A stretch of 58,019 bases of DNA from Candidatus Saccharimonadota bacterium. GTDB lineage: Bacteria > Patescibacteriota > Saccharimonadia > Saccharimonadales > Saccharimonadaceae. Position numbers and translations under genes: made by a program. Shown one piece after another: positions 1 to 58,019 of this stretch (position 1 is its first letter; the number at the start of each line of letters is the position of its first letter). Under the pieces are notes generated by a model. It worked only from the letters and a program-made list of their open reading frames with translations. It searched no databases and was not told the DNA's origin. The stretch covers positions 131,983-190,001 of the forward strand of contig JAFWBV010000005.1 of the NCBI GenBank assembly GCA_017506895.1, in the 5' to 3' direction.

Positions 1-2
1 GT

Positions 3-101
3 AAAGCGACCTGGGTGAATGGTGGAGTAGTATATAAGCTCTCGTCAACCAATAGTGATTTAACCAAAAAGCAAATCAAATCGATTGCAACATCACTTTA
101 G
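3..101 (+). CDS. C-terminal end of a protein cut by the window edge
   Basis: Only the last 32 codons are present, in the frame starting at base 3 and ending at TAG 99-101. The visible residues include WVNGGVVYKLSS and end in LTKKQIKSIATSL. That pattern (aromatic strand, short linker, then a Lys-rich helix) resembles the C-terminus of DUF4367-type extracytoplasmic proteins, where the closing helix reads roughly LSKEELIKIAESL. It converges on gltX with an 8-bp gap. The family call rests on one short motif and is tentative; that the frame is coding is more secure, because it is open to the edge and ends cleanly before the next gene. Confidence 0.5.
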   Translation, partial: KATWVNGGVVYKLSSTNSDLTKKQIKSIATSL

Positions 102-109
102 AGTGGAAA

Positions 110-1549
110 TCAAATTGCTCTTGCGACGGCGTTTAGACGTGCTAGGGTGATTTCGCGTCCCAGTACTTCCATTGTGAGATTAAGGGCAGGACTAAATGGA
201 GCAAAACTGATGGCTATACGAATTAGACTAAATAATTCTGCTGGTTTTTTGTTGGTTTCTTGCAGCAATTCATTCAACGCAGTTTGCAATGAATCAGCAT
301 TCCATTTTTTTAGGCTGGAAAGCTTTGCTATGGTTTGCTTTAATAAGGTTTCAATTTCTGCTTCTGAAAGCTTTTTGACAAATTTGTTGGTAATTAAGAA
401 CTCAAGATCGATTTTTGGTTCTGAAAAGAAATAGGTAGTCATACTTCTAAGGTCGGAGAGAGTCTTTAGCCTATCATAAATAATGGATAAAACTTTAATT
501 TTGTAAGCGTCGTCGTAGTTGTCAGCAGTTTCTGGCCAGAAACCAGACGTACGAGTATAAAGGGCTTCTGGACCTTGTTCGTCAAAGATTCGGCGTAACC
601 ATTGGCCATTCATCCAAAGAAGCTTAGTTTCGTCGTAGCGGGCGCCAGAGTTTTGAATACGATCAAGCGAAAAGCTTTTGATAAGTTCGTCTTTGGTATA
701 TATCTCTTGTTCGCTGCCATCATTCCAACCTAGACATGCTAAGTAATTTAACATGGCTTCCGGGAGAACACCATCATCACGATATTCGGTAACAGATTTA
801 GCGCCATCACGCTTACCAAGCTTTTTGTTACCTTGTGGCGCCAAAATATGTGGCAGTGAGACTAGTTTAGGTCTAGGGATGTTCAAAGCTTCATATAAAG
901 CTAGGTAATTCGGTGTGCTAGACAAATATTCAACACCACGCATTACGTGAGTGACGCCCATCTCTGCATCGTCTACGATGTGAGCAAAGTTATAAGTAGG
1001 ATAACCGTCTTTTTTAATTAGAATAATGTCATCTAACACCTCGGGGCCAGTGTGCATATCACCCATAACTTCGTCATGCCATTCATAGGATTTGGGCTCA
1101 GTTTTGAATCTGAGTGGAATACCTGGCTGCCATTCTGGAGTATGCTTTGGACGAAAATTGCGATATAGAAATGGGATTTTGTCTTCGTTGCATTGTTTGC
1201 GGTATTGTTCGATTTGTTCTGGAGTGGTGGGGTCTGCGTAAGCGCGGCCGGCTTTGATGAGCTTTCTGGCCCACTCATGATAAATATTCATTCGCTCACT
1301 TTGGAAATATGGACCATTCGGGCCACCCACAATAGGGCCCTCATCCCATTTTAGGCCTAACCAATCAAGAGTATCTTCAATTAATTCGGTAGCTCCTTCG
1401 ACATAACGAGCCCGATCAGTATCTTCGATGCGCAAAATTAATTTGCCATTTTTTTGACGTGCTAATAAATAAGGATAAATAGCAGAGCGGACATTACCAA
1501 TATGAATATATCCAGTCGGGCTGGGAGCAAACCTTGTAACGATTTCCAT
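110..1549 (-). CDS. gltX: Glutamyl-tRNA synthetase
   Basis: Class I aminoacyl-tRNA synthetase that charges tRNA-Glu with glutamate in the cytoplasm; 479 aa is the usual bacterial length. The N-terminus has FAPSPTGYIHIGN with the HIGH-type signature at residues 16-19 (HIGN), and the KMSKS-type loop is KLGKRDG near residue 245. The helical anticodon-binding region fills the C-terminal third. TATAAT ends seven bases before the ATG, so the message is probably leaderless. A tRNA-Glu(CUC) gene lies 2.4 kb away in this window. Whether the enzyme is discriminating or also charges tRNA-Gln cannot be told from sequence alone. Confidence 0.96.
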   Translation of the reverse strand: MEIVTRFAPSPTGYIHIGNVRSAIYPYLLARQKNGKLILRIEDTDRARYVEGATELIEDTLDWLGLKWDEGPIVGGPNGPYFQSERMNIYHEWARKLIKAGRAYADPTTPEQIEQYRKQCNEDKIPFLYRNFRPKHTPEWQPGIPLRFKTEPKSYEWHDEVMGDMHTGPEVLDDIILIKKDGYPTYNFAHIVDDAEMGVTHVMRGVEYLSSTPNYLALYEALNIPRPKLVSLPHILAPQGNKKLGKRDGAKSVTEYRDDGVLPEAMLNYLACLGWNDGSEQEIYTKDELIKSFSLDRIQNSGARYDETKLLWMNGQWLRRIFDEQGPEALYTRTSGFWPETADNYDDAYKIKVLSIIYDRLKTLSDLRSMTTYFFSEPKIDLEFLITNKFVKKLSEAEIETLLKQTIAKLSSLKKWNADSLQTALNELLQETNKKPAELFSLIRIAISFAPFSPALNLTMEVLGREITLARLNAVARAI

Positions 1550-1583
1550 GTTTTATATTATATCACTTCTTAATACTGCGGTC

Positions 1584-1606
1584 AAAAAGCCCCATTTAGG
1601 GCTTTT
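1584..1606 (-). terminator. Intrinsic terminator of the surface-protein gene
   Basis: On the minus strand AAAGCCC, a short loop, GGGCTTT and then a T run. It lies just past the stop of the 323-aa surface protein and before gltX, so it separates the two leftward genes. Confidence 0.8.
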
Positions 1607-1614
1607 AATAGTTA

Positions 1615-2586
1615 TTAACTCTCGGCTTCTTCTTCCTCGTCGTCATCATCCTCGTCTTTTTTGCGTTTAGCTAGAATGAAGAACAGAGTACCAGATGTGG
1701 CGGCAAACCCAGAGGCGATTGCTAGACCAGTAGCAAGGGAAGAGCTACCGTTGATTTCTTCGGTGGTAGTGATGCGATTTGTGACACCCTGCGGAGGTGT
1801 ATAACCAACGTAAGCACTGGTGTTGTCGCCATCGCTAACTTGGGTAGTAGTAGTAACGGTGCCATTGGCGCCGCTACCAGACGTCCTGGTGTATGTATAA
1901 GTAGTAGTACCATTGCTGCCGCCAGTAGGTGATGGGTTATAAATTGGCTCTTCTTCTGTGTTGCCAGGATAAGATGGAGTAGGTGGCGTAACTGCTGGAT
2001 CGTCTGGAGCAGCACCAGTTACGACACTGATAACCACTGTGCCGTAATATGTGCCAGAGGCTTTGCTAGAATTAGCTTTAGCACCAAAATATACATCTTT
2101 GCTATTGATGGTGTGACTCTGAGAATTAGAAATAATTGTAATCGGAGTATCTTCTACACCAACTAAAGCACTATATGTACTGGAGCCATTACCGGGTTCT
2201 GTATCATTCAACGAATAACCCCAATAATTAGCCGGAAATGAGCTCCTAATTGAGCTGCTGCTTAAAGTAGGGATTGTACCTTTGCCTTGAGAATGATTAA
2301 GCGAAGTATCGGTAGTTTTAGTGGTCATAGATGCAACGAAACCGAGCTCATTGTTAGTGTTTACGCTCACATTGATCTTATTACGCAAGAACGTATCAAC
2401 GTCACCTGAAGCCCATTCTGCAGGCGTAGTAATAGAAACGTCCAAAGTTTCTTTGACATTAACCTGAAAGGTAGTCGTCCTACTGACTGCCGATACCACA
2501 TTTGTTTGTGTTGCGTAGCTCGAAAGCATTGTTGTCGCTATAAGTAAACCTACCGAGCCTACGATGACCTTCGTTTTGGTAAGCAT
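1615..2586 (-). CDS. Secreted, membrane-anchored cell-surface protein
   Basis: A 323-aa protein with a signal-like hydrophobic segment at residues 6-26 and one C-terminal membrane span (about 285-307). A positive patch (KRKK) and a strongly acidic tail rich in D and E follow. The ectodomain is Thr/Ser/Asn-rich and ends in a low-complexity Gly/Thr/Ser stretch, like stalk or pilus-like surface proteins of Gram-positive-type envelopes. There is no LPXTG, so anchoring would be by the C-terminal helix. TATAAT ends six bases before the ATG, so the mRNA is probably leaderless. It may take part in contact with host cells, but nothing in the sequence proves that. Confidence 0.75.
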   Translation of the reverse strand: MLTKTKVIVGSVGLLIATTMLSSYATQTNVVSAVSRTTTFQVNVKETLDVSITTPAEWASGDVDTFLRNKINVSVNTNNELGFVASMTTKTTDTSLNHSQGKGTIPTLSSSSIRSSFPANYWGYSLNDTEPGNGSSTYSALVGVEDTPITIISNSQSHTINSKDVYFGAKANSSKASGTYYGTVVISVVTGAAPDDPAVTPPTPSYPGNTEEEPIYNPSPTGGSNGTTTYTYTRTSGSGANGTVTTTTQVSDGDNTSAYVGYTPPQGVTNRITTTEEINGSSSLATGLAIASGFAATSGTLFFILAKRKKDEDDDDEEEEAES

Positions 2587-2698
2587 AATCTCATTATAAC
2601 ATAAGAACTATTTTTGTGAAGCAATTTTCAACTTTTTTTAAAGAATTGTGGAAAAACTTATGCTTATTTTGATATAATAATAGAAAGCGGAGCAAAAT

Positions 2699-3931
2699 AT
2701 GGATGAAAAGAGTATAGAAAACATTCAACAACCCGACAAAAACAATAAAACCATCGAAAAACCTAAAAAAGGTGAACATAAATGGATAGCGTTTTTGATA
2801 ATTGGCTTACTTTTCTTGGGGGCCGGTATAGGGTGTCTATTGTGGACATTTTTAAAGCCACAGCCAGAAATAGCCCAGTTAAATTATCCAGATATACCGT
2901 CTAAAAAAGACGACACTTCGACTGTATATAGTGCTTTGACTGGGGAAAAACTAGACGATGCTAATAGTTTAAATGCTCCCGTTTTTTGTATTCAAACGCC
3001 TAACGGTACTGACGGTGCACGCCCACAAGCAGGTCTCAATACGGCCGGCGTGATATTCGAAGCAATTGCAGAAGCGGGAATTACGAGATTTGCGGCAATT
3101 TATCAAAATCCATCCCCTGCGGTGATTGGGCCAATTCGTTCGCTTAGACTGTATTATTTGCAATGGGATACACCGTTTGATTGCACAATCGTACATGCTG
3201 GTGGTGCTCCGGATGCTTTGGCTGCGGTTAGAACTGGTGGATATAAAGATTTGACAGAAAACTACACTTACATGTATCGCGGAACAATCAGGAGCCGGCT
3301 TTGGAATAATCTTTTTACTACAGCCAGCTATTTGAAACAGTATAGCACCAATAATGGCTATAATACTTCAGAAATAAGAGGTTTTTCTAGAATGACGCCG
3401 GATGAATCAAAAAAGAATCGCGTTAATAGCTTAGTGAAAGAACGTTTAAGCATAACTACACCTGCTACTGGTAACACATCCGAACTTGCAGCTGGGACTT
3501 CTAATATTGGCATTCGATTTGGCAGGATACCAAATTTCAACGTAGATTATGTGTATGATGCGACTTCAAATAAGTATTTGCGTAGTTATCAATCTGGGGT
3601 GGCGCACAATGTATATAACTGCCCGAATGAAGATTTGGGCGAAAGAAATCCTGAGGATGTTTGCGAATTAACGCAAATGGCGCCGTCGGTAGTAATTGCT
3701 ATGATTGTGCCAGAACGAAGGGCATCGGATAATTACCATGAAGATATTACAACGATTGGTAGCGGGGAAGCTTATGTATTTCAAAATGGCTTAGCTATTA
3801 AAGGAACTTGGAATAAAAGTTCCGTTGCTGACCAAATTAAGTTCTTAGACGAAAGTGGAAATGAAATCAAGTTAGTACCGGGGCAGGTAATTGTATCGGC
3901 AGTGCCAAATTACGGTGGTGTTGAATTTTAA
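2699..3931 (+). CDS. DUF3048 (YerB-like) membrane-anchored protein
   Basis: A 410-aa protein with a hydrophilic N-terminal tail, one membrane span at about residues 29-50 and a large outside domain. The segment RPQAGLNTAGVIFEAIAEAG followed by ITRFAAIYQ and IGPIRSLR matches the DUF3048 family (Bacillus YerB), whose biochemical role is not established. The start has a Shine-Dalgarno sequence (GCGGAG, six bases upstream) and a TATAAT at about 2672. The last codons overlap the -35 box of the promoter reading into tRNA-Glu. Confidence 0.85.
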   Translation: MDEKSIENIQQPDKNNKTIEKPKKGEHKWIAFLIIGLLFLGAGIGCLLWTFLKPQPEIAQLNYPDIPSKKDDTSTVYSALTGEKLDDANSLNAPVFCIQTPNGTDGARPQAGLNTAGVIFEAIAEAGITRFAAIYQNPSPAVIGPIRSLRLYYLQWDTPFDCTIVHAGGAPDALAAVRTGGYKDLTENYTYMYRGTIRSRLWNNLFTTASYLKQYSTNNGYNTSEIRGFSRMTPDESKKNRVNSLVKERLSITTPATGNTSELAAGTSNIGIRFGRIPNFNVDYVYDATSNKYLRSYQSGVAHNVYNCPNEDLGERNPEDVCELTQMAPSVVIAMIVPERRASDNYHEDITTIGSGEAYVFQNGLAIKGTWNKSSVADQIKFLDESGNEIKLVPGQVIVSAVPNYGGVEF

Positions 3932-3949
3932 ATAGCGCTATGATATAAT
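3921..3949 (+). promoter_or_regulatory. Promoter of the tRNA-Glu transcript
   Basis: TTGAAT (3921-3926), a 17-base spacer and TATAAT (3944-3949). The -35 box sits in the last codons of the preceding gene. Transcription would start just before a hairpin at 3951-3986 and continue into tRNA-Glu. Confidence 0.75.
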
Positions 3950-3950
3950 A

Positions 3951-3986
3951 AAAGTGTGGACCTAACCCCCCTTGGGTCCACACTTT
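3951..3986 (+). other. 12-bp hairpin in the 5' leader of tRNA-Glu
   Basis: AAAGTGTGGACC (3951-3962) and GGTCCACACTTT (3975-3986) are perfect complements around a C-rich 12-base loop. No T run follows, and the tRNA starts six bases later, so it looks more like a 5' precursor structure than a terminator. It could still serve as a weak terminator of the upstream gene. Confidence 0.6.
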
Positions 3987-3992
3987 GTATCT

Positions 3993-4069
3993 GGCTCCTT
4001 CGTCTAGTGGTCCAGGACGTCTGGTTCTCATCCAGAAAATCGCGGGTTCGACTCCCGCAGGAGTCACCA
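3993..4069 (+). tRNA. tRNA-Glu(CUC)
   Basis: Full cloverleaf: acceptor GGCTCCT pairs with AGGAGTC (one G-U), anticodon stem TCTGG/CCAGA encloses loop TTCTCAT with anticodon CTC, and the T arm is GCGGG-TTCGACT-CCCGC. The discriminator base is A and CCA is encoded (4067-4069). It is followed by a terminator and then by a degenerate copy of its own 3' end. Confidence 0.95.
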
Positions 4070-4082
4070 GCAAATAAAAAAG

Positions 4083-4104
4083 AAGCCGTAAGGCTTGTTT
4101 TTTT
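4083..4104 (+). terminator. Terminator after tRNA-Glu
   Basis: AAGCC-GTAA-GGCTT followed by a T-rich run, starting 13 bases after the tRNA CCA. Confidence 0.8.
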
Positions 4105-4118
4105 GTTTGCTGATACGA

Positions 4119-4151
4119 CGCCCGGGAGAATTATTCCCGCAGGAGCCACCA
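4119..4151 (+). repeat. Degenerate copy of the tRNA-Glu 3' end
   Basis: TTCCCGCAGGAGCCACCA (4134-4151) repeats the T-arm 3' strand, acceptor 3' strand and CCA of tRNA-Glu with two mismatches. Upstream bases CGGGA still allow a T-arm-like stem (CGGGA/TCCCG), but the loop is GAATTAT rather than TTCGANT. There is no D arm or anticodon arm, so it is not a tRNA. It is followed by a second terminator (4161-4185). Confidence 0.75.
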
Positions 4152-4160
4152 AATCAGAAG

Positions 4161-4185
4161 AAGACCCTGAAGGGGTCTTATTTTT
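4161..4185 (+). terminator. Terminator after the tRNA-Glu fragment
   Basis: AAGACCC, a five-base loop, GGGTCTT and ATTTTT. It lies four bases upstream of the -10 box of der. Confidence 0.75.
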
Positions 4186-4202
4186 ATGTTATAATTGTGA
4201 AT

Positions 4203-5537
4203 ATGAAAAAGATGCCGGTTGTAGCTTTGGTTGGACAAACGAATGCTGGAAAATCCAGTATTTTTAATCGTCTAGCCAAAAAAAATATAGCAATTGTCGC
4301 GCGCGAAGAAGGAACTACGCGTGATAACGTGATGACTACAGTGAATGATGCTTTTTTGTTGATTGACACAGCTGGGCTTAAAAATCCAACTGACGATTTC
4401 GAAATGACGATCCAAGAACAAGTCGCTGATGCAGTAGAATCGGCAGATATTATACTTTTGGTGCTTGATTCAACGAAATATTTTGACCATCGTGATGCTC
4501 GACTTGCAAAGGATGCACTAAGAGCCAAAAAAACTGTGTATTTAGTTCTCAATAAATGCGATTTGGCTGAATCTTTACCGATTGAAGAATTCAGGGCTCT
4601 CGGTGTCGCACCGGAAAATATACTTTATGTCTCAGCTACTACTGGCCAAGGCTTTGCTAAATTGATTGAAAAATTACCAAATGAAAAGATTAGTGTGGAA
4701 CATGATAAGCTGAAAATCGCCTTAATTGGAAGGCCGAATGTAGGAAAGTCTTCATTGTTTAATTCTTTGGGCAAGAAACAGCAAGCTGTCGTGAGCTCAA
4801 AGCAGGGAACTACGCGGGATATTAACCGGATTAACATTAAGTATAAGGGGCAGGAAATTGAAATATTGGATACTGCTGGGCTTCGCAAACCAGGCAAACG
4901 CGAGGTTGGGATTGAAAAATTCTCGGCAATCCGAACTCTGGCCGCAATAGAAGAGGCTGATATTTGCTGTCTTTTAGTTGATTCGACTGAACCGCATAGT
5001 AAACTAGACCAAACACTGGCTGGACAAATTGTCGAAGCCGGCAAAGGTATCGTTTTGGTGGTAACTAAATCGGATTTGTTAGATTCAAGCGTGCCTACGA
5101 ATTATTTTGGTGAAGAAAATGTCGGAAATCGTACAGTGGCAGATTTCTTGTTAGATGCACTAGAAAAAGATTTTGACTTTTTACCATATGCACCAGTACT
5201 GGTTACTTCATCGGAGACTGGCGAAAATGTGACGCAATTGTTCGAACTGGCTCTACAGATAAATGATGCAAGACATTTCAAAATGAAAACGTCGGATTTG
5301 AATAGGGTTCTTGTGAATGCGGTAGTTGCGCACGCACCGGCTGGGCTGAAAAATACTCGGCCTAAACCAAAATACATTGTCCAGACGGATGTGTGCCCAC
5401 CTTGGTTTGTGGTGCATGGTCATGATTTAGAATTATTACATTGGTCTTGGAAACGTTTTTTGGAGAGAAAGATAAGGGAAGAATACCCTTTTATTGGCAC
5501 GCCAATTGAATTTTCGTTTCGTAATGATAAATCGTAA
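4203..5537 (+). CDS. der: Ribosome-biogenesis GTPase Der (EngA)
   Basis: Double-GTPase protein needed for 50S subunit maturation. Two P-loops are visible, GQTNAGKSS near residue 12 and GRPNVGKSS near residue 175, each with a DTAGL G3 motif and an NKCD or TKSD G4 motif. A KH-like C-terminal domain follows. The reading frame stays open upstream, but TATAAT (about 4190) ends seven bases before the ATG at 4203, so that start (444 aa, leaderless) is preferred; MPVV at 4212 is the alternative. A perfect hairpin terminator follows at 5565-5591. Confidence 0.95.
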   Translation: MKKMPVVALVGQTNAGKSSIFNRLAKKNIAIVAREEGTTRDNVMTTVNDAFLLIDTAGLKNPTDDFEMTIQEQVADAVESADIILLVLDSTKYFDHRDARLAKDALRAKKTVYLVLNKCDLAESLPIEEFRALGVAPENILYVSATTGQGFAKLIEKLPNEKISVEHDKLKIALIGRPNVGKSSLFNSLGKKQQAVVSSKQGTTRDINRINIKYKGQEIEILDTAGLRKPGKREVGIEKFSAIRTLAAIEEADICCLLVDSTEPHSKLDQTLAGQIVEAGKGIVLVVTKSDLLDSSVPTNYFGEENVGNRTVADFLLDALEKDFDFLPYAPVLVTSSETGENVTQLFELALQINDARHFKMKTSDLNRVLVNAVVAHAPAGLKNTRPKPKYIVQTDVCPPWFVVHGHDLELLHWSWKRFLERKIREEYPFIGTPIEFSFRNDKS

Positions 5538-5558
5538 ATAGTGTGATAAAATTAAAAT

Positions 5559-5570
5559 AGGTGGGAGTAT
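5559..5570. repeat. Left arm of a 12-bp inverted repeat around PhoH
   Basis: AGGTGGGAGTAT here is the exact reverse complement of ATACTCCCACCT at 7238-7249. The two arms lie on either side of the PIN-PhoH gene. Confidence 0.7.
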
Positions 5571-5591
5571 ATCGTGATATACTCTTTTTTT
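5565..5591 (+). terminator. Terminator after der
   Basis: GAGTATATC-GT-GATATACTC followed by seven T. It overlaps the left arm of a 12-bp inverted repeat that brackets the PhoH gene. Confidence 0.75.
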
Positions 5592-5627
5592 AGAGAGTAT
5601 CTAGTACATTAAAAAGGAGGAGTTGTT

Positions 5628-7238
5628 ATGCTAGGTGACAGACCAATATTTATCATTGACACTAATATTCTCGTAGACTATGTGGATATTATTCCTGGTA
5701 CTCCTGATCGGAACCCGGAAGAGCCCACCATTGATTTGAGCAAGGCACACATCGTAATACCTACAGCCGTCATCAGAGAGCTCTCTGCTTTTAAGAGTGA
5801 GAGTTCAGATCGTGGCAAAGCTGCAAGAATTGCTCTTAGGAGAATCCGTGGTTTAGTCGAGGGTAAGATTTGCGACATTGGTTCTGTCTACAATTTGGAA
5901 GCACCGGTTACGGTGGCTAACAGAGAACAGCTGTTTTCTGTTTTGCCGGTTCATAAGGATTTTAGGGATTGCTTGCCATTTAATCCCTCGGATGATGATA
6001 TGGACGGCCAGATTATTTTAACTACGATTGTTGCAGGCTTTTTATGTCAGGGTATACCCATAGATGGAACTGCATCTTTGGAACAAGTTAGCAACTTTGT
6101 TTCCAACAATGTAACACTGCTTACTAATGATAATGGCTTGGCGATTCGGGCAAGAGAACGTGGTATTAAAACCGAACGATACGGTTATAAGTACCCCGAA
6201 CCTTATACTGGTAGACGTAATGTAATTGTTCCAAAGGAATTGTTTTATCGGTTCTATAATACACAGAGGATCGAAGAAGAAATTTGGAATGAATTAATGC
6301 CAAACCAGCCGCCACTAGTCGCCAACGAATTTATCGTGATGGAGCTTGAGAATAAGTTGGATTATCCCAGCGATTTCGATTTCAATTGCAACCCGTATTT
6401 TGATCATATTGGTAAGTATGACGCATACAGTGGTGCAATAGTGAAGCTGAAATATGTGAAAAACTTCCCAATCCATGTCTGTAATGCAGGTCAGGCAATC
6501 TATGCAGAAGCGTTAATGGACCCTGACATCGCGGCAGTTGTGTGCGTTGGACCAGCAGGTTCTGGCAAAACATACATGGCTACGGTGTATGGGTATAGTG
6601 CCTGTAAAAATGGAGAATTCATCGGTGTGACTGTCGTCCCTTGTGACTCTAGAAGTAAGCTCGGGGCGTTGCCTGGCGATTTGGACGAGAAGATGGATCC
6701 GGACGTGCAGCCACTCAAAAACGCTTTGAGAAACTATCTGTTGAAGGAGGACAGTAAACTCAGAAAAGAGCTCGAAACTTTGAAGAAGTTTGGTGCCTAC
6801 GATAAGAAAAACAAATCTCAGGACTGCGACGAAGAATCGCCCGAAAGGAAATCCCTTAAGGTAAGGTTAAAATCCAGAGTAGACTTGATCTGGGATAATT
6901 GGTTTTCAAATATTCCGATTGAAAGTGCTGGAGGAAGAGATTTTTCTTATGAACTGGCCATCTATGACGAGTTCCAGGACCAGACTGTGAGCCAGGCAGA
7001 CACACTGATCAAACGTCTGGGAACTGACGGTAAAATCATCATCACTGGTGATATTGAACAGATTCATGCGCCGTACATAGATCATACTAGTACGGGGCTG
7101 ACATACGCTTCTAGGCAGCTGATGGATAGCCCTATGGTAGCTCAAGTTTGTTTCACTGAAGATGAGGTAATCCGTCATCCGCTCGTGAAAATGATAGCTA
7201 TAAGGCAGAAAAAGAGAAGAGCCGCCAAAAAGGCCTAA
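5628..7238 (+). CDS. PIN-PhoH ATPase
   Basis: A 536-aa protein with an N-terminal PIN nuclease-like domain (FIIDTNILVDYV at residues 7-18, and later LLTNDNGLAIRARERG). A PhoH-type P-loop ATPase follows, with Walker A GPAGSGKT near residue 308, an acidic box YDEFQDQT near 444 and sensor region IITGDIEQIHAP. PhoH-like proteins couple ATP hydrolysis to RNA unwinding and PIN domains cut RNA, so a role in RNA turnover is likely. A strong AAGGAGG lies seven bases before the ATG, unlike the leaderless neighbours. Codon choice looks less AT-biased than nearby genes (impression, not computed). The gene is bracketed by a 12-bp inverted repeat. Confidence 0.9.
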   Translation: MLGDRPIFIIDTNILVDYVDIIPGTPDRNPEEPTIDLSKAHIVIPTAVIRELSAFKSESSDRGKAARIALRRIRGLVEGKICDIGSVYNLEAPVTVANREQLFSVLPVHKDFRDCLPFNPSDDDMDGQIILTTIVAGFLCQGIPIDGTASLEQVSNFVSNNVTLLTNDNGLAIRARERGIKTERYGYKYPEPYTGRRNVIVPKELFYRFYNTQRIEEEIWNELMPNQPPLVANEFIVMELENKLDYPSDFDFNCNPYFDHIGKYDAYSGAIVKLKYVKNFPIHVCNAGQAIYAEALMDPDIAAVVCVGPAGSGKTYMATVYGYSACKNGEFIGVTVVPCDSRSKLGALPGDLDEKMDPDVQPLKNALRNYLLKEDSKLRKELETLKKFGAYDKKNKSQDCDEESPERKSLKVRLKSRVDLIWDNWFSNIPIESAGGRDFSYELAIYDEFQDQTVSQADTLIKRLGTDGKIIITGDIEQIHAPYIDHTSTGLTYASRQLMDSPMVAQVCFTEDEVIRHPLVKMIAIRQKKRRAAKKA

Positions 7239-7249
7239 TACTCCCACCT
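7238..7249. repeat. Right arm of the inverted repeat around PhoH
   Basis: ATACTCCCACCT, starting on the last base of the stop codon; exact reverse complement of 5559-5570. Confidence 0.7.
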
Positions 7250-7250
7250 T

Positions 7251-7277
7251 ATACCCCGCTTATTGCGGGGTATTTTT
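7251..7277 (+). terminator. Terminator after PhoH
   Basis: ATACCCCGC-TTATT-GCGGGGTAT followed by TTTT. It lies four bases upstream of the -10 box of pth. Confidence 0.85.
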
Positions 7278-7293
7278 ATGGTATAATTTGGAT

Positions 7294-7818
7294 ATGAAGT
7301 TAGTAATTGGGTTAGGAAACCCCGGGAATCAATATAATTTTACGAGACATAATGTCGGTTTTTTGGCACTAGACTATTATTTTAAGGTGGCTAACTTAAA
7401 ATGGAGCGAAAAACCTAGATTTAACGCTATTTGGGGAAGAAAAGACGACATAATTTTTATAAAACCGCAAAGTTATTACAATGATACCGGTATCGTGGTT
7501 GCTGAATATATGCGGTATTATAAGATTCCAATTTCTGATATTCTGGTGATTTGTGATAATTTTGATTTAGATTTTGGCAAAATTAGATATCGGTCTACTG
7601 GGCTAGCTGGTGGGAACAACGGATTAAAATCGATTGATGCGGTGCTTAAAACGGCTGATTATCCACGAATAAGAGTGGGAACGGGCAACGATGGTTTGAG
7701 AAAAAAGATGGGGGATGTGGATTTTGTGCTTTCCAAGTTTATTCCGGAAGAAAAAGAGAAGCTGCCGACAATATTAGATGAAATCAAGAATAAAATTGAC
7801 GAGATAGTCTTAGAATAA
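7294..7818 (+). CDS. pth: Peptidyl-tRNA hydrolase
   Basis: Cleaves peptidyl-tRNA released from stalled ribosomes. The N-terminus LVIGLGNPGNQYNFTRHNVG holds the family signature with the catalytic His in RHNVG; FIKPQSYYNDTG and GGNNGLKS are also present. 174 aa from the ATG at 7294. A TTG six bases upstream is in frame, but TATAAT (7282-7287) ends exactly six bases before the ATG, which fits a leaderless start there. It converges on dprA with a 13-bp gap. Confidence 0.95.
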   Translation: MKLVIGLGNPGNQYNFTRHNVGFLALDYYFKVANLKWSEKPRFNAIWGRKDDIIFIKPQSYYNDTGIVVAEYMRYYKIPISDILVICDNFDLDFGKIRYRSTGLAGGNNGLKSIDAVLKTADYPRIRVGTGNDGLRKKMGDVDFVLSKFIPEEKEKLPTILDEIKNKIDEIVLE

Positions 7819-7831
7819 GAATTCAGCTCTA

Positions 7832-8758
7832 TTATGCTAGACTCCAATTATTGGCTCCGAGAGAGCGTATAGCTCCTTTGATTTCGAGAATAGTAATTGT
7901 TTCATTAAATAACTCTGGCGGAAGATGAGTACTAGCCATGATATCTTCACCAGAACGAAGCCCAGTAGCTAAGGCTTGGATAATCGCAGTCTCAAGATCA
8001 TTATCGCCAAACAATTTATGTTGCGCAAGGTGACGTCTTTTCTTTAGAAATTCTTCTGGGAATAATAATTCTAGAAGATCCTTAGGGTCAGTATATGGTA
8101 AAGCTCCTTGTTTTATAAGCTTGTTGCATCCCTGAGAATAAGGATTCGTGATGTTGCCGGGAACCGCAAAGACGGTTTTGCCTTGATTAATGGCGTGGGT
8201 GGCAGTATTTAAAGAGCCAGACTTTTCGGCTGCTTCTACTACAACTACTATATCTGATAATCCGGAAATGATGCGATTACGCTCGAGAAAACTCACTTTT
8301 GGGAAGACCTTTTCGTCTGGAGCATATTCTGAAATAATAGCACCGCCTTTATCGATAATTTCGCGAGCCAAAGACGTGTGTTCCTTGGGGTAAATCCGAT
8401 TTATCGGAGTACCCAGAACTGCAACCGTTTGACCTTTGGCAGCCAAACAGCCCTTGTGCGCTATACTATCTATACCAAAAGCTAGGCCAGAAATAATAAC
8501 CACATTGTGTTTAGCCAATTCGTAGGCCAAATGATAGGCGATTTCTTCGCCGTATTTAGTATTATGACGAGACCCCACGATGGCAACGGTTTTAAAAGCT
8601 TCATAATTACCATCTTTTGACATATTTTCTGGTAATTTTCCACGAAAATACAATGTTTTATGCTTAAGCGCAATAGGCTCTAACTTCTCTGTAAAAACGT
8701 GCTCTTGGGGTGAAATTTGATTGATTTTTGTAAAAAAGTCTGTAAAAAGTGTTGACAT
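7832..8758 (-). CDS. dprA: DNA-processing protein DprA (Smf)
   Basis: Loads RecA on incoming single-stranded DNA during transformation. The Rossmann-type core has AIVGSRHNTKYGEE, ISGLAFGIDSIAHKG and VLGTPINRIYPKEH. The C-terminus is winged-helix-like. The start chosen is the ATG at 8758 (309 aa), preceded by AGGAGAAAAT; upstream in-frame codons would run into the divergent promoter. The ATG overlaps the -35 box (8752-8757) of the divergent RNA gene. It implies natural DNA uptake, which fits a reduced genome that scavenges nucleic acids. Confidence 0.93.
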   Translation of the reverse strand: MSTLFTDFFTKINQISPQEHVFTEKLEPIALKHKTLYFRGKLPENMSKDGNYEAFKTVAIVGSRHNTKYGEEIAYHLAYELAKHNVVIISGLAFGIDSIAHKGCLAAKGQTVAVLGTPINRIYPKEHTSLAREIIDKGGAIISEYAPDEKVFPKVSFLERNRIISGLSDIVVVVEAAEKSGSLNTATHAINQGKTVFAVPGNITNPYSQGCNKLIKQGALPYTDPKDLLELLFPEEFLKKRRHLAQHKLFGDNDLETAIIQALATGLRSGEDIMASTHLPPELFNETITILEIKGAIRSLGANNWSLA

Positions 8759-8780
8759 ATTTTCTCCTGTATGATATAAT
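8752..8780 (+). promoter_or_regulatory. Perfect consensus promoter of an RNA gene
   Basis: TTGACA (8752-8757), exactly 17 bases, TATAAT (8775-8780). It is a full sigma-70 consensus and, with the 46851-46879 promoter, the best in the window. It drives the structured RNA that begins around 8787. Confidence 0.9.
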
Positions 8781-8786
8781 AAAAGC

Positions 8787-9098
8787 AGTTGGGGCTTGAA
8801 AAAGCTCCACACCGCACCTAAATAAGTTATAATTTCAGCTATACTACTCGTAGTGTAGCAGAAATTGCGAGCTTTTGAAACCCTTTCTGGCTTGGAATTT
8901 CTTCATGGTTCTCAAGTTTTATAAGTATTACCTCCACTTTTGAAAGGACAGCTTCGAAGGCTTAGCAATCCCTCTAACCGGCGGGCCCCAATTTTGTGTG
9001 AGGTGGGTCGCGCTTCCGGGGTCTCTCCCGGTATAGTGAGAAGCGTTAGAGGGCCAAAATACCCTCAGGTGATGCCCACCCTTACCTGAGGGTTTTTT
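8787..9098 (+). ncRNA. Unidentified structured RNA gene, about 310 nt
   Basis: Bounded by a perfect promoter and an intrinsic terminator (9061-9098), with no plausible ORF. Hairpins: GGGGCTT/AAGCTCC (8791-8808); a long stem AATTTC-GCTATACTAC with GTAGTGTAGC-GAAATT (8831-8866, one unpaired A on each side); and CCCTCTAAC (8970-8978) with GTTAGAGGG (9045-9053) enclosing GCTTC/GAAGC and CCGGG/CCCGG. The size and promoter suit a housekeeping RNA, but I could not find the RNase P core GAGGAAAGTCC, the tmRNA T-loop or the SRP GGAAGGAAGCAGC motif. It could be a divergent member of one of these or a new RNA. Confidence 0.75.
9061..9098 (+). terminator. Terminator of the 8787-9098 RNA gene
   Basis: ACCCTCAGGT (9061-9070) and ACCTGAGGGT (9084-9093) followed by TTTTT; a perfect 10-bp stem. 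Confidence 0.9.
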
Positions 9099-9135
9099 GA
9101 TGCTTGTGCTTGCACGGTGTGATATCATAATATAT

Positions 9136-11535
9136 ATGGCAAAAAATTTAGTGATAGTAGAGAGCCCAGCCAAGGCTCACACAATTGAAAAATATCTGGG
9201 GTCAGATTTTAAGGTGCTGGCTTCGGTTGGGCATATCCGGAAGGATGTTGAAGTTGACAAAAATACTTTTGACGTCAAATACGAAATAGACCCTGAGCAC
9301 AAAGCTATTATCACTGACTTGAAGCGTGAAGCTAAAAAAGCAGACAAAATTTGGCTCGCTACCGATGAAGACCGCGAGGGAGAATCAATTTCGTGGCATC
9401 TTTGCGAAGTTTTGAAACTCCCCAAAAATACTGCTAGAATAACTTTTCATGAAATTACGAAACCGGCGCTGGAATCAGCAATTAAGAATCCGAGAACTGT
9501 AGATATGGATATGGTCTCGTCTCAGCAAGCGAGACAGACTTTGGATATGCTGGTAGGCTATGACTTATCTGGTGTAGTACGAAAAAAAGTACCCGGCGCT
9601 ATTTCGGCTGGTCGCGTGCAATCTCCAGCCTTAAGATTGGTTGTAGAGAGAGAAAATGAAATCGAAAAGTTCGAGTCGAAATTCAGTTTTAAGGTAACCG
9701 GTGAATTTGCTACAAATAATACATCGTTTTTAGCTAACTATGATAATCAGGCACCAGAAACCGAAAACGAAGCAGAGTTGCTACTCAAGACTTTGTCTGA
9801 TGCGCATTTTGTTGTTGATAGTGTTGAGAATACGGAAGCAACGAGAGCGAACCCTACACCATTTACTACTGCGGCTCTCCAAATCGAGGCCAACTCTAAG
9901 TTGGGTTTTTCGTCACGCACAACAATGTCTGCCGCACAAAATCTTTATCAGGCTGGCTTGATTACTTATCACAGAACTGATTCTTTAAATTTATCCTCTC
10001 AAGCTATTGGTTTAATTTCAAGTTATATTGAAAGAACATTTGGAAAGAATTACTTAAAAGTGCGACATTTTAAGACCAAAGACGCGTCTGCACAAGAGGC
10101 GCATGAAGCAATTCGTCCAACCGATATTACAAAAACAGTGGCAGGGAAGACCGAATACGAGAAGAAGCTCTATAAACTGATTTGGTCACGTACTATTGCT
10201 ACACAAATGGCAAATGCTAAGGTTGCAAAAACTACTATCAAAATAGCTGCCGACACACCAAACAAAGACTCGTTTACAGCTAAAGGTGAAGTGGTGGTGT
10301 TTGATGGCTTCCTTAAAGTTTATGGAAAAAGTAAGGATCTGGAATTACCTAAGGTCACTAAAGGTGACAGACTAAACTGCTTGGCTATCAATGCAAGACA
10401 ATCATTTGCAAAACCACCGGCAAGATACACTGAAGGTTCGCTGGTTAAAAAGCTGGAAGAGCTTGGTATAGGTAGACCATCAACCTACGCATCGATTATG
10501 ACCGCCATCCAAGCAAGAAACTATGTAGTAAAAGGCGAGTCGGATGGGGAAGAACGAGAAGTAGTTGAATTATCTGTAACACCGGCACGATCTGGCTCTG
10601 AAAATGTAACTATTAAAAAGAAAGTCGATAAGGAAAAATATGGAGCTAATAAGGATAAGTTGATTCCTACACCTATCGGAGAATTAGTGTCTGGATTTTT
10701 GACAGAGAATTTTAATAGTATTGTAGATTATAAGTTCACCGCTAATATTGAGAAAGATTTAGACTTGATTGCCGATGCGAAACTTGAACGGGTGAAGATG
10801 CTAAAAGATTTCTATAAACCTTTCCGAGATACCGTATTACAGGCCGACGGAGTAGAACGTTATAATAATGCAAGATTGCTAGGCCATCATCCGGAAACTG
10901 GACAACCAATTTACGCCAAAGTTGGCAAGAAAGGTGGTTTTATCCAGATGGGCGATAATAGCGAGCAAAAAAACAAAAAAACAGATGAAAAACCTCGCTT
11001 TGCACCACTACCAAAACGCAAAACCGTTAAAACAGTGACTCTTGAACAAGCCTTAAAACAGTTAGAACTACCTGCTTTACCGCGAGAATTAGGCACTGCA
11101 CCGGATGGAACTGTAATTATTGTCTCAAATGGGCCATTCGGTCCTTTCCTAAGAGGTGGAAAATATAACATTTCCATCAAGGATTCTGACCCTTATACAA
11201 TTTCTTTTGAAGAAGCTTTGCCTATTTATCAAGCTAAAATTGATTCAATTATCGCAGATTGGGGGGATGTAATGATTATTAATGGAGTTTATGGTCCGTA
11301 TATTAAGGGGCCTGGACGTCGAAATAACGTCAGAATCCCAAAAGAAACGGATCCAAAATCTATTACTGAAGAAAAAGCTCGCGAGATGCTAGAGAATAAG
11401 CCAAAAACTAGAAGGGGAGTAAGGGGTGGCCGAAAGAAAAAGACATCCACGAAATCTGCTAAAAAATCGACTAGAACCACTAAAACAACAGCTAAGAAAT
11501 CAACAAAGAAAAAATCGGCTAAAAGCCGGAAATAG
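9136..11535 (+). CDS. topA: DNA topoisomerase I
   Basis: Type IA topoisomerase that relaxes negative supercoils. The TOPRIM domain starts at residue 1 (NLVIVESPAKAHTIEKYLG) and contains DEDREGES. The catalytic Tyr lies in LITYHRTDS near residue 277. C-terminal Gly-rich repeats (GPFGPFLRGGKYN, GVYGPYIKGPG) replace cysteine zinc ribbons, and the protein ends in a Lys/Thr/Ser-rich tail of about 45 residues, as in actinobacterial enzymes. 799 aa from the ATG at 9136; a TATCAT -10 ends seven bases before it, so it is probably leaderless. Confidence 0.95.
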   Translation: MAKNLVIVESPAKAHTIEKYLGSDFKVLASVGHIRKDVEVDKNTFDVKYEIDPEHKAIITDLKREAKKADKIWLATDEDREGESISWHLCEVLKLPKNTARITFHEITKPALESAIKNPRTVDMDMVSSQQARQTLDMLVGYDLSGVVRKKVPGAISAGRVQSPALRLVVERENEIEKFESKFSFKVTGEFATNNTSFLANYDNQAPETENEAELLLKTLSDAHFVVDSVENTEATRANPTPFTTAALQIEANSKLGFSSRTTMSAAQNLYQAGLITYHRTDSLNLSSQAIGLISSYIERTFGKNYLKVRHFKTKDASAQEAHEAIRPTDITKTVAGKTEYEKKLYKLIWSRTIATQMANAKVAKTTIKIAADTPNKDSFTAKGEVVVFDGFLKVYGKSKDLELPKVTKGDRLNCLAINARQSFAKPPARYTEGSLVKKLEELGIGRPSTYASIMTAIQARNYVVKGESDGEEREVVELSVTPARSGSENVTIKKKVDKEKYGANKDKLIPTPIGELVSGFLTENFNSIVDYKFTANIEKDLDLIADAKLERVKMLKDFYKPFRDTVLQADGVERYNNARLLGHHPETGQPIYAKVGKKGGFIQMGDNSEQKNKKTDEKPRFAPLPKRKTVKTVTLEQALKQLELPALPRELGTAPDGTVIIVSNGPFGPFLRGGKYNISIKDSDPYTISFEEALPIYQAKIDSIIADWGDVMIINGVYGPYIKGPGRRNNVRIPKETDPKSITEEKAREMLENKPKTRRGVRGGRKKKTSTKSAKKSTRTTKTTAKKSTKKKSAKSRK

Positions 11536-11772
11536 CATAGGGTTGCTCTAAAAACCATTGACATTTTTTGGAATCATTTTTAATACTTGGCAATTATTTT
11601 ACAATATTTTTTTTAAAATGTTTATGTTTTTAATATTTTTTTTAATATTTGTAAAAAATGTGCTACAATATATGTAGAATATAATAATTTCCATAGTTGA
11701 CGTACCGTCGAAATTATGATATTATAGTACTTATTGACAGTAATAACAGTGGTGGAAAAAAGAAAGGTACAG
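11536..11772. other. AT-rich promoter region between topA and the HARE-HTH gene
   Basis: About 240 bp without a gene, dominated by runs of T and A. Several TAATAT or TATAAT-like boxes are present (for example around 11688 and 11721), too many to single one out. No terminator with a GC-rich stem is visible after topA. Confidence 0.5.
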
Positions 11773-12801
11773 ATGGATCAAAACGCAGAAACCCTAGAAA
11801 AAGCAATTTCTGGAAGCCTGAAAATAATCGAACAAGACCGAGAAAAGGAAATTATTTCTCGTCGTTTTGGTTTGACTGGCAACAAAGAGACACTTGAGCA
11901 AATAGGCGATATGCTTTCTATTACTAGAGAGCGCGTAAGACAACTAGAGAAAGCTATTTTGATTCGTTTGCAAATTTCTGCTGAAGAAGATCAAATACCT
12001 GAACTCAATGCTGCCGAAAAACTTTTAATTCGTAATCTTATTGAAATGGGTCGTGTTGCCAAGGTTTCAGCTTTAGCTGATAAGGTTTATGGGCGGAAGA
12101 CGACTGCAAAAGAACAGACTGGTATCGTTTTTATTGCTACTTTTTCAAAGAGTTTGACCGTGATTGATGAAAATGATAAATATTACTGCTCGGTCGGAAT
12201 TGCTGACTACGGTAATAGCTTGGAAGTTAAAGCTAAAGTTGACGAGATCGTCAAATTGATAAGGGCCAACAAGGAACCAATGACGATTGACGAGTTGGAC
12301 GAGAAATTGAACTATGAGCACCCTGACTATATTAAGGCGATTGCTTCTATTTCTAAACTTCTAGCTCATCTTAATGGTAAATGGGGTCTTTCTAAGTGGC
12401 CGTCCGTGAATCCTAAGAATATTCGCGATAAGATTTATGTTATCCTTGAAACAAAAAAGGAACCATTACATTTTTCAACAATCGCAAAAGAGATCAGGGA
12501 ATCTAACTTTAAGCGTAAAAATGTTACCGTACAAGCCATTCACAACGAGCTAATCAAGGATGATAGATTTGTATTAATTGGCCGCGGAGTATATGCGTTG
12601 TCTAATTGGGGCTACAAAAAGGGAACTATCGCGGACGTTATTCAGTTGATTTTGACTAAGGCAGAAAGACCATTGACGAGAGAAGAAATCGTCAAGCACG
12701 TTTTACATGTTCGTAGGGTAAAAGAAACTACAGTCTTATTAAATTTACAGAATAAGAAATTATTTAAGAAAGTTGATAAAAACTTATATACGCTAGCATA
12801 A
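11773..12801 (+). CDS. Sigma-70 region 4 / HARE-HTH regulator
   Basis: A 342-aa protein. Residues about 25-75 match sigma-70 region 4: RRFGL, then ETLEQIGDMLSITRERVRQLE, the -35-recognition helix-turn-helix. No region 2 is present, so it is not a complete sigma factor. The C-terminal half has two or three winged-helix segments of HARE-HTH type, the domain of the RNA polymerase delta subunit (for example PLHFSTIAKEIRES and RPLTREEIVKHVL). ATG 11773 follows AAAGG. It probably works with RNA polymerase. It lies 19 bp before the coupling ATPase. Confidence 0.85.
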   Translation: MDQNAETLEKAISGSLKIIEQDREKEIISRRFGLTGNKETLEQIGDMLSITRERVRQLEKAILIRLQISAEEDQIPELNAAEKLLIRNLIEMGRVAKVSALADKVYGRKTTAKEQTGIVFIATFSKSLTVIDENDKYYCSVGIADYGNSLEVKAKVDEIVKLIRANKEPMTIDELDEKLNYEHPDYIKAIASISKLLAHLNGKWGLSKWPSVNPKNIRDKIYVILETKKEPLHFSTIAKEIRESNFKRKNVTVQAIHNELIKDDRFVLIGRGVYALSNWGYKKGTIADVIQLILTKAERPLTREEIVKHVLHVRRVKETTVLLNLQNKKLFKKVDKNLYTLA

Positions 12802-12820
12802 TATATGGTAGAATAATGGT

Positions 12821-15800
12821 ATGGAAGAGATTATACATTTTATTTTAATGCCGATATTCTGGATTCCGGTGGTAGGATTATTGGCATTTTTGACGTATCG
12901 CAATTACAAAAAACTTAATAGATTAAAAGTATTAAATGTAGACTCCGTACTATTAATGCTCGAAATACCGAGAACTAATGATAAAAAAGAACTAGCGGCA
13001 GAGCAGCTTTTTGCATCTCTTCATGGGATTTTGCGCGATAAGCAGGAATTAAAAAACTCTGGTGGCGTCCAGGAACATTTGTCATTTGAGATTGTTTCTA
13101 CGTCTGGGCAAATCCGTTTTTATGTGTGGGTGCCAAAAATTTTGCAAAGTTTTGTGGAAGGACAAATATATTCACAATATCCGACAGTACAAATCTATAA
13201 AATGAATGAAGACTATGTCGACAACAGGGAAAAGTATCCAGTAATTTATTCGACAGAGTTAGGGTTGGTTGATAATGAAGTCTTACCTATTAAAACATTT
13301 GACACCTTCGAGGTGGATCCACTTGCCGGTATTACTGGTACACTTGCTAAACTAAACCCCGATAATTCGGAAGAGCTGTGGATTCAAATCTTAACAAGGC
13401 CAATTCCTGACGATTGGCACAAAACTACCACGGATAAATGGATAAAACGGGTTAAAGCGGGGACTAAAACCTTGTTTGCTGGAACCGGCATAGATTGGAC
13501 TTATATTGGTGAGATTTTGTTAGCGTTATTTCGTCCACCAGCAGGGGGAACTAATTCTGAAGTAAAAATTGAATTGTCGGAAAGAGATAAAACTAGAATT
13601 GCAAAAGCCGAAGAAAAAGCCACAAAGCTCGGTTACGAAGTAAAAATACGTTTAGCATACCTAGGACAGAACGAAACAGATGCTAGACTCAATATGCAGG
13701 CTTTGGTTGGGACTTTTAAGCAGTATAATTCTACAAATTTGAACGGTTTTAAGCAACTGGGTGGTAGCTTTAATAAGGAGGATTTAGACTCCTATAAAAT
13801 GCGGCAGTTTTCTAATCACGGCTTTATTTTAAACATTTCAGAATTAGCTTCAGTGTATCATTTACCACATACTTCCGTAGAAACGCCTAATATTGTTTGG
13901 GCAACATCTAAAACTGCTGAGCCACCAGCGAAACTTCCGGTTTTAACTGGTGAACTTTCAAACGATGAGAACGTTTCAGCCTTTGGATTGACCAATTTCC
14001 GTGGTATTAACCACCAATTCGGCCTTTTGCGTCGGGATCGTTCGCGCCATGTTTATATCATTGGTCAAACAGGGGCAGGGAAAAGTGGTTTATTGGAGCT
14101 TTTGGCATTATCTGATGTGTTTTATAACCAGGGGTATTGTATTATTGACCCGCATGGCGACTTTGCGATTGATAATCTAAGGTTTGTGCCAGAATCGCGC
14201 ATAAACGATGTAGTATACTTTAATCCTGCAGATACGGCTTTTCCGGTAGCATTTAATCCGCTTGAAGTTTATGACCCGGCTAAAAAACCAAATGTCTGCT
14301 CGGAAGTAATTGGCGTTCTTAAGCGAATGTTCGGGGATTCGTGGGGGCCGAGACTTGAGCATATTCTCCGTTATACTTTGCTAGCCTTGCTAGATCGACC
14401 TTCTACTACTTTACTTGATATTTCTAGACTACTAACGGATAAAGACTTTCGTAAGGAAACTTTAGACTACTGCCAAGATGTCACGGTACTGCAGTTCTGG
14501 AAACATGAATTTGGCCAATGGAATGAAAAACAAGTTAATGAATCAATTGCGCCAGTTTTAAATAAGGTTGGCGCTTTCACGGCTAATCCGATTATTCGTA
14601 ACATTATTGGGCAGCCAAAATCTTCGTTTGATATCAGAAAAATCATGGATGAAGGTAAAATATTAGTGGTTAATCTATCAAAAGGTTTGATTGGTGAAGA
14701 CAATGCAGCAATTCTGGGCGCGTTCCTAGTAACTAAGGTACAACTTGCGGCTATGTCGCGTTCTGATATCCCAGACGTTAAGGATAGACGTCCATTCTAT
14801 TTGTATGTGGATGAGTTCCAAAACTTTGCGACAGACTCGTTTGCTGTAATTCTATCAGAAGCGCGTAAATATGGCCTAAATTTGACCGTTGCTAACCAAT
14901 ACGTGGCACAGATGACTGATTCTGTGCGCGATGCGGTATTTGGTAACGTTGGTACTACGATTTCGTTTAGGGTATCAGCCGACGATGCGCCTATACTCGT
15001 GAAGCAATTCGAACCAACATTTGAAGAATCGGATATTATCCAACTTAATAATCGCCATTTTGTCATTTCCATGATAATCGGTGGCGAAAAAGTTCCAGCT
15101 TTCTCTGCAACTACTCTGTCGATTCCTGACACGCCTGCTGACAACCTAGAAGCTATTATTGCTCATTCTAGAGAGTATTACGCGCGGCCAAGACTTGAAG
15201 TCGAAAAAGAAATACGGGAGACAATAGAACAATCTGAGAAGTATAAAAAAGAGCTTGCGGATTCAGGAAGACAACCAAGTGAACCGAAACTCATAATTGA
15301 CACAAAAGCAAACCCGGTCTTTAGGCCGATATCTAATGAAAGGAAGAATAATTCGGCGCGAACCAATAATGCTACCGAACATAAACCGAACATAAAATAT
15401 CAACCTTCGCCCCAAGCAGATTTACGCAAATCTGGCTTAAGCCCAAATGCGGCCGAAGGTAAAGAAAGGTTAGGATTAAAAGATTTAGCAAGCCTGGTTG
15501 CTGGAAAAGTTGATAATGATAATAAACAGGGAAATACTAAGGAAAATTCGCAGAACGACAAAAAAGGGAAACGTAACAAAAAATCGACAATAAAGAAAGG
15601 GAAAAATCGTTTCGAGAAAAAATCTACCCCTGTAGTTCCCCCTGTTATAGCTCCTGAAAATAAAGAGCCGATATTCTCCCCTGTTCGTCCAGAGATAGAA
15701 TACCAAGAAAAATCGACTGTCACGATTAATCCATCACACAATTCTTTACCCCTGTCTACCCCTGTTAAAAGGACTGACAACTTTGCGGATACAGATAATT

Positions 15801-15832
15801 CAGTAGACGGATTTTTAAGTATTAAACATTAG
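12821..15832 (+). CDS. TraG/TraD/VirB4-like type IV secretion DNA-transfer ATPase
   Basis: A 1003-aa protein with a hydrophobic N-terminal segment (residues 5-24) and a roughly 350-residue membrane-proximal domain. A P-loop ATPase follows with Walker A IIGQTGAGKS near residue 417 and Walker B LYVDEFQNF near 662. After about residue 800 there is a long disordered Lys/Asn/Pro-rich tail. The layout matches conjugative coupling or T4SS ATPases used by Saccharibacteria. TAGAAT ends six bases before the ATG. No other T4SS genes lie beside it here. A 9-bp stem terminator follows at 15865-15897. Confidence 0.85.
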   Translation: MEEIIHFILMPIFWIPVVGLLAFLTYRNYKKLNRLKVLNVDSVLLMLEIPRTNDKKELAAEQLFASLHGILRDKQELKNSGGVQEHLSFEIVSTSGQIRFYVWVPKILQSFVEGQIYSQYPTVQIYKMNEDYVDNREKYPVIYSTELGLVDNEVLPIKTFDTFEVDPLAGITGTLAKLNPDNSEELWIQILTRPIPDDWHKTTTDKWIKRVKAGTKTLFAGTGIDWTYIGEILLALFRPPAGGTNSEVKIELSERDKTRIAKAEEKATKLGYEVKIRLAYLGQNETDARLNMQALVGTFKQYNSTNLNGFKQLGGSFNKEDLDSYKMRQFSNHGFILNISELASVYHLPHTSVETPNIVWATSKTAEPPAKLPVLTGELSNDENVSAFGLTNFRGINHQFGLLRRDRSRHVYIIGQTGAGKSGLLELLALSDVFYNQGYCIIDPHGDFAIDNLRFVPESRINDVVYFNPADTAFPVAFNPLEVYDPAKKPNVCSEVIGVLKRMFGDSWGPRLEHILRYTLLALLDRPSTTLLDISRLLTDKDFRKETLDYCQDVTVLQFWKHEFGQWNEKQVNESIAPVLNKVGAFTANPIIRNIIGQPKSSFDIRKIMDEGKILVVNLSKGLIGEDNAAILGAFLVTKVQLAAMSRSDIPDVKDRRPFYLYVDEFQNFATDSFAVILSEARKYGLNLTVANQYVAQMTDSVRDAVFGNVGTTISFRVSADDAPILVKQFEPTFEESDIIQLNNRHFVISMIIGGEKVPAFSATTLSIPDTPADNLEAIIAHSREYYARPRLEVEKEIRETIEQSEKYKKELADSGRQPSEPKLIIDTKANPVFRPISNERKNNSARTNNATEHKPNIKYQPSPQADLRKSGLSPNAAEGKERLGLKDLASLVAGKVDNDNKQGNTKENSQNDKKGKRNKKSTIKKGKNRFEKKSTPVVPPVIAPENKEPIFSPVRPEIEYQEKSTVTINPSHNSLPLSTPVKRTDNFADTDNSVDGFLSIKH

Positions 15833-15864
15833 AAATCTAAGAAATAGGGAATAAAGGAAAAAAT

Positions 15865-15897
15865 GAGCTGGGCAAGAATCGCCCAGCTCGGATTTTT
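15865..15897 (+). terminator. Terminator after the coupling ATPase
   Basis: GAGCTGGGC-AAGAATC-GCCCAGCTC and GGATTTTT. Confidence 0.85.
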
Positions 15898-16525
15898 GAA
15901 TTCAAAATAAATATAAATGGATGTCGGTTTTAGCATAAGTTTAATGTCGCACAATGCATATTTTAAGACATAAGCACTTTGGATTTTGGACGGTTAAGTT
16001 ATCGTCTTTTATAAGTGGCAATATAGTGGGTGGGTGTATTTTTGAGCCAGGGCACATTATGACATGGAAAGTTCATTCTATTTTAATTGTTTTAATTGAC
16101 GCTAATAAGCTGCAAATGTTTATTGGTTGCGCATATCTTTAGGCATCTATTATATAGAATTATCACTTTTGTAAAAGAATCTTCTGTTTAACGATACGAG
16201 TTATTGTGCCAATTTGAATGATCGAGCCTTGTCGACTTTACAACAATTTTGGCTGTTATTTAGATTTTTTCATCGTCATTTAGACCCCACCCCTATAATT
16301 GTTGTTTTTTTGTAGCCAAATTTTTTAAATTTGACTTTTCCCCATTTTATTTCCCTTTTTTTGTTTTTCCCTGTTATTTTCTATATTTTGATTCTCTGCT
16401 AGTCAATACAATACTAAAAAGTTAGAACAAAAACCGAACATAAATAGGGCATTACCAGAATTAAACATCCTGAACAAAAACCGAACATTCCCCTTTATAC
16501 TAGTATTCTTGCCCGATAAGAGTCA
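15898..16525. other. Gene-free AT-rich stretch with a 17-bp direct repeat
   Basis: About 630 bp with no credible gene. It holds T-rich runs and two exact copies of GAACAAAAACCGAACAT (16425-16441 and 16472-16488, 47 bp apart). ACCGAACA also occurs twice in the gene-free stretch on the other side of the dcw operon (near 24309 and 24353). The function is unknown; it lies just beyond the 3' end of the operon. Confidence 0.6.
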
Positions 16526-17143
16526 CTATCGCCAGTAGGCCTTATTATCAACACGTAGATCGATGTATTCAAAGTCTGTAATCCCCTGTTCTTCTAGGTA
16601 TTTTAGCATTCGCAGTGCATCTTCGGCCGTAACACCAGCACCCCTGTCAATAATCGTCTTAAGGTACCCATTGTGGTCTTTTAGAAATATATCGACTTCT
16701 CGGATGGCTTGGGGGCGAATGATGGCCCTTACTGGATTTAAACCTAGTTCTTTTAGATCGTATTCGAGTTGGCCAATATACTCTTTCATGCGATTAGTGA
16801 TGGAATTAGCTGAAGATGTTCCTTCATCTATAATCTCGATAGTGGGTGTATAATCTGTGATAGTCGAAGTGGGCTCTTCAATGGAGGGCTCTTTGCTGCT
16901 ACTAATGAAAATAACCAATAAAACTATTGCAGCTATAATCATAACTAGAAAAATAGTAGATGATATCAAAATTCTCAGGGCCTTTTTTTGTTTATCTTTC
17001 TTGCGCGCCAAGGCTCGTTCGTTGGATGTTTCAAGCTTTTCCCTAGTCTCTCCAATTGTACGGCCCAGTCTCATAGTAGATTTTTTGTGTTCACGACGAC
17101 GGACCAACTTGGGGGGCTGATTGTTATTTGTATCGTCTGGCAT
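16526..17143 (-). CDS. FtsQ/DivIB-like division protein
   Basis: A 205-aa bitopic protein: a basic cytoplasmic tail of about 70 residues, one membrane span (about 72-93), and an outside domain that ends in FEYIDLRVDNKAYWR. That ending matches the closing strands of FtsQ/DivIB. It is shorter than typical FtsQ because the POTRA domain is reduced. It is the last gene of the leftward dcw operon, six bases after murG, the usual place for ftsQ. It would act in the division complex with FtsL and FtsI. The gene name is withheld because the similarity is limited. Confidence 0.65.
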   Translation of the reverse strand: MPDDTNNNQPPKLVRRREHKKSTMRLGRTIGETREKLETSNERALARKKDKQKKALRILISSTIFLVMIIAAIVLLVIFISSSKEPSIEEPTSTITDYTPTIEIIDEGTSSANSITNRMKEYIGQLEYDLKELGLNPVRAIIRPQAIREVDIFLKDHNGYLKTIIDRGAGVTAEDALRMLKYLEEQGITDFEYIDLRVDNKAYWR

Positions 17144-17149
17144 TGGGTT

Positions 17150-18376
17150 TTAGGCATCCTCCAAAATAATCTTTGCTAACCGTTTTGCGGCATCAGCTCT
17201 AGCTTCAGTCGCCAGTTTGTCAGCCATATCGGCTCGGAGCCTAGGCGATTTAACAAGATGTTGGATTTCATTAAGTAACAGCTTCGGGTCTTCCATCATT
17301 TTAGCATCGCCGATAACTGATGCGGCACCAAGTTCTTGCAAACGGCTGGCATTTTTGACCTGATGAGCACCAGGAAGACGTTCAAATGGGACTAGAATGG
17401 TGGCTTTACCTAGACCTGCCATTTCAGCAATTGTGGTAGCGCCAGCTCGAGACACGATAACATCGGCCGCACCCATAAGTTCATTCATAGTAGTGTTGAA
17501 CTCCCACATGCGGAAATTTGATTCTAAATTGGCATTTTCCCAGTTTTCGTAGCGTTTTAGGTCTACCATGTTTTCATAATGTTTGCGACCGGCAACCAAA
17601 CCAACTGAAGTAAATTCTAGTAGCTCTGGTAGGATTAATCTAGTAACTTCGTTGAGGTTTTCGGAGCCTTGCGAGCCACCGGTAATTACTACCAGTGGTT
17701 TTTCAGGGTTAAAAGAAAAAGCTTTTTTGTAAGACATTTGCTTGGGCAAACTAACTTTTTTGAATTCTGGGCCGACCGGAATGCCCGTCCAGACATAGTT
17801 TGGGTGCTTTTTTGTCATATCTTCGGAAATCGGCATACCGAAAGCTACTTTTTTAGCTTTTTTCATAAGAATACGATTTGCTAGACCTGCTACGGTGTCG
17901 GATTCATGGATAATATATGGAATTTTGAAACATCTTGCCGCTAGTCCAACTGGAAGGCAGACAAAGCCGCCTTTGAGAAAAATAACATTGGGCCTAGACG
18001 CTTTGCGAAATAGTCGGCAAAAAGAAACGACTAGCCCGGACAAAAATCCGAAAAAGCCTAGAATGTTGCCCCAGATAAGATCTTTAAGAGTGATATCAAG
18101 ATGGATAAAATAATCTTTGAACTTCCAGTTGGAATAGCGGTGAAATTTCCCTGCCGGAATGCGACGAACACGAATATATGGATTCTTTTTGTGACGTACT
18201 TCTTCGCCCCATTCGACACCAATCTCAGTCGTGAGTTTTGTGACGTTTTTGTAATATTTAAAATCTGTCCAAAATTCAATTTCGGCACGCGGCTTTAAAT
18301 TGATTATTTCACGAATTACGGCGACGGCTGGCGTAATGTGTCCCCCGGAGCCGCCTCCGACTACTAATATCTTCAT
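17150..18376 (-). CDS. murG: UDP-GlcNAc transferase MurG (lipid II synthesis)
   Basis: Adds GlcNAc to lipid I on the cytoplasmic face of the membrane. The N-terminal glycine loop VGGGSGGHITPAVAV and the C-terminal ITGGSQGSENLNEV and SRAGATTIAEMAGLG are family hallmarks. At 408 aa it is about 50 residues longer than the E. coli enzyme, from an insert of basic and hydrophobic residues around 60-110. ATG 18376 has GGGAGG ten bases upstream, inside ftsW; the two genes overlap by 68 bp. Confidence 0.95.
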   Translation of the reverse strand: MKILVVGGGSGGHITPAVAVIREIINLKPRAEIEFWTDFKYYKNVTKLTTEIGVEWGEEVRHKKNPYIRVRRIPAGKFHRYSNWKFKDYFIHLDITLKDLIWGNILGFFGFLSGLVVSFCRLFRKASRPNVIFLKGGFVCLPVGLAARCFKIPYIIHESDTVAGLANRILMKKAKKVAFGMPISEDMTKKHPNYVWTGIPVGPEFKKVSLPKQMSYKKAFSFNPEKPLVVITGGSQGSENLNEVTRLILPELLEFTSVGLVAGRKHYENMVDLKRYENWENANLESNFRMWEFNTTMNELMGAADVIVSRAGATTIAEMAGLGKATILVPFERLPGAHQVKNASRLQELGAASVIGDAKMMEDPKLLLNEIQHLVKSPRLRADMADKLATEARADAAKRLAKIILEDA

Positions 18377-19541
18377 TGCTTATTACCTCCCTACTAGTAT
18401 AGCACGAAAGTTGCAAACTTAAGCCAATTGCAAAGGCGACAAATATCATGCTAGTGCCACCATACGAAATAAGTGGCAAGGTGATGCCGGTAACTGGTAC
18501 TAGCCCAGTCATAGCCATGATATTGACCGCAACTCCTGCTAGAACCCAAGAAAACACACCAATAACAACTAGCTTATCATTCTGGGCATTTGTGTATTCG
18601 GCTACTTTTAACATGCGGAGTAATATGGCCGTAAAAACCAATAAAATCAGGAATAAACCAACGAAGCCAAATGTCTCACCCATAATGGCAAATACTGAGT
18701 CGTTAATAGATTCTGGTAGATAACCGGTGGCTTGAACCGAATTACCGATACCAACGCCGAAAAAACCGCCCGTCCCGATAGCAAGCATTGCGTTGTCGAC
18801 GTGATAGGTTGAGTCAGATGATTCTCCGCCGGTTAGTGTAGTTAACCAGGCATCTACACGTTGCATACGATGGCTTGATGAAGCAACTGCACCAACTGCA
18901 ATAACGATAACTAAAGCAAACATAATTAGGTACTGCTTGGCTGGCACACCAGAAATCAATAACATGCCAAAAATGATAGACATTAGTGTAACGCCGGTGC
19001 CTAAATCCCCCTGCGCTATAACTACCAAGAATAACGATGCTCCACAAACTATCAATAACGGCAACCAAAATTCTTTCCATTTGCCAATGTTCCCTTCCGC
19101 TTTTTTGCGAGAAAGAAAATCTGCCAAATAAATAATCATAGCTAGTTTCAAAAATTCAGCTGGCTGAAAGCTAAAGCCACCAATAGAAAACCAACGGCAC
19201 TCACCAAGTTCGCATTTTGCTAGACTTGAACCCGTCATTGATAAAAGCCAAAGAAGCGCTGATAGAACTAGAGCTATAATCATGATGGGTTTAGAATATT
19301 TTTGTAAGTATTTGTATGGAATAACTTTGAAGGCAAGAAAAAAAGCCACCAGTGAAAGAACGACAGAGCGCAATTGCCCGATGAAAAAATAGTTTGACTC
19401 ATAATCAGTACCGTAGGTATTGTTTAAGACATTAGCACGCATTGGGCCAATGGCATAAATAATTATCAAGCCAATTGCCATCAAAGCCAAGGTGGCAAAT
19501 AAAATGACTAAATCTGACTTGTGCTTACGGTTAGTCGCCAT
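18309..19541 (-). CDS. ftsW: Lipid II polymerase / division protein FtsW
   Basis: SEDS-family peptidoglycan glycosyltransferase with about ten membrane spans. FSFQPAEFLKLAMIIYLADF, AQGDLGTG and PVTGITLPLISYGGTS are signature segments. The first ATG in frame is 19541 (410 aa), preceded by GGAGGGG inside the end of mraY; an upstream TTG would add ten residues. The C-terminal tail overlaps the start of murG, suggesting translational coupling. It partners with the FtsI-type transpeptidase of the same operon. Confidence 0.94.
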   Translation of the reverse strand: MATNRKHKSDLVILFATLALMAIGLIIIYAIGPMRANVLNNTYGTDYESNYFFIGQLRSVVLSLVAFFLAFKVIPYKYLQKYSKPIMIIALVLSALLWLLSMTGSSLAKCELGECRWFSIGGFSFQPAEFLKLAMIIYLADFLSRKKAEGNIGKWKEFWLPLLIVCGASLFLVVIAQGDLGTGVTLMSIIFGMLLISGVPAKQYLIMFALVIVIAVGAVASSSHRMQRVDAWLTTLTGGESSDSTYHVDNAMLAIGTGGFFGVGIGNSVQATGYLPESINDSVFAIMGETFGFVGLFLILLVFTAILLRMLKVAEYTNAQNDKLVVIGVFSWVLAGVAVNIMAMTGLVPVTGITLPLISYGGTSMIFVAFAIGLSLQLSCYTSREVISNEDISSRRRLRGTHYASRRRNS

Positions 19542-19545
19542 AAGA

Positions 19546-20568
19546 TTAGATTGCCCCTCCGGTGGCGGCAATGAAAATACCTAGTATTGCACAAACCCCA
19601 GCAACGATCCAGAAACGCATGACGATCTTGGCTTCTCCCCAGCCCAACGCTTCCAGGTGATGGTGGAGTGGTGCAGAAATAAATATTTTACGGTGAAAGA
19701 ATTTTTTTGATGCAAGTTGAATAAGACTGGAACCGGCTTCGATAACAAATGGAAGACCGATTATTGGCAGTAAAAGAAAAGCATTAGTCATCATGGAGAC
19801 AACTCCGAGACCAGCACCTAAAGCAAATGAGCCAGTGTCGCCCATCATGAAGCGTGCAGGCGGAACGTTAAACCAGATGTAAGAAAGAAGCCAGCCCACA
19901 ACCGTTAAACAAAAACCAAATAATAGAATATTTCCCTGCAAGAGAGCTATTACACCATAAGATGCATATGATAACATAGCGAGCCCACCAGAAAGGCCGT
20001 CAAGCCCATCAGAAATATTTACTGCGTTTGACGTAGCTACTACCGCAAAAGCGAATATTATAGTCATCCAAACGACACCAACGTTAAAATCGCCAAGAAA
20101 TGGCACCATGATATCTGTCCAGCCAAGTTTAACTGAGAAAAACCAACCCAATACTAACCCAACAATTGTAATCAATAAGAACTTGACTGGACCACGTAGC
20201 CCTGCAGCTCCACGCCCGCTACCAAATATATTAATTACATCATCGATTACTCCTACCAGTGCACCACCGAGAAAACCCACTAGCGGAAGCCAAGTTTGAC
20301 CACGATCGAGATTAAAAATCCAAGTGACTGCAGTGACCGCAATAACGCCAACTAAACCAGCCATTGTTGGGAAAACGTGTTTGAATTTATGTGCGTGTAA
20401 TTTACGCATTACTGGCAAATCTTTACCATCAACGGTGGTAGTTTTTTGCTTTTTCCAGAACTTATATTTGTATGCGAAATGCGTATAAAAAGGCGTTAGA
20501 GCCATTGAGAATAAGAATCCACAAAGAGCTAATAATAGACCCTGAAAAATTTCATCATTTAATGTCAT
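19546..20568 (-). CDS. mraY: Phospho-MurNAc-pentapeptide transferase MraY
   Basis: Integral membrane enzyme that makes lipid I. Family motifs: GVIDDVINIFG, NAVNISDGLDGLSGG, GDTGSFALGAGLG and the HHHLEALGW loop. Two ATGs lie near the start. TATAAT on the minus strand ends six bases before the one at 20568, so this is chosen; the ATG at 20574 overlaps the -10 box itself. The gene may therefore have an internal leaderless promoter besides operon read-through. It follows ftsI closely. Confidence 0.94.
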   Translation of the reverse strand: MTLNDEIFQGLLLALCGFLFSMALTPFYTHFAYKYKFWKKQKTTTVDGKDLPVMRKLHAHKFKHVFPTMAGLVGVIAVTAVTWIFNLDRGQTWLPLVGFLGGALVGVIDDVINIFGSGRGAAGLRGPVKFLLITIVGLVLGWFFSVKLGWTDIMVPFLGDFNVGVVWMTIIFAFAVVATSNAVNISDGLDGLSGGLAMLSYASYGVIALLQGNILLFGFCLTVVGWLLSYIWFNVPPARFMMGDTGSFALGAGLGVVSMMTNAFLLLPIIGLPFVIEAGSSLIQLASKKFFHRKIFISAPLHHHLEALGWGEAKIVMRFWIVAGVCAILGIFIAATGGAI

Positions 20569-20580
20569 AACCATATTATA

Positions 20581-22323
20581 TCACGCACCTCCAGGTTTTA
20601 TCTTATAATAATCAATTAAATAATTTGAGATATTATCAAAGAGACTCATAGCGTCACCAGAACCGATGGATTGTCCTTCGCCCCACATTTTAACCATAAC
20701 GACGTATTGCGGTAATTCTCCACTTGTGCCAATAAAGCCAATATATGAACCAACAAGTTCCGCAAACGAGTCATCATAGGCGCCATTTCTAATAACCTGG
20801 GCAGTGCCAGATTTGCCGCCAATATCATAGCCTGGGCGATCTATACCGGCTCGAACTTTGTAGTTACGGTTGTTAATCAACATTCCGCGCATCATGGTAG
20901 ATGTTTCGTCGGATAATATTTTATTTTCAAGATGCTCCCCTGTCGATTTTGAACTGTCTGCTAGGACCGATGGCGTGCGCCAAGTGCCACCATTAATTAC
21001 AGCTGAGAAAGCAGTGGCGGTCTGAAGCATTGTAATGCTTAAATTTTGCCCAAAAGTTAGGTTGGCATAAGTAGAATCACGGCCCCATCCTTCATTTGGA
21101 TCAGGGATAAAGCCTTCCGCTTCAGATAATTCTACACCGGTGGTGTGACCTAAACGGAATTTATTATAATAGTAGTCAAAGAGTTTTTCTCTTCCTTGTT
21201 GATTGATATGATCTGGATTATCACCAAGAAGTTTTAATGCATAAATTGAGCCGGTGTTAAGAGACCAGTACAAGGCTTCCCGCATGGTTAAAGTTCCATA
21301 AAGGCTAGAACGAGTTTCAGCGTTCCAGATTTTCCAGTCGTCGACTTCTTCATAGTGTTTATTAAAATAGGTAGTGTCTGGAGTCATTTTTCCTTCGTTA
21401 ATAGCTGCGGAAAAAGCAAAGTTTTTACAGATGGAAGCTGGTTCATAAGGCACGTCAACGGTATAATTGTTATAAACTGATGCGTCATTGACCAAACTAT
21501 AGTTAGCAAGGTCATAATTTGGCAGATTGGCCATAGTAAGTACTTTGCCGGTATTTGGGTTCATAATTAAAACAGATGCGTTAGTAGCAGCTGTATTATT
21601 AATTGCATTAACCGCTAAATCTTCAACTCCTTTTTCGAGACCGCGCTCTATACTCAAAGTAATGTTTTCACCATTTTGGGCCGGAATTTTGACATTATCG
21701 TTCCCTATCGACAAAGCAACCTTATTGACGTCGGCAGTGGTTTTTAGTAGACCATCTTTGCCAGCTAGTGCTTGATTCAATGAGCCTTCCACACCATATT
21801 GACCAATCCCATCATTATTTACAAACCCCAGTAGACCAGATGCTAAATCGCCTTCCGGATAAACTCTTTGATTGGTTTTACGAAGCCAAACAGCTGGCAC
21901 ATCTGCTTCAATGATTTTTTCGACTGTCTCCCTTGGTACGCCTTTAGCCACAATGGCATACCTTAAGCCTTCTTGGTTATAAACATCATCTAGATTTTGG
22001 GTTTGATATTCTTTGGCATAGTCAGTTAATACTTTGGCAATATCTTCTTTTTTTGTAACAGCTGGATCGATAATTATTTGATATGTGGTTTGATTTAGAA
22101 CCACCGCAACTGGCTCACCGTGATCCATCATATAGATTTCTCCACGTTTTGCAGCAATCGTCTCGAGTAGTGTATGCTGCTCATTAGCTTTTGCGACCCA
22201 AGAATCGTGTTCAATAATCTGAATAAAAAATAGTCTAACTGCAATAATCAACATCGCAATTAAGACTATGTTTTTTAGCAAGCGTAATCTATGATTATTT
22301 GAATTAGTATTATTCTTTGACAT
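20581..22323 (-). CDS. ftsI: Division transpeptidase FtsI (class B PBP)
   Basis: A 580-aa bitopic penicillin-binding protein that cross-links septal peptidoglycan. Membrane anchor at residues 15-32, dimerisation domain, then the transpeptidase domain with SxxK in YEPASICKNF, SxN in YWSLNTGS and KSGT in IGGKSGTAQV. There is no PASTA domain. Its start overlaps the ftsL end by 14 bp, a sign of coupled translation. Confidence 0.94.
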   Translation of the reverse strand: MSKNNTNSNNHRLRLLKNIVLIAMLIIAVRLFFIQIIEHDSWVAKANEQHTLLETIAAKRGEIYMMDHGEPVAVVLNQTTYQIIIDPAVTKKEDIAKVLTDYAKEYQTQNLDDVYNQEGLRYAIVAKGVPRETVEKIIEADVPAVWLRKTNQRVYPEGDLASGLLGFVNNDGIGQYGVEGSLNQALAGKDGLLKTTADVNKVALSIGNDNVKIPAQNGENITLSIERGLEKGVEDLAVNAINNTAATNASVLIMNPNTGKVLTMANLPNYDLANYSLVNDASVYNNYTVDVPYEPASICKNFAFSAAINEGKMTPDTTYFNKHYEEVDDWKIWNAETRSSLYGTLTMREALYWSLNTGSIYALKLLGDNPDHINQQGREKLFDYYYNKFRLGHTTGVELSEAEGFIPDPNEGWGRDSTYANLTFGQNLSITMLQTATAFSAVINGGTWRTPSVLADSSKSTGEHLENKILSDETSTMMRGMLINNRNYKVRAGIDRPGYDIGGKSGTAQVIRNGAYDDSFAELVGSYIGFIGTSGELPQYVVMVKMWGEGQSIGSGDAMSLFDNISNYLIDYYKIKPGGA

Positions 22324-22657
22324 ATCCCGTTACCGTGGCGTCTTCCATCGTTGCCGCTACGGTACTATTTTTGGCAGTCGCAACTGAATTTAGACGTGCT
22401 TTTTCTACTGCAAGATCATCTTTTAAAATAGTCATTTCGTTTATTTCAGATTCAACGGAGGAAATCTCATAGTCATAGCTGGTGGCCCTTGTGCCTTCTG
22501 CAACATAAATCAAGCCAAATACTAATGTTAGCATACAAATAATAGCAATTTGAGAAATGGAACCAAGGCTTCTTTTGGTGTGGCGAACAGTATTGCGATT
22601 GCGAGCAAAACTATTGCTGATGGGCTCTCTCCTGGTGACGTATGTCTGACTGATCAT
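22310..22657 (-). CDS. ftsL: FtsL-like division protein
   Basis: A 115-aa protein: a basic N-terminal tail, one membrane span (about residues 35-55), then a heptad-rich helix (SSVESEINEMTILKDDLAVE). Position directly before ftsI is that of FtsL. Sequence conservation in this family is poor, so the call rests on topology and context. The start is preceded by GAGGATATC and an A run. The 240 bp upstream form a structured RNA region. Confidence 0.8.
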   Translation of the reverse strand: MISQTYVTRREPISNSFARNRNTVRHTKRSLGSISQIAIICMLTLVFGLIYVAEGTRATSYDYEISSVESEINEMTILKDDLAVEKARLNSVATAKNSTVAATMEDATVTGYVKE

Positions 22658-22675
22658 TTTTTTTTGATATCCTCG

Positions 22676-22899
22676 CTTATTTTTATTTTTGTTTTATTAT
22701 GTTGTTTGTTAAACCTTTGTCTTAGTCCGGGGTCTTTCTACAAGCAGAGCTATAAGTAACTTGGTAGCAGTGTCCCCGGGAAGGTCATACATTTTTCACA
22801 CTCTCTGTGAAAACTCTTTTTGGTAGGCCACACTCTGGCCCATATCATTAGCCCGGAATCTCTCAGGGGTAGTTTCCCGCCCCTGAGAGCGAAGGGAGA
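22676..22899 (-). ncRNA. Structured intercistronic RNA between the micro-ORF and ftsL
   Basis: Read leftward, four local hairpins follow each other: CTCTCAGGGG/CCCCTGAGAG just after the micro-ORF stop, GGGCCA/TGGCC, TTTTCACA/TGTGAAAA, and a possible long-range stem TCCGGG...CCCGGA that closes the module. There is no T run, so these are not simple terminators. Together with the 21-codon ORF upstream it looks like a cis-regulatory leader or mRNA-processing module inside the dcw operon. I do not recognise a known riboswitch. Confidence 0.6.
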
Positions 22900-22965
22900 C
22901 TAACGGAAATTTACCTTAACAGTTTGCTTGCGAGATTTGTTCGCAACTACGATTTGCTTTGGCAT
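22900..22965 (-). CDS. 21-residue basic micro-protein or leader peptide
   Basis: ATG at 22965 follows a very strong ribosome site (AAAAGGAGGCAAAT), one of the best in the window. The peptide begins MPKQIVVANKSRK and ends VKVNFR; it has seven basic and no acidic residues. It lies between rsmH and ftsL and is followed directly by the first hairpin of the structured RNA. It could be a regulatory leader peptide or a small RNA- or ribosome-binding protein. The strong Shine-Dalgarno sequence and exact operon placement argue that it is translated. Confidence 0.65.
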   Translation of the reverse strand: MPKQIVVANKSRKQTVKVNFR

Positions 22966-22998
22966 ATTTGCCTCCTTTTTTTTATGTTTTTATTTTTA

Positions 22999-23871
22999 TC
23001 AATTCCGCTTCGCTAATCGCAGTTTGGCGCTTCTAGCTCGCGGGTTGATAGCTAATTCGTTGGTGTCCGCAATAATTGGTTTTTTGTTGATGATGGTTAA
23101 TTCTGATTCTTCACCATGGCTCGAAGCTTCTTTAAAATACTCTTTAACAAGTCGATCTTCTAGGCTATGGAAAGTGATAATACCGAGACGACCACCTTTT
23201 TTGAGTAACTTGGGCAGATACGGTAAAGTTTTTTTAATCTGTTCTAACTCACCGTTGACTTCGATACGAACCGCTTGAAAGATTTTGGTTGCTGGATGAA
23301 TTTTTGTGTATTTAGACTTCTCTTTAATGATATCAGCCAATTCTTTGGTTGAGCTGATTGGCCGATGATGTACTATTGTTTTTGCGAGCATACTTGCACG
23401 GCCTGTTGGCTCTTCGCCATAGGTGGTGAATATGTTCACTAACTCACGTTCGCTGTATTTATTAATAATATCCGATGCCGTAATATTTTGTCTACGATCC
23501 ATCCGCATGTCAAGTGGAGCTTCATATTTGAATGAAAAACCACGATCTTCATTATCTAATTGCGGAGAAGAAACTCCGAAATCCGCCAGTATCAGGTCAA
23601 AAGTTTTTCCACACTCGAAAAGTTGCAGCACTGCACTATAAAAATCTGTATGCATGATATCAGTATCAGGTGGAAATTTGCTTTTTAGATGGCTAATAGC
23701 AAATTCGTCACGATCAACCAAAACTGCATTTTTATAGTTCTGTGTCACAGCCAAAATTTCGCTAGCATGTCCGCCATAACCGGCTGTCAAATCCAAATAC
23801 GACTCGCCTGGTTTTGGACTTAAATTTGCTAGAACTTCTGACAATAATACAGGGGTATGTAGTTTCTCCAT
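22999..23871 (-). CDS. rsmH: 16S rRNA C1402 N4-methyltransferase RsmH (MraW)
   Basis: SAM-dependent methylase of the small-subunit rRNA, first gene of the dcw operon. Motifs: HTPVLLSEVL, DLTAGYGGHASEIL (SAM loop), DFGVSSPQLD and GRLGIITFHSLEDR. The start is taken at 23871 (290 aa) because TATAAT ends six bases before this ATG; an in-frame ATG 54 bases further upstream would begin before the promoter. No mraZ precedes it. Confidence 0.94.
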   Translation of the reverse strand: MEKLHTPVLLSEVLANLSPKPGESYLDLTAGYGGHASEILAVTQNYKNAVLVDRDEFAISHLKSKFPPDTDIMHTDFYSAVLQLFECGKTFDLILADFGVSSPQLDNEDRGFSFKYEAPLDMRMDRRQNITASDIINKYSERELVNIFTTYGEEPTGRASMLAKTIVHHRPISSTKELADIIKEKSKYTKIHPATKIFQAVRIEVNGELEQIKKTLPYLPKLLKKGGRLGIITFHSLEDRLVKEYFKEASSHGEESELTIINKKPIIADTNELAINPRARSAKLRLAKRN

Positions 23872-24396
23872 GTATATATTATACATCTTTTTTGTCGCTT
23901 GAGACCGCTCAACTAGAAACTTCAACGTTTTTGTTTCTGCTTTGATTTTTGTTTGTTACACAATGAAATCCACCACGATTTACCAGCGCGAAGCTAATCA
24001 TATATCGCAGCCGTTGAGAGACTTATTGTGTTTTAGACCATATAGAGTTTTATTGGGAGGTGTGTTTTAGGGAAGGAACGCACGATTGTTTTGACGCATC
24101 TCGCTTGAGTTTTAATGCGCGTGAAGCTCCTAGATGATCGGTCTCAAACTGATTTTAAAGTACAACTTTTGTTTAGCGTTTTTGTTTATTGTTTCGCTGA
24201 TTTCAGTTTATTATATTTCTGCCAAAAAAGCAAGTGGTTTTTTGGATTTTTTTATATATTTTTTACGGTTGAGTTTTCCACAATTGTGGACAAATTCCCT
24301 GTTATTTTACCGAACAAATTCGCCTTGATTTTTGTTTAGATTATTTTGTAATAACCGAACATTTCCCTGTTTTCTGATAGATTGTCTCTGTTTACA
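23872..24396. other. Gene-free region with inverted DnaA-box-like pair
   Basis: About 525 bp upstream of the dcw operon. It contains TTTTCCACA-AT-TGTGGACAA (24274-24293), two DnaA-box-like 9-mers in inverted orientation, next to a T-rich tract (24240-24262). Two ACCGAACA copies follow near 24309 and 24353, the motif also found past the other end of the operon. Short open frames here have no ribosome sites or recognisable domains. Confidence 0.5.
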
Positions 24397-24425
24397 TTGA
24401 CTTTTCTCTAGTTTTATGATATAAT
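24397..24425 (+). promoter_or_regulatory. Promoter of the 183-aa LamG-like gene
   Basis: TTGACT, 17-base spacer, TATAAT. It is followed by a 45-base leader with GGAGG ten bases before the GTG start. Confidence 0.85.
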
Positions 24426-24475
24426 GGATAGGTTACATATTTTGTGAAGTAGTTTAAAAAGGAGGTGAAAAAGGA

Positions 24476-25027
24476 GTGACTGAATTTTGTTATCAGGTTG
24501 ACGCTGTGAGTAATAAATCTGATTATTGCTATGTTTACTGTATTAATAAGCCATTTGATGGCAAACTGTTGATTAAGGATTTTCCTTATTTAATTGATAG
24601 TTCTTGTTTTATTCTTAAATCTCAGAATAATGAGGCAAAAAGTTGTAAGTTCGGATCTTATGTATTCGATCATATGGCCGATATCCTTTCTGGGAACGAC
24701 ACTCATGCTGTGTTTAATTCCCTTATCGTAGAACATGATTTTAGTTTATCAGTTACTATCAACGCAACTGACAACGCATTCGATATCGACTCTTACGTTG
24801 AATTCGAGGTCAAAGCTCAAAACTTTGCAAGTTTTGGCTTGATTGTCTCTGATAAAAATAACCGCATAATTGATTATTATAGTGTTCAATTGTACAGCGA
24901 TGGCGCTGTACAGATATTCGAACACTACGACGATGACTCGATAGACTATTTAAAATGGTCAACGAAGTCGATAAAATTCTTCAGAAAAAACTGTTATCCG
25001 AAAATCGAGATAACAGATTGTTATTAA
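24476..25027 (+). CDS. Protein of unknown function with a LamG-like C-terminal half
   Basis: A 183-aa soluble protein starting at GTG with GGAGG ten bases upstream. The C-terminal half (about 95-170) alternates short strands: YVEFEVKAQNFASFGLIVSD, then YYSVQLYSDGAVQIFEHYDD. This is the pattern of concanavalin/LamG-type sandwich domains. It has no signal peptide and about seven Cys. It has its own promoter and terminator and lies directly before a DUF4868 gene. I do not recognise a family; the fold guess is inference. Confidence 0.6.
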   Translation: MTEFCYQVDAVSNKSDYCYVYCINKPFDGKLLIKDFPYLIDSSCFILKSQNNEAKSCKFGSYVFDHMADILSGNDTHAVFNSLIVEHDFSLSVTINATDNAFDIDSYVEFEVKAQNFASFGLIVSDKNNRIIDYYSVQLYSDGAVQIFEHYDDDSIDYLKWSTKSIKFFRKNCYPKIEITDCY

Positions 25028-25037
25028 TCACTCCTTT

Positions 25038-25067
25038 GTCCCTAGTATTTATACTAGGGACTTTTTT
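25038..25067 (+). terminator. Terminator after the LamG-like gene
   Basis: GTCCCTAGTAT-TT-ATACTAGGGAC, an 11-bp perfect stem, and six T. It makes the next gene an independent unit with its own TATAAT near 25071. Confidence 0.9.
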
Positions 25068-25101
25068 ATGTTATAATGGAGAAAATAAGTGGAGATTTTA
25101 T

Positions 25102-26079
25102 ATGGATAATACTGATTTCGATGTGTTCCTGTGGGCCAATGAGATCGATGAAGTAAAAAATAATGTTTCGGCGGAATTGTTTTTATTTAATAAAAACTAT
25201 ACTCCTTTTAAGATTAAGTATTCGGACAAATTGACTGGCGCAGTGAAGGCTATGTTTATGCAAGAAGCTGTTTCTTTTATCATTAAGGAAGCAGACAAAG
25301 GCCTGGAATGTCGAGAATATGAACGAGCTGATGGCGAAGAAAAAGTCATATATCGTACTTCCCTTTCTAAGGTCGGTCGAGCTGAAACCTTAATCCACCT
25401 GATTGAAAATGAGTATAAAGATATCGACTATTTCTCTGAAAATGAATATGATTTTAAAAAAGTAAAAGGAATCATTGCCAAATTTACTTATCCGGGTGAA
25501 TCTGGAATGAAGACTTTTTATATAGCGAAGATTTTGCCAGCCTCGGCGGCCCTTAAAGGCGCAACCTCTTGGGAGATTAACGGTGAATCATTTGAACCAT
25601 TCTCGGCCGAGATTGCGTTGAAAATGCCAGATGACAATCAAGTTGCCATTGTTGACGGGACAATTATTGTATTTAATCAGGCTAAATTTGAAAATTTGTT
25701 CCAGTATGACTATAAGTCGCAAGTAATTGCAGAAGCGAAAGCGAAAGAATTGACCGAAAAATATAAATTATCCTTTGCTGAAGGATTAACGCTTGATGCT
25801 TTACTCGCTGACAAAAAGCCAATTTTGAAAAAAGTACAAGCAATGGATATTGCCGAAGAGATGCCACAAGATAAGCTGCTAGATTATGCGGATGAGATGC
25901 AATTAGAACTTATGACGGATGACGATGGTTCAATTATTATTATGGACGATAAAGATTTAACGATGTTTGTAAATCTTTTAAATGAAGATTATTATGTGTC
26001 ACCAGTGAATGGTAGGCGCTACGAGATTAAGAGCAAAAAACTACTCGGTGAACCAGATGGTGAACCACCAAGAGGTTAA
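25102..26079 (+). CDS. DUF4868 protein, related to Kiwa component KwaB
   Basis: 325 aa from ATG 25102, which has GTGGAG seven bases upstream; the frame continues upstream but overlaps the previous gene and terminator. The central part VDGTIIVFNQAKFENLFQYD and the C-terminal LLNEDYYVSP with GRRYEIKSKKLLG match what I know of DUF4868, the domain of KwaB in the Kiwa antiphage system. KwaA (a small four-span membrane protein) is not present beside it. It may be a stand-alone DUF4868 protein or a variant pairing with the upstream LamG-like gene. Confidence 0.7.
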   Translation: MDNTDFDVFLWANEIDEVKNNVSAELFLFNKNYTPFKIKYSDKLTGAVKAMFMQEAVSFIIKEADKGLECREYERADGEEKVIYRTSLSKVGRAETLIHLIENEYKDIDYFSENEYDFKKVKGIIAKFTYPGESGMKTFYIAKILPASAALKGATSWEINGESFEPFSAEIALKMPDDNQVAIVDGTIIVFNQAKFENLFQYDYKSQVIAEAKAKELTEKYKLSFAEGLTLDALLADKKPILKKVQAMDIAEEMPQDKLLDYADEMQLELMTDDDGSIIIMDDKDLTMFVNLLNEDYYVSPVNGRRYEIKSKKLLGEPDGEPPRG

Positions 26080-26082
26080 TGA

Positions 26083-26168
26083 TTGAATTATAAAATGGCT
26101 ATCCCCGAGAGCGCCCAAGGGCGCTAGCTCAAGCTTTATTCTCTCGAATTAGTCATTTTATAATTCAA
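26083..26168. repeat. 86-bp inverted-repeat element / bidirectional terminator
   Basis: TTGAATTATAAAATG (26083-26097) and CATTTTATAATTCAA (26154-26168) are exact reverse complements. Pairing continues inward with CTA/TAG and CGAGAG/CTCTCG, and a GCGCCC-AA-GGGCGC hairpin sits in the middle. The stop codon of the CYTH gene is inside the right arm. It separates two convergent genes. Confidence 0.8.
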
Positions 26169-26688
26169 AATAAGCCTTATTGATGAAGTTAGATTCACCG
26201 AGAGCCTTGAAGGTTTTTTCTAGATCAAGCTGGGCTTCGGCAACTGAATCTTTGTCAGAAAGGTCAGATTCGATTTTGGCATAATAGCCTGGAAGACGAT
26301 CAATCTTGTCAAGGTAAATATAGTTACCTTCGCCCATCTTGAGACTTTGGCGGCGACGAGAAACTTCGGCCATTGGCTTAAATCCGAGCTGAAGAATAAT
26401 ATTAACTAGCTTTTCATAATCATTGATTTCGGTTTCTTCTATGATATCAACGCCAGAATCCTCGATGTGGCGCTTTAAAATAAAAAAGTATTTTGCTGGC
26501 TTATCGACAGCTTTCATTTCAGTTCGCATGATTAAACGGGGGAAATTTGAATTCGGTTTGTAGTTTTTTGGTACGTAGACACGATCATGCTGCCAAAAAA
26601 TTGGAGAAAAATCTAAATCTATATCGCTAAGCTTTTGCTCAAAGCTGTCATGACTACTTAATTTACACTTCAAGATGATTTTTTTCAT
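26158..26688 (-). CDS. CYTH-domain protein
   Basis: A 176-aa protein of the CYTH superfamily (class IV adenylate cyclase / thiamine triphosphatase fold), which binds triphosphates inside a beta-tunnel. Visible pieces: RLIMRTEMK, YFFILKRH, EETEINDYEKL, EVSRRRQSL and YIYLDKIDRLPGYYAKIESD, alternating basic and acidic strands as expected. TATAAT ends six bases before the ATG (leaderless). The ATG overlaps the upstream recJ start region by four bases in a cluster with DNA-repair genes. The substrate is unknown. Confidence 0.8.
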   Translation of the reverse strand: MKKIILKCKLSSHDSFEQKLSDIDLDFSPIFWQHDRVYVPKNYKPNSNFPRLIMRTEMKAVDKPAKYFFILKRHIEDSGVDIIEETEINDYEKLVNIILQLGFKPMAEVSRRRQSLKMGEGNYIYLDKIDRLPGYYAKIESDLSDKDSVAEAQLDLEKTFKALGESNFINKAYFEL

Positions 26689-28310
26689 AAGATTATTATA
26701 TCACAAATACGAGCTTCGACAGATTTGATACCGTTAAAGTCGTTCTCTGTAAGTTTGACCAGGGGTTCAATTTTTAATTCTGGGTCAGCAGGGTCAAGAC
26801 TGAGCCATTTCTCTGGAGCAAAAAAGGCGACAAGTTTAAGATATTTGCCATTCTTATCATGAAGGTCTAACCTTAAATGATTGCGATCGTTCCCCATACG
26901 AGTGACTCCAGATAAATAAACGTTCTTGAGACGAAAAATTGGTTCCTCGTTCTCTGGGCCAAATGGTTCAAGTTGCTTTAATTCTTCGAGTAAATTAAGA
27001 TCTATTTCGGAAAAATCAGTTAGTTCGAGATCAGCGTGTTGGCGTAGATAGTCTGCTTGGTTTTTTAGGTTTAAGCTGCGGTAATAATCATTGATTTGTT
27101 CACGAAATTTAAATAGGTTTTCCCTTTCAATTTTAACTCCGGCAGCGCCAGCATGTCCTCCACCACTAATAATGCTATCTTTGACCGAATCCAAGGCGTT
27201 GGCTAAATTGAAATCTCCAAAACTGCGTGCAGAACCTTTAAAGACTCCATTTGTTGTCTCGGTAAGAACAAAAGCTGGCCTTAAATATTCTTCTACTAGA
27301 CGTCCAGCCACAATTCCTAATATTCCTTCGTGCCAATGACCAGTTTCAACGATAACTGGATCATCCCCAATACCGCGTTTTTCTATGTCGCGAATAGCCA
27401 AAGTCTGTTCGGCTTTGCGTTTTTTGTTGAGTTGTTCTAGTTTTTCAGCAATTGGGGCCGCATCAATAGGACTCTCAGACCGAATGAGATTCAAGGCTAA
27501 GTCAGCGGTGTCTAATCTGCCGGCAGCGTTCAGGCGTGGCCCAATCTGAAAACCAATCGATTCTGAATCCAAATGCTTGACGCCTGCTCTTGACATTAGT
27601 TCAGCTAACCCTGGACGACGAGTTTTTTCTAAAACTTTAATGCCATAATAACCAAGTCGGCGATTTTCGCCAGTTAAAAGCATACTATCACAGATGGTTC
27701 CGAGTAAAACTAAGTCAAGTAGCCACTTCTCTTGCCCATTTTTGATTAAATTTGCTTTGGTTAGGGCCTCGGCAAATTTAAATACAATGCCTACTCCAGC
27801 AAGGTTTTGTAGAGATTCTGTTGGATGATCTTTGCGATGTGGGTTAATGATAGCTAGCGCATTTGGCATATCATTATCTGTTTCGTGATGGTCTGTAACG
27901 ATAGTATCTATACCAAGTTCGTTTAATTCTTCAATGATGCCGTGATTACGTGAGCCACAATCTACGGTAATAACAAGGGTAGCCTTGAACGCTTTGGCAC
28001 GCTTAATGAGTTTTGGGCTCATACCATATCCGTCAGCAAAACGATCCGGTAGCATAATTTCGATACGATTAGGTTTGAGTCCTGCATTAACTAACGATTC
28101 TGCCATGGCTGCACTAGCCGTAACGCCGTCTACATCATAATCTCCGTAGACTAGAATTTTTTCGTGATTTTGGATTGCTGTCTTGGTGCGTTCAATTGCT
28201 TTATCCATATCGACTAAAGAAAAAGGATCGATTCCGGCTTCATATTTTGGGCATAAGAAATCTTGATCAAAATGACGTTTTTTTAGTAATTGTTCAAATA
28301 TTTTACTCAA
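26685..28310 (-). CDS. recJ: Single-stranded-DNA exonuclease RecJ
   Basis: 5'-3' ssDNA exonuclease for recombination and mismatch repair. The DHH domain has YGDYDVDGVTAS, VDCGSRN and DHHET; the DHHA1 domain has GGGHAGAAG. A C-terminal OB-like region follows. 541 aa is close to usual. It lies 12 bp downstream of a winged-helix gene and overlaps the CYTH gene by four bases. It would supply or process the ssDNA handled by DprA and PriA. Confidence 0.94.
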   Translation of the reverse strand: MSKIFEQLLKKRHFDQDFLCPKYEAGIDPFSLVDMDKAIERTKTAIQNHEKILVYGDYDVDGVTASAAMAESLVNAGLKPNRIEIMLPDRFADGYGMSPKLIKRAKAFKATLVITVDCGSRNHGIIEELNELGIDTIVTDHHETDNDMPNALAIINPHRKDHPTESLQNLAGVGIVFKFAEALTKANLIKNGQEKWLLDLVLLGTICDSMLLTGENRRLGYYGIKVLEKTRRPGLAELMSRAGVKHLDSESIGFQIGPRLNAAGRLDTADLALNLIRSESPIDAAPIAEKLEQLNKKRKAEQTLAIRDIEKRGIGDDPVIVETGHWHEGILGIVAGRLVEEYLRPAFVLTETTNGVFKGSARSFGDFNLANALDSVKDSIISGGGHAGAAGVKIERENLFKFREQINDYYRSLNLKNQADYLRQHADLELTDFSEIDLNLLEELKQLEPFGPENEEPIFRLKNVYLSGVTRMGNDRNHLRLDLHDKNGKYLKLVAFFAPEKWLSLDPADPELKIEPLVKLTENDFNGIKSVEARICDIIIL

Positions 28311-28322
28311 TTTTAACCCCTG

Positions 28323-28613
28323 TTATCCGATAGTTTTTGATGGTTTATTCCCTTTTTGACTTTTAATTACGATGGATTGTAGTTCTTTTAAAATTGGAAA
28401 CTGTTTATTGGTTTGATAGATTTTGGTTTTTCCCTTTTTGGTCACTAACAAAAATCCACCTTTCGCCATACGCTCAAGTTCCCTTTGGATATTGCCGGGA
28501 TCTTCTTTGATAAGTTTAGCAAGACCCCTAACATGTGTTTTGAAGTCTGGGTACTTAGCAAAGACCACTAAGATTTTACGACGCACTCGTGAAGTGACAA
28601 ATATTTCCAACAT
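28323..28613 (-). CDS. Winged-helix DNA-binding protein
   Basis: A 96-aa protein with an ArsR-like winged helix: VRRKILVVFAKYPDFKTHVR, then LAKLIKEDPGNIQRELERMA as the recognition helix and KGGFLLVTKKGKTKIYQTN as the wing. Such small proteins often regulate their own operon. It lies 12 bp upstream of recJ and is probably co-transcribed with it. Confidence 0.8.
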   Translation of the reverse strand: MLEIFVTSRVRRKILVVFAKYPDFKTHVRGLAKLIKEDPGNIQRELERMAKGGFLLVTKKGKTKIYQTNKQFPILKELQSIVIKSQKGNKPSKTIG

Positions 28614-28679
28614 AATTCCTCGCTTTAACTTTCCCTATTATAACATAGGTTTTGTAAAAATTACAACGATGTTCGATTT

Positions 28680-29657
28680 TTATTCGTTGTTAGCTTCTTC
28701 GCGTGCTTTAACGATAGCTTGAGCTACCGTATTGGAATTTATATCTTGTCCTTTTTCATCAAAAACTTTTTCAATCTTTATATTCTTGCCTTTGTAATAG
28801 TCATTTATCTCTATTCCATCTTCTTTACGAACATATGTCGTTTGTTCGACTCTTTCATCTAGAAAATCACTGCGCATTCTTTTACCAAAACTTGCATTAG
28901 TTGGCTTCAGGCCATCATATTGGCTTTTTAATCCAATTCTAGCCGATAAGAGATCCATCCCATCATATTCTTCAGGTTTATATGAATATTCTTCTCTATA
29001 TTTTTCAAACCCATTTGAATCATATATTTGTTTTATCCTTCCTTTTTCTTCAAAATAAATACCATATTCTTTCCCATCTAGTGATTTTTGCTTAGGAATA
29101 TGCTGACTTTCATAAATGTCTTGCTTATCTATAGACAACGAGGAACCATCCTGGTCTATGCAAAACTCCGTAGTTTCGGCTACGTTTTTCAGTTCTCTGA
29201 CTTCAATCGTATTATCAATTAGCGACGTCCCTTTGTAGCCCGGGAAGGCATCCTTGTTAAATGAGATATCATCCCTTACATCCGCGTAGGCGCTTTCAAT
29301 AATAATATTTCCTTTTCTATCAACAATAGCATTCATTTTTCCACAGTCGTGCTCATCGCTGGCGCCATGATTACCGGTATATGTTAATCTCAATCCATCG
29401 TCGGTTTCTATCGATTCTATAGAATTTTTCTGTGATTTTTTGAGCCCATATTCACTCATTAGGCCCGATAAAGATCTTTGAAATGCAGGATTTTCAAGTA
29501 TTCTTTTATCTGCACCCATTTCTTGCAATTTTTCAATCATTTTTGTCGTTTCTCTGAATTGTTCGGGATTGGTTTCTATGCTTTCAGTCTCATTGCCTAA
29601 ATTCTGCCACTTAGCCGCATCTGGATTCTCTTGATTACTAGAGGGGTATTCTTCCAT
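28680..29657 (-). CDS. Unknown 325-aa protein under a G-tract promoter
   Basis: A hydrophilic protein without signal peptide or membrane span. The N-terminus is Ser/Asn/Glu-rich and disordered; the middle is made of short strands (GLRLTYTGNHGASDEHDCGK, KGNIIIESAYADVRDD) and the C-terminus is helical. No family was recognised. AAGGAG lies seven bases before the ATG. Its promoter has ten consecutive G in the -35/-10 spacer, a layout known from phase-variable surface or host-interaction genes elsewhere. It could be an effector exported to the host; this is only an inference. Confidence 0.6.
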   Translation of the reverse strand: MEEYPSSNQENPDAAKWQNLGNETESIETNPEQFRETTKMIEKLQEMGADKRILENPAFQRSLSGLMSEYGLKKSQKNSIESIETDDGLRLTYTGNHGASDEHDCGKMNAIVDRKGNIIIESAYADVRDDISFNKDAFPGYKGTSLIDNTIEVRELKNVAETTEFCIDQDGSSLSIDKQDIYESQHIPKQKSLDGKEYGIYFEEKGRIKQIYDSNGFEKYREEYSYKPEEYDGMDLLSARIGLKSQYDGLKPTNASFGKRMRSDFLDERVEQTTYVRKEDGIEINDYYKGKNIKIEKVFDEKGQDINSNTVAQAIVKAREEANNE

Positions 29658-29684
29658 ATGTTCTCCTTAATACTTATATTTACA

Positions 29685-29715
29685 ATATACCCCCCCCCCG
29701 TGGCTTTTTGTCAAG
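29685..29715 (-). promoter_or_regulatory. Putative phase-variable promoter with a G10 spacer tract
   Basis: On the minus strand TTGACA (29715-29710), a 19-base spacer ending in ten G (29700-29691), then TATATT (29690-29685). Loss of two G would give the optimal 17-base spacing. It reads into the 325-aa gene. The -35 half overlaps that of the divergent priA promoter. Confidence 0.7.
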
Positions 29716-29736
29716 AAACTTGAAAGTAGTATAATA
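29709..29736 (+). promoter_or_regulatory. priA promoter
   Basis: TTGTCA (29709-29714), a 16-base spacer, TATAAT (29731-29736), then seven bases to the ATG. It shares its -35 bases with the opposite promoter. Confidence 0.75.
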
Positions 29737-29742
29737 TAGAGT

Positions 29743-31677
29743 ATGTTTTACGAGGTGATACCAGAAGGAAAGGTGGAGTCGTTTGTTTATGATTTTCCTG
29801 ATTCCCTTCTTTCTGGGCAAATTGTTTTGGTGCCTGTAGGCAAACGAGAATTGCCCGGCGTAGTAGTTAAAAAAGTTGCACAACCGAAATTTAATACAAA
29901 ATCAATTTTGAAGATTTTGTATTCAAAGCCGTTACCACGACATTTGCTAGAAACTATACGGTTTATTCATGAATTTTATTTAGTGTCATCTGGTCAAGCG
30001 GTAACACTTGTATTGCCTAGGGGAGTTGAAAAGAAACGGAGAAAAACCGAACAAATGTTCGGGTTCAATATAGAAAGTAAAGAACCGACAAAAACACCAT
30101 CAATTCGACTTAATCTCTCCCAAAAAAATGCCCTAGAAGGCCTTCAGAAGGCTCCAGGAGCTACGAAACTGCTGTTTGGCGTTACTGGTAGTGGTAAAAC
30201 TAATATATACCTTAAAATGGCCAATAATGCCCTTTTAGAGCAAAAGTCTGTAATTCTCTTGGTACCAGAAATCGCCTTAACTGGGCAATTGGTTCAAGTT
30301 TTTAAGGAAATGTTTGGCGAGAGAGTAATATTAATGCATTCCCAACAGACCGAGGCGGAACGTCATTTAATATTTAATGCCCTTTTAGAATCCGATGAGC
30401 CTTTGGTTATTATTGGGCCACGTTCTGCGCTTTTTGCTCCCTTATCTAATATTGGTTTAATCGTGATAGACGAAGAGCATGAGTCGTCCTATGCGCAAGA
30501 AAATGCACCACGTTATTCGGCGATTCGGGTGGCTAGTTTTATGGCAAAGACATTGAGTTGTCCCCTAATATTGGGTTCAGCAACGCCTTCGGTGGAAGAC
30601 TATTTTATTGCATCCAAGCATGAGTCTGTGGTCGAGCTATTACAGAAAGCAAAATCGTCCGCTAAAAAGCCGAATATAAAGTTAATTGACTTTAAGAACA
30701 GGGATAGTTTTACAAAGAATAGATATATTTCTGATGCTTTGATCGGGGCAATTTCTGAAAATATTGATAATGGCCGACAGACTTTGATATTTCACAACCG
30801 TCGTGGTTCGGCCCCATTAACTATCTGTGAGAACTGTGGTGAAGAGTTGTTGTGTCCAAACTGTTTTTTACCTTTAACTCTGCATTCTGATTCATATGAA
30901 TTAGTTTGTCATACCTGTGATTATCATGAAAAAGTTCCATCATCTTGCCCTAAGTGTGGTTCACCTGGATTAGTACATAAGGGATTTGGCACAAAACTAA
31001 TCGAGACGGAACTGGGAAAACTATTTCCTAAGGCCACAATTCGACGATTTGACGCCGATAACAAGAAAAGTGAAGCCTTTAATACGCTATACCCGGAAGT
31101 TAGAGACGGAAAAATCGATATACTAATAGGTACGCAAACCATAGTAAAGGGATTGGATTTACCAAAATTAGCTACGGTTGGAGTAGTCCAAGCCGACTCG
31201 GGGCTTTCTTTGCCTGATTACGTAGCTGAAGAGAGAGTTTTTCAATTGCTCACTCAGGTGATAGGAAGAGTAGGCAGGGGGCACTTGGAAAAAGCCGAGG
31301 CCTACATCCAGACCTTTCGCCCGGAACACCCAGTTTTGTCCTTTGCGATAAATGAAGACTACATTGGCTTTTATGATTATTTGATTAAGAAAAGGAAAAA
31401 ATCTGGCTTTCCACCCTTTTGCTACATAATGCGACTGGAAATCACCATGAAAACAGAGACGGGTGTATTAAAAAGAGTTCAAACATTGGTAAAAAAACTA
31501 AGCAGTGACAAGAGTTTGAGAGTGTCTCCGCCTAGGCCGGCATTCCATGAGAGAACAAAAAATGGCTATACTTGGCAGATCATAGTCAGAGCACGATCAA
31601 GAAGTGCGCTAATTGAAGCCTGTCAAGGAATTGATACAAATTTTAAAGTAATTTTAGACCCACCTGGATTACTTTAA
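29743..31677 (+). CDS. priA: Primosomal replication-restart helicase PriA
   Basis: Superfamily 2 helicase that restarts stalled forks; 644 aa. An N-terminal DNA-binding domain is followed by Walker A FGVTGSGKTNIY, the DEEH box (IVIDEEHESSY), and a zinc-binding region with CENCGEELLCPNC and CPKCG. GTQTIVKGLDLP and QVIGRVGRG are motifs V and VI. It is leaderless: TATAAT plus seven bases to the ATG. A palindrome CCGAAC-AAAT-GTTCGG resembling a Gram-positive LexA box lies inside the gene at 30047-30062, probably by chance. Confidence 0.95.
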   Translation: MFYEVIPEGKVESFVYDFPDSLLSGQIVLVPVGKRELPGVVVKKVAQPKFNTKSILKILYSKPLPRHLLETIRFIHEFYLVSSGQAVTLVLPRGVEKKRRKTEQMFGFNIESKEPTKTPSIRLNLSQKNALEGLQKAPGATKLLFGVTGSGKTNIYLKMANNALLEQKSVILLVPEIALTGQLVQVFKEMFGERVILMHSQQTEAERHLIFNALLESDEPLVIIGPRSALFAPLSNIGLIVIDEEHESSYAQENAPRYSAIRVASFMAKTLSCPLILGSATPSVEDYFIASKHESVVELLQKAKSSAKKPNIKLIDFKNRDSFTKNRYISDALIGAISENIDNGRQTLIFHNRRGSAPLTICENCGEELLCPNCFLPLTLHSDSYELVCHTCDYHEKVPSSCPKCGSPGLVHKGFGTKLIETELGKLFPKATIRRFDADNKKSEAFNTLYPEVRDGKIDILIGTQTIVKGLDLPKLATVGVVQADSGLSLPDYVAEERVFQLLTQVIGRVGRGHLEKAEAYIQTFRPEHPVLSFAINEDYIGFYDYLIKKRKKSGFPPFCYIMRLEITMKTETGVLKRVQTLVKKLSSDKSLRVSPPRPAFHERTKNGYTWQIIVRARSRSALIEACQGIDTNFKVILDPPGLL

Positions 31678-31762
31678 TTATTATTTGAGTTCGCTAATGT
31701 TTTTTGCACTAGCATTTTGTGTTACAATAAAGAAAACGAAAACATCTTAAAATGGAGGAATT

Positions 31763-32707
31763 ATGTGCACGGGAGTGAGATTTAATGATAATGCTGGAAA
31801 CATGTTTTTTGGGCGCAACTTGGACTGGACGACCGAATATGGACAAAAAGTAATAATTACGCCACGTGGATATAAATATTCGTCGGCATTTTTAGGAGAA
31901 ATGGGTGGGTTGGCAGTGATTGGAATGGGGATTATAGCGGAAAACTCTCCATTGTATTTTGACTGTGCGAACGAACATGGGCTAGCGATAGCTGGGTTAA
32001 ATTTCCCTGGTTATGCATCCTACGCTAATTCGGCGATAGATGGCAAAACGAATGTAGCAGCATATGAATTTCCGTTGTGGGTGGCTCTGAATTTTAGGAC
32101 AGTTGACGAGGTAGAAAAGGCTCTCTCTAATACTGTGATTGTGGCGAAACCGATTAATGATCGATATCCAGTATCACAGCTTCATTGGTTGATTGGAGAT
32201 ACTAGGCGATCAATTGTGGTAGAGTACACAGATAATGGAATGGAAATCTATGACAATCCGGTCGACGTGCTGACAAACCAGCCTGGGTATAATTGGCATA
32301 GAGAAAACTTGCGTAATTATATGAATATATTCCCACAGATGCCAAAAGAAGTTAAATGGGGTAAAGAAAGGATGTCGGCATTTGGAAGTGGTTCTTTAAT
32401 GCAAGGATTGCCTGGTGGATTTTACCCTACTGACCGATTTATTAGAGTAGCATATCTAAATACGCATTATCCTATGCAAGATTCTGAAACCGCCAACATA
32501 TCGCGACTATTTCATACTTTGGCTGGGGTGGCGATGATTAATGGTGGTGCTATTGCGGCGGATGGAACGTACGAAAAAACGATTTACACCGGTGGTTATT
32601 CTACCGCAACGCAAACATACTATTATAATACTTATGATGATTTTACAATTAAACGGGTAGCAATGAAGGACTACGAACTAGGGGCGGGGGAGTTGATTAC
32701 AGTTTAA
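31763..32707 (+). CDS. Choloylglycine hydrolase / penicillin-V acylase family amidase
   Basis: Ntn-hydrolase of 314 aa. Met1 would be removed to expose nucleophile Cys2 (MCTGVRF). Arg18 and Asp21 lie in FFGRNLDW, and further family residues are in NEHGLAIAGLNFPGY, VLTNQPGYNWHRENLRNY and GLPGGFYPTDRFIRVAYL. The pattern matches bile salt hydrolases of lactobacilli closely along its length. Substrates could be conjugated bile salts, penicillin V or N-acyl-homoserine lactones. There is no signal peptide. GGAGG lies seven bases before the ATG. It is an unusual catabolic enzyme for a reduced genome and points to an animal gut or mouth habitat. Confidence 0.88.
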   Translation: MCTGVRFNDNAGNMFFGRNLDWTTEYGQKVIITPRGYKYSSAFLGEMGGLAVIGMGIIAENSPLYFDCANEHGLAIAGLNFPGYASYANSAIDGKTNVAAYEFPLWVALNFRTVDEVEKALSNTVIVAKPINDRYPVSQLHWLIGDTRRSIVVEYTDNGMEIYDNPVDVLTNQPGYNWHRENLRNYMNIFPQMPKEVKWGKERMSAFGSGSLMQGLPGGFYPTDRFIRVAYLNTHYPMQDSETANISRLFHTLAGVAMINGGAIAADGTYEKTIYTGGYSTATQTYYYNTYDDFTIKRVAMKDYELGAGELITV

Positions 32708-32802
32708 GCTGTTGATACTTTTTTTACACTATTCTGAATATTTTTGATAAGGTTGCGACACCCTTGCTTTCCTTTACCCCTAAAGTGTGATATAATAGGC
32801 TT

Positions 32803-33375
32803 ATGAAAATAATTACTACGCCGGATGAGCGTTTAAGGGAGAAATCGGAAAAAGTTCGCGACATTGATGATGAAATTCGCGAAATTATTTCTAATATGCG
32901 AGAACTTTCATTGGATTGGGAGAAAGAACACCCCTATGAGCTTTCGGCAGCGATGGCTGCGCCACAGATGGGCGTGAACAAACGAATAATTATTATTCGC
33001 GATGATATGGAAGACAAAAAGAATGCTTCTTTTACAGCACTAATTAATCCTGAAGTTATTCGAGCGGAGGGTAAGATAAAATCTGACTTTGAAGGATGTT
33101 TGTCGGTCCCTTCGATATATGGGATGGTGCCACGAGCAACAAAGGTACGTGTTAAAGCAAGACTTGAAGACGGTACCGAAGTGAGAATTAAAGCGACAGA
33201 CGAATTAGCTCGTACCCTGTTACACGAGATTGACCACTTAGATGGTATCCTGTTTATTGACCATATAAAGGGGGTAAAAGATGCCTTTTACGAAATGAAC
33301 GAAAAGGGTGACTTAATACCAGTAGATTATGATTCTAAAATCGCAAATAATCAAAAATTGTGGGGCGACGAATAG
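32803..33375 (+). CDS. def: Peptide deformylase
   Basis: Metallo-enzyme that removes the formyl group from nascent proteins; 190 aa. The three motifs are present: AMAAPQMG (motif 1), EGCLSVP (motif 2, metal Cys) and LLHEIDHLDG (motif 3, HExxH with two metal His and catalytic Glu). TATAAT ends six bases before the ATG. It is followed by fmt, its functional partner. Confidence 0.95.
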   Translation: MKIITTPDERLREKSEKVRDIDDEIREIISNMRELSLDWEKEHPYELSAAMAAPQMGVNKRIIIIRDDMEDKKNASFTALINPEVIRAEGKIKSDFEGCLSVPSIYGMVPRATKVRVKARLEDGTEVRIKATDELARTLLHEIDHLDGILFIDHIKGVKDAFYEMNEKGDLIPVDYDSKIANNQKLWGDE

Positions 33376-33424
33376 AGCTAGACTTAGTATGTCGAATAAA
33401 TAATTTATGCAGGATGGAGGTTTA

Positions 33425-34219
33425 ATGAAAAATAACAGAGAGAAAATTATATTCTTTGGCAATGGACCGCTGGCAGACTTTGCTCTTAAAAAACTAGAAC
33501 AAAAGTTTGAAATCGTTTTTCATGCTAGGACGAAAGAAGATTTGGATAAGGTTCGTGAGATCAAAAAGAATGATTCTTATGTTCATGGAATACTGGCTTC
33601 GTTTGGGGTGATGGTGCCGGAATCGGTATTAGAGATATTTGAGCCTGAGGGTATTTTAAATATCCATCCTTCCCTTTTGCCGGCTTTCCGTGGGGCTTCA
33701 CCGATTGAGAGTGCTATTTTGGCTGGGAACAATGATTATTCAGTATCCGTAATGAAACTGGTAAAAACGATGGACGCGGGGCCAGTTTATCACCAAGCTA
33801 CTCTTTCTGATTTACCACTTGATAAAAACGAGATTTATAGAGCATTGGCGGAAACAGGGGCGGAGTGGATATGTGATAATCTTTCAAATCTACCGGAGCC
33901 GATTATACAGGATGATACAAAAGCGACTTTCTGTGGCAAACTCACAAAATCTATGGGAAATCTAACACCAAAAATAGATACGGCCGAACAAACTTTACGA
34001 AAAATTGTGGCTTTTCAGGGCTTTCCAAAACCAAAATATGCCTTTTTCGGTATAAATTGCATTATTTTAGGTGCCCATATACTAAAGTCGGATGAAACGG
34101 CGGTTTTATCTATTCCTTGCGCTGATGGGGCTATTTTAGCTATCGACAGATTACAGCCTGAAGGGCGCAAGCCGATGGATGCAAAAGCATTCTTGAACGG
34201 ATATGGCAAGAAAAAGTAG
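33425..34219 (+). CDS. fmt: Methionyl-tRNA formyltransferase
   Basis: Formylates initiator Met-tRNA. ATG 33425 with GGAGG four bases upstream gives 264 aa, shorter than the usual 310 because the C-terminal domain is reduced. Core motifs: ILASFGVMVP, NIHPSLLPAFRGASPIESAI (the SLLP signature with Asn and His) and MDAGPVY. It lies 49 bp after def, a classic pairing. Confidence 0.93.
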   Translation: MKNNREKIIFFGNGPLADFALKKLEQKFEIVFHARTKEDLDKVREIKKNDSYVHGILASFGVMVPESVLEIFEPEGILNIHPSLLPAFRGASPIESAILAGNNDYSVSVMKLVKTMDAGPVYHQATLSDLPLDKNEIYRALAETGAEWICDNLSNLPEPIIQDDTKATFCGKLTKSMGNLTPKIDTAEQTLRKIVAFQGFPKPKYAFFGINCIILGAHILKSDETAVLSIPCADGAILAIDRLQPEGRKPMDAKAFLNGYGKKK

Positions 34220-34220
34220 T

Positions 34221-34508
34221 CTAGAGAAGCTTAGAGCGGTTGGCGCGGATTTCTTCTTTTAACTCTTCGATGGTACGATTAACAATTTCGCGGTAATCTG
34301 GGCGATTTTTTTCGAGCCATTTAGCAGCTTCGACAGGGTCAGTGATTAAGTCGAATTCGTTTAATTGGATTTCGGTTAATCCTTTACTAATACGTTGCCC
34401 AATACGGATTTCTAGTTCCCTTTGGACATAGTCCAAAAAACTCTGTTTTTGGTCTTCAGGCATGGCCGAAAGGCCCATTTCTTGTAAAAATTTATCATCG
34501 AATTCCAT
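34221..34508 (-). CDS. Small DUF5663-like protein
   Basis: 95 aa from ATG 34508, preceded by AAGGAG. The N-terminus MEFDDKFLQEMGLSAMPEDQ and the following long helices resemble DUF5663, a family I know from CPR genomes and without known function. It is highly charged and wholly helical. It has its own TATAAT near 34532. Confidence 0.7.
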   Translation of the reverse strand: MEFDDKFLQEMGLSAMPEDQKQSFLDYVQRELEIRIGQRISKGLTEIQLNEFDLITDPVEAAKWLEKNRPDYREIVNRTIEELKEEIRANRSKLL

Positions 34509-34545
34509 ACTAATGATTCTCCTTGTGTTTATTATATCACACAAA

Positions 34546-34663
34546 GATTAGTACTTACAATTTTTCTCAGCTCGCGTCGAAAACCCCTGTCGCCACAGGG
34601 GTTTTCGCGCTTAGTCTCGCGCTGCCGCGCTCCGAATGACTTCGAAAAATGTAAGTACTAATC
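34546..34663. repeat. 118-bp inverted-repeat element with inner terminator
   Basis: GATTAGTACTTACA (34546-34559) and TGTAAGTACTAATC (34650-34663) are exact complements; ATTTTTC/GAAAAAT extends the stem with a bulge. Inside, CGAAAACCCCTGT with ACAGGGGTTTTCG forms a second, terminator-like hairpin. It sits between infB and the DUF5663 gene. Confidence 0.8.
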
Positions 34664-34678
34664 CAATCGCAAACATTA

Positions 34679-36445
34679 TTACAAGGTGCGTTTTTTGGTT
34701 TCGCGGGTAAAGAATTTGAGACGATCATTAATCTGAAGATCGATTTTATGCTCAGTCTTAAGAGCAAGACCGCCAGTTTCACCAGATACCAGTTCTTTAA
34801 CGTCCATTTTTTCTTTTTGGACAGACGTAACTTCTGCTTCACCGATGTACTTCTTATCGCGAACAATTCTTGCGAGATATTCTGGCCTAACATCGCCCTT
34901 TAGGACTTCACCACCAGCGATGATGCTGGTTTTTTCGGTACGGAAAACTCCTAGAACCTTGAGTTCACCTTTGTCTTCTTCGACTATTTCGGCATCTAAT
35001 AGATTCTCCATTTCGTGTTTGGCGTCGTCTAACAGTTCATAAATAACCTTATAAGTGCGAATCGGAACATTGTCGCGCGCTGCCATTTTGCTAATATTGA
35101 TTGGAACACTAACGTTGAAACCGTAGATAATCGTGTTTTCGCCTGCGGCCATATATACGTCGTTTTCGTTAATGTCGCCTACACCTGTAGAAACAATATT
35201 TAGAGTAATTTCACCCTTGGTATCAATAAGACGAAGACTATCAACAACACTGGTAACCGAACCGAGCACATCACCTTTGACGATAACATTAAAGGTTTTG
35301 GTATTGTCAGCGACATTCATCATGCGTAGCAAATCTGAGCTAGTGACATTGGCGTCAGCGGATTCATTAGCGATGGCTTGAGCATTTAAGAGTGCCATTT
35401 TACGAGCGGTTTTTTCGTCTTTGGCTTCAATAAACCTATCACCGAAATTTGGAAGCTCTTTGAAGCCGGTCACAGTAACTGGGGTGGATGGCGTAGCTTT
35501 GCCCTTTGGTTTTCCCTGCCAATCTAGCATTGTACGAATTTTGCCATAAGTAGAACCGGCTACAATAAATTCACCGGTCTTTAACTCACCGCCCGTGACT
35601 AAGAGATTAACAACCGAACCCTTACCCGTCTCCATATGAGACTCGATAACTAGGCCTTCGGCAGGAATGTCAATATCAGCTTTTAATTCTTCGATGTCGG
35701 CGGTTAATAGAATCATATCAAGCAATTGGTCGAGATTTTGATTCATTTTGGCGGAAATTGGCACCATAACCGTATCGCCGCCCCATTCTTCTGGCTGGAG
35801 ACCGTTTTGACTTAAATCTGCCATAGTGCGATTAATATCGGCGCCTTCGCGGTCGATTTTATTGATAGCAACAATAATTTTGGCATTGGCCGACTTAGCA
35901 AAATTAATGGCTTCAATAGTCTGTGGCTTGACGCCGTCATCGGCGGCAACTACTATTACTACGATATCAGTAAGCATAGCGCCATGTTGACGGATGGCGG
36001 CAAAAGCTTCATGACCAGGGGTATCAAGAAAGGTAATTAACCTATCATCGTGTTCTAATTGATAGGCGGAAATATGCTGGGTGATACCACCAGCTTCTTT
36101 TTCTACGGTCTTTTTATGAAGCAACGTGTCTAAAAGAGTGGTTTTACCATGATCGACATGCCCCATAACAGCCACCACTGGTGGGCGAGTAACGGCTTTA
36201 TCTGACAATTCTCTGTGAAAATCAGATGTTTTAGTGGATGTGTTTTTGCGTTCAAGTTTGACATTTTTTAGACCAAGTTCATCGATAATGATAGATGCGG
36301 TTTCAAAGTCTAATCTTTGGTTGATTGTTGCGACGATACCATTTTTGAAAAGAGTACCAATTAATTCGGTAACAGAAAGGCCAAGGGCATTTGATAGCTC
36401 ATCTACAGTAATAGAACCGGCGATTTGGATTGTTTTTTCTTCCAT
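34679..36445 (-). CDS. infB: Translation initiation factor IF-2
   Basis: GTPase that places initiator tRNA on the 30S subunit. 588 aa from ATG 36445 (AAGGAG four bases upstream; the upstream TTG in frame is rejected). It is a compact form lacking the long E. coli-type N-terminal extension: a short IF2_N domain (ITVDELSNALGLSVTELIGT), then GHVDHGKTTLLD (G1), DTPGHEAF (G3) and NKID (G4), followed by domains II-IV. Confidence 0.96.
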   Translation of the reverse strand: MEEKTIQIAGSITVDELSNALGLSVTELIGTLFKNGIVATINQRLDFETASIIIDELGLKNVKLERKNTSTKTSDFHRELSDKAVTRPPVVAVMGHVDHGKTTLLDTLLHKKTVEKEAGGITQHISAYQLEHDDRLITFLDTPGHEAFAAIRQHGAMLTDIVVIVVAADDGVKPQTIEAINFAKSANAKIIVAINKIDREGADINRTMADLSQNGLQPEEWGGDTVMVPISAKMNQNLDQLLDMILLTADIEELKADIDIPAEGLVIESHMETGKGSVVNLLVTGGELKTGEFIVAGSTYGKIRTMLDWQGKPKGKATPSTPVTVTGFKELPNFGDRFIEAKDEKTARKMALLNAQAIANESADANVTSSDLLRMMNVADNTKTFNVIVKGDVLGSVTSVVDSLRLIDTKGEITLNIVSTGVGDINENDVYMAAGENTIIYGFNVSVPINISKMAARDNVPIRTYKVIYELLDDAKHEMENLLDAEIVEEDKGELKVLGVFRTEKTSIIAGGEVLKGDVRPEYLARIVRDKKYIGEAEVTSVQKEKMDVKELVSGETGGLALKTEHKIDLQINDRLKFFTRETKKRTL

Positions 36446-36522
36446 CCTTCTCCTTTCTGTATTCAAAAACGTAAAAAATAAATATCTCTTTTAATTTTAC
36501 CACATTTTATAAAAATATGCTA

Positions 36523-36528
36523 TAATAG
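36523..36528 (+). promoter_or_regulatory. -10 box of tRNA-Asn
   Basis: TATAAT 15 bases before the tRNA; the -35 box is poor. Confidence 0.55.
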
Positions 36529-36543
36529 GGATACGTTCTTTAA

Positions 36544-36618
36544 TCCCGGGTAGCTCAATGGTGGAGCAAGAAGCTGTTAACTTCGAGGTTGCTGGTTCGA
36601 GTCCAGTCCCGGGAGCCA
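36544..36618 (+). tRNA. tRNA-Asn(GUU)
   Basis: Acceptor TCCCGGG pairs with CCCGGGA; the anticodon loop CTGTTAA gives GTT; T arm CTGG-TTCGAGT-CCAG; discriminator G; CCA encoded at 36616-36618. It is followed by two extra copies of its 3' end. Confidence 0.94.
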
Positions 36619-36639
36619 CGCATCTAGCGATGCGCACAA

Positions 36640-36693
36640 AAACCAGGACATCGTTCTCGCTTCGCTAGAATCGAGTCCAGTCCCGGGAGCCAC
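36640..36693 (+). repeat. First extra copy of the tRNA-Asn 3' end
   Basis: TCGAGTCCAGTCCCGGGAGC (36671-36690) plus CA repeats the T-arm 3' half, acceptor 3' strand and CCA exactly. It is preceded by a small hairpin containing CGCTTCGCT and followed after two bases by a terminator. No D or anticodon arm. Confidence 0.85.
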
Positions 36694-36695
36694 TC

Positions 36696-36717
36696 AAAAG
36701 CCCTTCGGGCTTTTTTT
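36696..36717 (+). terminator. Terminator after the first tRNA-Asn fragment
   Basis: AAAAGCCC-TTC-GGGCTTTTTTT. Confidence 0.85.
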
Positions 36718-36726
36718 ACGTCAAAA

Positions 36727-36774
36727 AGATGGACTCGGACCTCGCTTCGCTCGGTGCGAGTCCAGTCCCGGGAG
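36727..36774 (+). repeat. Second extra copy of the tRNA-Asn 3' end
   Basis: CGAGTCCAGTCCCGGGAG (36757-36774) repeats the same 3' half and then diverges (TCG instead of CCA). GGACTCG at 36730-36736 pairs with CGAGTCC of the fragment around CTCGCTTCGCTCG, so the copy is folded into a hairpin. A second terminator follows. Confidence 0.85.
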
Positions 36775-36779
36775 TCGTT

Positions 36780-36799
36780 AAAGCCCTTTGGGCTTTTTT
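36780..36799 (+). terminator. Terminator after the second tRNA-Asn fragment
   Basis: AAAGCCC-TTT-GGGCTTTTTT. Confidence 0.8.
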
Positions 36800-36903
36800 C
36801 GTGTCAAGAAATAGATATTTATTCTAATATTATTTAAGTTAGCTCAAAGGACTCTAAAGAGCCTTTTTTGAGCTTTTGGGAGTTTGATATGCTAGTTTAA
36901 TAA

Positions 36904-37428
36904 TTAAAAGCCGATGAAATCTGTGAATTTGACGTAGGTCCCTTCTGGGTGATAGGAAGCATCATCATAATAGCCGAAGGCGTGGCCATAAGTGCCGCGT
37001 TCGGTATCTTTCTGGAAATAAATGATAGCATGGCGCATTTCACCTTGGGGGATTATATTGTTATCTTCTACTGTATAAGGAGCAAAATCAAAAGTCACAT
37101 AAAGCACGCCATCTTCATCTGAGATTCCATACCCAGTAGCCTGTTTTATGGTTGGTTGATCGTTTACATGGAATTCCATATCTTTAATATACATCTTTGC
37201 TAAATGGCCAAAAGTCGCTAGCTCGGCAGATTCAAGTTTCGTTTTTTGCTCTAAAACTTTAAAACCGTACATTGAAAGGCCGTAAATAAAGAGTAAAGCA
37301 AATAGCAAGGCCGCCATAATCCAGGTGGTTGGACGTTTTAATACAGACTTTTCTTCTGTTGTTGTTTTGGCCTTTTTAGTTTTAGTTGATTGCTTTGCCT
37401 TAGTAGACTTTTTAGCTTTAGTTGACAT
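36904..37428 (-). CDS. Membrane-anchored protein of unknown function
   Basis: 174 aa: a Lys/Thr-rich cytoplasmic tail of about 30 residues (repeats of TKAKKS type), one membrane span at about 36-57, and an outside domain of about 115 residues rich in Tyr, Phe and Gly ending in YVKFTDFIGF. AAGGAG lies six bases before the ATG. No family was recognised. The basic tail may bind nucleic acid or acidic lipids, but that is speculation. Confidence 0.65.
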   Translation of the reverse strand: MSTKAKKSTKAKQSTKTKKAKTTTEEKSVLKRPTTWIMAALLFALLFIYGLSMYGFKVLEQKTKLESAELATFGHLAKMYIKDMEFHVNDQPTIKQATGYGISDEDGVLYVTFDFAPYTVEDNNIIPQGEMRHAIIYFQKDTERGTYGHAFGYYDDASYHPEGTYVKFTDFIGF

Positions 37429-37463
37429 AGATACTCCTTATGGTTATATTATAACATACATAT

Positions 37464-37498
37464 AAAAACGGACTCGATTTTAATGAGTCCGTTTTTTT
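37464..37498. terminator. Bidirectional terminator
   Basis: AAAAACGGACTC (37464-37475) and GAGTCCGTTTTTTT (37485-37498). T runs occur on both strands. It lies between two leftward genes and ends the transcript of the COG2426 gene. Confidence 0.85.
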
Positions 37499-37546
37499 AG
37501 ACTGTCTTTATTGGTACACTGTTTTTAAAAAGAAAAACAAGTACTT

Positions 37547-38035
37547 TTAGTTTCCTAATAAAAATTTAAAAAGCCCCAATGAAACGGCAAGCATAATAAG
37601 TCCAGCAACGAGAACTCCTGCAATAATAGCAATCATGGTCTTTTTGAAATCGAGATTTAAGATGCTGGCCGCCAAAGTACCGGTCCACGCTCCTGTGCCT
37701 GGAATAGGGATGGCTACGAATAAAAATAGTGCGAAATAGGTACCGTAATTTCCTGTTTTCTTGAGAAGTTTTTCGCCACCTTTCTCGCCTTTTTTTAGAC
37801 AAAAATTGCAAAACTGTTTAAAAGGTTTCCAGTTTTGTTTGCTGCCCCAGTTTAAGATTTTACGAGCAAAAAAGAAAATTAGTGGTACTGGTATGATGTT
37901 GCCAATAATTGCAACAATTAGCACTAGCCATTCTGGAAGACCAAGATCCATACCAACGGCAACAGGTATGGCGCCACGAAGTTCGATTAACGGGACCATC
38001 GAAATAAATAAAACTATAAGAATTTTCCAAAACAT
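37547..38035 (-). CDS. COG2426 small-multidrug-export-type membrane protein
   Basis: 162 aa from ATG 38035, six bases after TATAAT; an in-frame ATG 15 bases upstream overlaps the -10 box and is rejected. About four membrane spans; PLIELRGAIPVAVGMDLGLP and VAIPIPGTGAWTGTLAA are typical of the COG2426 family, which has two PGTG-like half-helices like DedA and SNARE-associated transporters. The transported substrate is unknown. Confidence 0.85.
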   Translation of the reverse strand: MFWKILIVLFISMVPLIELRGAIPVAVGMDLGLPEWLVLIVAIIGNIIPVPLIFFFARKILNWGSKQNWKPFKQFCNFCLKKGEKGGEKLLKKTGNYGTYFALFLFVAIPIPGTGAWTGTLAASILNLDFKKTMIAIIAGVLVAGLIMLAVSLGLFKFLLGN

Positions 38036-38104
38036 ACTAATATTATACATGATTGCAATATAAAAGATGATAAATTCATGATAAAATGAAGAAAAGGAGT
38101 TATT

Positions 38105-39721
38105 ATGCTTTTAGATGGGAAACTATTAATTGGTAAGACAGAAAGCGGTAAAGAACTTTCTATTTTGCCCCAAATGGCGAATCGCCATGGATTAATTACG
38201 GGAGCATCTGGCTCTGGTAAGACTATCACACTAAAAGTGATGGCAGAAAGTTTTTCGGACGCAGGCGTACCGGTGTTTTTAGCCGATGTAAAAGGTGACT
38301 TGGCCGGAACGGCAGTAAAAGGCGAAATAACAGATGCAATTCAAAAGAGATTAGATAAGATAACAGTGAAGAATTTTGAAGTGGAGTCTTTCCCTGTTAG
38401 ATTTTGGGATTTATTTGGAACAGAGGGTCACCCTTTGCGTGCCACAGTTGAATCAGTTGGTCCAGAAGTTCTTTCGATAATGCTCGGCTTATCAGAAGCT
38501 CAGGAAGGCAATCTCGCAATTGCTTTCGCAATAGCTAAAGATGAGAATCTGGCCCTGATCGATTTAAAGGATTTACGAGCAGTACTCCAATACGTAAGTG
38601 AAAAAAAGGACAAATACTCTACTCGCTATGGCAATATTACTACTCAGAGTATAGGGGTGATACAAAGATCACTCTTAACTTTAGAAAATCAAGGAGCGGA
38701 TCATTTCTTTGGACAACCAGCTCTAGATGTTCGTGATTTCTTTGCAACAGAAGACGGGCGAGGGGTGATTAATATTCTCCATGCCGTAACACTGTTTGAA
38801 AGCCCTGATATGTATGCGGCATTTTTGCTTTGGCTTCTTACTACACTATTTTCTACTTCGCCAGAGGTGGGCGATCTTGAAAAACCAAAACTAGTATTCT
38901 TCTTTGATGAAGCGCATTTACTATTTAATGGGATGCCGACTTATAGGTTAAAAAGAATCGTTCAGATTGTGAAATTAATTCGTTCGCGCGGAATTGGATT
39001 GTATTTTATATCACAGAGTCCAACTGATATTCCAGATGAAATATTGGCACAACTTGGCAACAGAGTTCAGCATTCCCTACGAGCTTATACTCCTTCAGAA
39101 CAAAAAGCCGTACACGCGGCGGCACAAGCCTTCAGAGTGAACCCAGAGTTCGACACAGAGAAAGCCATCTTGGAGCTTGGCACCGGCGAGGCGTTGATTT
39201 CTTTCCAAAATGAAAAGGGTGCACCAGAAATAGTTGAGCGAGCGATAGTTTTACCACCACAGAGTTTAATGGGAGCAATTGATGGAATTACGCGCAATAA
39301 GATTATCAATTCCAGCCCTTTAATCGGTAAGTATGATGAAGCTCTGGATCCAGAATCGGCGGCTGAAATTATTCAGCAAAAAGCCGATACTTTAGCCGCA
39401 GAGACAGCAGCACAGGCAGAGGCGGATGCTGCGCGCAAACAACAAGAAATGGCCACTAAGGCCGCAGAAAAGGCCGCTAACGAGCAAGCAAAATTGGCCG
39501 AGAAAGAGCGTATTGCCGCCCAGAAGGCCGCTGAAAGAGCGGAGTCGGAACGTATCAAGGCTGAAGAAAAAAGACGCGCACAGGCCGAAAGAGAAGCCCA
39601 GAAAGCAAAAGAAAGGTCCCAAAAGACAAAAGATAGGCTCCTTGGCAATATTGTCGGGTCGGTTGGTAGTACATTGGGTCGCAAGATTACCGATAAAATC
39701 TTTAAGGATATCTTTAAATAA
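38105..39721 (+). CDS. HerA-like ATPase, DUF853 (YjgR) family
   Basis: 538 aa. Walker A ITGASGSGKTITL near residue 36, LADVKGDLAGTA, Walker B FFFDEAHLLF and the sensor YFISQSPTDIP. The C-terminal 130 residues are an Ala/Glu/Lys/Arg coiled coil. HerA-like ATPases pump or translocate DNA, usually with a nuclease, but none is encoded alongside. It overlaps the start of the glycosyltransferase by one base (TAATG). Confidence 0.88.
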   Translation: MLLDGKLLIGKTESGKELSILPQMANRHGLITGASGSGKTITLKVMAESFSDAGVPVFLADVKGDLAGTAVKGEITDAIQKRLDKITVKNFEVESFPVRFWDLFGTEGHPLRATVESVGPEVLSIMLGLSEAQEGNLAIAFAIAKDENLALIDLKDLRAVLQYVSEKKDKYSTRYGNITTQSIGVIQRSLLTLENQGADHFFGQPALDVRDFFATEDGRGVINILHAVTLFESPDMYAAFLLWLLTTLFSTSPEVGDLEKPKLVFFFDEAHLLFNGMPTYRLKRIVQIVKLIRSRGIGLYFISQSPTDIPDEILAQLGNRVQHSLRAYTPSEQKAVHAAAQAFRVNPEFDTEKAILELGTGEALISFQNEKGAPEIVERAIVLPPQSLMGAIDGITRNKIINSSPLIGKYDEALDPESAAEIIQQKADTLAAETAAQAEADAARKQQEMATKAAEKAANEQAKLAEKERIAAQKAAERAESERIKAEEKRRAQAEREAQKAKERSQKTKDRLLGNIVGSVGSTLGRKITDKIFKDIFK

Positions 39722-40647
39722 TGAAACAGATTTCAATTATTATCCCTGTTTATAATTCAGAAAAATATCTGAAAAGATGTCTTGATTCTGTAATTCAAGC
39801 TTTAGGAAGGATTTCTGGAGAAATATTGGCAATTGATAATAATTCGACCGATGATTCTTTGGCGATTTTGAAAGATTACGCTAAAAAATTCCCTATCATA
39901 AGTATATTGCATTGTCCTACGCAAGGAGCGGCGGCGGTAAGAAATCTTGGCGCCAAAAAGGCCAATGGCGAGTATATTTGGTTTGTTGATGCAGATGATA
40001 CTATTGATAAGACTGCAGTATCAAAACTTCTAAAAAAGGCAAAAGAAACAAAGGCAGATATGGTGATGTTAGGGATGAAACGTATTTATCAGAATGGGGA
40101 GACTAATTATTTATCTGCAGTTGACCCTTCTACGCCAGATTATAAAAGTCGTTTTGTGCGATATGGACTAGGACCAGTTCAAGTTCTAATTAAACGTAAA
40201 TGGTGGACTCAAAATGGTTTTAATTTTAAGGAAGGAATTATACAAGAAGACATGGAATTGATGTCTGCTTTGATTCTCTATACAGTTAATTTTGCCTATG
40301 TAGATGAACCGTTATATTTTTATTATCAAAACCCGGAATCGGTACTGCATAAAAAAACATTTAATCCAAACATTTTTGATATTTTCCCTGCCCTTACTGG
40401 GCTTTATGAAAGATTTAAGGTAGCAGACGCAGATAAAACTTACCATGATGAACTTGAATGGTTTTTTATCTGGAATCTATTAATTGATTCAGCGAAAGAT
40501 TTTGGACAATTTCCAGAGGGCAAGCCTGGATTTGCTCGCTCGCGGGAAATGCTTAAAAAATACTTCCCGAACTGGCGCAAGAATCGGTTTTTACGACAAA
40601 AACCGCTGAAATTACAGATTAGAGTTAGATTGAATTATTATAAATAA
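39721..40647 (+). CDS. Family 2 glycosyltransferase
   Basis: 308 aa GT-A-fold enzyme: IIPVYNSEKYLKRCLDSVI at the N-terminus, AIDNNSTDDSL, then WFVDADDTIDKTA with the metal-binding DxD and IQEDMELMSAL. It probably adds a sugar to a surface polysaccharide or lipid. Its stop codon lies inside the terminator at its end. Confidence 0.88.
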   Translation: MKQISIIIPVYNSEKYLKRCLDSVIQALGRISGEILAIDNNSTDDSLAILKDYAKKFPIISILHCPTQGAAAVRNLGAKKANGEYIWFVDADDTIDKTAVSKLLKKAKETKADMVMLGMKRIYQNGETNYLSAVDPSTPDYKSRFVRYGLGPVQVLIKRKWWTQNGFNFKEGIIQEDMELMSALILYTVNFAYVDEPLYFYYQNPESVLHKKTFNPNIFDIFPALTGLYERFKVADADKTYHDELEWFFIWNLLIDSAKDFGQFPEGKPGFARSREMLKKYFPNWRKNRFLRQKPLKLQIRVRLNYYK

Positions 40648-40679
40648 AACTGGGGCAAATAATTGCCCCTTGTTTTATT
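40644..40679. terminator. Bidirectional terminator between convergent genes
   Basis: AATAAAAC-T-GGGGCAA and TTGCCCC-TT-GTTTTATT form a long stem serving the glycosyltransferase and the acyl-CoA ligase, which end on either side. Confidence 0.85.
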
Positions 40680-42396
40680 TTTTGTTCTTTTCTTCTTTTT
40701 CTAGTTCGCGGAAAGCGACTTTACCAATTTTGGTGGTTGGTAGTTTATCTCGAAATTCATAAGCTGCAGGTAAAGCATAGATTGGAACATTGCGCTCTAA
40801 TAATTCCCTGATTTCTCGTTCGACGCGTTTCCCTGGTTTATAACCTGGTTTTAAGACGATAAAGGCTTTTGGTACTTGACCTTTGTAATGGTGGTCAATA
40901 CCTATAACCGTAGATGTCAATACAGCTTCATGCGAGTTGATGATGGATTCAAGATGAGTTGGATAGATATTATAACCAGATGAGATGATGATGCGTTTTA
41001 GACGTTGAGCGAAGTAAATTAAGCCGTCTTCTCCTAGATAACCGATGTCGCCAGTGTGGAGCCAGAGTTTTCCGTCGTCATGCAAACGAATCGTCTGGGC
41101 AGTTTCGGCATCATCTCCAAGATAACCCATCATGACAAGTGGGCCAGAAATACAGATTTCACCCTCTTCGCCTGGGCCTAGTTCCTTAAAGGTATCGTTT
41201 TTGGTGATTTTAAAGTCCATATCTGGAAGTGGTAAACCGATGATACCGTCTTTAAAGGTATTTTCAGGAGAAAGACAGACGGCGCCCGAACCTTCGGTGA
41301 GACCGTAACCGACACGAATTTTAGCGCTCGAACCGTGGTTTTTCAAGAAATCGTTTACTTTGTCACGTAGAGTTTGATTTAGAGCATCGCCACCACAAAT
41401 AACGGCGGTAACTGATTTTAAATCATCGGATTTGAGTTTAGTATTAATTAATGCTTCAAAGAGTGTTGGAACACCAACGATGAAATTTGGCTCATTTTTT
41501 CTGATAATATCAGCAAACTGCTTGTGTGAAAATGCTGGGATTAGGATACAGCCCATACCCCTACAAAGTGGCGTATGGATACAAACGCCTAAACCGAAAC
41601 AATGAAACAGGGGTAGAATAGATAAGACAGTAGCACCTGGTATAATTTGACGAATCATGGCAGCGTCACAGAGAGATTCCGCATTGATGTTAAGATTTGA
41701 AAGCATCACAGCTTTAGGCGCGCCAGTAGTACCGCCAGAGTACATGATAACGGCTGGATCATCACCACCCCTTTCTTCGTGGTAATTCCCTTGGTAAAAA
41801 TAGGAGTTTGCAATGAAATCTTCCCATAAAACAACTCTATTATCATTTAGCGGTAATCGGACTTTTTTGACATGTAAAGTGTTGTAAAGTTTCTTTTTGA
41901 GAAAGCCGAGACCGTCGGACGGGCGAACAACGATGATACGTTCAAGCCCGGCTGTGTCGCGAAGTTTATAAATTTTATCAAAAACCGCATCAATAACTAG
42001 GACATATTTAGATTCGGCTACTTTGATATAATACTCTAGCTCTTTTTCAGACGAAAGCGGGTGAACCATGTTGCAGACTGCCCCAACCATGTTAACAGCA
42101 TAAACCATCGTAATGCCCTCTGGGGTATTCGGCATACAGATAGTGACTCGGTCACCTTCTTTCACGCCGTAATTCTTGAGAGCACGGGCGGTTTTTTCGA
42201 TTTTACGAACAAAGTTTTTATAAGTTACCTTGTGACCGTAATAGATGTAGGCTGTATTATCAGGCCACTTTTCGGCTGACTGCATAACCATATCTACCAT
42301 GGAACAGTCAGGATAATCTATGGTGCTCGGTATGTTTTCTTCGTCATAGTGTTTTAACCATGACTTTATTTTTTGCTCTTTTTTATGGTCTTTCAC
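40675..42396 (-). CDS. AMP-dependent acyl-CoA synthetase / ligase
   Basis: 573 aa ANL-family enzyme that activates a carboxylic acid with ATP. P-loop MYSGGTTGAPKAVMLS, YGLTEGSGAVCLS, then HTGDIGYLGEDGLIYF, RLKRIIISSGYNIYP and the catalytic Lys in PTTKIGKVAFREL. It is probably specific for a medium- or long-chain fatty acid. Since this lineage is thought to lack fatty-acid synthesis, it may activate host fatty acids. It is the only lipid gene in the window. Confidence 0.92.
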   Translation of the reverse strand: MKDHKKEQKIKSWLKHYDEENIPSTIDYPDCSMVDMVMQSAEKWPDNTAYIYYGHKVTYKNFVRKIEKTARALKNYGVKEGDRVTICMPNTPEGITMVYAVNMVGAVCNMVHPLSSEKELEYYIKVAESKYVLVIDAVFDKIYKLRDTAGLERIIVVRPSDGLGFLKKKLYNTLHVKKVRLPLNDNRVVLWEDFIANSYFYQGNYHEERGGDDPAVIMYSGGTTGAPKAVMLSNLNINAESLCDAAMIRQIIPGATVLSILPLFHCFGLGVCIHTPLCRGMGCILIPAFSHKQFADIIRKNEPNFIVGVPTLFEALINTKLKSDDLKSVTAVICGGDALNQTLRDKVNDFLKNHGSSAKIRVGYGLTEGSGAVCLSPENTFKDGIIGLPLPDMDFKITKNDTFKELGPGEEGEICISGPLVMMGYLGDDAETAQTIRLHDDGKLWLHTGDIGYLGEDGLIYFAQRLKRIIISSGYNIYPTHLESIINSHEAVLTSTVIGIDHHYKGQVPKAFIVLKPGYKPGKRVEREIRELLERNVPIYALPAAYEFRDKLPTTKIGKVAFRELEKEEKNKK

Positions 42397-42468
42397 GAAA
42401 ATAACTCCTTAAAAGTGATTACAGTAATTATATCATAAGCAAAAATATTTTGGTAGGACTTAAATATT

Positions 42469-43995
42469 TTATATGAGAGAATTGTTTTTGAGCCACTGGC
42501 GAAAGGCTTGGCCACTTTTGTTATTTGGATCTATCCAGAGCGACTGCATTCGTCTAATGTCATTGCGCTGTTCGTCGGTAAGAGCATTCCATACAATTGA
42601 AAACTTTTCGTCGTCTTTTTTGCCTCTATATTCTTTGTTACTTGTTAGGATTTTTGACATACTATGATCCATCCAATCATATTGCTCGTACAAGTAGTCC
42701 CTAAAGCTTCTTTTGTTTAGTTTGCTTATTTCTTCTTCGGTAATTTTACGGCCAATCAACTCATCGGTGATTTCTTCCAACTCTTTTCTATATTGGCGAA
42801 TAAGCTCGAGTGTCTTTTTGAAGCCACCATTTTTCTCCATTTTGTTTTCTAGCTCGCTTTTTCTTTTCTTGAGTTCTGCTAGTTCTTTTTGGGCGGCTTC
42901 CCTATCAAACTTTTTATCGTCTGGTTTGTTGGGTTTATCGTCAGGATTGCTGTTTTTATTATCGGTGGCGTTTGGTGGGGTAGGGTTTTTGTCTTTATTA
43001 TCGCCCTTGTCACCGTTGTCATCATCGCCTTTATTTGGGGCGGTATTATTATCAATGTTATCATCTACTTTTTGTTGGGTGTCTTTATTATGCAGAGCAT
43101 ATATAGCCTGACGAACACGGAGATCATCTTGACACTTTTTTTCGTAATCTTTTTGAAGATTGTCTACTTGTTTTAAGAATATAGCCTGACGAACACGGAG
43201 ATCATCTTGACGCTTTTTTTCGTAGTCACTTTGAGATTCGTCTACTGGGTTTAAGTCTTGATCGGGATTATCTTCTGGCGTAGTCGCCGAATTATTGGCA
43301 TCTTTAGTTTGATGATTTTCGGCATATTCTTTGGCGGTTTCTTTAGGGCGAGATTCTGGTTCTGACTCGGTTGACTCGTCTTTTGAGCTTCGCCGTTTAA
43401 GGAGAACTTCCGCTTCGAGTTCATCTTGACGCTTCCGCCAATTAGCTAAAGCTTCTTCGTCTTCTGGAGATGCGACGGCTAAACTATCTTCAAAATCTTG
43501 GTGGAGATTGGATATTATTTGTTCTTGCGCTTTGATCCGCTCCCGAATTTTGTTAGTGTTAAGAAGATTTTGATTGTTAAATTGCTCTTGGACCTGGTCA
43601 GCGTCAAGAGTTTTTTCTCCGCGCTTTTCCATGGTTTTCTTGTATTCTTCGAATCTATTAGCTCTAGCTTCAGGAGTTTCTTGAATGCGTTTTTCTAATA
43701 ATTTTTTGTATCCTTCAAGTTTGGCTTCGGCTGCGTGCGCCTGTTTGCCATATTCGGTCTTATCAAAAATGAGATCATGGTATGCTTTTTCGTTTTTTCT
43801 TAATTCTTTCTTATACTGTCTTTCGTTGGCGTCGGGTGATTTACTAATTCTATCTCTTTGGTTTTGAATAAATTCTTGGAATTCCTCTGCATAGGGGTTA
43901 GTTAATTTGTCATTTCCCAGGTATTCTTCTTTGGCCGCTACCGAATCAGGATTATCCGATGGTGCCGAACTGTGTATTTTTTCGTTGCTACTCAT
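42469..43995 (-). CDS. Long coiled-coil protein with internal repeats
   Basis: 508 aa, very rich in Glu, Lys, Asp, Asn and Gln; no signal peptide. Residues about 90-200 are coiled coil. The middle has a tandem 26-residue repeat containing YEKKxQDDLRVRQAI; at DNA level it is a 78-bp direct repeat (43101 and 43179). A low-complexity Asp/Asn/Lys/Pro linker follows. The C-terminal 80 residues are more globular (FRDYLYEQYDWMDHSMSKIL and RMQSLWIDPNNKSGQAFRQW). No family was recognised. It shares its Ser/Asn-rich start and lack of signal with the proteins at 28680 and 55446. Confidence 0.7.
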   Translation of the reverse strand: MSSNEKIHSSAPSDNPDSVAAKEEYLGNDKLTNPYAEEFQEFIQNQRDRISKSPDANERQYKKELRKNEKAYHDLIFDKTEYGKQAHAAEAKLEGYKKLLEKRIQETPEARANRFEEYKKTMEKRGEKTLDADQVQEQFNNQNLLNTNKIRERIKAQEQIISNLHQDFEDSLAVASPEDEEALANWRKRQDELEAEVLLKRRSSKDESTESEPESRPKETAKEYAENHQTKDANNSATTPEDNPDQDLNPVDESQSDYEKKRQDDLRVRQAIFLKQVDNLQKDYEKKCQDDLRVRQAIYALHNKDTQQKVDDNIDNNTAPNKGDDDNGDKGDNKDKNPTPPNATDNKNSNPDDKPNKPDDKKFDREAAQKELAELKKRKSELENKMEKNGGFKKTLELIRQYRKELEEITDELIGRKITEEEISKLNKRSFRDYLYEQYDWMDHSMSKILTSNKEYRGKKDDEKFSIVWNALTDEQRNDIRRMQSLWIDPNNKSGQAFRQWLKNNSLI

Positions 43996-44061
43996 TTTTC
44001 AATGACCTTTCTTTAAGCGCTTTTTTATATCATAACGCTTATTGTTTAAAAAAGCAAGAAC

Positions 44062-44092
44062 AAAAAACAGCCCTTTTGGGGCTGTTTTTTTT
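44062..44092 (-). terminator. Terminator after the S1 gene
   Basis: AACAGCCC-CAAAA-GGGCTGTT with T runs on both strands; it ends the rpsA message. Confidence 0.85.
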
Positions 44093-44093
44093 G

Positions 44094-45164
44094 TTACTTT
44101 TTGGCGATTGACAAAGAAATCTTACGTCCTTCTTTATCGATATCTAGTACCTTAAAATCTTTACGTTCATTTAGGGTAAAGATTTTTTCTGGGTCGACAT
44201 CAGAGCCTTCGCCGAGTTCGGAGACGTGCACTAACGCTTCTACGGCTGGCGAAATTTGTACAAATGCACCAAATGGAGTGATTCTAGTAACTGTGCCTTC
44301 GACCTTGGAACCCTTCTTTAACCCTTCTACTTCTGAGATCCATGGATCTTCGACGAGTTGCTTCATCGAAAGAGATAGACGCTCTTTATCGATTGCAATA
44401 ATTTTGGCTTCGATAATATCACCAACCTTGACATAGTCTGATGGGTTGCTGACGCGTTCCCATGAAATCTCTGAAATATGAACTAGTCCTTCGATGCCGT
44501 CTACATTGACGAACACTCCGAAATCAACAACTCCGGTGACAACGCCTTTAACAACATCGCCAATCTTTAGCTCTGCAAAGCGTGCTGCTAGGCCATCCTT
44601 GATAGCTTCTTTTTCAGAAAGAATGAGCTTATTTTCCTTTTTATTGGCATCTAGAATGCGAGCCTTAATGGTCTTACCAACCAATGAATTCAATCTTTGC
44701 AAGATTTCGTCCTTGTCAGAAGAGCCAACACGTGGATAGTGTTCGGCTGACAACTGTGAAACTGGTAAGAAACCGCGGATACCTTCGTATTCTACCAAGA
44801 GTCCACCGCGATTGGCGTCAAATGGTGTAACGTCGACGGTTTCATTGTTTTCAAGCTTGGATAAGATTTCATCCCAACCTTTATCTTTGACGGCTTTACG
44901 TAGTGATAGCAAAACATAGCCATCGTCCATCTCGGCTTCTATAACTGAAGCAGTAACTTCGTCGCCTACTTTCAGATTCTTCACGAAAGAAGCTTCGCGG
45001 CGCGGTACCAAACCAACACCTTGAGCACCTAAATCAATAAGTATTTCGTGCTTTTTAACGGATAAAACTGTGCCCTTAACAGTGTCTCCGGCTATTGATT
45101 TTTTGAATGAATCTTCATTTTTTTCTAGAAGTTCATCCATAGTTATTTTTTTGGCATTTGCCAT
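44094..45164 (-). CDS. rpsA: Ribosomal protein S1 (four S1 domains)
   Basis: 356 aa from ATG 45164. Four S1 RNA-binding domains in row, for example GDVVKGVVTGVVDFGVFVNV and GLVHISEISWERVSNPSDYV, then GSKVEGTVTRITPFGAFVQI. It is shorter than the six-domain E. coli S1 and like Gram-positive or actinobacterial forms. AATAAT ends seven bases before the ATG and a GGAAGG lies just upstream, so the start mode is ambiguous. Its role in recruiting mRNAs is of interest given the many leaderless messages here. Confidence 0.9.
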   Translation of the reverse strand: MANAKKITMDELLEKNEDSFKKSIAGDTVKGTVLSVKKHEILIDLGAQGVGLVPRREASFVKNLKVGDEVTASVIEAEMDDGYVLLSLRKAVKDKGWDEILSKLENNETVDVTPFDANRGGLLVEYEGIRGFLPVSQLSAEHYPRVGSSDKDEILQRLNSLVGKTIKARILDANKKENKLILSEKEAIKDGLAARFAELKIGDVVKGVVTGVVDFGVFVNVDGIEGLVHISEISWERVSNPSDYVKVGDIIEAKIIAIDKERLSLSMKQLVEDPWISEVEGLKKGSKVEGTVTRITPFGAFVQISPAVEALVHVSELGEGSDVDPEKIFTLNERKDFKVLDIDKEGRKISLSIAKK

Positions 45165-45184
45165 AGTTAATATTATTCCTTCCC

Positions 45185-45250
45185 TTAGACCCATTCATAG
45201 ACTTCCGACCGATTTTGCCGGATAATATGTTAACCTATGAATGGGCCTAA
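45185..45250. repeat. 66-bp inverted repeat upstream of rpsA
   Basis: TTAG-A-CCCATTCATAG (45185-45200) and CTATGAATGGG-C-CTAA (45235-45250), 15 of 16 positions pairing, with CCG/CGG inside. It lies between the divergent rpsA and ROK genes and could form a hairpin in the rpsA leader (autoregulation of S1 is known in other bacteria) or a cruciform. Confidence 0.7.
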
Positions 45251-45291
45251 ACTTATGTAATTATAGCAAAAAACCATGGTATAATCAAGAT

Positions 45292-46077
45292 ATGTATTTG
45301 GCTATCGATATCGGAGGTACTAAAACGCTAATTGCGCTGTTTTCGAAGCGCGGAAGGGTGCTAAGACGGGTCAAATTTAAGACGGCCCAAGGCTCAAAGA
45401 CTTTCTTAGCAGACCTATCATCTTGTCTCCAAAGATTTACAAGATTTCACATTTCAACTGTCGTGGTGGCGATTCCAGGAATTGTACAAAAAAATTATTC
45501 AGTTTTGTTTGGTAATCGAAAATGGGATGGAATTGATATTATTACCCCTTTAAGAGAATTGTTCGATTGCCCAATTTGGTTCGAGAATGACGCGAATCTT
45601 GCCACACTTTACGAAGGATATCGTCTAGCCGGTAGGACGGTTTTTCTAACTTTCTCGACTGGAATTGGTGGTGGTATTTGCGAAAACAACCGAATCCTGG
45701 AAATATCCAATGATTTTGAACCGGGGCATTGGGTTTATTCTTTCAATGATAAAGAGCTAGAATGGGAAGATATCGCTGCGGCGAGTGCTCTAGAAAAAAA
45801 CTACCATGTTGATTATGCTACTAATCTTCGCAAAAAAGAGATAATGATCGATGTAGCGAATCGCGTTAGTTTGGGACTTTTGGATGTAATCAAAAAATAC
45901 CACCCAGACACTGTGATATTAGGAGGCCCATTAGGTAAAATTTTTAAGTCTTATTCGAAATATCTTCCCCGTGATTTAAAAGTTAGGCTTAAACGGCCAA
46001 AGCGCCCAAACGAATCAGTGATTTATGGGTGTTATATCTACGCTAAACAAAAGGATAATGGTCTAGAATCTAAATGA
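45292..46077 (+). CDS. ROK-family sugar kinase (glucokinase-like)
   Basis: 261 aa from ATG 45292, which follows TATAAT by six bases. MYLAIDIGGTKTLIALFSKRG is the phosphate-binding loop; WFENDANLATLYEG holds the catalytic Asp, and GIGGGICENNRI and VILGGPLGKIF complete the fold. The usual ROK zinc motif (CxCGxxGC) is missing. It could phosphorylate glucose or an amino sugar. Confidence 0.88.
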   Translation: MYLAIDIGGTKTLIALFSKRGRVLRRVKFKTAQGSKTFLADLSSCLQRFTRFHISTVVVAIPGIVQKNYSVLFGNRKWDGIDIITPLRELFDCPIWFENDANLATLYEGYRLAGRTVFLTFSTGIGGGICENNRILEISNDFEPGHWVYSFNDKELEWEDIAAASALEKNYHVDYATNLRKKEIMIDVANRVSLGLLDVIKKYHPDTVILGGPLGKIFKSYSKYLPRDLKVRLKRPKRPNESVIYGCYIYAKQKDNGLESK

Positions 46078-46478
46078 ATGTTGCCCTGTTAGACGAGATA
46101 AGGGTGGACTTTCCTGATTTTAGGTTTGTGAATGGTAAGCGTTTTTCCTTTCGTCCACGCAAAACCATAGTGCTTGGTGATAGTGAAACCGATAAATGGG
46201 AGCTGCAGTTATTACACGAATTATCACACGCTGTTTTAGGACATTTTTCTTTTACGTCTGACGTGCAAAGACTCAAGATGGAATCTGATGCCTGGGAAAA
46301 AGCTAAGATTCTAGCCAAGAAATATGGAGTAGAAATAGATGAAGATTTTATTCAATCCGAATTAGATACTTACAGAGATTGGTTGCACAAAAAATCGCGT
46401 TGTCCAAAGTGCGGACTAACGCGATTTCAGACACCAGATTCTCAATATCATTGTCCCAGATGTGAAAATCTGATTTAG
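46074..46478 (+). CDS. ImmA/IrrE-like metallopeptidase with a zinc ribbon
   Basis: 134 aa. HELSHAVLGH is a zinc-peptidase HExxH motif at residues 46-55, as in ImmA/IrrE and similar minigluzincins. The C-terminus is a zinc ribbon, CPKCG and CPRCE. Its ATG overlaps the ROK stop (ATGA). ImmA-type proteases often cut repressors, but no repressor is next to it. Its stop overlaps the KGG stop on the other strand. Confidence 0.8.
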   Translation: MNVALLDEIRVDFPDFRFVNGKRFSFRPRKTIVLGDSETDKWELQLLHELSHAVLGHFSFTSDVQRLKMESDAWEKAKILAKKYGVEIDEDFIQSELDTYRDWLHKKSRCPKCGLTRFQTPDSQYHCPRCENLI

Positions 46479-46678
46479 GCAGCTTTTTTAGCTGGACCAC
46501 GGCGGGAAATACGACCGCCTTTAGCACCAGCGATGCGAGCTAACGCAGGGTTAGCAGCGAAACCACCGGTGTGACCATTTTGACCACCTTTTTTGCCAAT
46601 ACGTGCATAAAACTCTTTGCCGTATTTAGCCTTGTTGGTTGCAGCAGCTTTCATGCCGCCAGCTTTAGTTCCAGACAT
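46475..46678 (-). CDS. KGG-repeat protein
   Basis: 67 aa from ATG 46678, where TAGGAG lies seven bases upstream; the frame extends upstream but lacks a ribosome site there. ARIGKKGGQNGHTGGFAAN and RIAGAKGGRISRRGPAKKAA are the KGG motifs found in small stress-related proteins such as E. coli YciG. It is very basic, so it may bind nucleic acid. It has a perfect-consensus promoter and a 165-base leader with an 82-base hairpin. Confidence 0.85.
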   Translation of the reverse strand: MSGTKAGGMKAAATNKAKYGKEFYARIGKKGGQNGHTGGFAANPALARIAGAKGGRISRRGPAKKAA

Positions 46679-46742
46679 TCTAGAACTCCTATCTGCCCAC
46701 CAAATTCTTAAATTAATAACACCACCCCTAATGTTCATATTC

Positions 46743-46824
46743 TCAATGGGTCCTGCCGGACCTTCTCCCTTCCCAAAATTGTTTTACAATTTTGGGAGCC
46801 CTTTCCAGGTCCGTCACCCATTGA
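46743..46824 (-). promoter_or_regulatory. Large hairpin in the KGG-gene leader
   Basis: TCAATGGGT (46816-46824, read leftward) pairs with ACCCATTGA (46743-46751); inside are GGACC/GGTCC and CCCAAAATTG/CAATTTTGGG around TAAAA. The 3' side has GGGAAGGGAG, so CTCCC can choose between two partners, a possible switch. It does not match a riboswitch I know. It lies about 65 bases before the KGG start. Confidence 0.65.
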
Positions 46825-46850
46825 TGTATGATAATAGAGTGAATATCTTC

Positions 46851-46879
46851 ATTATAGCATAGTGCTTAGGGTTTGTCAA
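46851..46879 (-). promoter_or_regulatory. Perfect consensus promoter of the KGG gene
   Basis: On the minus strand TTGACA (46879-46874), 17 bases, TATAAT (46856-46851). Confidence 0.88.
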
Positions 46880-46968
46880 TATGCTAATTCTAAAAAAGAT
46901 GTTGTAATATTTATTAAAAACCCGAACAATTTAATATGAAGTTTTGCACAAAATGTGGAAAAAGCCTA

Positions 46969-46997
46969 TTGACATTATGCATTTTATGAGATAAAAT
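46969..46997 (+). promoter_or_regulatory. Promoter of the small RNA
   Basis: TTGACA (46969-46974), 17 bases, TAAAAT (46992-46997). Confidence 0.85.
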
Positions 46998-47003
46998 AGG
47001 GGT

Positions 47004-47090
47004 AGTTTTAAGTAGATTAAACTGCGAGGCTACTTAAAATACATGTATGACCTTGGAATCGTTCAGAGATGGACGATTCCGCTTTTTTTA
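47004..47090 (+). ncRNA. Candidate small RNA, about 87 nt
   Basis: Starts after a near-consensus promoter and ends in an intrinsic terminator (GGAATCGT 47055-47062, ACGATTCC 47073-47080, seven T). A second hairpin TTTTAAGTAG/CTACTTAAAA fills the 5' half. There is no credible ORF. The ABC transporter behind it has its own -10 box, so this may be an independent sRNA or an attenuated leader of the transporter. Confidence 0.7.
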
Positions 47091-47114
47091 TTGTGCTATG
47101 ATATAATTATTTTT

Positions 47115-47822
47115 ATGATAGAGATAAAAGGCGTTACAAAAAAATACGGTGACAAAAAAGCGCTCGATAATGTTTCTTTTGATGTAAAAGAGGGGGAGAT
47201 ATTTGCTTTTATTGGGCATAATGGGGCTGGTAAAACTACTCTGATAAAGTCGATTTGTGGAATAATCGATTTTGATGAAGGAGAAATTTTGATTGACGGA
47301 AAATCAATTAAGGATGAGCCGATCGCCTGCAAACAAATTATGGCGTATGTACCAGATGACCCAGAGCTATATGAAGACATGAAGGCGATTTCGTTTATAA
47401 ATTTTGTATGCGATATGTATGATGTCCCGACTGAGACTCGAGAACACAATATTAAACAATACGCAGAAATGTTTAGCATGGAAAATGAATTAAACAATGT
47501 AATTAAATCTTTTTCTCATGGCATGAAGCAAAAAGTGGCGTTGATTGCGGCGCTGTCGCACGAGCCAAAAGTACTGATTATGGATGAGCCGTTTGTGGGA
47601 TTAGATCCTAAGGCAATTTTTGACATGAAGGAGATTATGCGAAAAATCGTTAATAACGGTGGCACGATTTTCTTTTCTACGCATATTTTGGATATGGCGG
47701 AAAAACTATGTAACAGAGTAGCAATAGTAAAGAAAGGCCAAATTATTAAGGTAGGTGACATGAAAAAAATTAGGGGTGATAAGTCGCTCGAAAAAGTCTT
47801 CTTAGAGCTCGAGGCCAAATAA
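47115..47822 (+). CDS. ABC transporter ATP-binding protein
   Basis: 235 aa from ATG 47115, seven bases after TATAAT. Walker A GHNGAGKTTLI, signature SFSHGMKQKV and Walker B VLIMDEPFVGLD; then STHILDMAEKL. It resembles exporters of the CcmA/bacitracin-resistance group. It overlaps the permease gene by one base. Confidence 0.92.
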   Translation: MIEIKGVTKKYGDKKALDNVSFDVKEGEIFAFIGHNGAGKTTLIKSICGIIDFDEGEILIDGKSIKDEPIACKQIMAYVPDDPELYEDMKAISFINFVCDMYDVPTETREHNIKQYAEMFSMENELNNVIKSFSHGMKQKVALIAALSHEPKVLIMDEPFVGLDPKAIFDMKEIMRKIVNNGGTIFFSTHILDMAEKLCNRVAIVKKGQIIKVGDMKKIRGDKSLEKVFLELEAK

Positions 47823-49435
47823 TGAGTAAGTTTATTTCCCTGCTTAAAGCTTCAATGTCTGGTGGGGTTCATTTATTTAATTATCGTGGCAAAACTGAGC
47901 ATTCAAGACGAGTAATACCAACTCTACTTGGCGTATCGATTGGTGCGATGATGCTACTAAGCGGCGTAGCAATGATGATGGGGCTAAAAGAAGATGGCAC
48001 CGAAACATCGATTCTTTCTATGTATGCGATTGTTACGACGATAATTATTCTAATGGAAGGAAGTTACAAAGCTATAGATTTGTTATTTAAGCCACGTGAC
48101 AACGATACTTTACTTTCAATGCCAATCAAAAAATCCACGATAATATTCGTGCGGATGATTAAATTTTATTTATTCGAAATGATTTATTGCTTAATTTTTC
48201 TCTTACCAGCCATTATCGCTTACGCAATAAATGTGGAAGTTGAAGCATCTTTCTATCTGGTAGCAATTACAATGCTAATACTAATACCAGTAATACCACT
48301 CACAGCAGCGTGTTTGATAGGGTTGCTGATTTCGTTAATTTCTGGAAAATTTAAGCATAAGACGTTTTGGCGAGTATCGTTATCGTTCTTGGTTATGTTT
48401 GCAACAGTAGGATTCGCGCTAATGATAAACACTTCATCTGATCTTGATGGACGCGGAATAGTAATGATTGGCGATAAATTAACTGAGTTTTATTACCCTG
48501 CATCGACATTTGTGAATCTTGCAACGCATTTTGATGTTTTAGAATACTTGATTTTTATAATCATCAATCTGGCGGTACTAGCCTTTACTGTGATAATAAT
48601 CAGCCAATTCTGTTTCCGGATCATTACGCGACTCAACATAGAAAGCCAGTCTAAAATAACAGATGCTAAATATAGTTTTAAAGGACATAGTCAAACCATA
48701 GCGATGATAAAAAAAGAGATGACGAGATATTTTAACACCCCAGTTTTACTGACAAATACAGCTATGGGATTGGTGTTTTTTGTGGTGGCGGTAGGGGCGT
48801 TATGTTTAAAATTTGATGATCTGGCAAGCTCTCTAATCTCTTCTGTTGAAGAATTTCCACTTTCCGCTGATGAAATGCGTGGATTTTTACCTGGAGTAAC
48901 CTTTGCAATGGTAGCGTTTGCCAGCTTGCTAACTTGCATTACCGCAACTATGATTTCACTTGAAGGGAGAGCGTTTAATATCCTTAAAACTATGCCGATA
49001 AGGGGCGTTAAGGTGATAATGTCTAAAGTTTTTGCAGCAATGCTCTTGATCGTGCCAGTAACGGCGATTGGAAGCCTGGTGATGGCGATAAGATTTCGGT
49101 TTGGGGTTTTAGAAACGGTTTTAGTTTTAGTTGGCGTGATTGCGCTACCACTAGTGACTGAGCTGATTGGTATACTGATAAACCTGAAATACCCACGCTT
49201 TAATGCAGATAATGATACAGTAGTCGTAAGACAGAGTGCAAGCGTGATGGTGGCGACTTTTATTGGACTCGGAATGGTGCTCGTGACTATTTCCCTAACC
49301 TTTGCGACGGTGTTTTTGACAGGGCAAATTGTGGGACTTGCAATAATGGACGCAGTGTATGTAATTGTAGCATTGTTCTTATATTTTGCGATTTCTATGC
49401 GGGGTGATGAAAAGTATTTGAGACTGGTGGCATAA
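47822..49435 (+). CDS. ABC exporter permease
   Basis: 537 aa with about 11-12 predicted membrane spans in two halves, in the style of large ABC-2-type permeases. It begins one base inside the ATPase stop (TAATG). It forms an exporter with the preceding ATPase; the substrate cannot be told from sequence. Confidence 0.85.
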   Translation: MSKFISLLKASMSGGVHLFNYRGKTEHSRRVIPTLLGVSIGAMMLLSGVAMMMGLKEDGTETSILSMYAIVTTIIILMEGSYKAIDLLFKPRDNDTLLSMPIKKSTIIFVRMIKFYLFEMIYCLIFLLPAIIAYAINVEVEASFYLVAITMLILIPVIPLTAACLIGLLISLISGKFKHKTFWRVSLSFLVMFATVGFALMINTSSDLDGRGIVMIGDKLTEFYYPASTFVNLATHFDVLEYLIFIIINLAVLAFTVIIISQFCFRIITRLNIESQSKITDAKYSFKGHSQTIAMIKKEMTRYFNTPVLLTNTAMGLVFFVVAVGALCLKFDDLASSLISSVEEFPLSADEMRGFLPGVTFAMVAFASLLTCITATMISLEGRAFNILKTMPIRGVKVIMSKVFAAMLLIVPVTAIGSLVMAIRFRFGVLETVLVLVGVIALPLVTELIGILINLKYPRFNADNDTVVVRQSASVMVATFIGLGMVLVTISLTFATVFLTGQIVGLAIMDAVYVIVALFLYFAISMRGDEKYLRLVA

Positions 49436-49457
49436 AAAATACCGCCAAGATTGCGGT
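49436..49457. terminator. Terminator between the permease and the tRNAs
   Basis: ACCGC/GCGGT stem; the T run is on the minus strand, so it mainly ends the tRNA-Ala/tRNA-Ile transcript. Confidence 0.7.
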
Positions 49458-49461
49458 TTGA

Positions 49462-49538
49462 TGGTGGGGATATGTGGACTTGAACCACAGACCTCGTCAT
49501 TATCAGTGACGCGCTCTAACCAGCTGAGCTATATCCCC
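49462..49538 (-). tRNA. tRNA-Ile(GAU)
   Basis: Acceptor GGGGATA/TATCCCC; anticodon loop CTGATAA; T arm GTGG-TTCAAGT-CCAC; CCA encoded. It abuts tRNA-Ala with no spacer. Confidence 0.96.
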
Positions 49539-49615
49539 TGGTGGAGTAACAGGGACTCAAACCCTGGACCTCTGCCTTGCAAAGGCAGCGCTCTAATCAA
49601 CTGAGCTATTACCCC
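49539..49615 (-). tRNA. tRNA-Ala(UGC)
   Basis: Anticodon loop TTTGCAA; acceptor GGGGTAA pairs with TTACTCC, giving the G3-U70 wobble that identifies tRNA-Ala; CCA encoded. Its CCA is followed directly by the first base of tRNA-Ile. The pair is normally in the 16S-23S spacer but here stands alone. Confidence 0.96.
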
Positions 49616-49648
49616 ATAATGTTATTTTATCAGATATTTAGAAATATT

Positions 49649-50182
49649 TCAAGCATCTTTAAAGACATTCTGGCGAGTCCATTCATACATCGCGATAGCG
49701 GCGGCGGCGCCAACATTAACAGAGCGAGTTGAGCCAAACGATTCAATATACCGGACATCGTGAGCTTTTTCCAATAATTCTGATGTAATGCCACTATTTT
49801 CGGAGCCGAAGATTAAAGTAACATTGGGTTTAAATGATTTAGTATGTAAAGCTTTGGCACGTGGAGTGTTGTTTTCGATAGCGATTAATTCCCTGTCAGT
49901 CTGGGTTTTTAGAAAATCTTTAATGGTGGCGTGATGCTCGATTGTGAGATATTTATCAGTGCACATAGCGCCACGACGATTGTATTTCTTCTTGCCGATA
50001 ATATGAACCTTGGAAACATTAAAAGAATTAGCTGTGCGAACGATAGAACCAATATTAAAATCATGTTCGACGTTCTCGATTGCTATTTCTAAAGCATTGC
50101 GTTTTTTGTTTAAATCATCAAAAACTTGCTCGTTGGTTTTGTTTTTATACTCATCGATAAGATTTCTAGTGTCTTCTTGCAT
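49649..50182 (-). CDS. TrmH/SpoU-family RNA 2'-O-methyltransferase
   Basis: 177 aa SPOUT enzyme. NIGSIVRTANSFNVSKVHII (motif 1), LIFGSENSGITSELLEKA (motif 2) and SVNVGAAAAIAMYEW (motif 3, knot). The target could be tRNA or rRNA. TATAAT ends six bases before the ATG, so it is probably leaderless. Confidence 0.9.
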   Translation of the reverse strand: MQEDTRNLIDEYKNKTNEQVFDDLNKKRNALEIAIENVEHDFNIGSIVRTANSFNVSKVHIIGKKKYNRRGAMCTDKYLTIEHHATIKDFLKTQTDRELIAIENNTPRAKALHTKSFKPNVTLIFGSENSGITSELLEKAHDVRYIESFGSTRSVNVGAAAAIAMYEWTRQNVFKDA

Positions 50183-50288
50183 TGCTTAATTATATCATAA
50201 AAAGGTTATTTTCTTGTATTATTTGTGTTTTTATGGTATAATAGCAGGTATATGTCTCTATCATAGCTCTTTAATAAAGGGGAGAAAA

Positions 50289-51113
50289 ATGAAAAACAGA
50301 ACACTTACTAGGCCTTTCGAGGCGCTGTCACTCGCTGAAGTATACTCTGGTAAGTATGCTAGTCTGGGAAACATGCCAGACAAAGAAATGGAGCTTTTAA
50401 AGCGCATTTGCAAGAATGCTCCAAAAAGCATTGCAGAAGCATATGAATTTCTCGAGAAAAAGGATGATTTGTTTCTTTACATCTATGATTCTTATGCGGT
50501 AATAGGTGGCGAAGAATATTTTGTCTATCCTTTTGTCGAGACAAGGCGAATTCCGAGCGGGTTATCGATGGAGATAGGGCCGATTGGAATTCAGACATCT
50601 CAGTTTCACGCTGAAAGTTTATCGGAACACGTGGCTATGGTGCAGGTTAATCTGGAAGAAGCTGGTCTATCCAAGGCGCTAGCCGGAAAGGTTGCGGTGC
50701 TGCACGATATCGGTAAAAAGTATACCGTTGCGACAAATACCATAGGAGATCTTGTTTTCTACAATCATGCTAGTGTTTCAGCATTTATTGCATCGCACTG
50801 GGCAAAGCAATGGCATATAGAAGAACAGGATGTCAAAATCCTGGTTGCGTGCATTTATGCACACATGAAGCCATTTACTGATTGGAGAACACGTGGCAGC
50901 CATCATCGCTTGGCGGCGATTAACAAAAAACAGTTATTCTATCGTCAGTTGATTAATCTTTTAAATGACGATAAAAACCTGGCAGACAAGACTATGGAAC
51001 TGATTAGCTTAATTTCAAAAAATGATGAAGGCGTATCGGAGATTGATGATCACGCTATCGAGAAAATCATCAGAGGCAAAAATTCGTTACTTAGTCTGAC
51101 TGAGACGCTGTAA
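50289..51113 (+). CDS. HD-domain protein
   Basis: 274 aa from ATG 50289 with GGGGAG five bases upstream and a TATAAT about 50 bases upstream. VLHDIGKKY (H-D of the metal site), NHASVSAF and ACIYAHMKPF fit HD-domain phosphohydrolases. The N-terminal 100 residues have no known motif. The substrate may be a nucleotide or RNA end; the neighbour is a MazG-like nucleotide pyrophosphohydrolase. Confidence 0.75.
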   Translation: MKNRTLTRPFEALSLAEVYSGKYASLGNMPDKEMELLKRICKNAPKSIAEAYEFLEKKDDLFLYIYDSYAVIGGEEYFVYPFVETRRIPSGLSMEIGPIGIQTSQFHAESLSEHVAMVQVNLEEAGLSKALAGKVAVLHDIGKKYTVATNTIGDLVFYNHASVSAFIASHWAKQWHIEEQDVKILVACIYAHMKPFTDWRTRGSHHRLAAINKKQLFYRQLINLLNDDKNLADKTMELISLISKNDEGVSEIDDHAIEKIIRGKNSLLSLTETL

Positions 51114-51128
51114 TGTAGGTCGTTTTGT

Positions 51129-51152
51129 AGCCTCCCTATGGGGGGCTTTTTT
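51129..51152 (+). terminator. Terminator after the HD gene
   Basis: AGCCTCCC-TAT-GGGGGGCT followed by T run. Confidence 0.85.
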
Positions 51153-51201
51153 ATATTTAAAAGATGGATAATGTTTGATAAAATACAATAAAAGGAGGTT
51201 T

Positions 51202-51543
51202 ATGGGTTTTGATGAATACCAGAAAAAAGCAGCGAAATATGATTTAGCCAAGGAGACTTCTAATCTCAAGGATGTTGGTTTTATTGAAAAAGTGTTAGGG
51301 CTTGTAGGCGAAGCTGGCGAAACGGCGGATAAAATTAAAAAAATTTTACGAGATAAGGATGGTTTGGTTTCCGAAGAAGACCGCGAATTGGTAATAAAAG
51401 AGTTAGGCGATACTCTTTGGTATATTGCTTCGATAGCACGATATCTTGGTGTTCCCTTGTCTAGCGTGGCTGATGGAAATATTGAGAAGTTAGAGAGTAG
51501 ATACCAGAGAAATCAAATACATGGTGAGGGGGATAAACGGTAG
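51202..51543 (+). CDS. MazG-like nucleotide pyrophosphohydrolase
   Basis: 113 aa from ATG 51202 with AAGGAGG six bases before it. LGLVGEAGETADKIKKILRD and VIKELGDTLWYIASIA are the metal-binding EExxE...ExxD helices of all-alpha NTP-PPases. It probably removes non-canonical or excess NTPs. Confidence 0.88.
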   Translation: MGFDEYQKKAAKYDLAKETSNLKDVGFIEKVLGLVGEAGETADKIKKILRDKDGLVSEEDRELVIKELGDTLWYIASIARYLGVPLSSVADGNIEKLESRYQRNQIHGEGDKR

Positions 51544-51562
51544 AGGCTGAATATAGTGCATT

Positions 51563-52129
51563 AAAAATCCCCCGGTATATTACCGGGGGAAATCGCTTCC
51601 CCACTAGGGCAACATTACGTCTGCCCAGACTTACGCGAGGGATTTCTCCCTTCTGGATATTCCTGGATCTTATTCTCTTCACCAGGATCGCGCTCGTTTA
51701 GATTTTTCCACTCACCTTCATTATTTCTAGGCAGGAAAACATCTACAAAACTCCTCCTCAACCTGCACTCGCTGCTTATAAGCCTTCTTCCCAGCGCGTC
51801 CGCCGAGAAGTAAGTGACTTACCTCGGCGCGTCCGCCAAGATAATCACTTCTTGGCTCTTTCGCTCCACGAGTACCAGTGCTCCTAATGCACTGGTCTAA
51901 TGCAGGTTTCCGCATGTGATACTGCCGCGGAAAGCAGGTCAATGTGTGTCCCTATCCCATTTTCCTGGATAGGCTTCGACCCCTCATTTCCTGGGTCCCT
52001 GCTGCAACGACGCCATCTCCGGCATCGTCTCCCATGGCAGGCCTCGGCACACTTATCTGGCTCATGACTGGAGCCCTCAAAACAAACGTTTCGGAGCGGG
52101 GCTTTAGACCCCGCCTCCCCCGAAGATGA
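51563..52129 (-). ncRNA. Hairpin-dense RNA region, about 565 nt
   Basis: A GC-richer stretch without a credible gene, ended on the minus strand by TCCCCCGGTA-TAT-TACCGGGGGA and a T run (51563-51590). At least nine local stems: GCGGGG/CCCCGC (52096-52114), GACGCC-type (52009-52029), CCTATCC/GGATAGG (51951-51973), TTTCCGC/GCGGAAA (51907-51933), ACCAGTGC/GCACTGGT (51874-51896), CCAAGA/TCTTGG (51836-51855), TCCTGG/CCAGGA (51661-51687), AGGGA/TCCCT (51638-51651), GGGCA/TGCCC (51607-51626). GCGCGTCCGCC is repeated 33 bp apart. It shows no RNase P, tmRNA or SRP signature. It follows a phage-type gene, as do the large ornate RNAs GOLLD and ROOL. Confidence 0.65.
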
Positions 52130-52432
52130 TTAATAAGAAGAGATGCGATCACAAACCTGGATCACTTCTTCTTCCGTAAGGTCTGACCATACACAGTCAT
52201 ACCCTTCATCATCTTCCCAGAGTATATCGTCCTTTAAGAGGGCGACCTCCCATCTATTGCTGCCTTCCGGCCATGCAATAATGGAAGCACCATATCCGTT
52301 AGGATAGGCAACTCTGACACGGTAGTTTTGGCTCCACCCTTCAGTACGGTGGTGAAAGCTCTGTTTGAACTCAACAGAGCTAAAGCCAATCCTAGCAAGC
52401 GTGTTAAGGGAAAGAAAAGGAAAGTAAGTCAT
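52130..52432 (-). CDS. Small phage-type protein
   Basis: 100 aa from ATG 52432 (GGAAAGG eight bases upstream); the frame is open to 52507, which would add 25 residues. YRVRVAYPNGYGASIIAWPE, WEVALLKDDI and SDLTEEEVIQVCDRI resemble small proteins common in actinobacteriophages, with the pattern NGYGASV...WEVAVL...LTEEEV. The function is unknown. It shares promoter and leader sequence with the gene at 54744. The structured RNA lies right behind its stop, probably on the same transcript. Confidence 0.65.
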   Translation of the reverse strand: MTYFPFLSLNTLARIGFSSVEFKQSFHHRTEGWSQNYRVRVAYPNGYGASIIAWPEGSNRWEVALLKDDILWEDDEGYDCVWSDLTEEEVIQVCDRISSY

Positions 52433-52596
52433 GTTGATGACCTTTCCAACCGCGACCTTCACCCCGAGGGGCTTATAGTCCATGTTGACGGCACCCATTC
52501 TCCCCATCTTAAGGAGGTGGGCGGAACCTCAAAGGGCCCTTTTCAAATCTATCTTTCCGCGTGATATTTCACGCTCCATCTTTCTTTTAAATTCCT

Positions 52597-52654
52597 AGCT
52601 CACACTTCTCTGCGAACTTGGTACTATTATATAATAAATCCAAAGAAAAGTAAA
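52597..52654 (-). promoter_or_regulatory. Promoter and leader motif, copy A
   Basis: TTTACT (52654-52649), 17-base spacer, TATAAT (52631-52626), followed in the RNA by AAGTTC...AGTGTG. The same -35, spacing, -10 and leader motif occur at 55030-55088. Between here and the CDS is a further 165 bases with no gene. Confidence 0.7.
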
Positions 52655-52731
52655 TATTATGTTAATAAATGACCGATTAACAGAGATATAAAATGCCATA
52701 ATTTGTAAATATTGTTTTTACAAAGTGGTTT

Positions 52732-53820
52732 TTAGCTAAGAATTTTTTTAATTCTATCCTTTAATAGTTGCAATTTCTCTTGACTATCAATGATTGCTCC
52801 TTGAGAGAATATCCCAAATTGTCCATCTAATTCTATTGGCTCTTCAAGTGGCGTGAATTCTAGAAAAGCCGTGTTTTTTGCTTGACCTCTCCTACTGGTA
52901 GATAAGGTAATATGTGGAATCTCTAGCGCATCACAGGCTTCTTGGACTTCTAGGCTATCTGCTTCAACTTTAACTAATAGTCCTTCGTTTTCGCCATCGT
53001 TGCCATAGCCAATAGCGTATATTTTCGCATTGCTACCAATCTGGGCTAGATGTAATTGATCAGAATCAGGTTTAAAAGCCGTAGTAACATGTGGGTGTTC
53101 AATAGGCTTTTCTAAAGTTGCTTGCCTTCTTGAATACAATTCTTCAGGACTAATAAATAAGCCAGCATAAACAGTTCTCTGTCGGACTAACTCCGCTTCT
53201 TTGGCAGGTTCAGACATGAATTCATAGGCCTTAGTTTTCTCCCAGTCAATTAGTTCATCATCATAAATTAGGGCATGAGTTTTCCAAAAATCTTCACATT
53301 CTTTACGGTCTTCTTCTGAGGTTAAATTTGGATCCCACGGTTCCCTTGGTGAACCTTCCCCAACATAACTTGTTAGGGTTTCGTAGACATCTCTGTCTCG
53401 GATAGAACGGTCTTTTCTTAATACAATCGTCACAGAATCACACGGAGAAGCTTCGCGATTCTTTACTAATGGAGTTGGACCACTTCTGCCTTTCCGGTAA
53501 GCCATTATAATTTCGTCTTCTGGCCCTACTTCGACACAGGTCTTACCGCCGATGATGCGGTCGAAGCGAACTAGCTCTTTAATAAAAGGCCTGCCATTCG
53601 CTTCAATTGTAGCTAGAGCCTCTCCTAACAGCTCTGGAGTTAAGCCGCCTTCGCTATGAAAATGACTGTCTGACCTATCATACACCTCGGCCCCATCTTT
53701 GGTTCTACCAAAAAATAGCCTTTCGTGCTCGTGGTTTTCTTGCGTTAGTTGCGTATCTATACTGCGTTCGGCTATCTCTTTATTCATGTTTTCTTTTGAA
53801 GCTAGGTTAGATTTTTCCAT
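52732..53820 (-). CDS. Two-domain protein with a 2H phosphoesterase signature
   Basis: 362 aa. The C-terminal part has two H-x-T motifs, HVTTAF at 244 and HITLST at 303, spaced as in 2H phosphoesterases, which act on RNA 2'-3' cyclic phosphates or 2'-5' bonds. The N-terminal part (about 80-200) carries VEVGPEDEIIMAYRKGR, TPLVKNREASPCDSVTIVL, EPWDPN and FWKTHALIYD. I associate such a pattern with small BECR-type RNase-like domains, but this is uncertain. It starts directly at the stop of the TrmB-like regulator, so the two form an operon. Confidence 0.6.
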   Translation of the reverse strand: MEKSNLASKENMNKEIAERSIDTQLTQENHEHERLFFGRTKDGAEVYDRSDSHFHSEGGLTPELLGEALATIEANGRPFIKELVRFDRIIGGKTCVEVGPEDEIIMAYRKGRSGPTPLVKNREASPCDSVTIVLRKDRSIRDRDVYETLTSYVGEGSPREPWDPNLTSEEDRKECEDFWKTHALIYDDELIDWEKTKAYEFMSEPAKEAELVRQRTVYAGLFISPEELYSRRQATLEKPIEHPHVTTAFKPDSDQLHLAQIGSNAKIYAIGYGNDGENEGLLVKVEADSLEVQEACDALEIPHITLSTSRRGQAKNTAFLEFTPLEEPIELDGQFGIFSQGAIIDSQEKLQLLKDRIKKILS

Positions 53821-54609
53821 TCAATACTCCTGCATAAAGAATTTCTTGTAATACTCTATCATTATTTTAAGAATTTGCCTTATTGCTTCAGCGATAGCAG
53901 GACTAGTAATAATCGTTGCCATTTGAGTTTCGCCATACGCCACAAGCGCAACCTTGTCACCGTAAACCTGTATTTCGGTGGGTGCGGAATAAGCGTCTCG
54001 CGGCATCCATACTCGTTCAAAATTCCAGGCATTGTCGCCACCGGCCTTGACGTGTTTAATTGGGTTTGGCGCTGCAGGTGTAAGTGCATATATATGCATA
54101 CCAAGTATCGCTCTTTGTTTGCGATAATCATCTAGGAATTCAGCTAGCTCTTTATCTTTCCCCCATATTTTTTCATCTGCTTCAGTTCGTAAGAAATAGA
54201 CATCTTTTTTGGTTCTAAGGATATCAAGGTAGACTTCTTTGATTCCTTCTATCCCTTCCAATGTTCTAGCCCCTGGCATTTCGTTGTTGGCGTAAAAGAT
54301 ATCCAATAACGATGAAAGGTTGTCTTTGACGAACTTTTCGTTTTTGGCGACGATTTTACGGCGTTTTTCAGCGAGAATTTCTAGATTTGCAGGATTAAGT
54401 ACACGGTAAGTACTCTTTTTATCGTTGGTTTGTTCTATTAAGCCAAGTTCGACGAGTTTTTTTGCTATCATGTAGCAATTCTCGCGAGATTGATTTGTAT
54501 TTTTGGCGAGTTCCATGGGGGTCATGGCGCCGTTTCTTAATAGACAATCATAGACAGAGGATTGGGCTTCGGATAAGCCTGCTTTTTTAAGAATATCAAT
54601 TTCTTCCAT
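53821..54609 (-). CDS. TrmB-like transcriptional regulator
   Basis: 262 aa from ATG 54609. An N-terminal winged helix (LSEAQSSVYDCLLRNGAMTP, then MELAKNTNQSRENCYMIAKK) is followed by a TrmB-type effector domain with a YFLRTEADEKIW strand and ITSPAIAEAIRQILKIM. TrmB proteins are mostly archaeal sugar-responsive repressors. No ribosome site precedes this ATG; instead a 20-codon ORF with a strong site overlaps it (54596-54658). It likely controls the downstream two-domain gene. Confidence 0.8.
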   Translation of the reverse strand: MEEIDILKKAGLSEAQSSVYDCLLRNGAMTPMELAKNTNQSRENCYMIAKKLVELGLIEQTNDKKSTYRVLNPANLEILAEKRRKIVAKNEKFVKDNLSSLLDIFYANNEMPGARTLEGIEGIKEVYLDILRTKKDVYFLRTEADEKIWGKDKELAEFLDDYRKQRAILGMHIYALTPAAPNPIKHVKAGGDNAWNFERVWMPRDAYSAPTEIQVYGDKVALVAYGETQMATIITSPAIAEAIRQILKIMIEYYKKFFMQEY

Positions 54610-54658
54610 GGTTGTTTTCCCAAGTTGACATTTTCTTTTTTTCAATATTTTTGGTCAT
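54596..54658 (-). CDS. 20-codon leader ORF overlapping the TrmB start
   Basis: ATG 54658 has AAGGAGATAGAT before it and a TATAAT 30 bases upstream. The peptide is MTKNIEKKKMSTWENNHGRN, ending at TGA inside the TrmB gene, in another frame. It contains an A7 run; a one-base slip there would fuse it to the TrmB frame. It is either a coupling leader peptide or the displaced true N-terminus. Confidence 0.55.
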   Translation of the reverse strand: MTKNIEKKKMSTWENNHGRN

Positions 54659-54708
54659 ATCTATCTCCTTATATACTTTTATTATAGCAAAAAACATAAT
54701 CGATACAT

Positions 54709-54738
54709 GAAAAAGCCCCCAATTATTAATCGGGGGCT
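54709..54738 (-). terminator. Terminator after the 80-aa gene
   Basis: On the minus strand AGCCCCCG-ATTAATAAT-TGGGGGCT then TTTTT. Confidence 0.88.
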
Positions 54739-54743
54739 GGGTT

Positions 54744-54986
54744 TTAGCACCAGTAGCTTTCTTTAAATCTCAGAACCATCTCGCCTTCTCTTCTTTCAGC
54801 TTCATCAAATGGTCCGTCCCCAAAATAGAAGGGGTCGTCAGAAGAAGGCGCAAAACAGCTGACTGGCAGATCTAAATCGTCTTCTTCTTTGCAATTATTA
54901 AGAAGGCTCACTATTACGCCTAACACCGTGTCATTCTCTTCCCAACAGTTTCTTTCAGAAATAATCTTTTTTAATTCTTCAATCAT
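54744..54986 (-). CDS. Small acidic protein
   Basis: 80 aa, strongly acidic, with three Cys (residues 14, 32 and 44) and a fourth as the last residue (SYWC). A helix of MIEELKKIISERNCWEENDT type begins it. No family was recognised. It has its own promoter with the same leader motif as the phage-type gene at 52130, and its own terminator, so both are probably controlled alike. Confidence 0.6.
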   Translation of the reverse strand: MIEELKKIISERNCWEENDTVLGVIVSLLNNCKEEDDLDLPVSCFAPSSDDPFYFGDGPFDEAERREGEMVLRFKESYWC

Positions 54987-55029
54987 TATTCTCTATCTCT
55001 CCCATGTGTTATTCCCTGATAATAAACTA

Positions 55030-55088
55030 CGAGTCCACACTTTCTCGGAACTTAATGCTATTATATCATTTATTTGACAAATAGTAAA
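55030..55088 (-). promoter_or_regulatory. Promoter and leader motif, copy B
   Basis: TTTACT (55088-55083), 17-base spacer, TATAAT (55065-55060), then AAGTTC...AGTGTGGACT in the leader. It is parallel to the copy at 52597-52654. Confidence 0.7.
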
Positions 55089-55129
55089 TATTGCTATTCT
55101 ATTTATATATTTATACAGGGGTAAATTTC

Positions 55130-55167
55130 ATAAAAAATTGTAAACATTGATTTTACAATTTTCTTTT
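55130..55167 (-). terminator. AT-rich terminator left of the 16S-tail copy
   Basis: AAAATTGTAAA (55135-55145) and TTTACAATTTT (55152-55162); on the minus strand a T run follows. It would stop leftward transcripts that pass the 16S-tail copy. Confidence 0.6.
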
Positions 55168-55229
55168 AATCTTAAGAACAATGCTTATCTATAGTATCTA
55201 ATATTTGTTCGGACCCACTCCTATGATCT

Positions 55230-55439
55230 CTTAACTCCCTTTCGGGAGATTTGTTTAACAACTTAGCCAAAGCAATTATCCCTTCAGTGTAAAGCTTGCT
55301 GTTACGTCTGATAAGAACCAGAGCTGTTATGATCCAAGCTTGCATAATCATAACCGTAACTGACCTTGCTACCTAAAGACAGATAAATCCGTTTCAGACG
55401 CATAATTCCTTCTCAAGAAAGGAGGTAATCCATCCACAC
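55230..55439 (-). repeat. Extra copy of the 16S 3' tail, trailer and terminator
   Basis: Positions 55400-55439 are identical over 40 bp to 57950-57989, including the last ~24 bases of 16S with the anti-Shine-Dalgarno CCTCCTTTCT. Similarity continues leftward with differences through the trailer (GTTATGAT.../ATCATAAC hairpin, CTCTGG hairpin, AACAACTTAG) to a terminator (CTCCC-GAAA-GGGAG here, CCGCCC-AAAA-GGGCGG there). No more of 16S precedes it: the stop codon of the 765-aa gene starts ten bases from the boundary. Confidence 0.9.
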
Positions 55440-55445
55440 CTGGTT

Positions 55446-57743
55446 CTAGACGTTTGCGCCGTGACGGCGGAGAACGTCTCGATATTTGGCGATTTCTTCT
55501 GGGCGTATTTCAGAGACAAGCTGGTCAATATCAGCACCGTGAGAGATGAGAGTGCTTAGGTTTTTGATGATATCGTCTGGAAACAAATTAGAAACGAGAT
55601 CGTCGATATTGGCGCCATGAGATATTAGAGCGTCTAGGTTTTTGATAGTGTCGGCTGAGGACAGGCTAATAATAATGTCATCGATGTTAGCGCCGTATGA
55701 AATGAGGGTGTCTAGGTTATTGGCTATACCAGCTGAAGACATATTGGAAACAATATCGTCAACATTGGCGCCGTGAGAGATAATGGCTTCCAGTAGATTT
55801 TTAGTGGCGCCAATTTGGGATAGATTAGAAACGATATCATCAATATCAAGGCCATGAGAGATGAGGGTGTCTAGATTTTTAGCGATATCAGAAGGGTGTA
55901 GTTGCTCTAAAACGAGTTGTTTAATGTTTATCTTGGCACCGTGAGAAATGAGAGTGTCTAGATTATTAGCGATATCAGAAGGGTGTAGTTTAAAAATGAG
56001 GAGTTTAATGTCGGCGCCGTGTGACATGAGAGTATCTAGGTTGTAGATTATATCAATGGGATGCAACTTAGAGACGAGAGCATCGATATCGATATTGGCG
56101 TCGTGGGAAATGAGAGTATCTAGGTTGAACATTAAATCATCGGGGCTTAGTTTGGAGACGAGAGTATCAATATTGATATCGGCACCGTGTGAAATGAGGA
56201 GATCTAGATTAACTGCTCTGTCGAAAGGCTTTAGCTCAGAGACAAGAGTATTGATGTTAGCGCCGTGTGAAATGAGGAGATCTAGATTATGAACTATGTC
56301 CCAAGGGCTCATACTAGAAACAAAGCTGTTAATACTTATACCAGCGTCGAGGGCATAATCAAAGTCATACTTTTGTTTTAATTCGTGAATACGTGGATCA
56401 CAATTGTTGTAAGTGTCCAAGGTCTGGATGGGACGATGTATTTCATAGAGGAATTCTAGTTCTTCTTTGGTTAAGTCTTCGCCCTTTTGCATCTTGCGAT
56501 CTAGCGCTATGAGCATGTTTTTATCAGTAAATGCTTCAAGGAACTTTTCGCCACCTGGGAGGGATTTGACTTTTTCTTCTACGATAGGCACAAGAGAATC
56601 GTCCAGAGCTTGGCCTTCTTTTAAACCAGAGATTTCCGCCACATTTCCATCTGGGTCTAATCTGATTGAAGCGCAGGCGTTTTTGGATAGTTTGCCAGTC
56701 TTTTCGTCTATTAAATGAAATAGAATAAACTTTGACCGGTTTTGTCGGCTGTTGTTATCATTTTCGTAGTCTTCATCATAGTTATCATAGTCGTCGTAAT
56801 CTTCATTGCCATCGTCACCGTAAGTCCCATATTCTAAGTAATGCCTGCCAACTGATGATGAAGCTACACACCAACCAGTACCTTTGGCGGCTCTTGCAAT
56901 GTCATCTTCGTCTCCCAATTGATATTCTATCCATTCACCATGAGCATCTTCGGTTTTTTCTGGAGGTTCTAGAATTGGAGCTATGTCTTGCTGAATAGCA
57001 TTGAATACCTTGGGGAAACTACCTGAGCTAACAATTTGTTCAAGTTTGATATTTCTTTCACCTTCATCTGTATAAAACTGTTTTTCATTGTTGCCGTAAT
57101 AACGATTAATCACATCAAAAACGCCAGCTAGGACTTCGGCATCTGGGTCAGGGTATGGCGCAATGGTAGTTTCATTTCTGGTTTCGTATTTCCCTTTTCC
57201 TTTGTTATATCTACCCATTTTAGTCATGCCATCCCAGGCATAAACTTTGAACCAGAGTGGGTAGGGTGAGTGTTCATCGCCTAGATAGTTAGCCCATTTT
57301 TCTAGAGATTCTTTTTGCAATTCGCGTTCTTTCTCGTAGATTTCATGTTTGTATTCCTCGGTCAGTTCATAATTACCGTAACCATTGTCGCGTAGCTCTT
57401 GTTTTTTGGCGTTCCAGTACGATTCGGGGATATTATCGTACGCTATAAGGAGATCATCTCTAATGGATGCCTGCCAGAGTCTTTGCTCTGCTTTATTGCC
57501 GTGTTTTTCTATTAGCTTATTAAGACGATTTAAATAACTAAGATTGCGGCGTTCGCCATTCTTGCCTGGGAGTTTTTCGCCATGTTTGATAGCTTTATTG
57601 AAACTAGATTCCACGATAGGTTGGTGACTAGATTCAAAATGGATTTGGGAAAGGACTTTTGCGCCGAGCTGTTGATCTTGTGCTCTTTCGTCGGTTTCTT
57701 GATAATCTAGTGTTTCTGGGATTCGTTCGTTATTGCTCGGCAT
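55446..57743 (-). CDS. 765-aa protein with ankyrin-like 30-residue repeats
   Basis: No signal peptide. The N-terminal 220 residues are helical and charged. Residues about 290-400 hold a globular part with KGTGWCVASSSVGRHYLEYG, FILFHLIDEKTGKL and IRLDPDGNVAEISG, reminding me of PcfJ-like or phage GxxWC domains; an Asp/Tyr/Asn low-complexity stretch interrupts it. The C-terminus is about 12 repeats of ~30 residues with core LISHGANIDDLVSNL, similar to ankyrin. AAGGA is eight bases before the ATG, TATAAT about 32 bases. Such repeat proteins are often host-interaction effectors. It lies exactly between two copies of the 16S tail. Confidence 0.75.
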   Translation of the reverse strand: MPSNNERIPETLDYQETDERAQDQQLGAKVLSQIHFESSHQPIVESSFNKAIKHGEKLPGKNGERRNLSYLNRLNKLIEKHGNKAEQRLWQASIRDDLLIAYDNIPESYWNAKKQELRDNGYGNYELTEEYKHEIYEKERELQKESLEKWANYLGDEHSPYPLWFKVYAWDGMTKMGRYNKGKGKYETRNETTIAPYPDPDAEVLAGVFDVINRYYGNNEKQFYTDEGERNIKLEQIVSSGSFPKVFNAIQQDIAPILEPPEKTEDAHGEWIEYQLGDEDDIARAAKGTGWCVASSSVGRHYLEYGTYGDDGNEDYDDYDNYDEDYENDNNSRQNRSKFILFHLIDEKTGKLSKNACASIRLDPDGNVAEISGLKEGQALDDSLVPIVEEKVKSLPGGEKFLEAFTDKNMLIALDRKMQKGEDLTKEELEFLYEIHRPIQTLDTYNNCDPRIHELKQKYDFDYALDAGISINSFVSSMSPWDIVHNLDLLISHGANINTLVSELKPFDRAVNLDLLISHGADINIDTLVSKLSPDDLMFNLDTLISHDANIDIDALVSKLHPIDIIYNLDTLMSHGADIKLLIFKLHPSDIANNLDTLISHGAKINIKQLVLEQLHPSDIAKNLDTLISHGLDIDDIVSNLSQIGATKNLLEAIISHGANVDDIVSNMSSAGIANNLDTLISYGANIDDIIISLSSADTIKNLDALISHGANIDDLVSNLFPDDIIKNLSTLISHGADIDQLVSEIRPEEIAKYRDVLRRHGANV

Positions 57744-57779
57744 AGTGTTTATCCTTATTTATCAAGATGATTATAACAC

Positions 57780-57805
57780 AAAAAACCGCCCTTTTGGGCG
57801 GATTT
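57780..57805 (-). terminator. Terminator of the 16S transcript
   Basis: CCGCCC-AAAA-GGGCGG and T run on the minus strand, about 160 bases after the end of 16S. It shows that 16S is not followed by 23S in one transcript. Confidence 0.88.
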
Positions 57806-57965
57806 AGTATTTAACAACTTAGTTGTGCAATCTTCATCTCTTCAGTGTAAAGCTTAATGTTACGTCTGGTAAACCAGAGCTGTTATGATTCAAGCTTGCA
57901 AATCATAACCGTAACCGACCTTGCTACCTGCGACTTTACAGTTTCAGGCGCATAATTCCTTCTCA
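57806..57965 (-). other. 16S rRNA trailer with processing hairpins
   Basis: Contains GTTATGATT/AATCATAAC and CTGGT/ACCAG hairpins, which keep their pairing in the second copy at 55230-55399 despite base changes. It probably takes part in 16S 3' maturation by pairing with the leader, which lies outside the window. Confidence 0.65.
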
Positions 57966-58019
57966 AGAAAGGAGGTAATCCATCCACACGTTCTCGTACG
58001 GATGCCTTGTTACGACTTA
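57966..58019 (-). rRNA. rrs: 16S rRNA, 3' end (partial)
   Basis: Leftward, AAGTCGTAACAAGGCATCCG, then GGATGGATTACCTCCTTTCT: the universally conserved helix 44/45 end with anti-Shine-Dalgarno. The rest of the gene is beyond the window. No 23S gene or tRNA follows. Confidence 0.97.

Follow-up and report, generated by a model that had tools for sequence, protein, structure and literature searches.

The minus strand of positions 51563-52129 in the 58,019-nt stretch of DNA analysed here (the window) encodes a real large structured RNA, referred to below as RNA1. It probably represents a new class of large structured non-coding RNA, which would most likely act in trans as a stable scaffold and be expressed conditionally from a specialised promoter. 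To our knowledge, bacterial structured RNAs longer than about 400 nt are few outside the core machinery, and their functions are mostly open.

Gene layout and predicted fold of RNA1

The window comes from a genome of 0.71 Mb in 12 contigs (G000). The RNA1 gene lies on the minus strand in the order promoter, 100-amino-acid ORF, structured part of about 560 nt (52129-51568) and terminator; all features in this section are on that strand. The −35/−10 promoter (TTTACT-17-TATAAT; 52654-52626), whose extended version in homologues is TTTACTTTTTGTCAA-N9-TATAAT, is preceded by an upstream box, CTCTGTTAATC (52675-52685), about 20 bp ahead of the −35 element. This box was seen directly in the window and in loci L044, L049, L052 and L100; its counterpart in homologous loci is TTTTTACCTCTGTTATT. 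The position of the −10 box places the predicted transcription start near 52619, followed by a leader of about 187 nt (52433-52619) whose DNA is partly conserved among other loci carrying the same small ORF, termed cl2 (blastn: L045, L047, L051 and L052). The cl2 ORF (52130-52432) begins at ATG 52432, with the Shine–Dalgarno sequence GGAAAGG at 52447; this start is preferred over 52507 because an in-frame stop separates the two in the G025 homologue. The structured part begins straight after the end of the ORF at 52130, and the predicted 3′ end is an intrinsic terminator (51590-51568) consisting of a 10-bp stem followed by TTTTT. A convergent MazG gene lies past this terminator, and these two features together rule out a leader or riboswitch of a downstream gene. 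A GC content of 0.53 at 51563-52129, against 0.40 across the window, is matched by just 0.06% of 567-nt windows. The raised GC content, the terminator and the small ORF ahead of the RNA on the same strand had all been described in the first-pass annotation, and all three are borne out.

Three domains are predicted for the RNA. The one at the 5′ end is variable, the multibranch core contains a pseudoknot, GNRA-type loops and a tandem pair of hairpins with GGACGC loops, and a 3′ domain completes the fold. The 5′ domain (51941-52129) is deletable as well as variable; it has been removed in G036, and one of its modules is doubled in G025 and in one of the two G235 copies (G235a). Immediately past the ORF stop it contains a hairpin, GCGGGG-UCUAAAG-CCCCGC (52096-52114), that is exclusive to copies with cl2. 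Further elements are a GGCUCC/GAGCC hairpin (52075-52059), a closing stem of GUGUGCC (52052-52046) with GGGACACAC (approximately 51952-51944), and a pairing of CCUAUCC (51973-51967) with GGGAUAGG (51958-51951).

The conserved core of 182 nt (51759-51940) is the part described by two covariance models, R1 and R2; the window copy, itself a training sequence, scores 207.7 bits (E 6e-48). Its pseudoknot stem (51922-51937) pairs CUGC (51937-51934) with GCAG (51925-51922) and overlaps helix P1 (51931-51926 with 51914-51909). The conserved loops include GAAA loops, one of them the GNRA-type loop of a near-invariant hairpin, GGAGC-GAAA-GAGCC (51854-51867), and the near-invariant GGACGC loops of the tandem hairpins P6 (51850-51812) and P7 (51810-51787), which together span 51787-51850. 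A direct repeat, GCGCGTCCGCC(G/A)AGA, occurs at 51794-51808 and 51827-51841; read on the RNA strand, it forms the GGCGGACGCGC loops of these adjacent hairpins. The repeated sequence reported earlier is therefore the pair of GGACGC loops seen from the opposite strand.

In the 3′ domain (51591-51758), RNAalifold predicts helices with compensatory pairs: UAGAUGUUUUCC (51745-51734) with GGAAAAAUCUA (51709-51699), GCGCGA (51693-51688) with UCGCG (51638-51634), the hairpin GGGA-GAAA-UCCC (51650-51639), and a CUGGGC/GCCCUAG stem within the same interval. A palindrome, GCUUAUAAGC, was considered as a dimerisation site, but its lack of conservation in G112 and G115 spoke against using it as evidence.

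Homologues, covariation and strand

A DNA search recovered RNA1 copies in members of the same genus at 75-100% identity. Of the 174 genomes of the genus, 12 carry the RNA according to the core model R1, as does one genome of a sister genus (G349); R2 returned the same set of genomes and, in addition, a duplicated module in G127. Two genomes, G235 and G112, carry two copies apiece. The structured part ranges from about 380 to 565 nt, the compact copy of G349 measuring about 380 nt, and core identity across copies spans 51-97%, a spread that confers power to detect covariation. The copy in G127 (L100:9300-10100) is divergent: its twin-hairpin module is duplicated, as matched by the second model, and its UUUCCUGCC..AGUGGAAA (UUUCC..GGAAA) hairpin is present three times. 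Homologues with named records all belong to Candidatus Saccharibacteria, mainly from sheep gut and rumen, and RNA1 has been found so far in some gut-dwelling Saccharibacteria alone. Matches to an 18-mer pattern in genome contigs outside Saccharibacteria are due to chance; blastn supports nothing beyond the pattern itself. The patchy spread points to an accessory rather than a housekeeping RNA: RNase P, tmRNA, SRP and 6S RNAs were considered and rejected, as genus-wide presence is at odds with 12 of 174 congeners.

Compared with dinucleotide shuffles, 51555-52135 folds far more stably on either strand (minus, z = −7.4; plus, z = −6.9). The model-fitted alignment comprises 14 core sequences, 8 of them sharing 82-97% identity over the core. 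Standard pairs fill 94.6% of its paired cells, compared with 36-43% when partners are slid by 1-3 columns. Two-sided changes occur in 40 of the 60 core pairs, and none of 500 shuffles attains the observed pairing values. An alignment made with MAFFT only, without fitting to the model, likewise gives 94 RNAalifold pairs, 39 with compensatory changes. The pseudoknot (CUGC/CUAC/CUGU with GCAG/GUAG/ACAG) was first spotted by eye and then tested for covariation; three of its four pairs show two-sided changes and 87% of cells are paired, although it is not universal, being broken in the second G112 copy and in G127. Covarying helices read on the minus strand contain 88 G-U cells against 18 A-C cells; this excess, together with the promoter and the terminator, assigns the RNA to the minus strand.

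All six frames contain stops in every copy, and the longest open stretch lies in differing frames. The first-pass annotation had proposed a large structured RNA with no credible ORF and had suggested that homologues be examined for covariation of the stems. Both proposals hold up: the homologues display covariation, and coding conservation was not found.

Relation to the small ORF, to known RNAs and to alternative readings

RNA1 is associated with cl2 in only part of its range. ORF and RNA share one promoter–terminator unit in the window, G121, G057, G217 and G025. In G349, TTGACT-17-TATAAT stands shortly ahead of the RNA with no ORF between, giving a predicted transcript of about 380 nt; in G151 and the other G235 copy (G235b), the RNA directly follows the promoter. 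The copy in G127 also has no ORF in front, and G235a and G115 have a different small ORF family ahead of the RNA. Conversely, cl2 family members occur without RNA1 in two genomes, G026 and G123, and on one contig of G057, C9. Since several RNA1 copies do without cl2, its protein is not obligatory. The protein has a weak PHROG match (phrog_4074, E 7e-5) and an AF2 model of mean pLDDT 79; fold searches, including the PDB, returned no confident match, only weak structural matches to unnamed phage proteins.

It is conceivable, if rather improbable, that RNA1 is a cis-acting 3′ UTR, with a structure that stabilises or regulates the mRNA of the preceding small ORF and has no separate function. The arrangement in the window and the four similar loci, where the RNA follows the ORF in one apparent unit, would fit this reading. 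The four copies without an ORF in front and the copies behind unrelated small ORFs argue instead for a probable trans-acting RNA; members of the ORF family are likewise found where RNA1 is missing, and a pseudoknotted structure of 560 nt far exceeds what a stabiliser needs. CsrB/RsmY-type sponges titrate the CsrA protein with many GGA loops. A similar role for RNA1, with an RNA-binding regulator captured by its tandem GGACGC hairpins and by the repeats of the UUUCCUGCC..AGUGGAAA hairpin, ranks level with the 3′ UTR and is likewise improbable. Both RNAs have repeated hairpins with GGA in or near the loops; the two loops of RNA1 are near-identical with GGACGC invariant, and in G127 the multiplied hairpins would suit such a role. 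However, most copies have just two such loops, the first G of GGA sits in a stem, and RNA1 is mostly a complex fold, much of whose conserved sequence has no relation to the loops. Finally, a GC-rich decayed coding or repeat sequence might fold by chance, and both strands do outfold their shuffles. Such an artefact has a negligible probability and is refuted by covariation: the changes are compensatory, the G-U pairs are strand-specific and no reading frame is conserved.

It is very unlikely that RNA1 belongs, as a highly diverged member, to one of the known large RNA families (ROOL, GOLLD, OLE, HEARO or raiA). Similar size and ornateness speak for membership, as does the presence in several loci of a tRNA-Ile/tRNA-Ala pair at a distance of 2-6 kb. 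Against this, none of the 4227 covariance models of Rfam 15 matches the window at its gathering threshold; at E values up to 10 only terminator hairpins and other chance matches appear, and eight homologous loci gave no match at E values up to 1. This holds for raiA, HEARO and all remaining Rfam 15 families. The ROOL model found no member in 187 relatives, in a search that scored no positive control, and RNA1 is missing from phage, plasmid and viral collections. The first-pass annotation had named a significant Rfam hit as a refutation, and none was found; of its two alternatives, a new class stands, while a very divergent known RNA finds no Rfam match in the window or the eight loci.

Likeness to ROOL and GOLLD had also been proposed, and does not extend to membership. 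ROOL (RF03087) is an ornate, pseudoknotted RNA of about 570-660 nt, encoded by phages and prophages, often by tRNA islands and at times near tRNAs, that assembles into a homo-octameric RNA nanocage (PMC12286853). RNA1 is likewise large, ornate and pseudoknotted with tRNAs nearby, but gives no model match and lies in a chromosomal island rather than in a phage or prophage near tRNA islands, the only tRNAs being the Ile/Ala pair at 2-6 kb; unlike ROOL, it has one small pseudoknot found so far. GOLLD (RF02032) is often longer than 800 nt, phage-linked and induced during lysis, with a conserved 3′ and a variable 5′ part (PMC12286853). RNA1 shares large size and a variable 5′ domain with it; GOLLD is longer and phage-linked, and RNA1 shows neither a model match nor a phage or prophage location. 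OLE (RF01071), a large ornate bacterial RNA, forms a dimeric complex (PMC12286853) and has OLE-associated membrane proteins, none of which was seen among the annotated neighbours (annotations only). It differs in its hosts, and no covariance-model match supports membership, but as a large and ornate RNA it offers a plausible functional analogy. Among the papers searched, none joined Saccharibacteria with structured RNA and none was relevant to Patescibacteria and non-coding RNA. RNA1 is assigned here to a class of its own, one that falls under the loose heading of large ornate bacterial RNAs and outside the ROOL, GOLLD and OLE families.

For RNA1 as a trans-acting RNA, the following course may be proposed. 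In G000, a minus-strand transcript of about 1.05 kb comprising the leader, the 100-amino-acid ORF and the structured RNA would end at 51590-51568. Processing would separate RNA1 from the ORF, after which it would act in trans, probably as a scaffold for a ribonucleoprotein or an RNA-only assembly by analogy with OLE, ROOL or GOLLD. With a covarying structure without coding, its own promoter and terminator, and occurrence without an ORF, RNA1 can be counted among large structured trans-acting non-coding RNAs, trans action itself being predicted.

Genomic setting, shared promoter and a second RNA

The main-context neighbours of RNA1 are chromosomal: rpsA-like, ABC transporter, TrmH-like methyltransferase, MazG, tRNA-Ile and tRNA-Ala genes (some of these names are our own reading of translations). 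In the window (49462-49615, minus strand) and at the starts of L045 and L046, the tRNA-Ile/tRNA-Ala pair lies away from rRNA genes. The G057 contig opens with the 3′ end of a 16S rRNA about 800 nt ahead of the RNA, and the layout in G217 is alike. RNA1 had no genuine match among the phage, plasmid and IMG/VR collections searched; pattern matches in viral contigs with TATAAGYAGCGRGTGYAG (L053-L056, n = 4) are chance hits in unrelated sequence, as are those with GGAGCGAAAVAGCCAAGAA (n = 3; best model E 3.6). The phage link put forward in the first-pass annotation is weak, given weak PHROG and fold matches, chromosomal neighbours and nothing in these collections.

A 362-amino-acid protein (52732-53820, minus strand) has a match to phrog_23674 and is possibly 2H-phosphoesterase-like, judging by two H-x-T-like motifs read by eye (HPHVTTAF and PHITLSTS). 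It is 78% identical in G025 and adjoins RNA1 or RNA2 (see below) in several genomes; its AF2 model was unusable. Comparison of neighbouring genes with defence systems gave no match apart from HTH and HD domains. Elsewhere in the window, the intergenic segment ahead of the ABC transporter genes (46739-47042; z = −3.5) holds a long perfect hairpin, CUUCCCAAAAUUG..CAAUUUUGGGAG within GGACC..GGUCC, possibly a bidirectional terminator. A 765-amino-acid protein (55446-57743, minus strand) with tandem repeats of about 30 residues (LDTLISHGANIDDLVSNLSP) has no Pfam or NCBIfam match.

In several loci the pattern TTTACTTTTTGTCAA-N9-TATAAT lies ahead of small genes as well as RNA copies, a sharing that was computed directly. 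Ten sites were found in nine whole genomes searched, within five genomes and all inside these clusters, compared with none for a reversed control pattern; the pattern is absent from four of the nine. This rare extended promoter, with the upstream TTTTTACCTCTGTTATT box, occurs at 55088 (minus) in the window and in L044, L047, L049, L052 and L099, in small-ORF/large-RNA clusters only. The site at 55088 is a one-mismatch copy of the 14-mer ahead of an 80-amino-acid ORF. The promoter of RNA1 in the window belongs to the class in a diverged form, G000 having no match within 3 mismatches. Three matches in viral contigs fall in unrelated phage genes and were judged to be at chance level. Expression of RNA1 would be conditional, through a specialised promoter that also serves small accessory genes and, in one relative's genome, RNA2.

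RNA2 was found by following this promoter class on contig C9 of G057, where a non-coding unit of about 1.1 kb (L052, 8965-7880, minus strand; z = −8.0) is followed by a TrmB-like regulator gene. Relatives with 74-76% identity in G217 and G203 (L119:1470-2570, minus; L120:715-1800, plus) make it conserved in three genomes. Their alignment has two-sided changes in 51 pairs against 2-4 with slid partners, a count that favours itself, as these three sequences also supplied the structure, although the margin is large. RNA2 matches neither Rfam nor the RNA1 covariance models; in size it is closer to GOLLD, also without a model match. These comparisons point to a second, unrelated large structured RNA under the same promoter class.

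The TrmB-like HTH regulator (53821-54645, minus strand; PF01978, E 4e-12) is associated with RNA1 and lies outside it. The gene is single-copy, with close homologues (at least 52% identity) in G000, G025, G151, G235, G057, G217, where it has one in-frame stop, and G349. It stands beside RNA1 or RNA2 in six of these seven genomes, the exception being G349. This neighbour may regulate RNA1; it is not obligatory, because no homologue was found in the RNA1 carriers G036, G112 and G121. More speculatively, Saccharibacteria might possess a modular system of accessory genes: under probable control by the linked TrmB-like regulator, TTTACTTTTTGTCAA-N9-TATAAT and its upstream CTCTGTTATT box would drive interchangeable cargo, made up of orphan small proteins and of large ornate RNAs from two or more unrelated classes (about 0.4-0.56 kb and 1.1 kb).

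The present analysis adds one class of large RNA with strong covariation and points to another. Compact RNA1 variants such as the G349 copy of about 380 nt lend themselves well to structure determination, and the rare promoter, together with the linked single-copy TrmB-like regulator, provides a handle on when these RNAs are made. Saccharibacteria are ultra-small and have genomes of about 0.7 Mb, so at least half a kilobase of dispensable RNA represents a notable cost.
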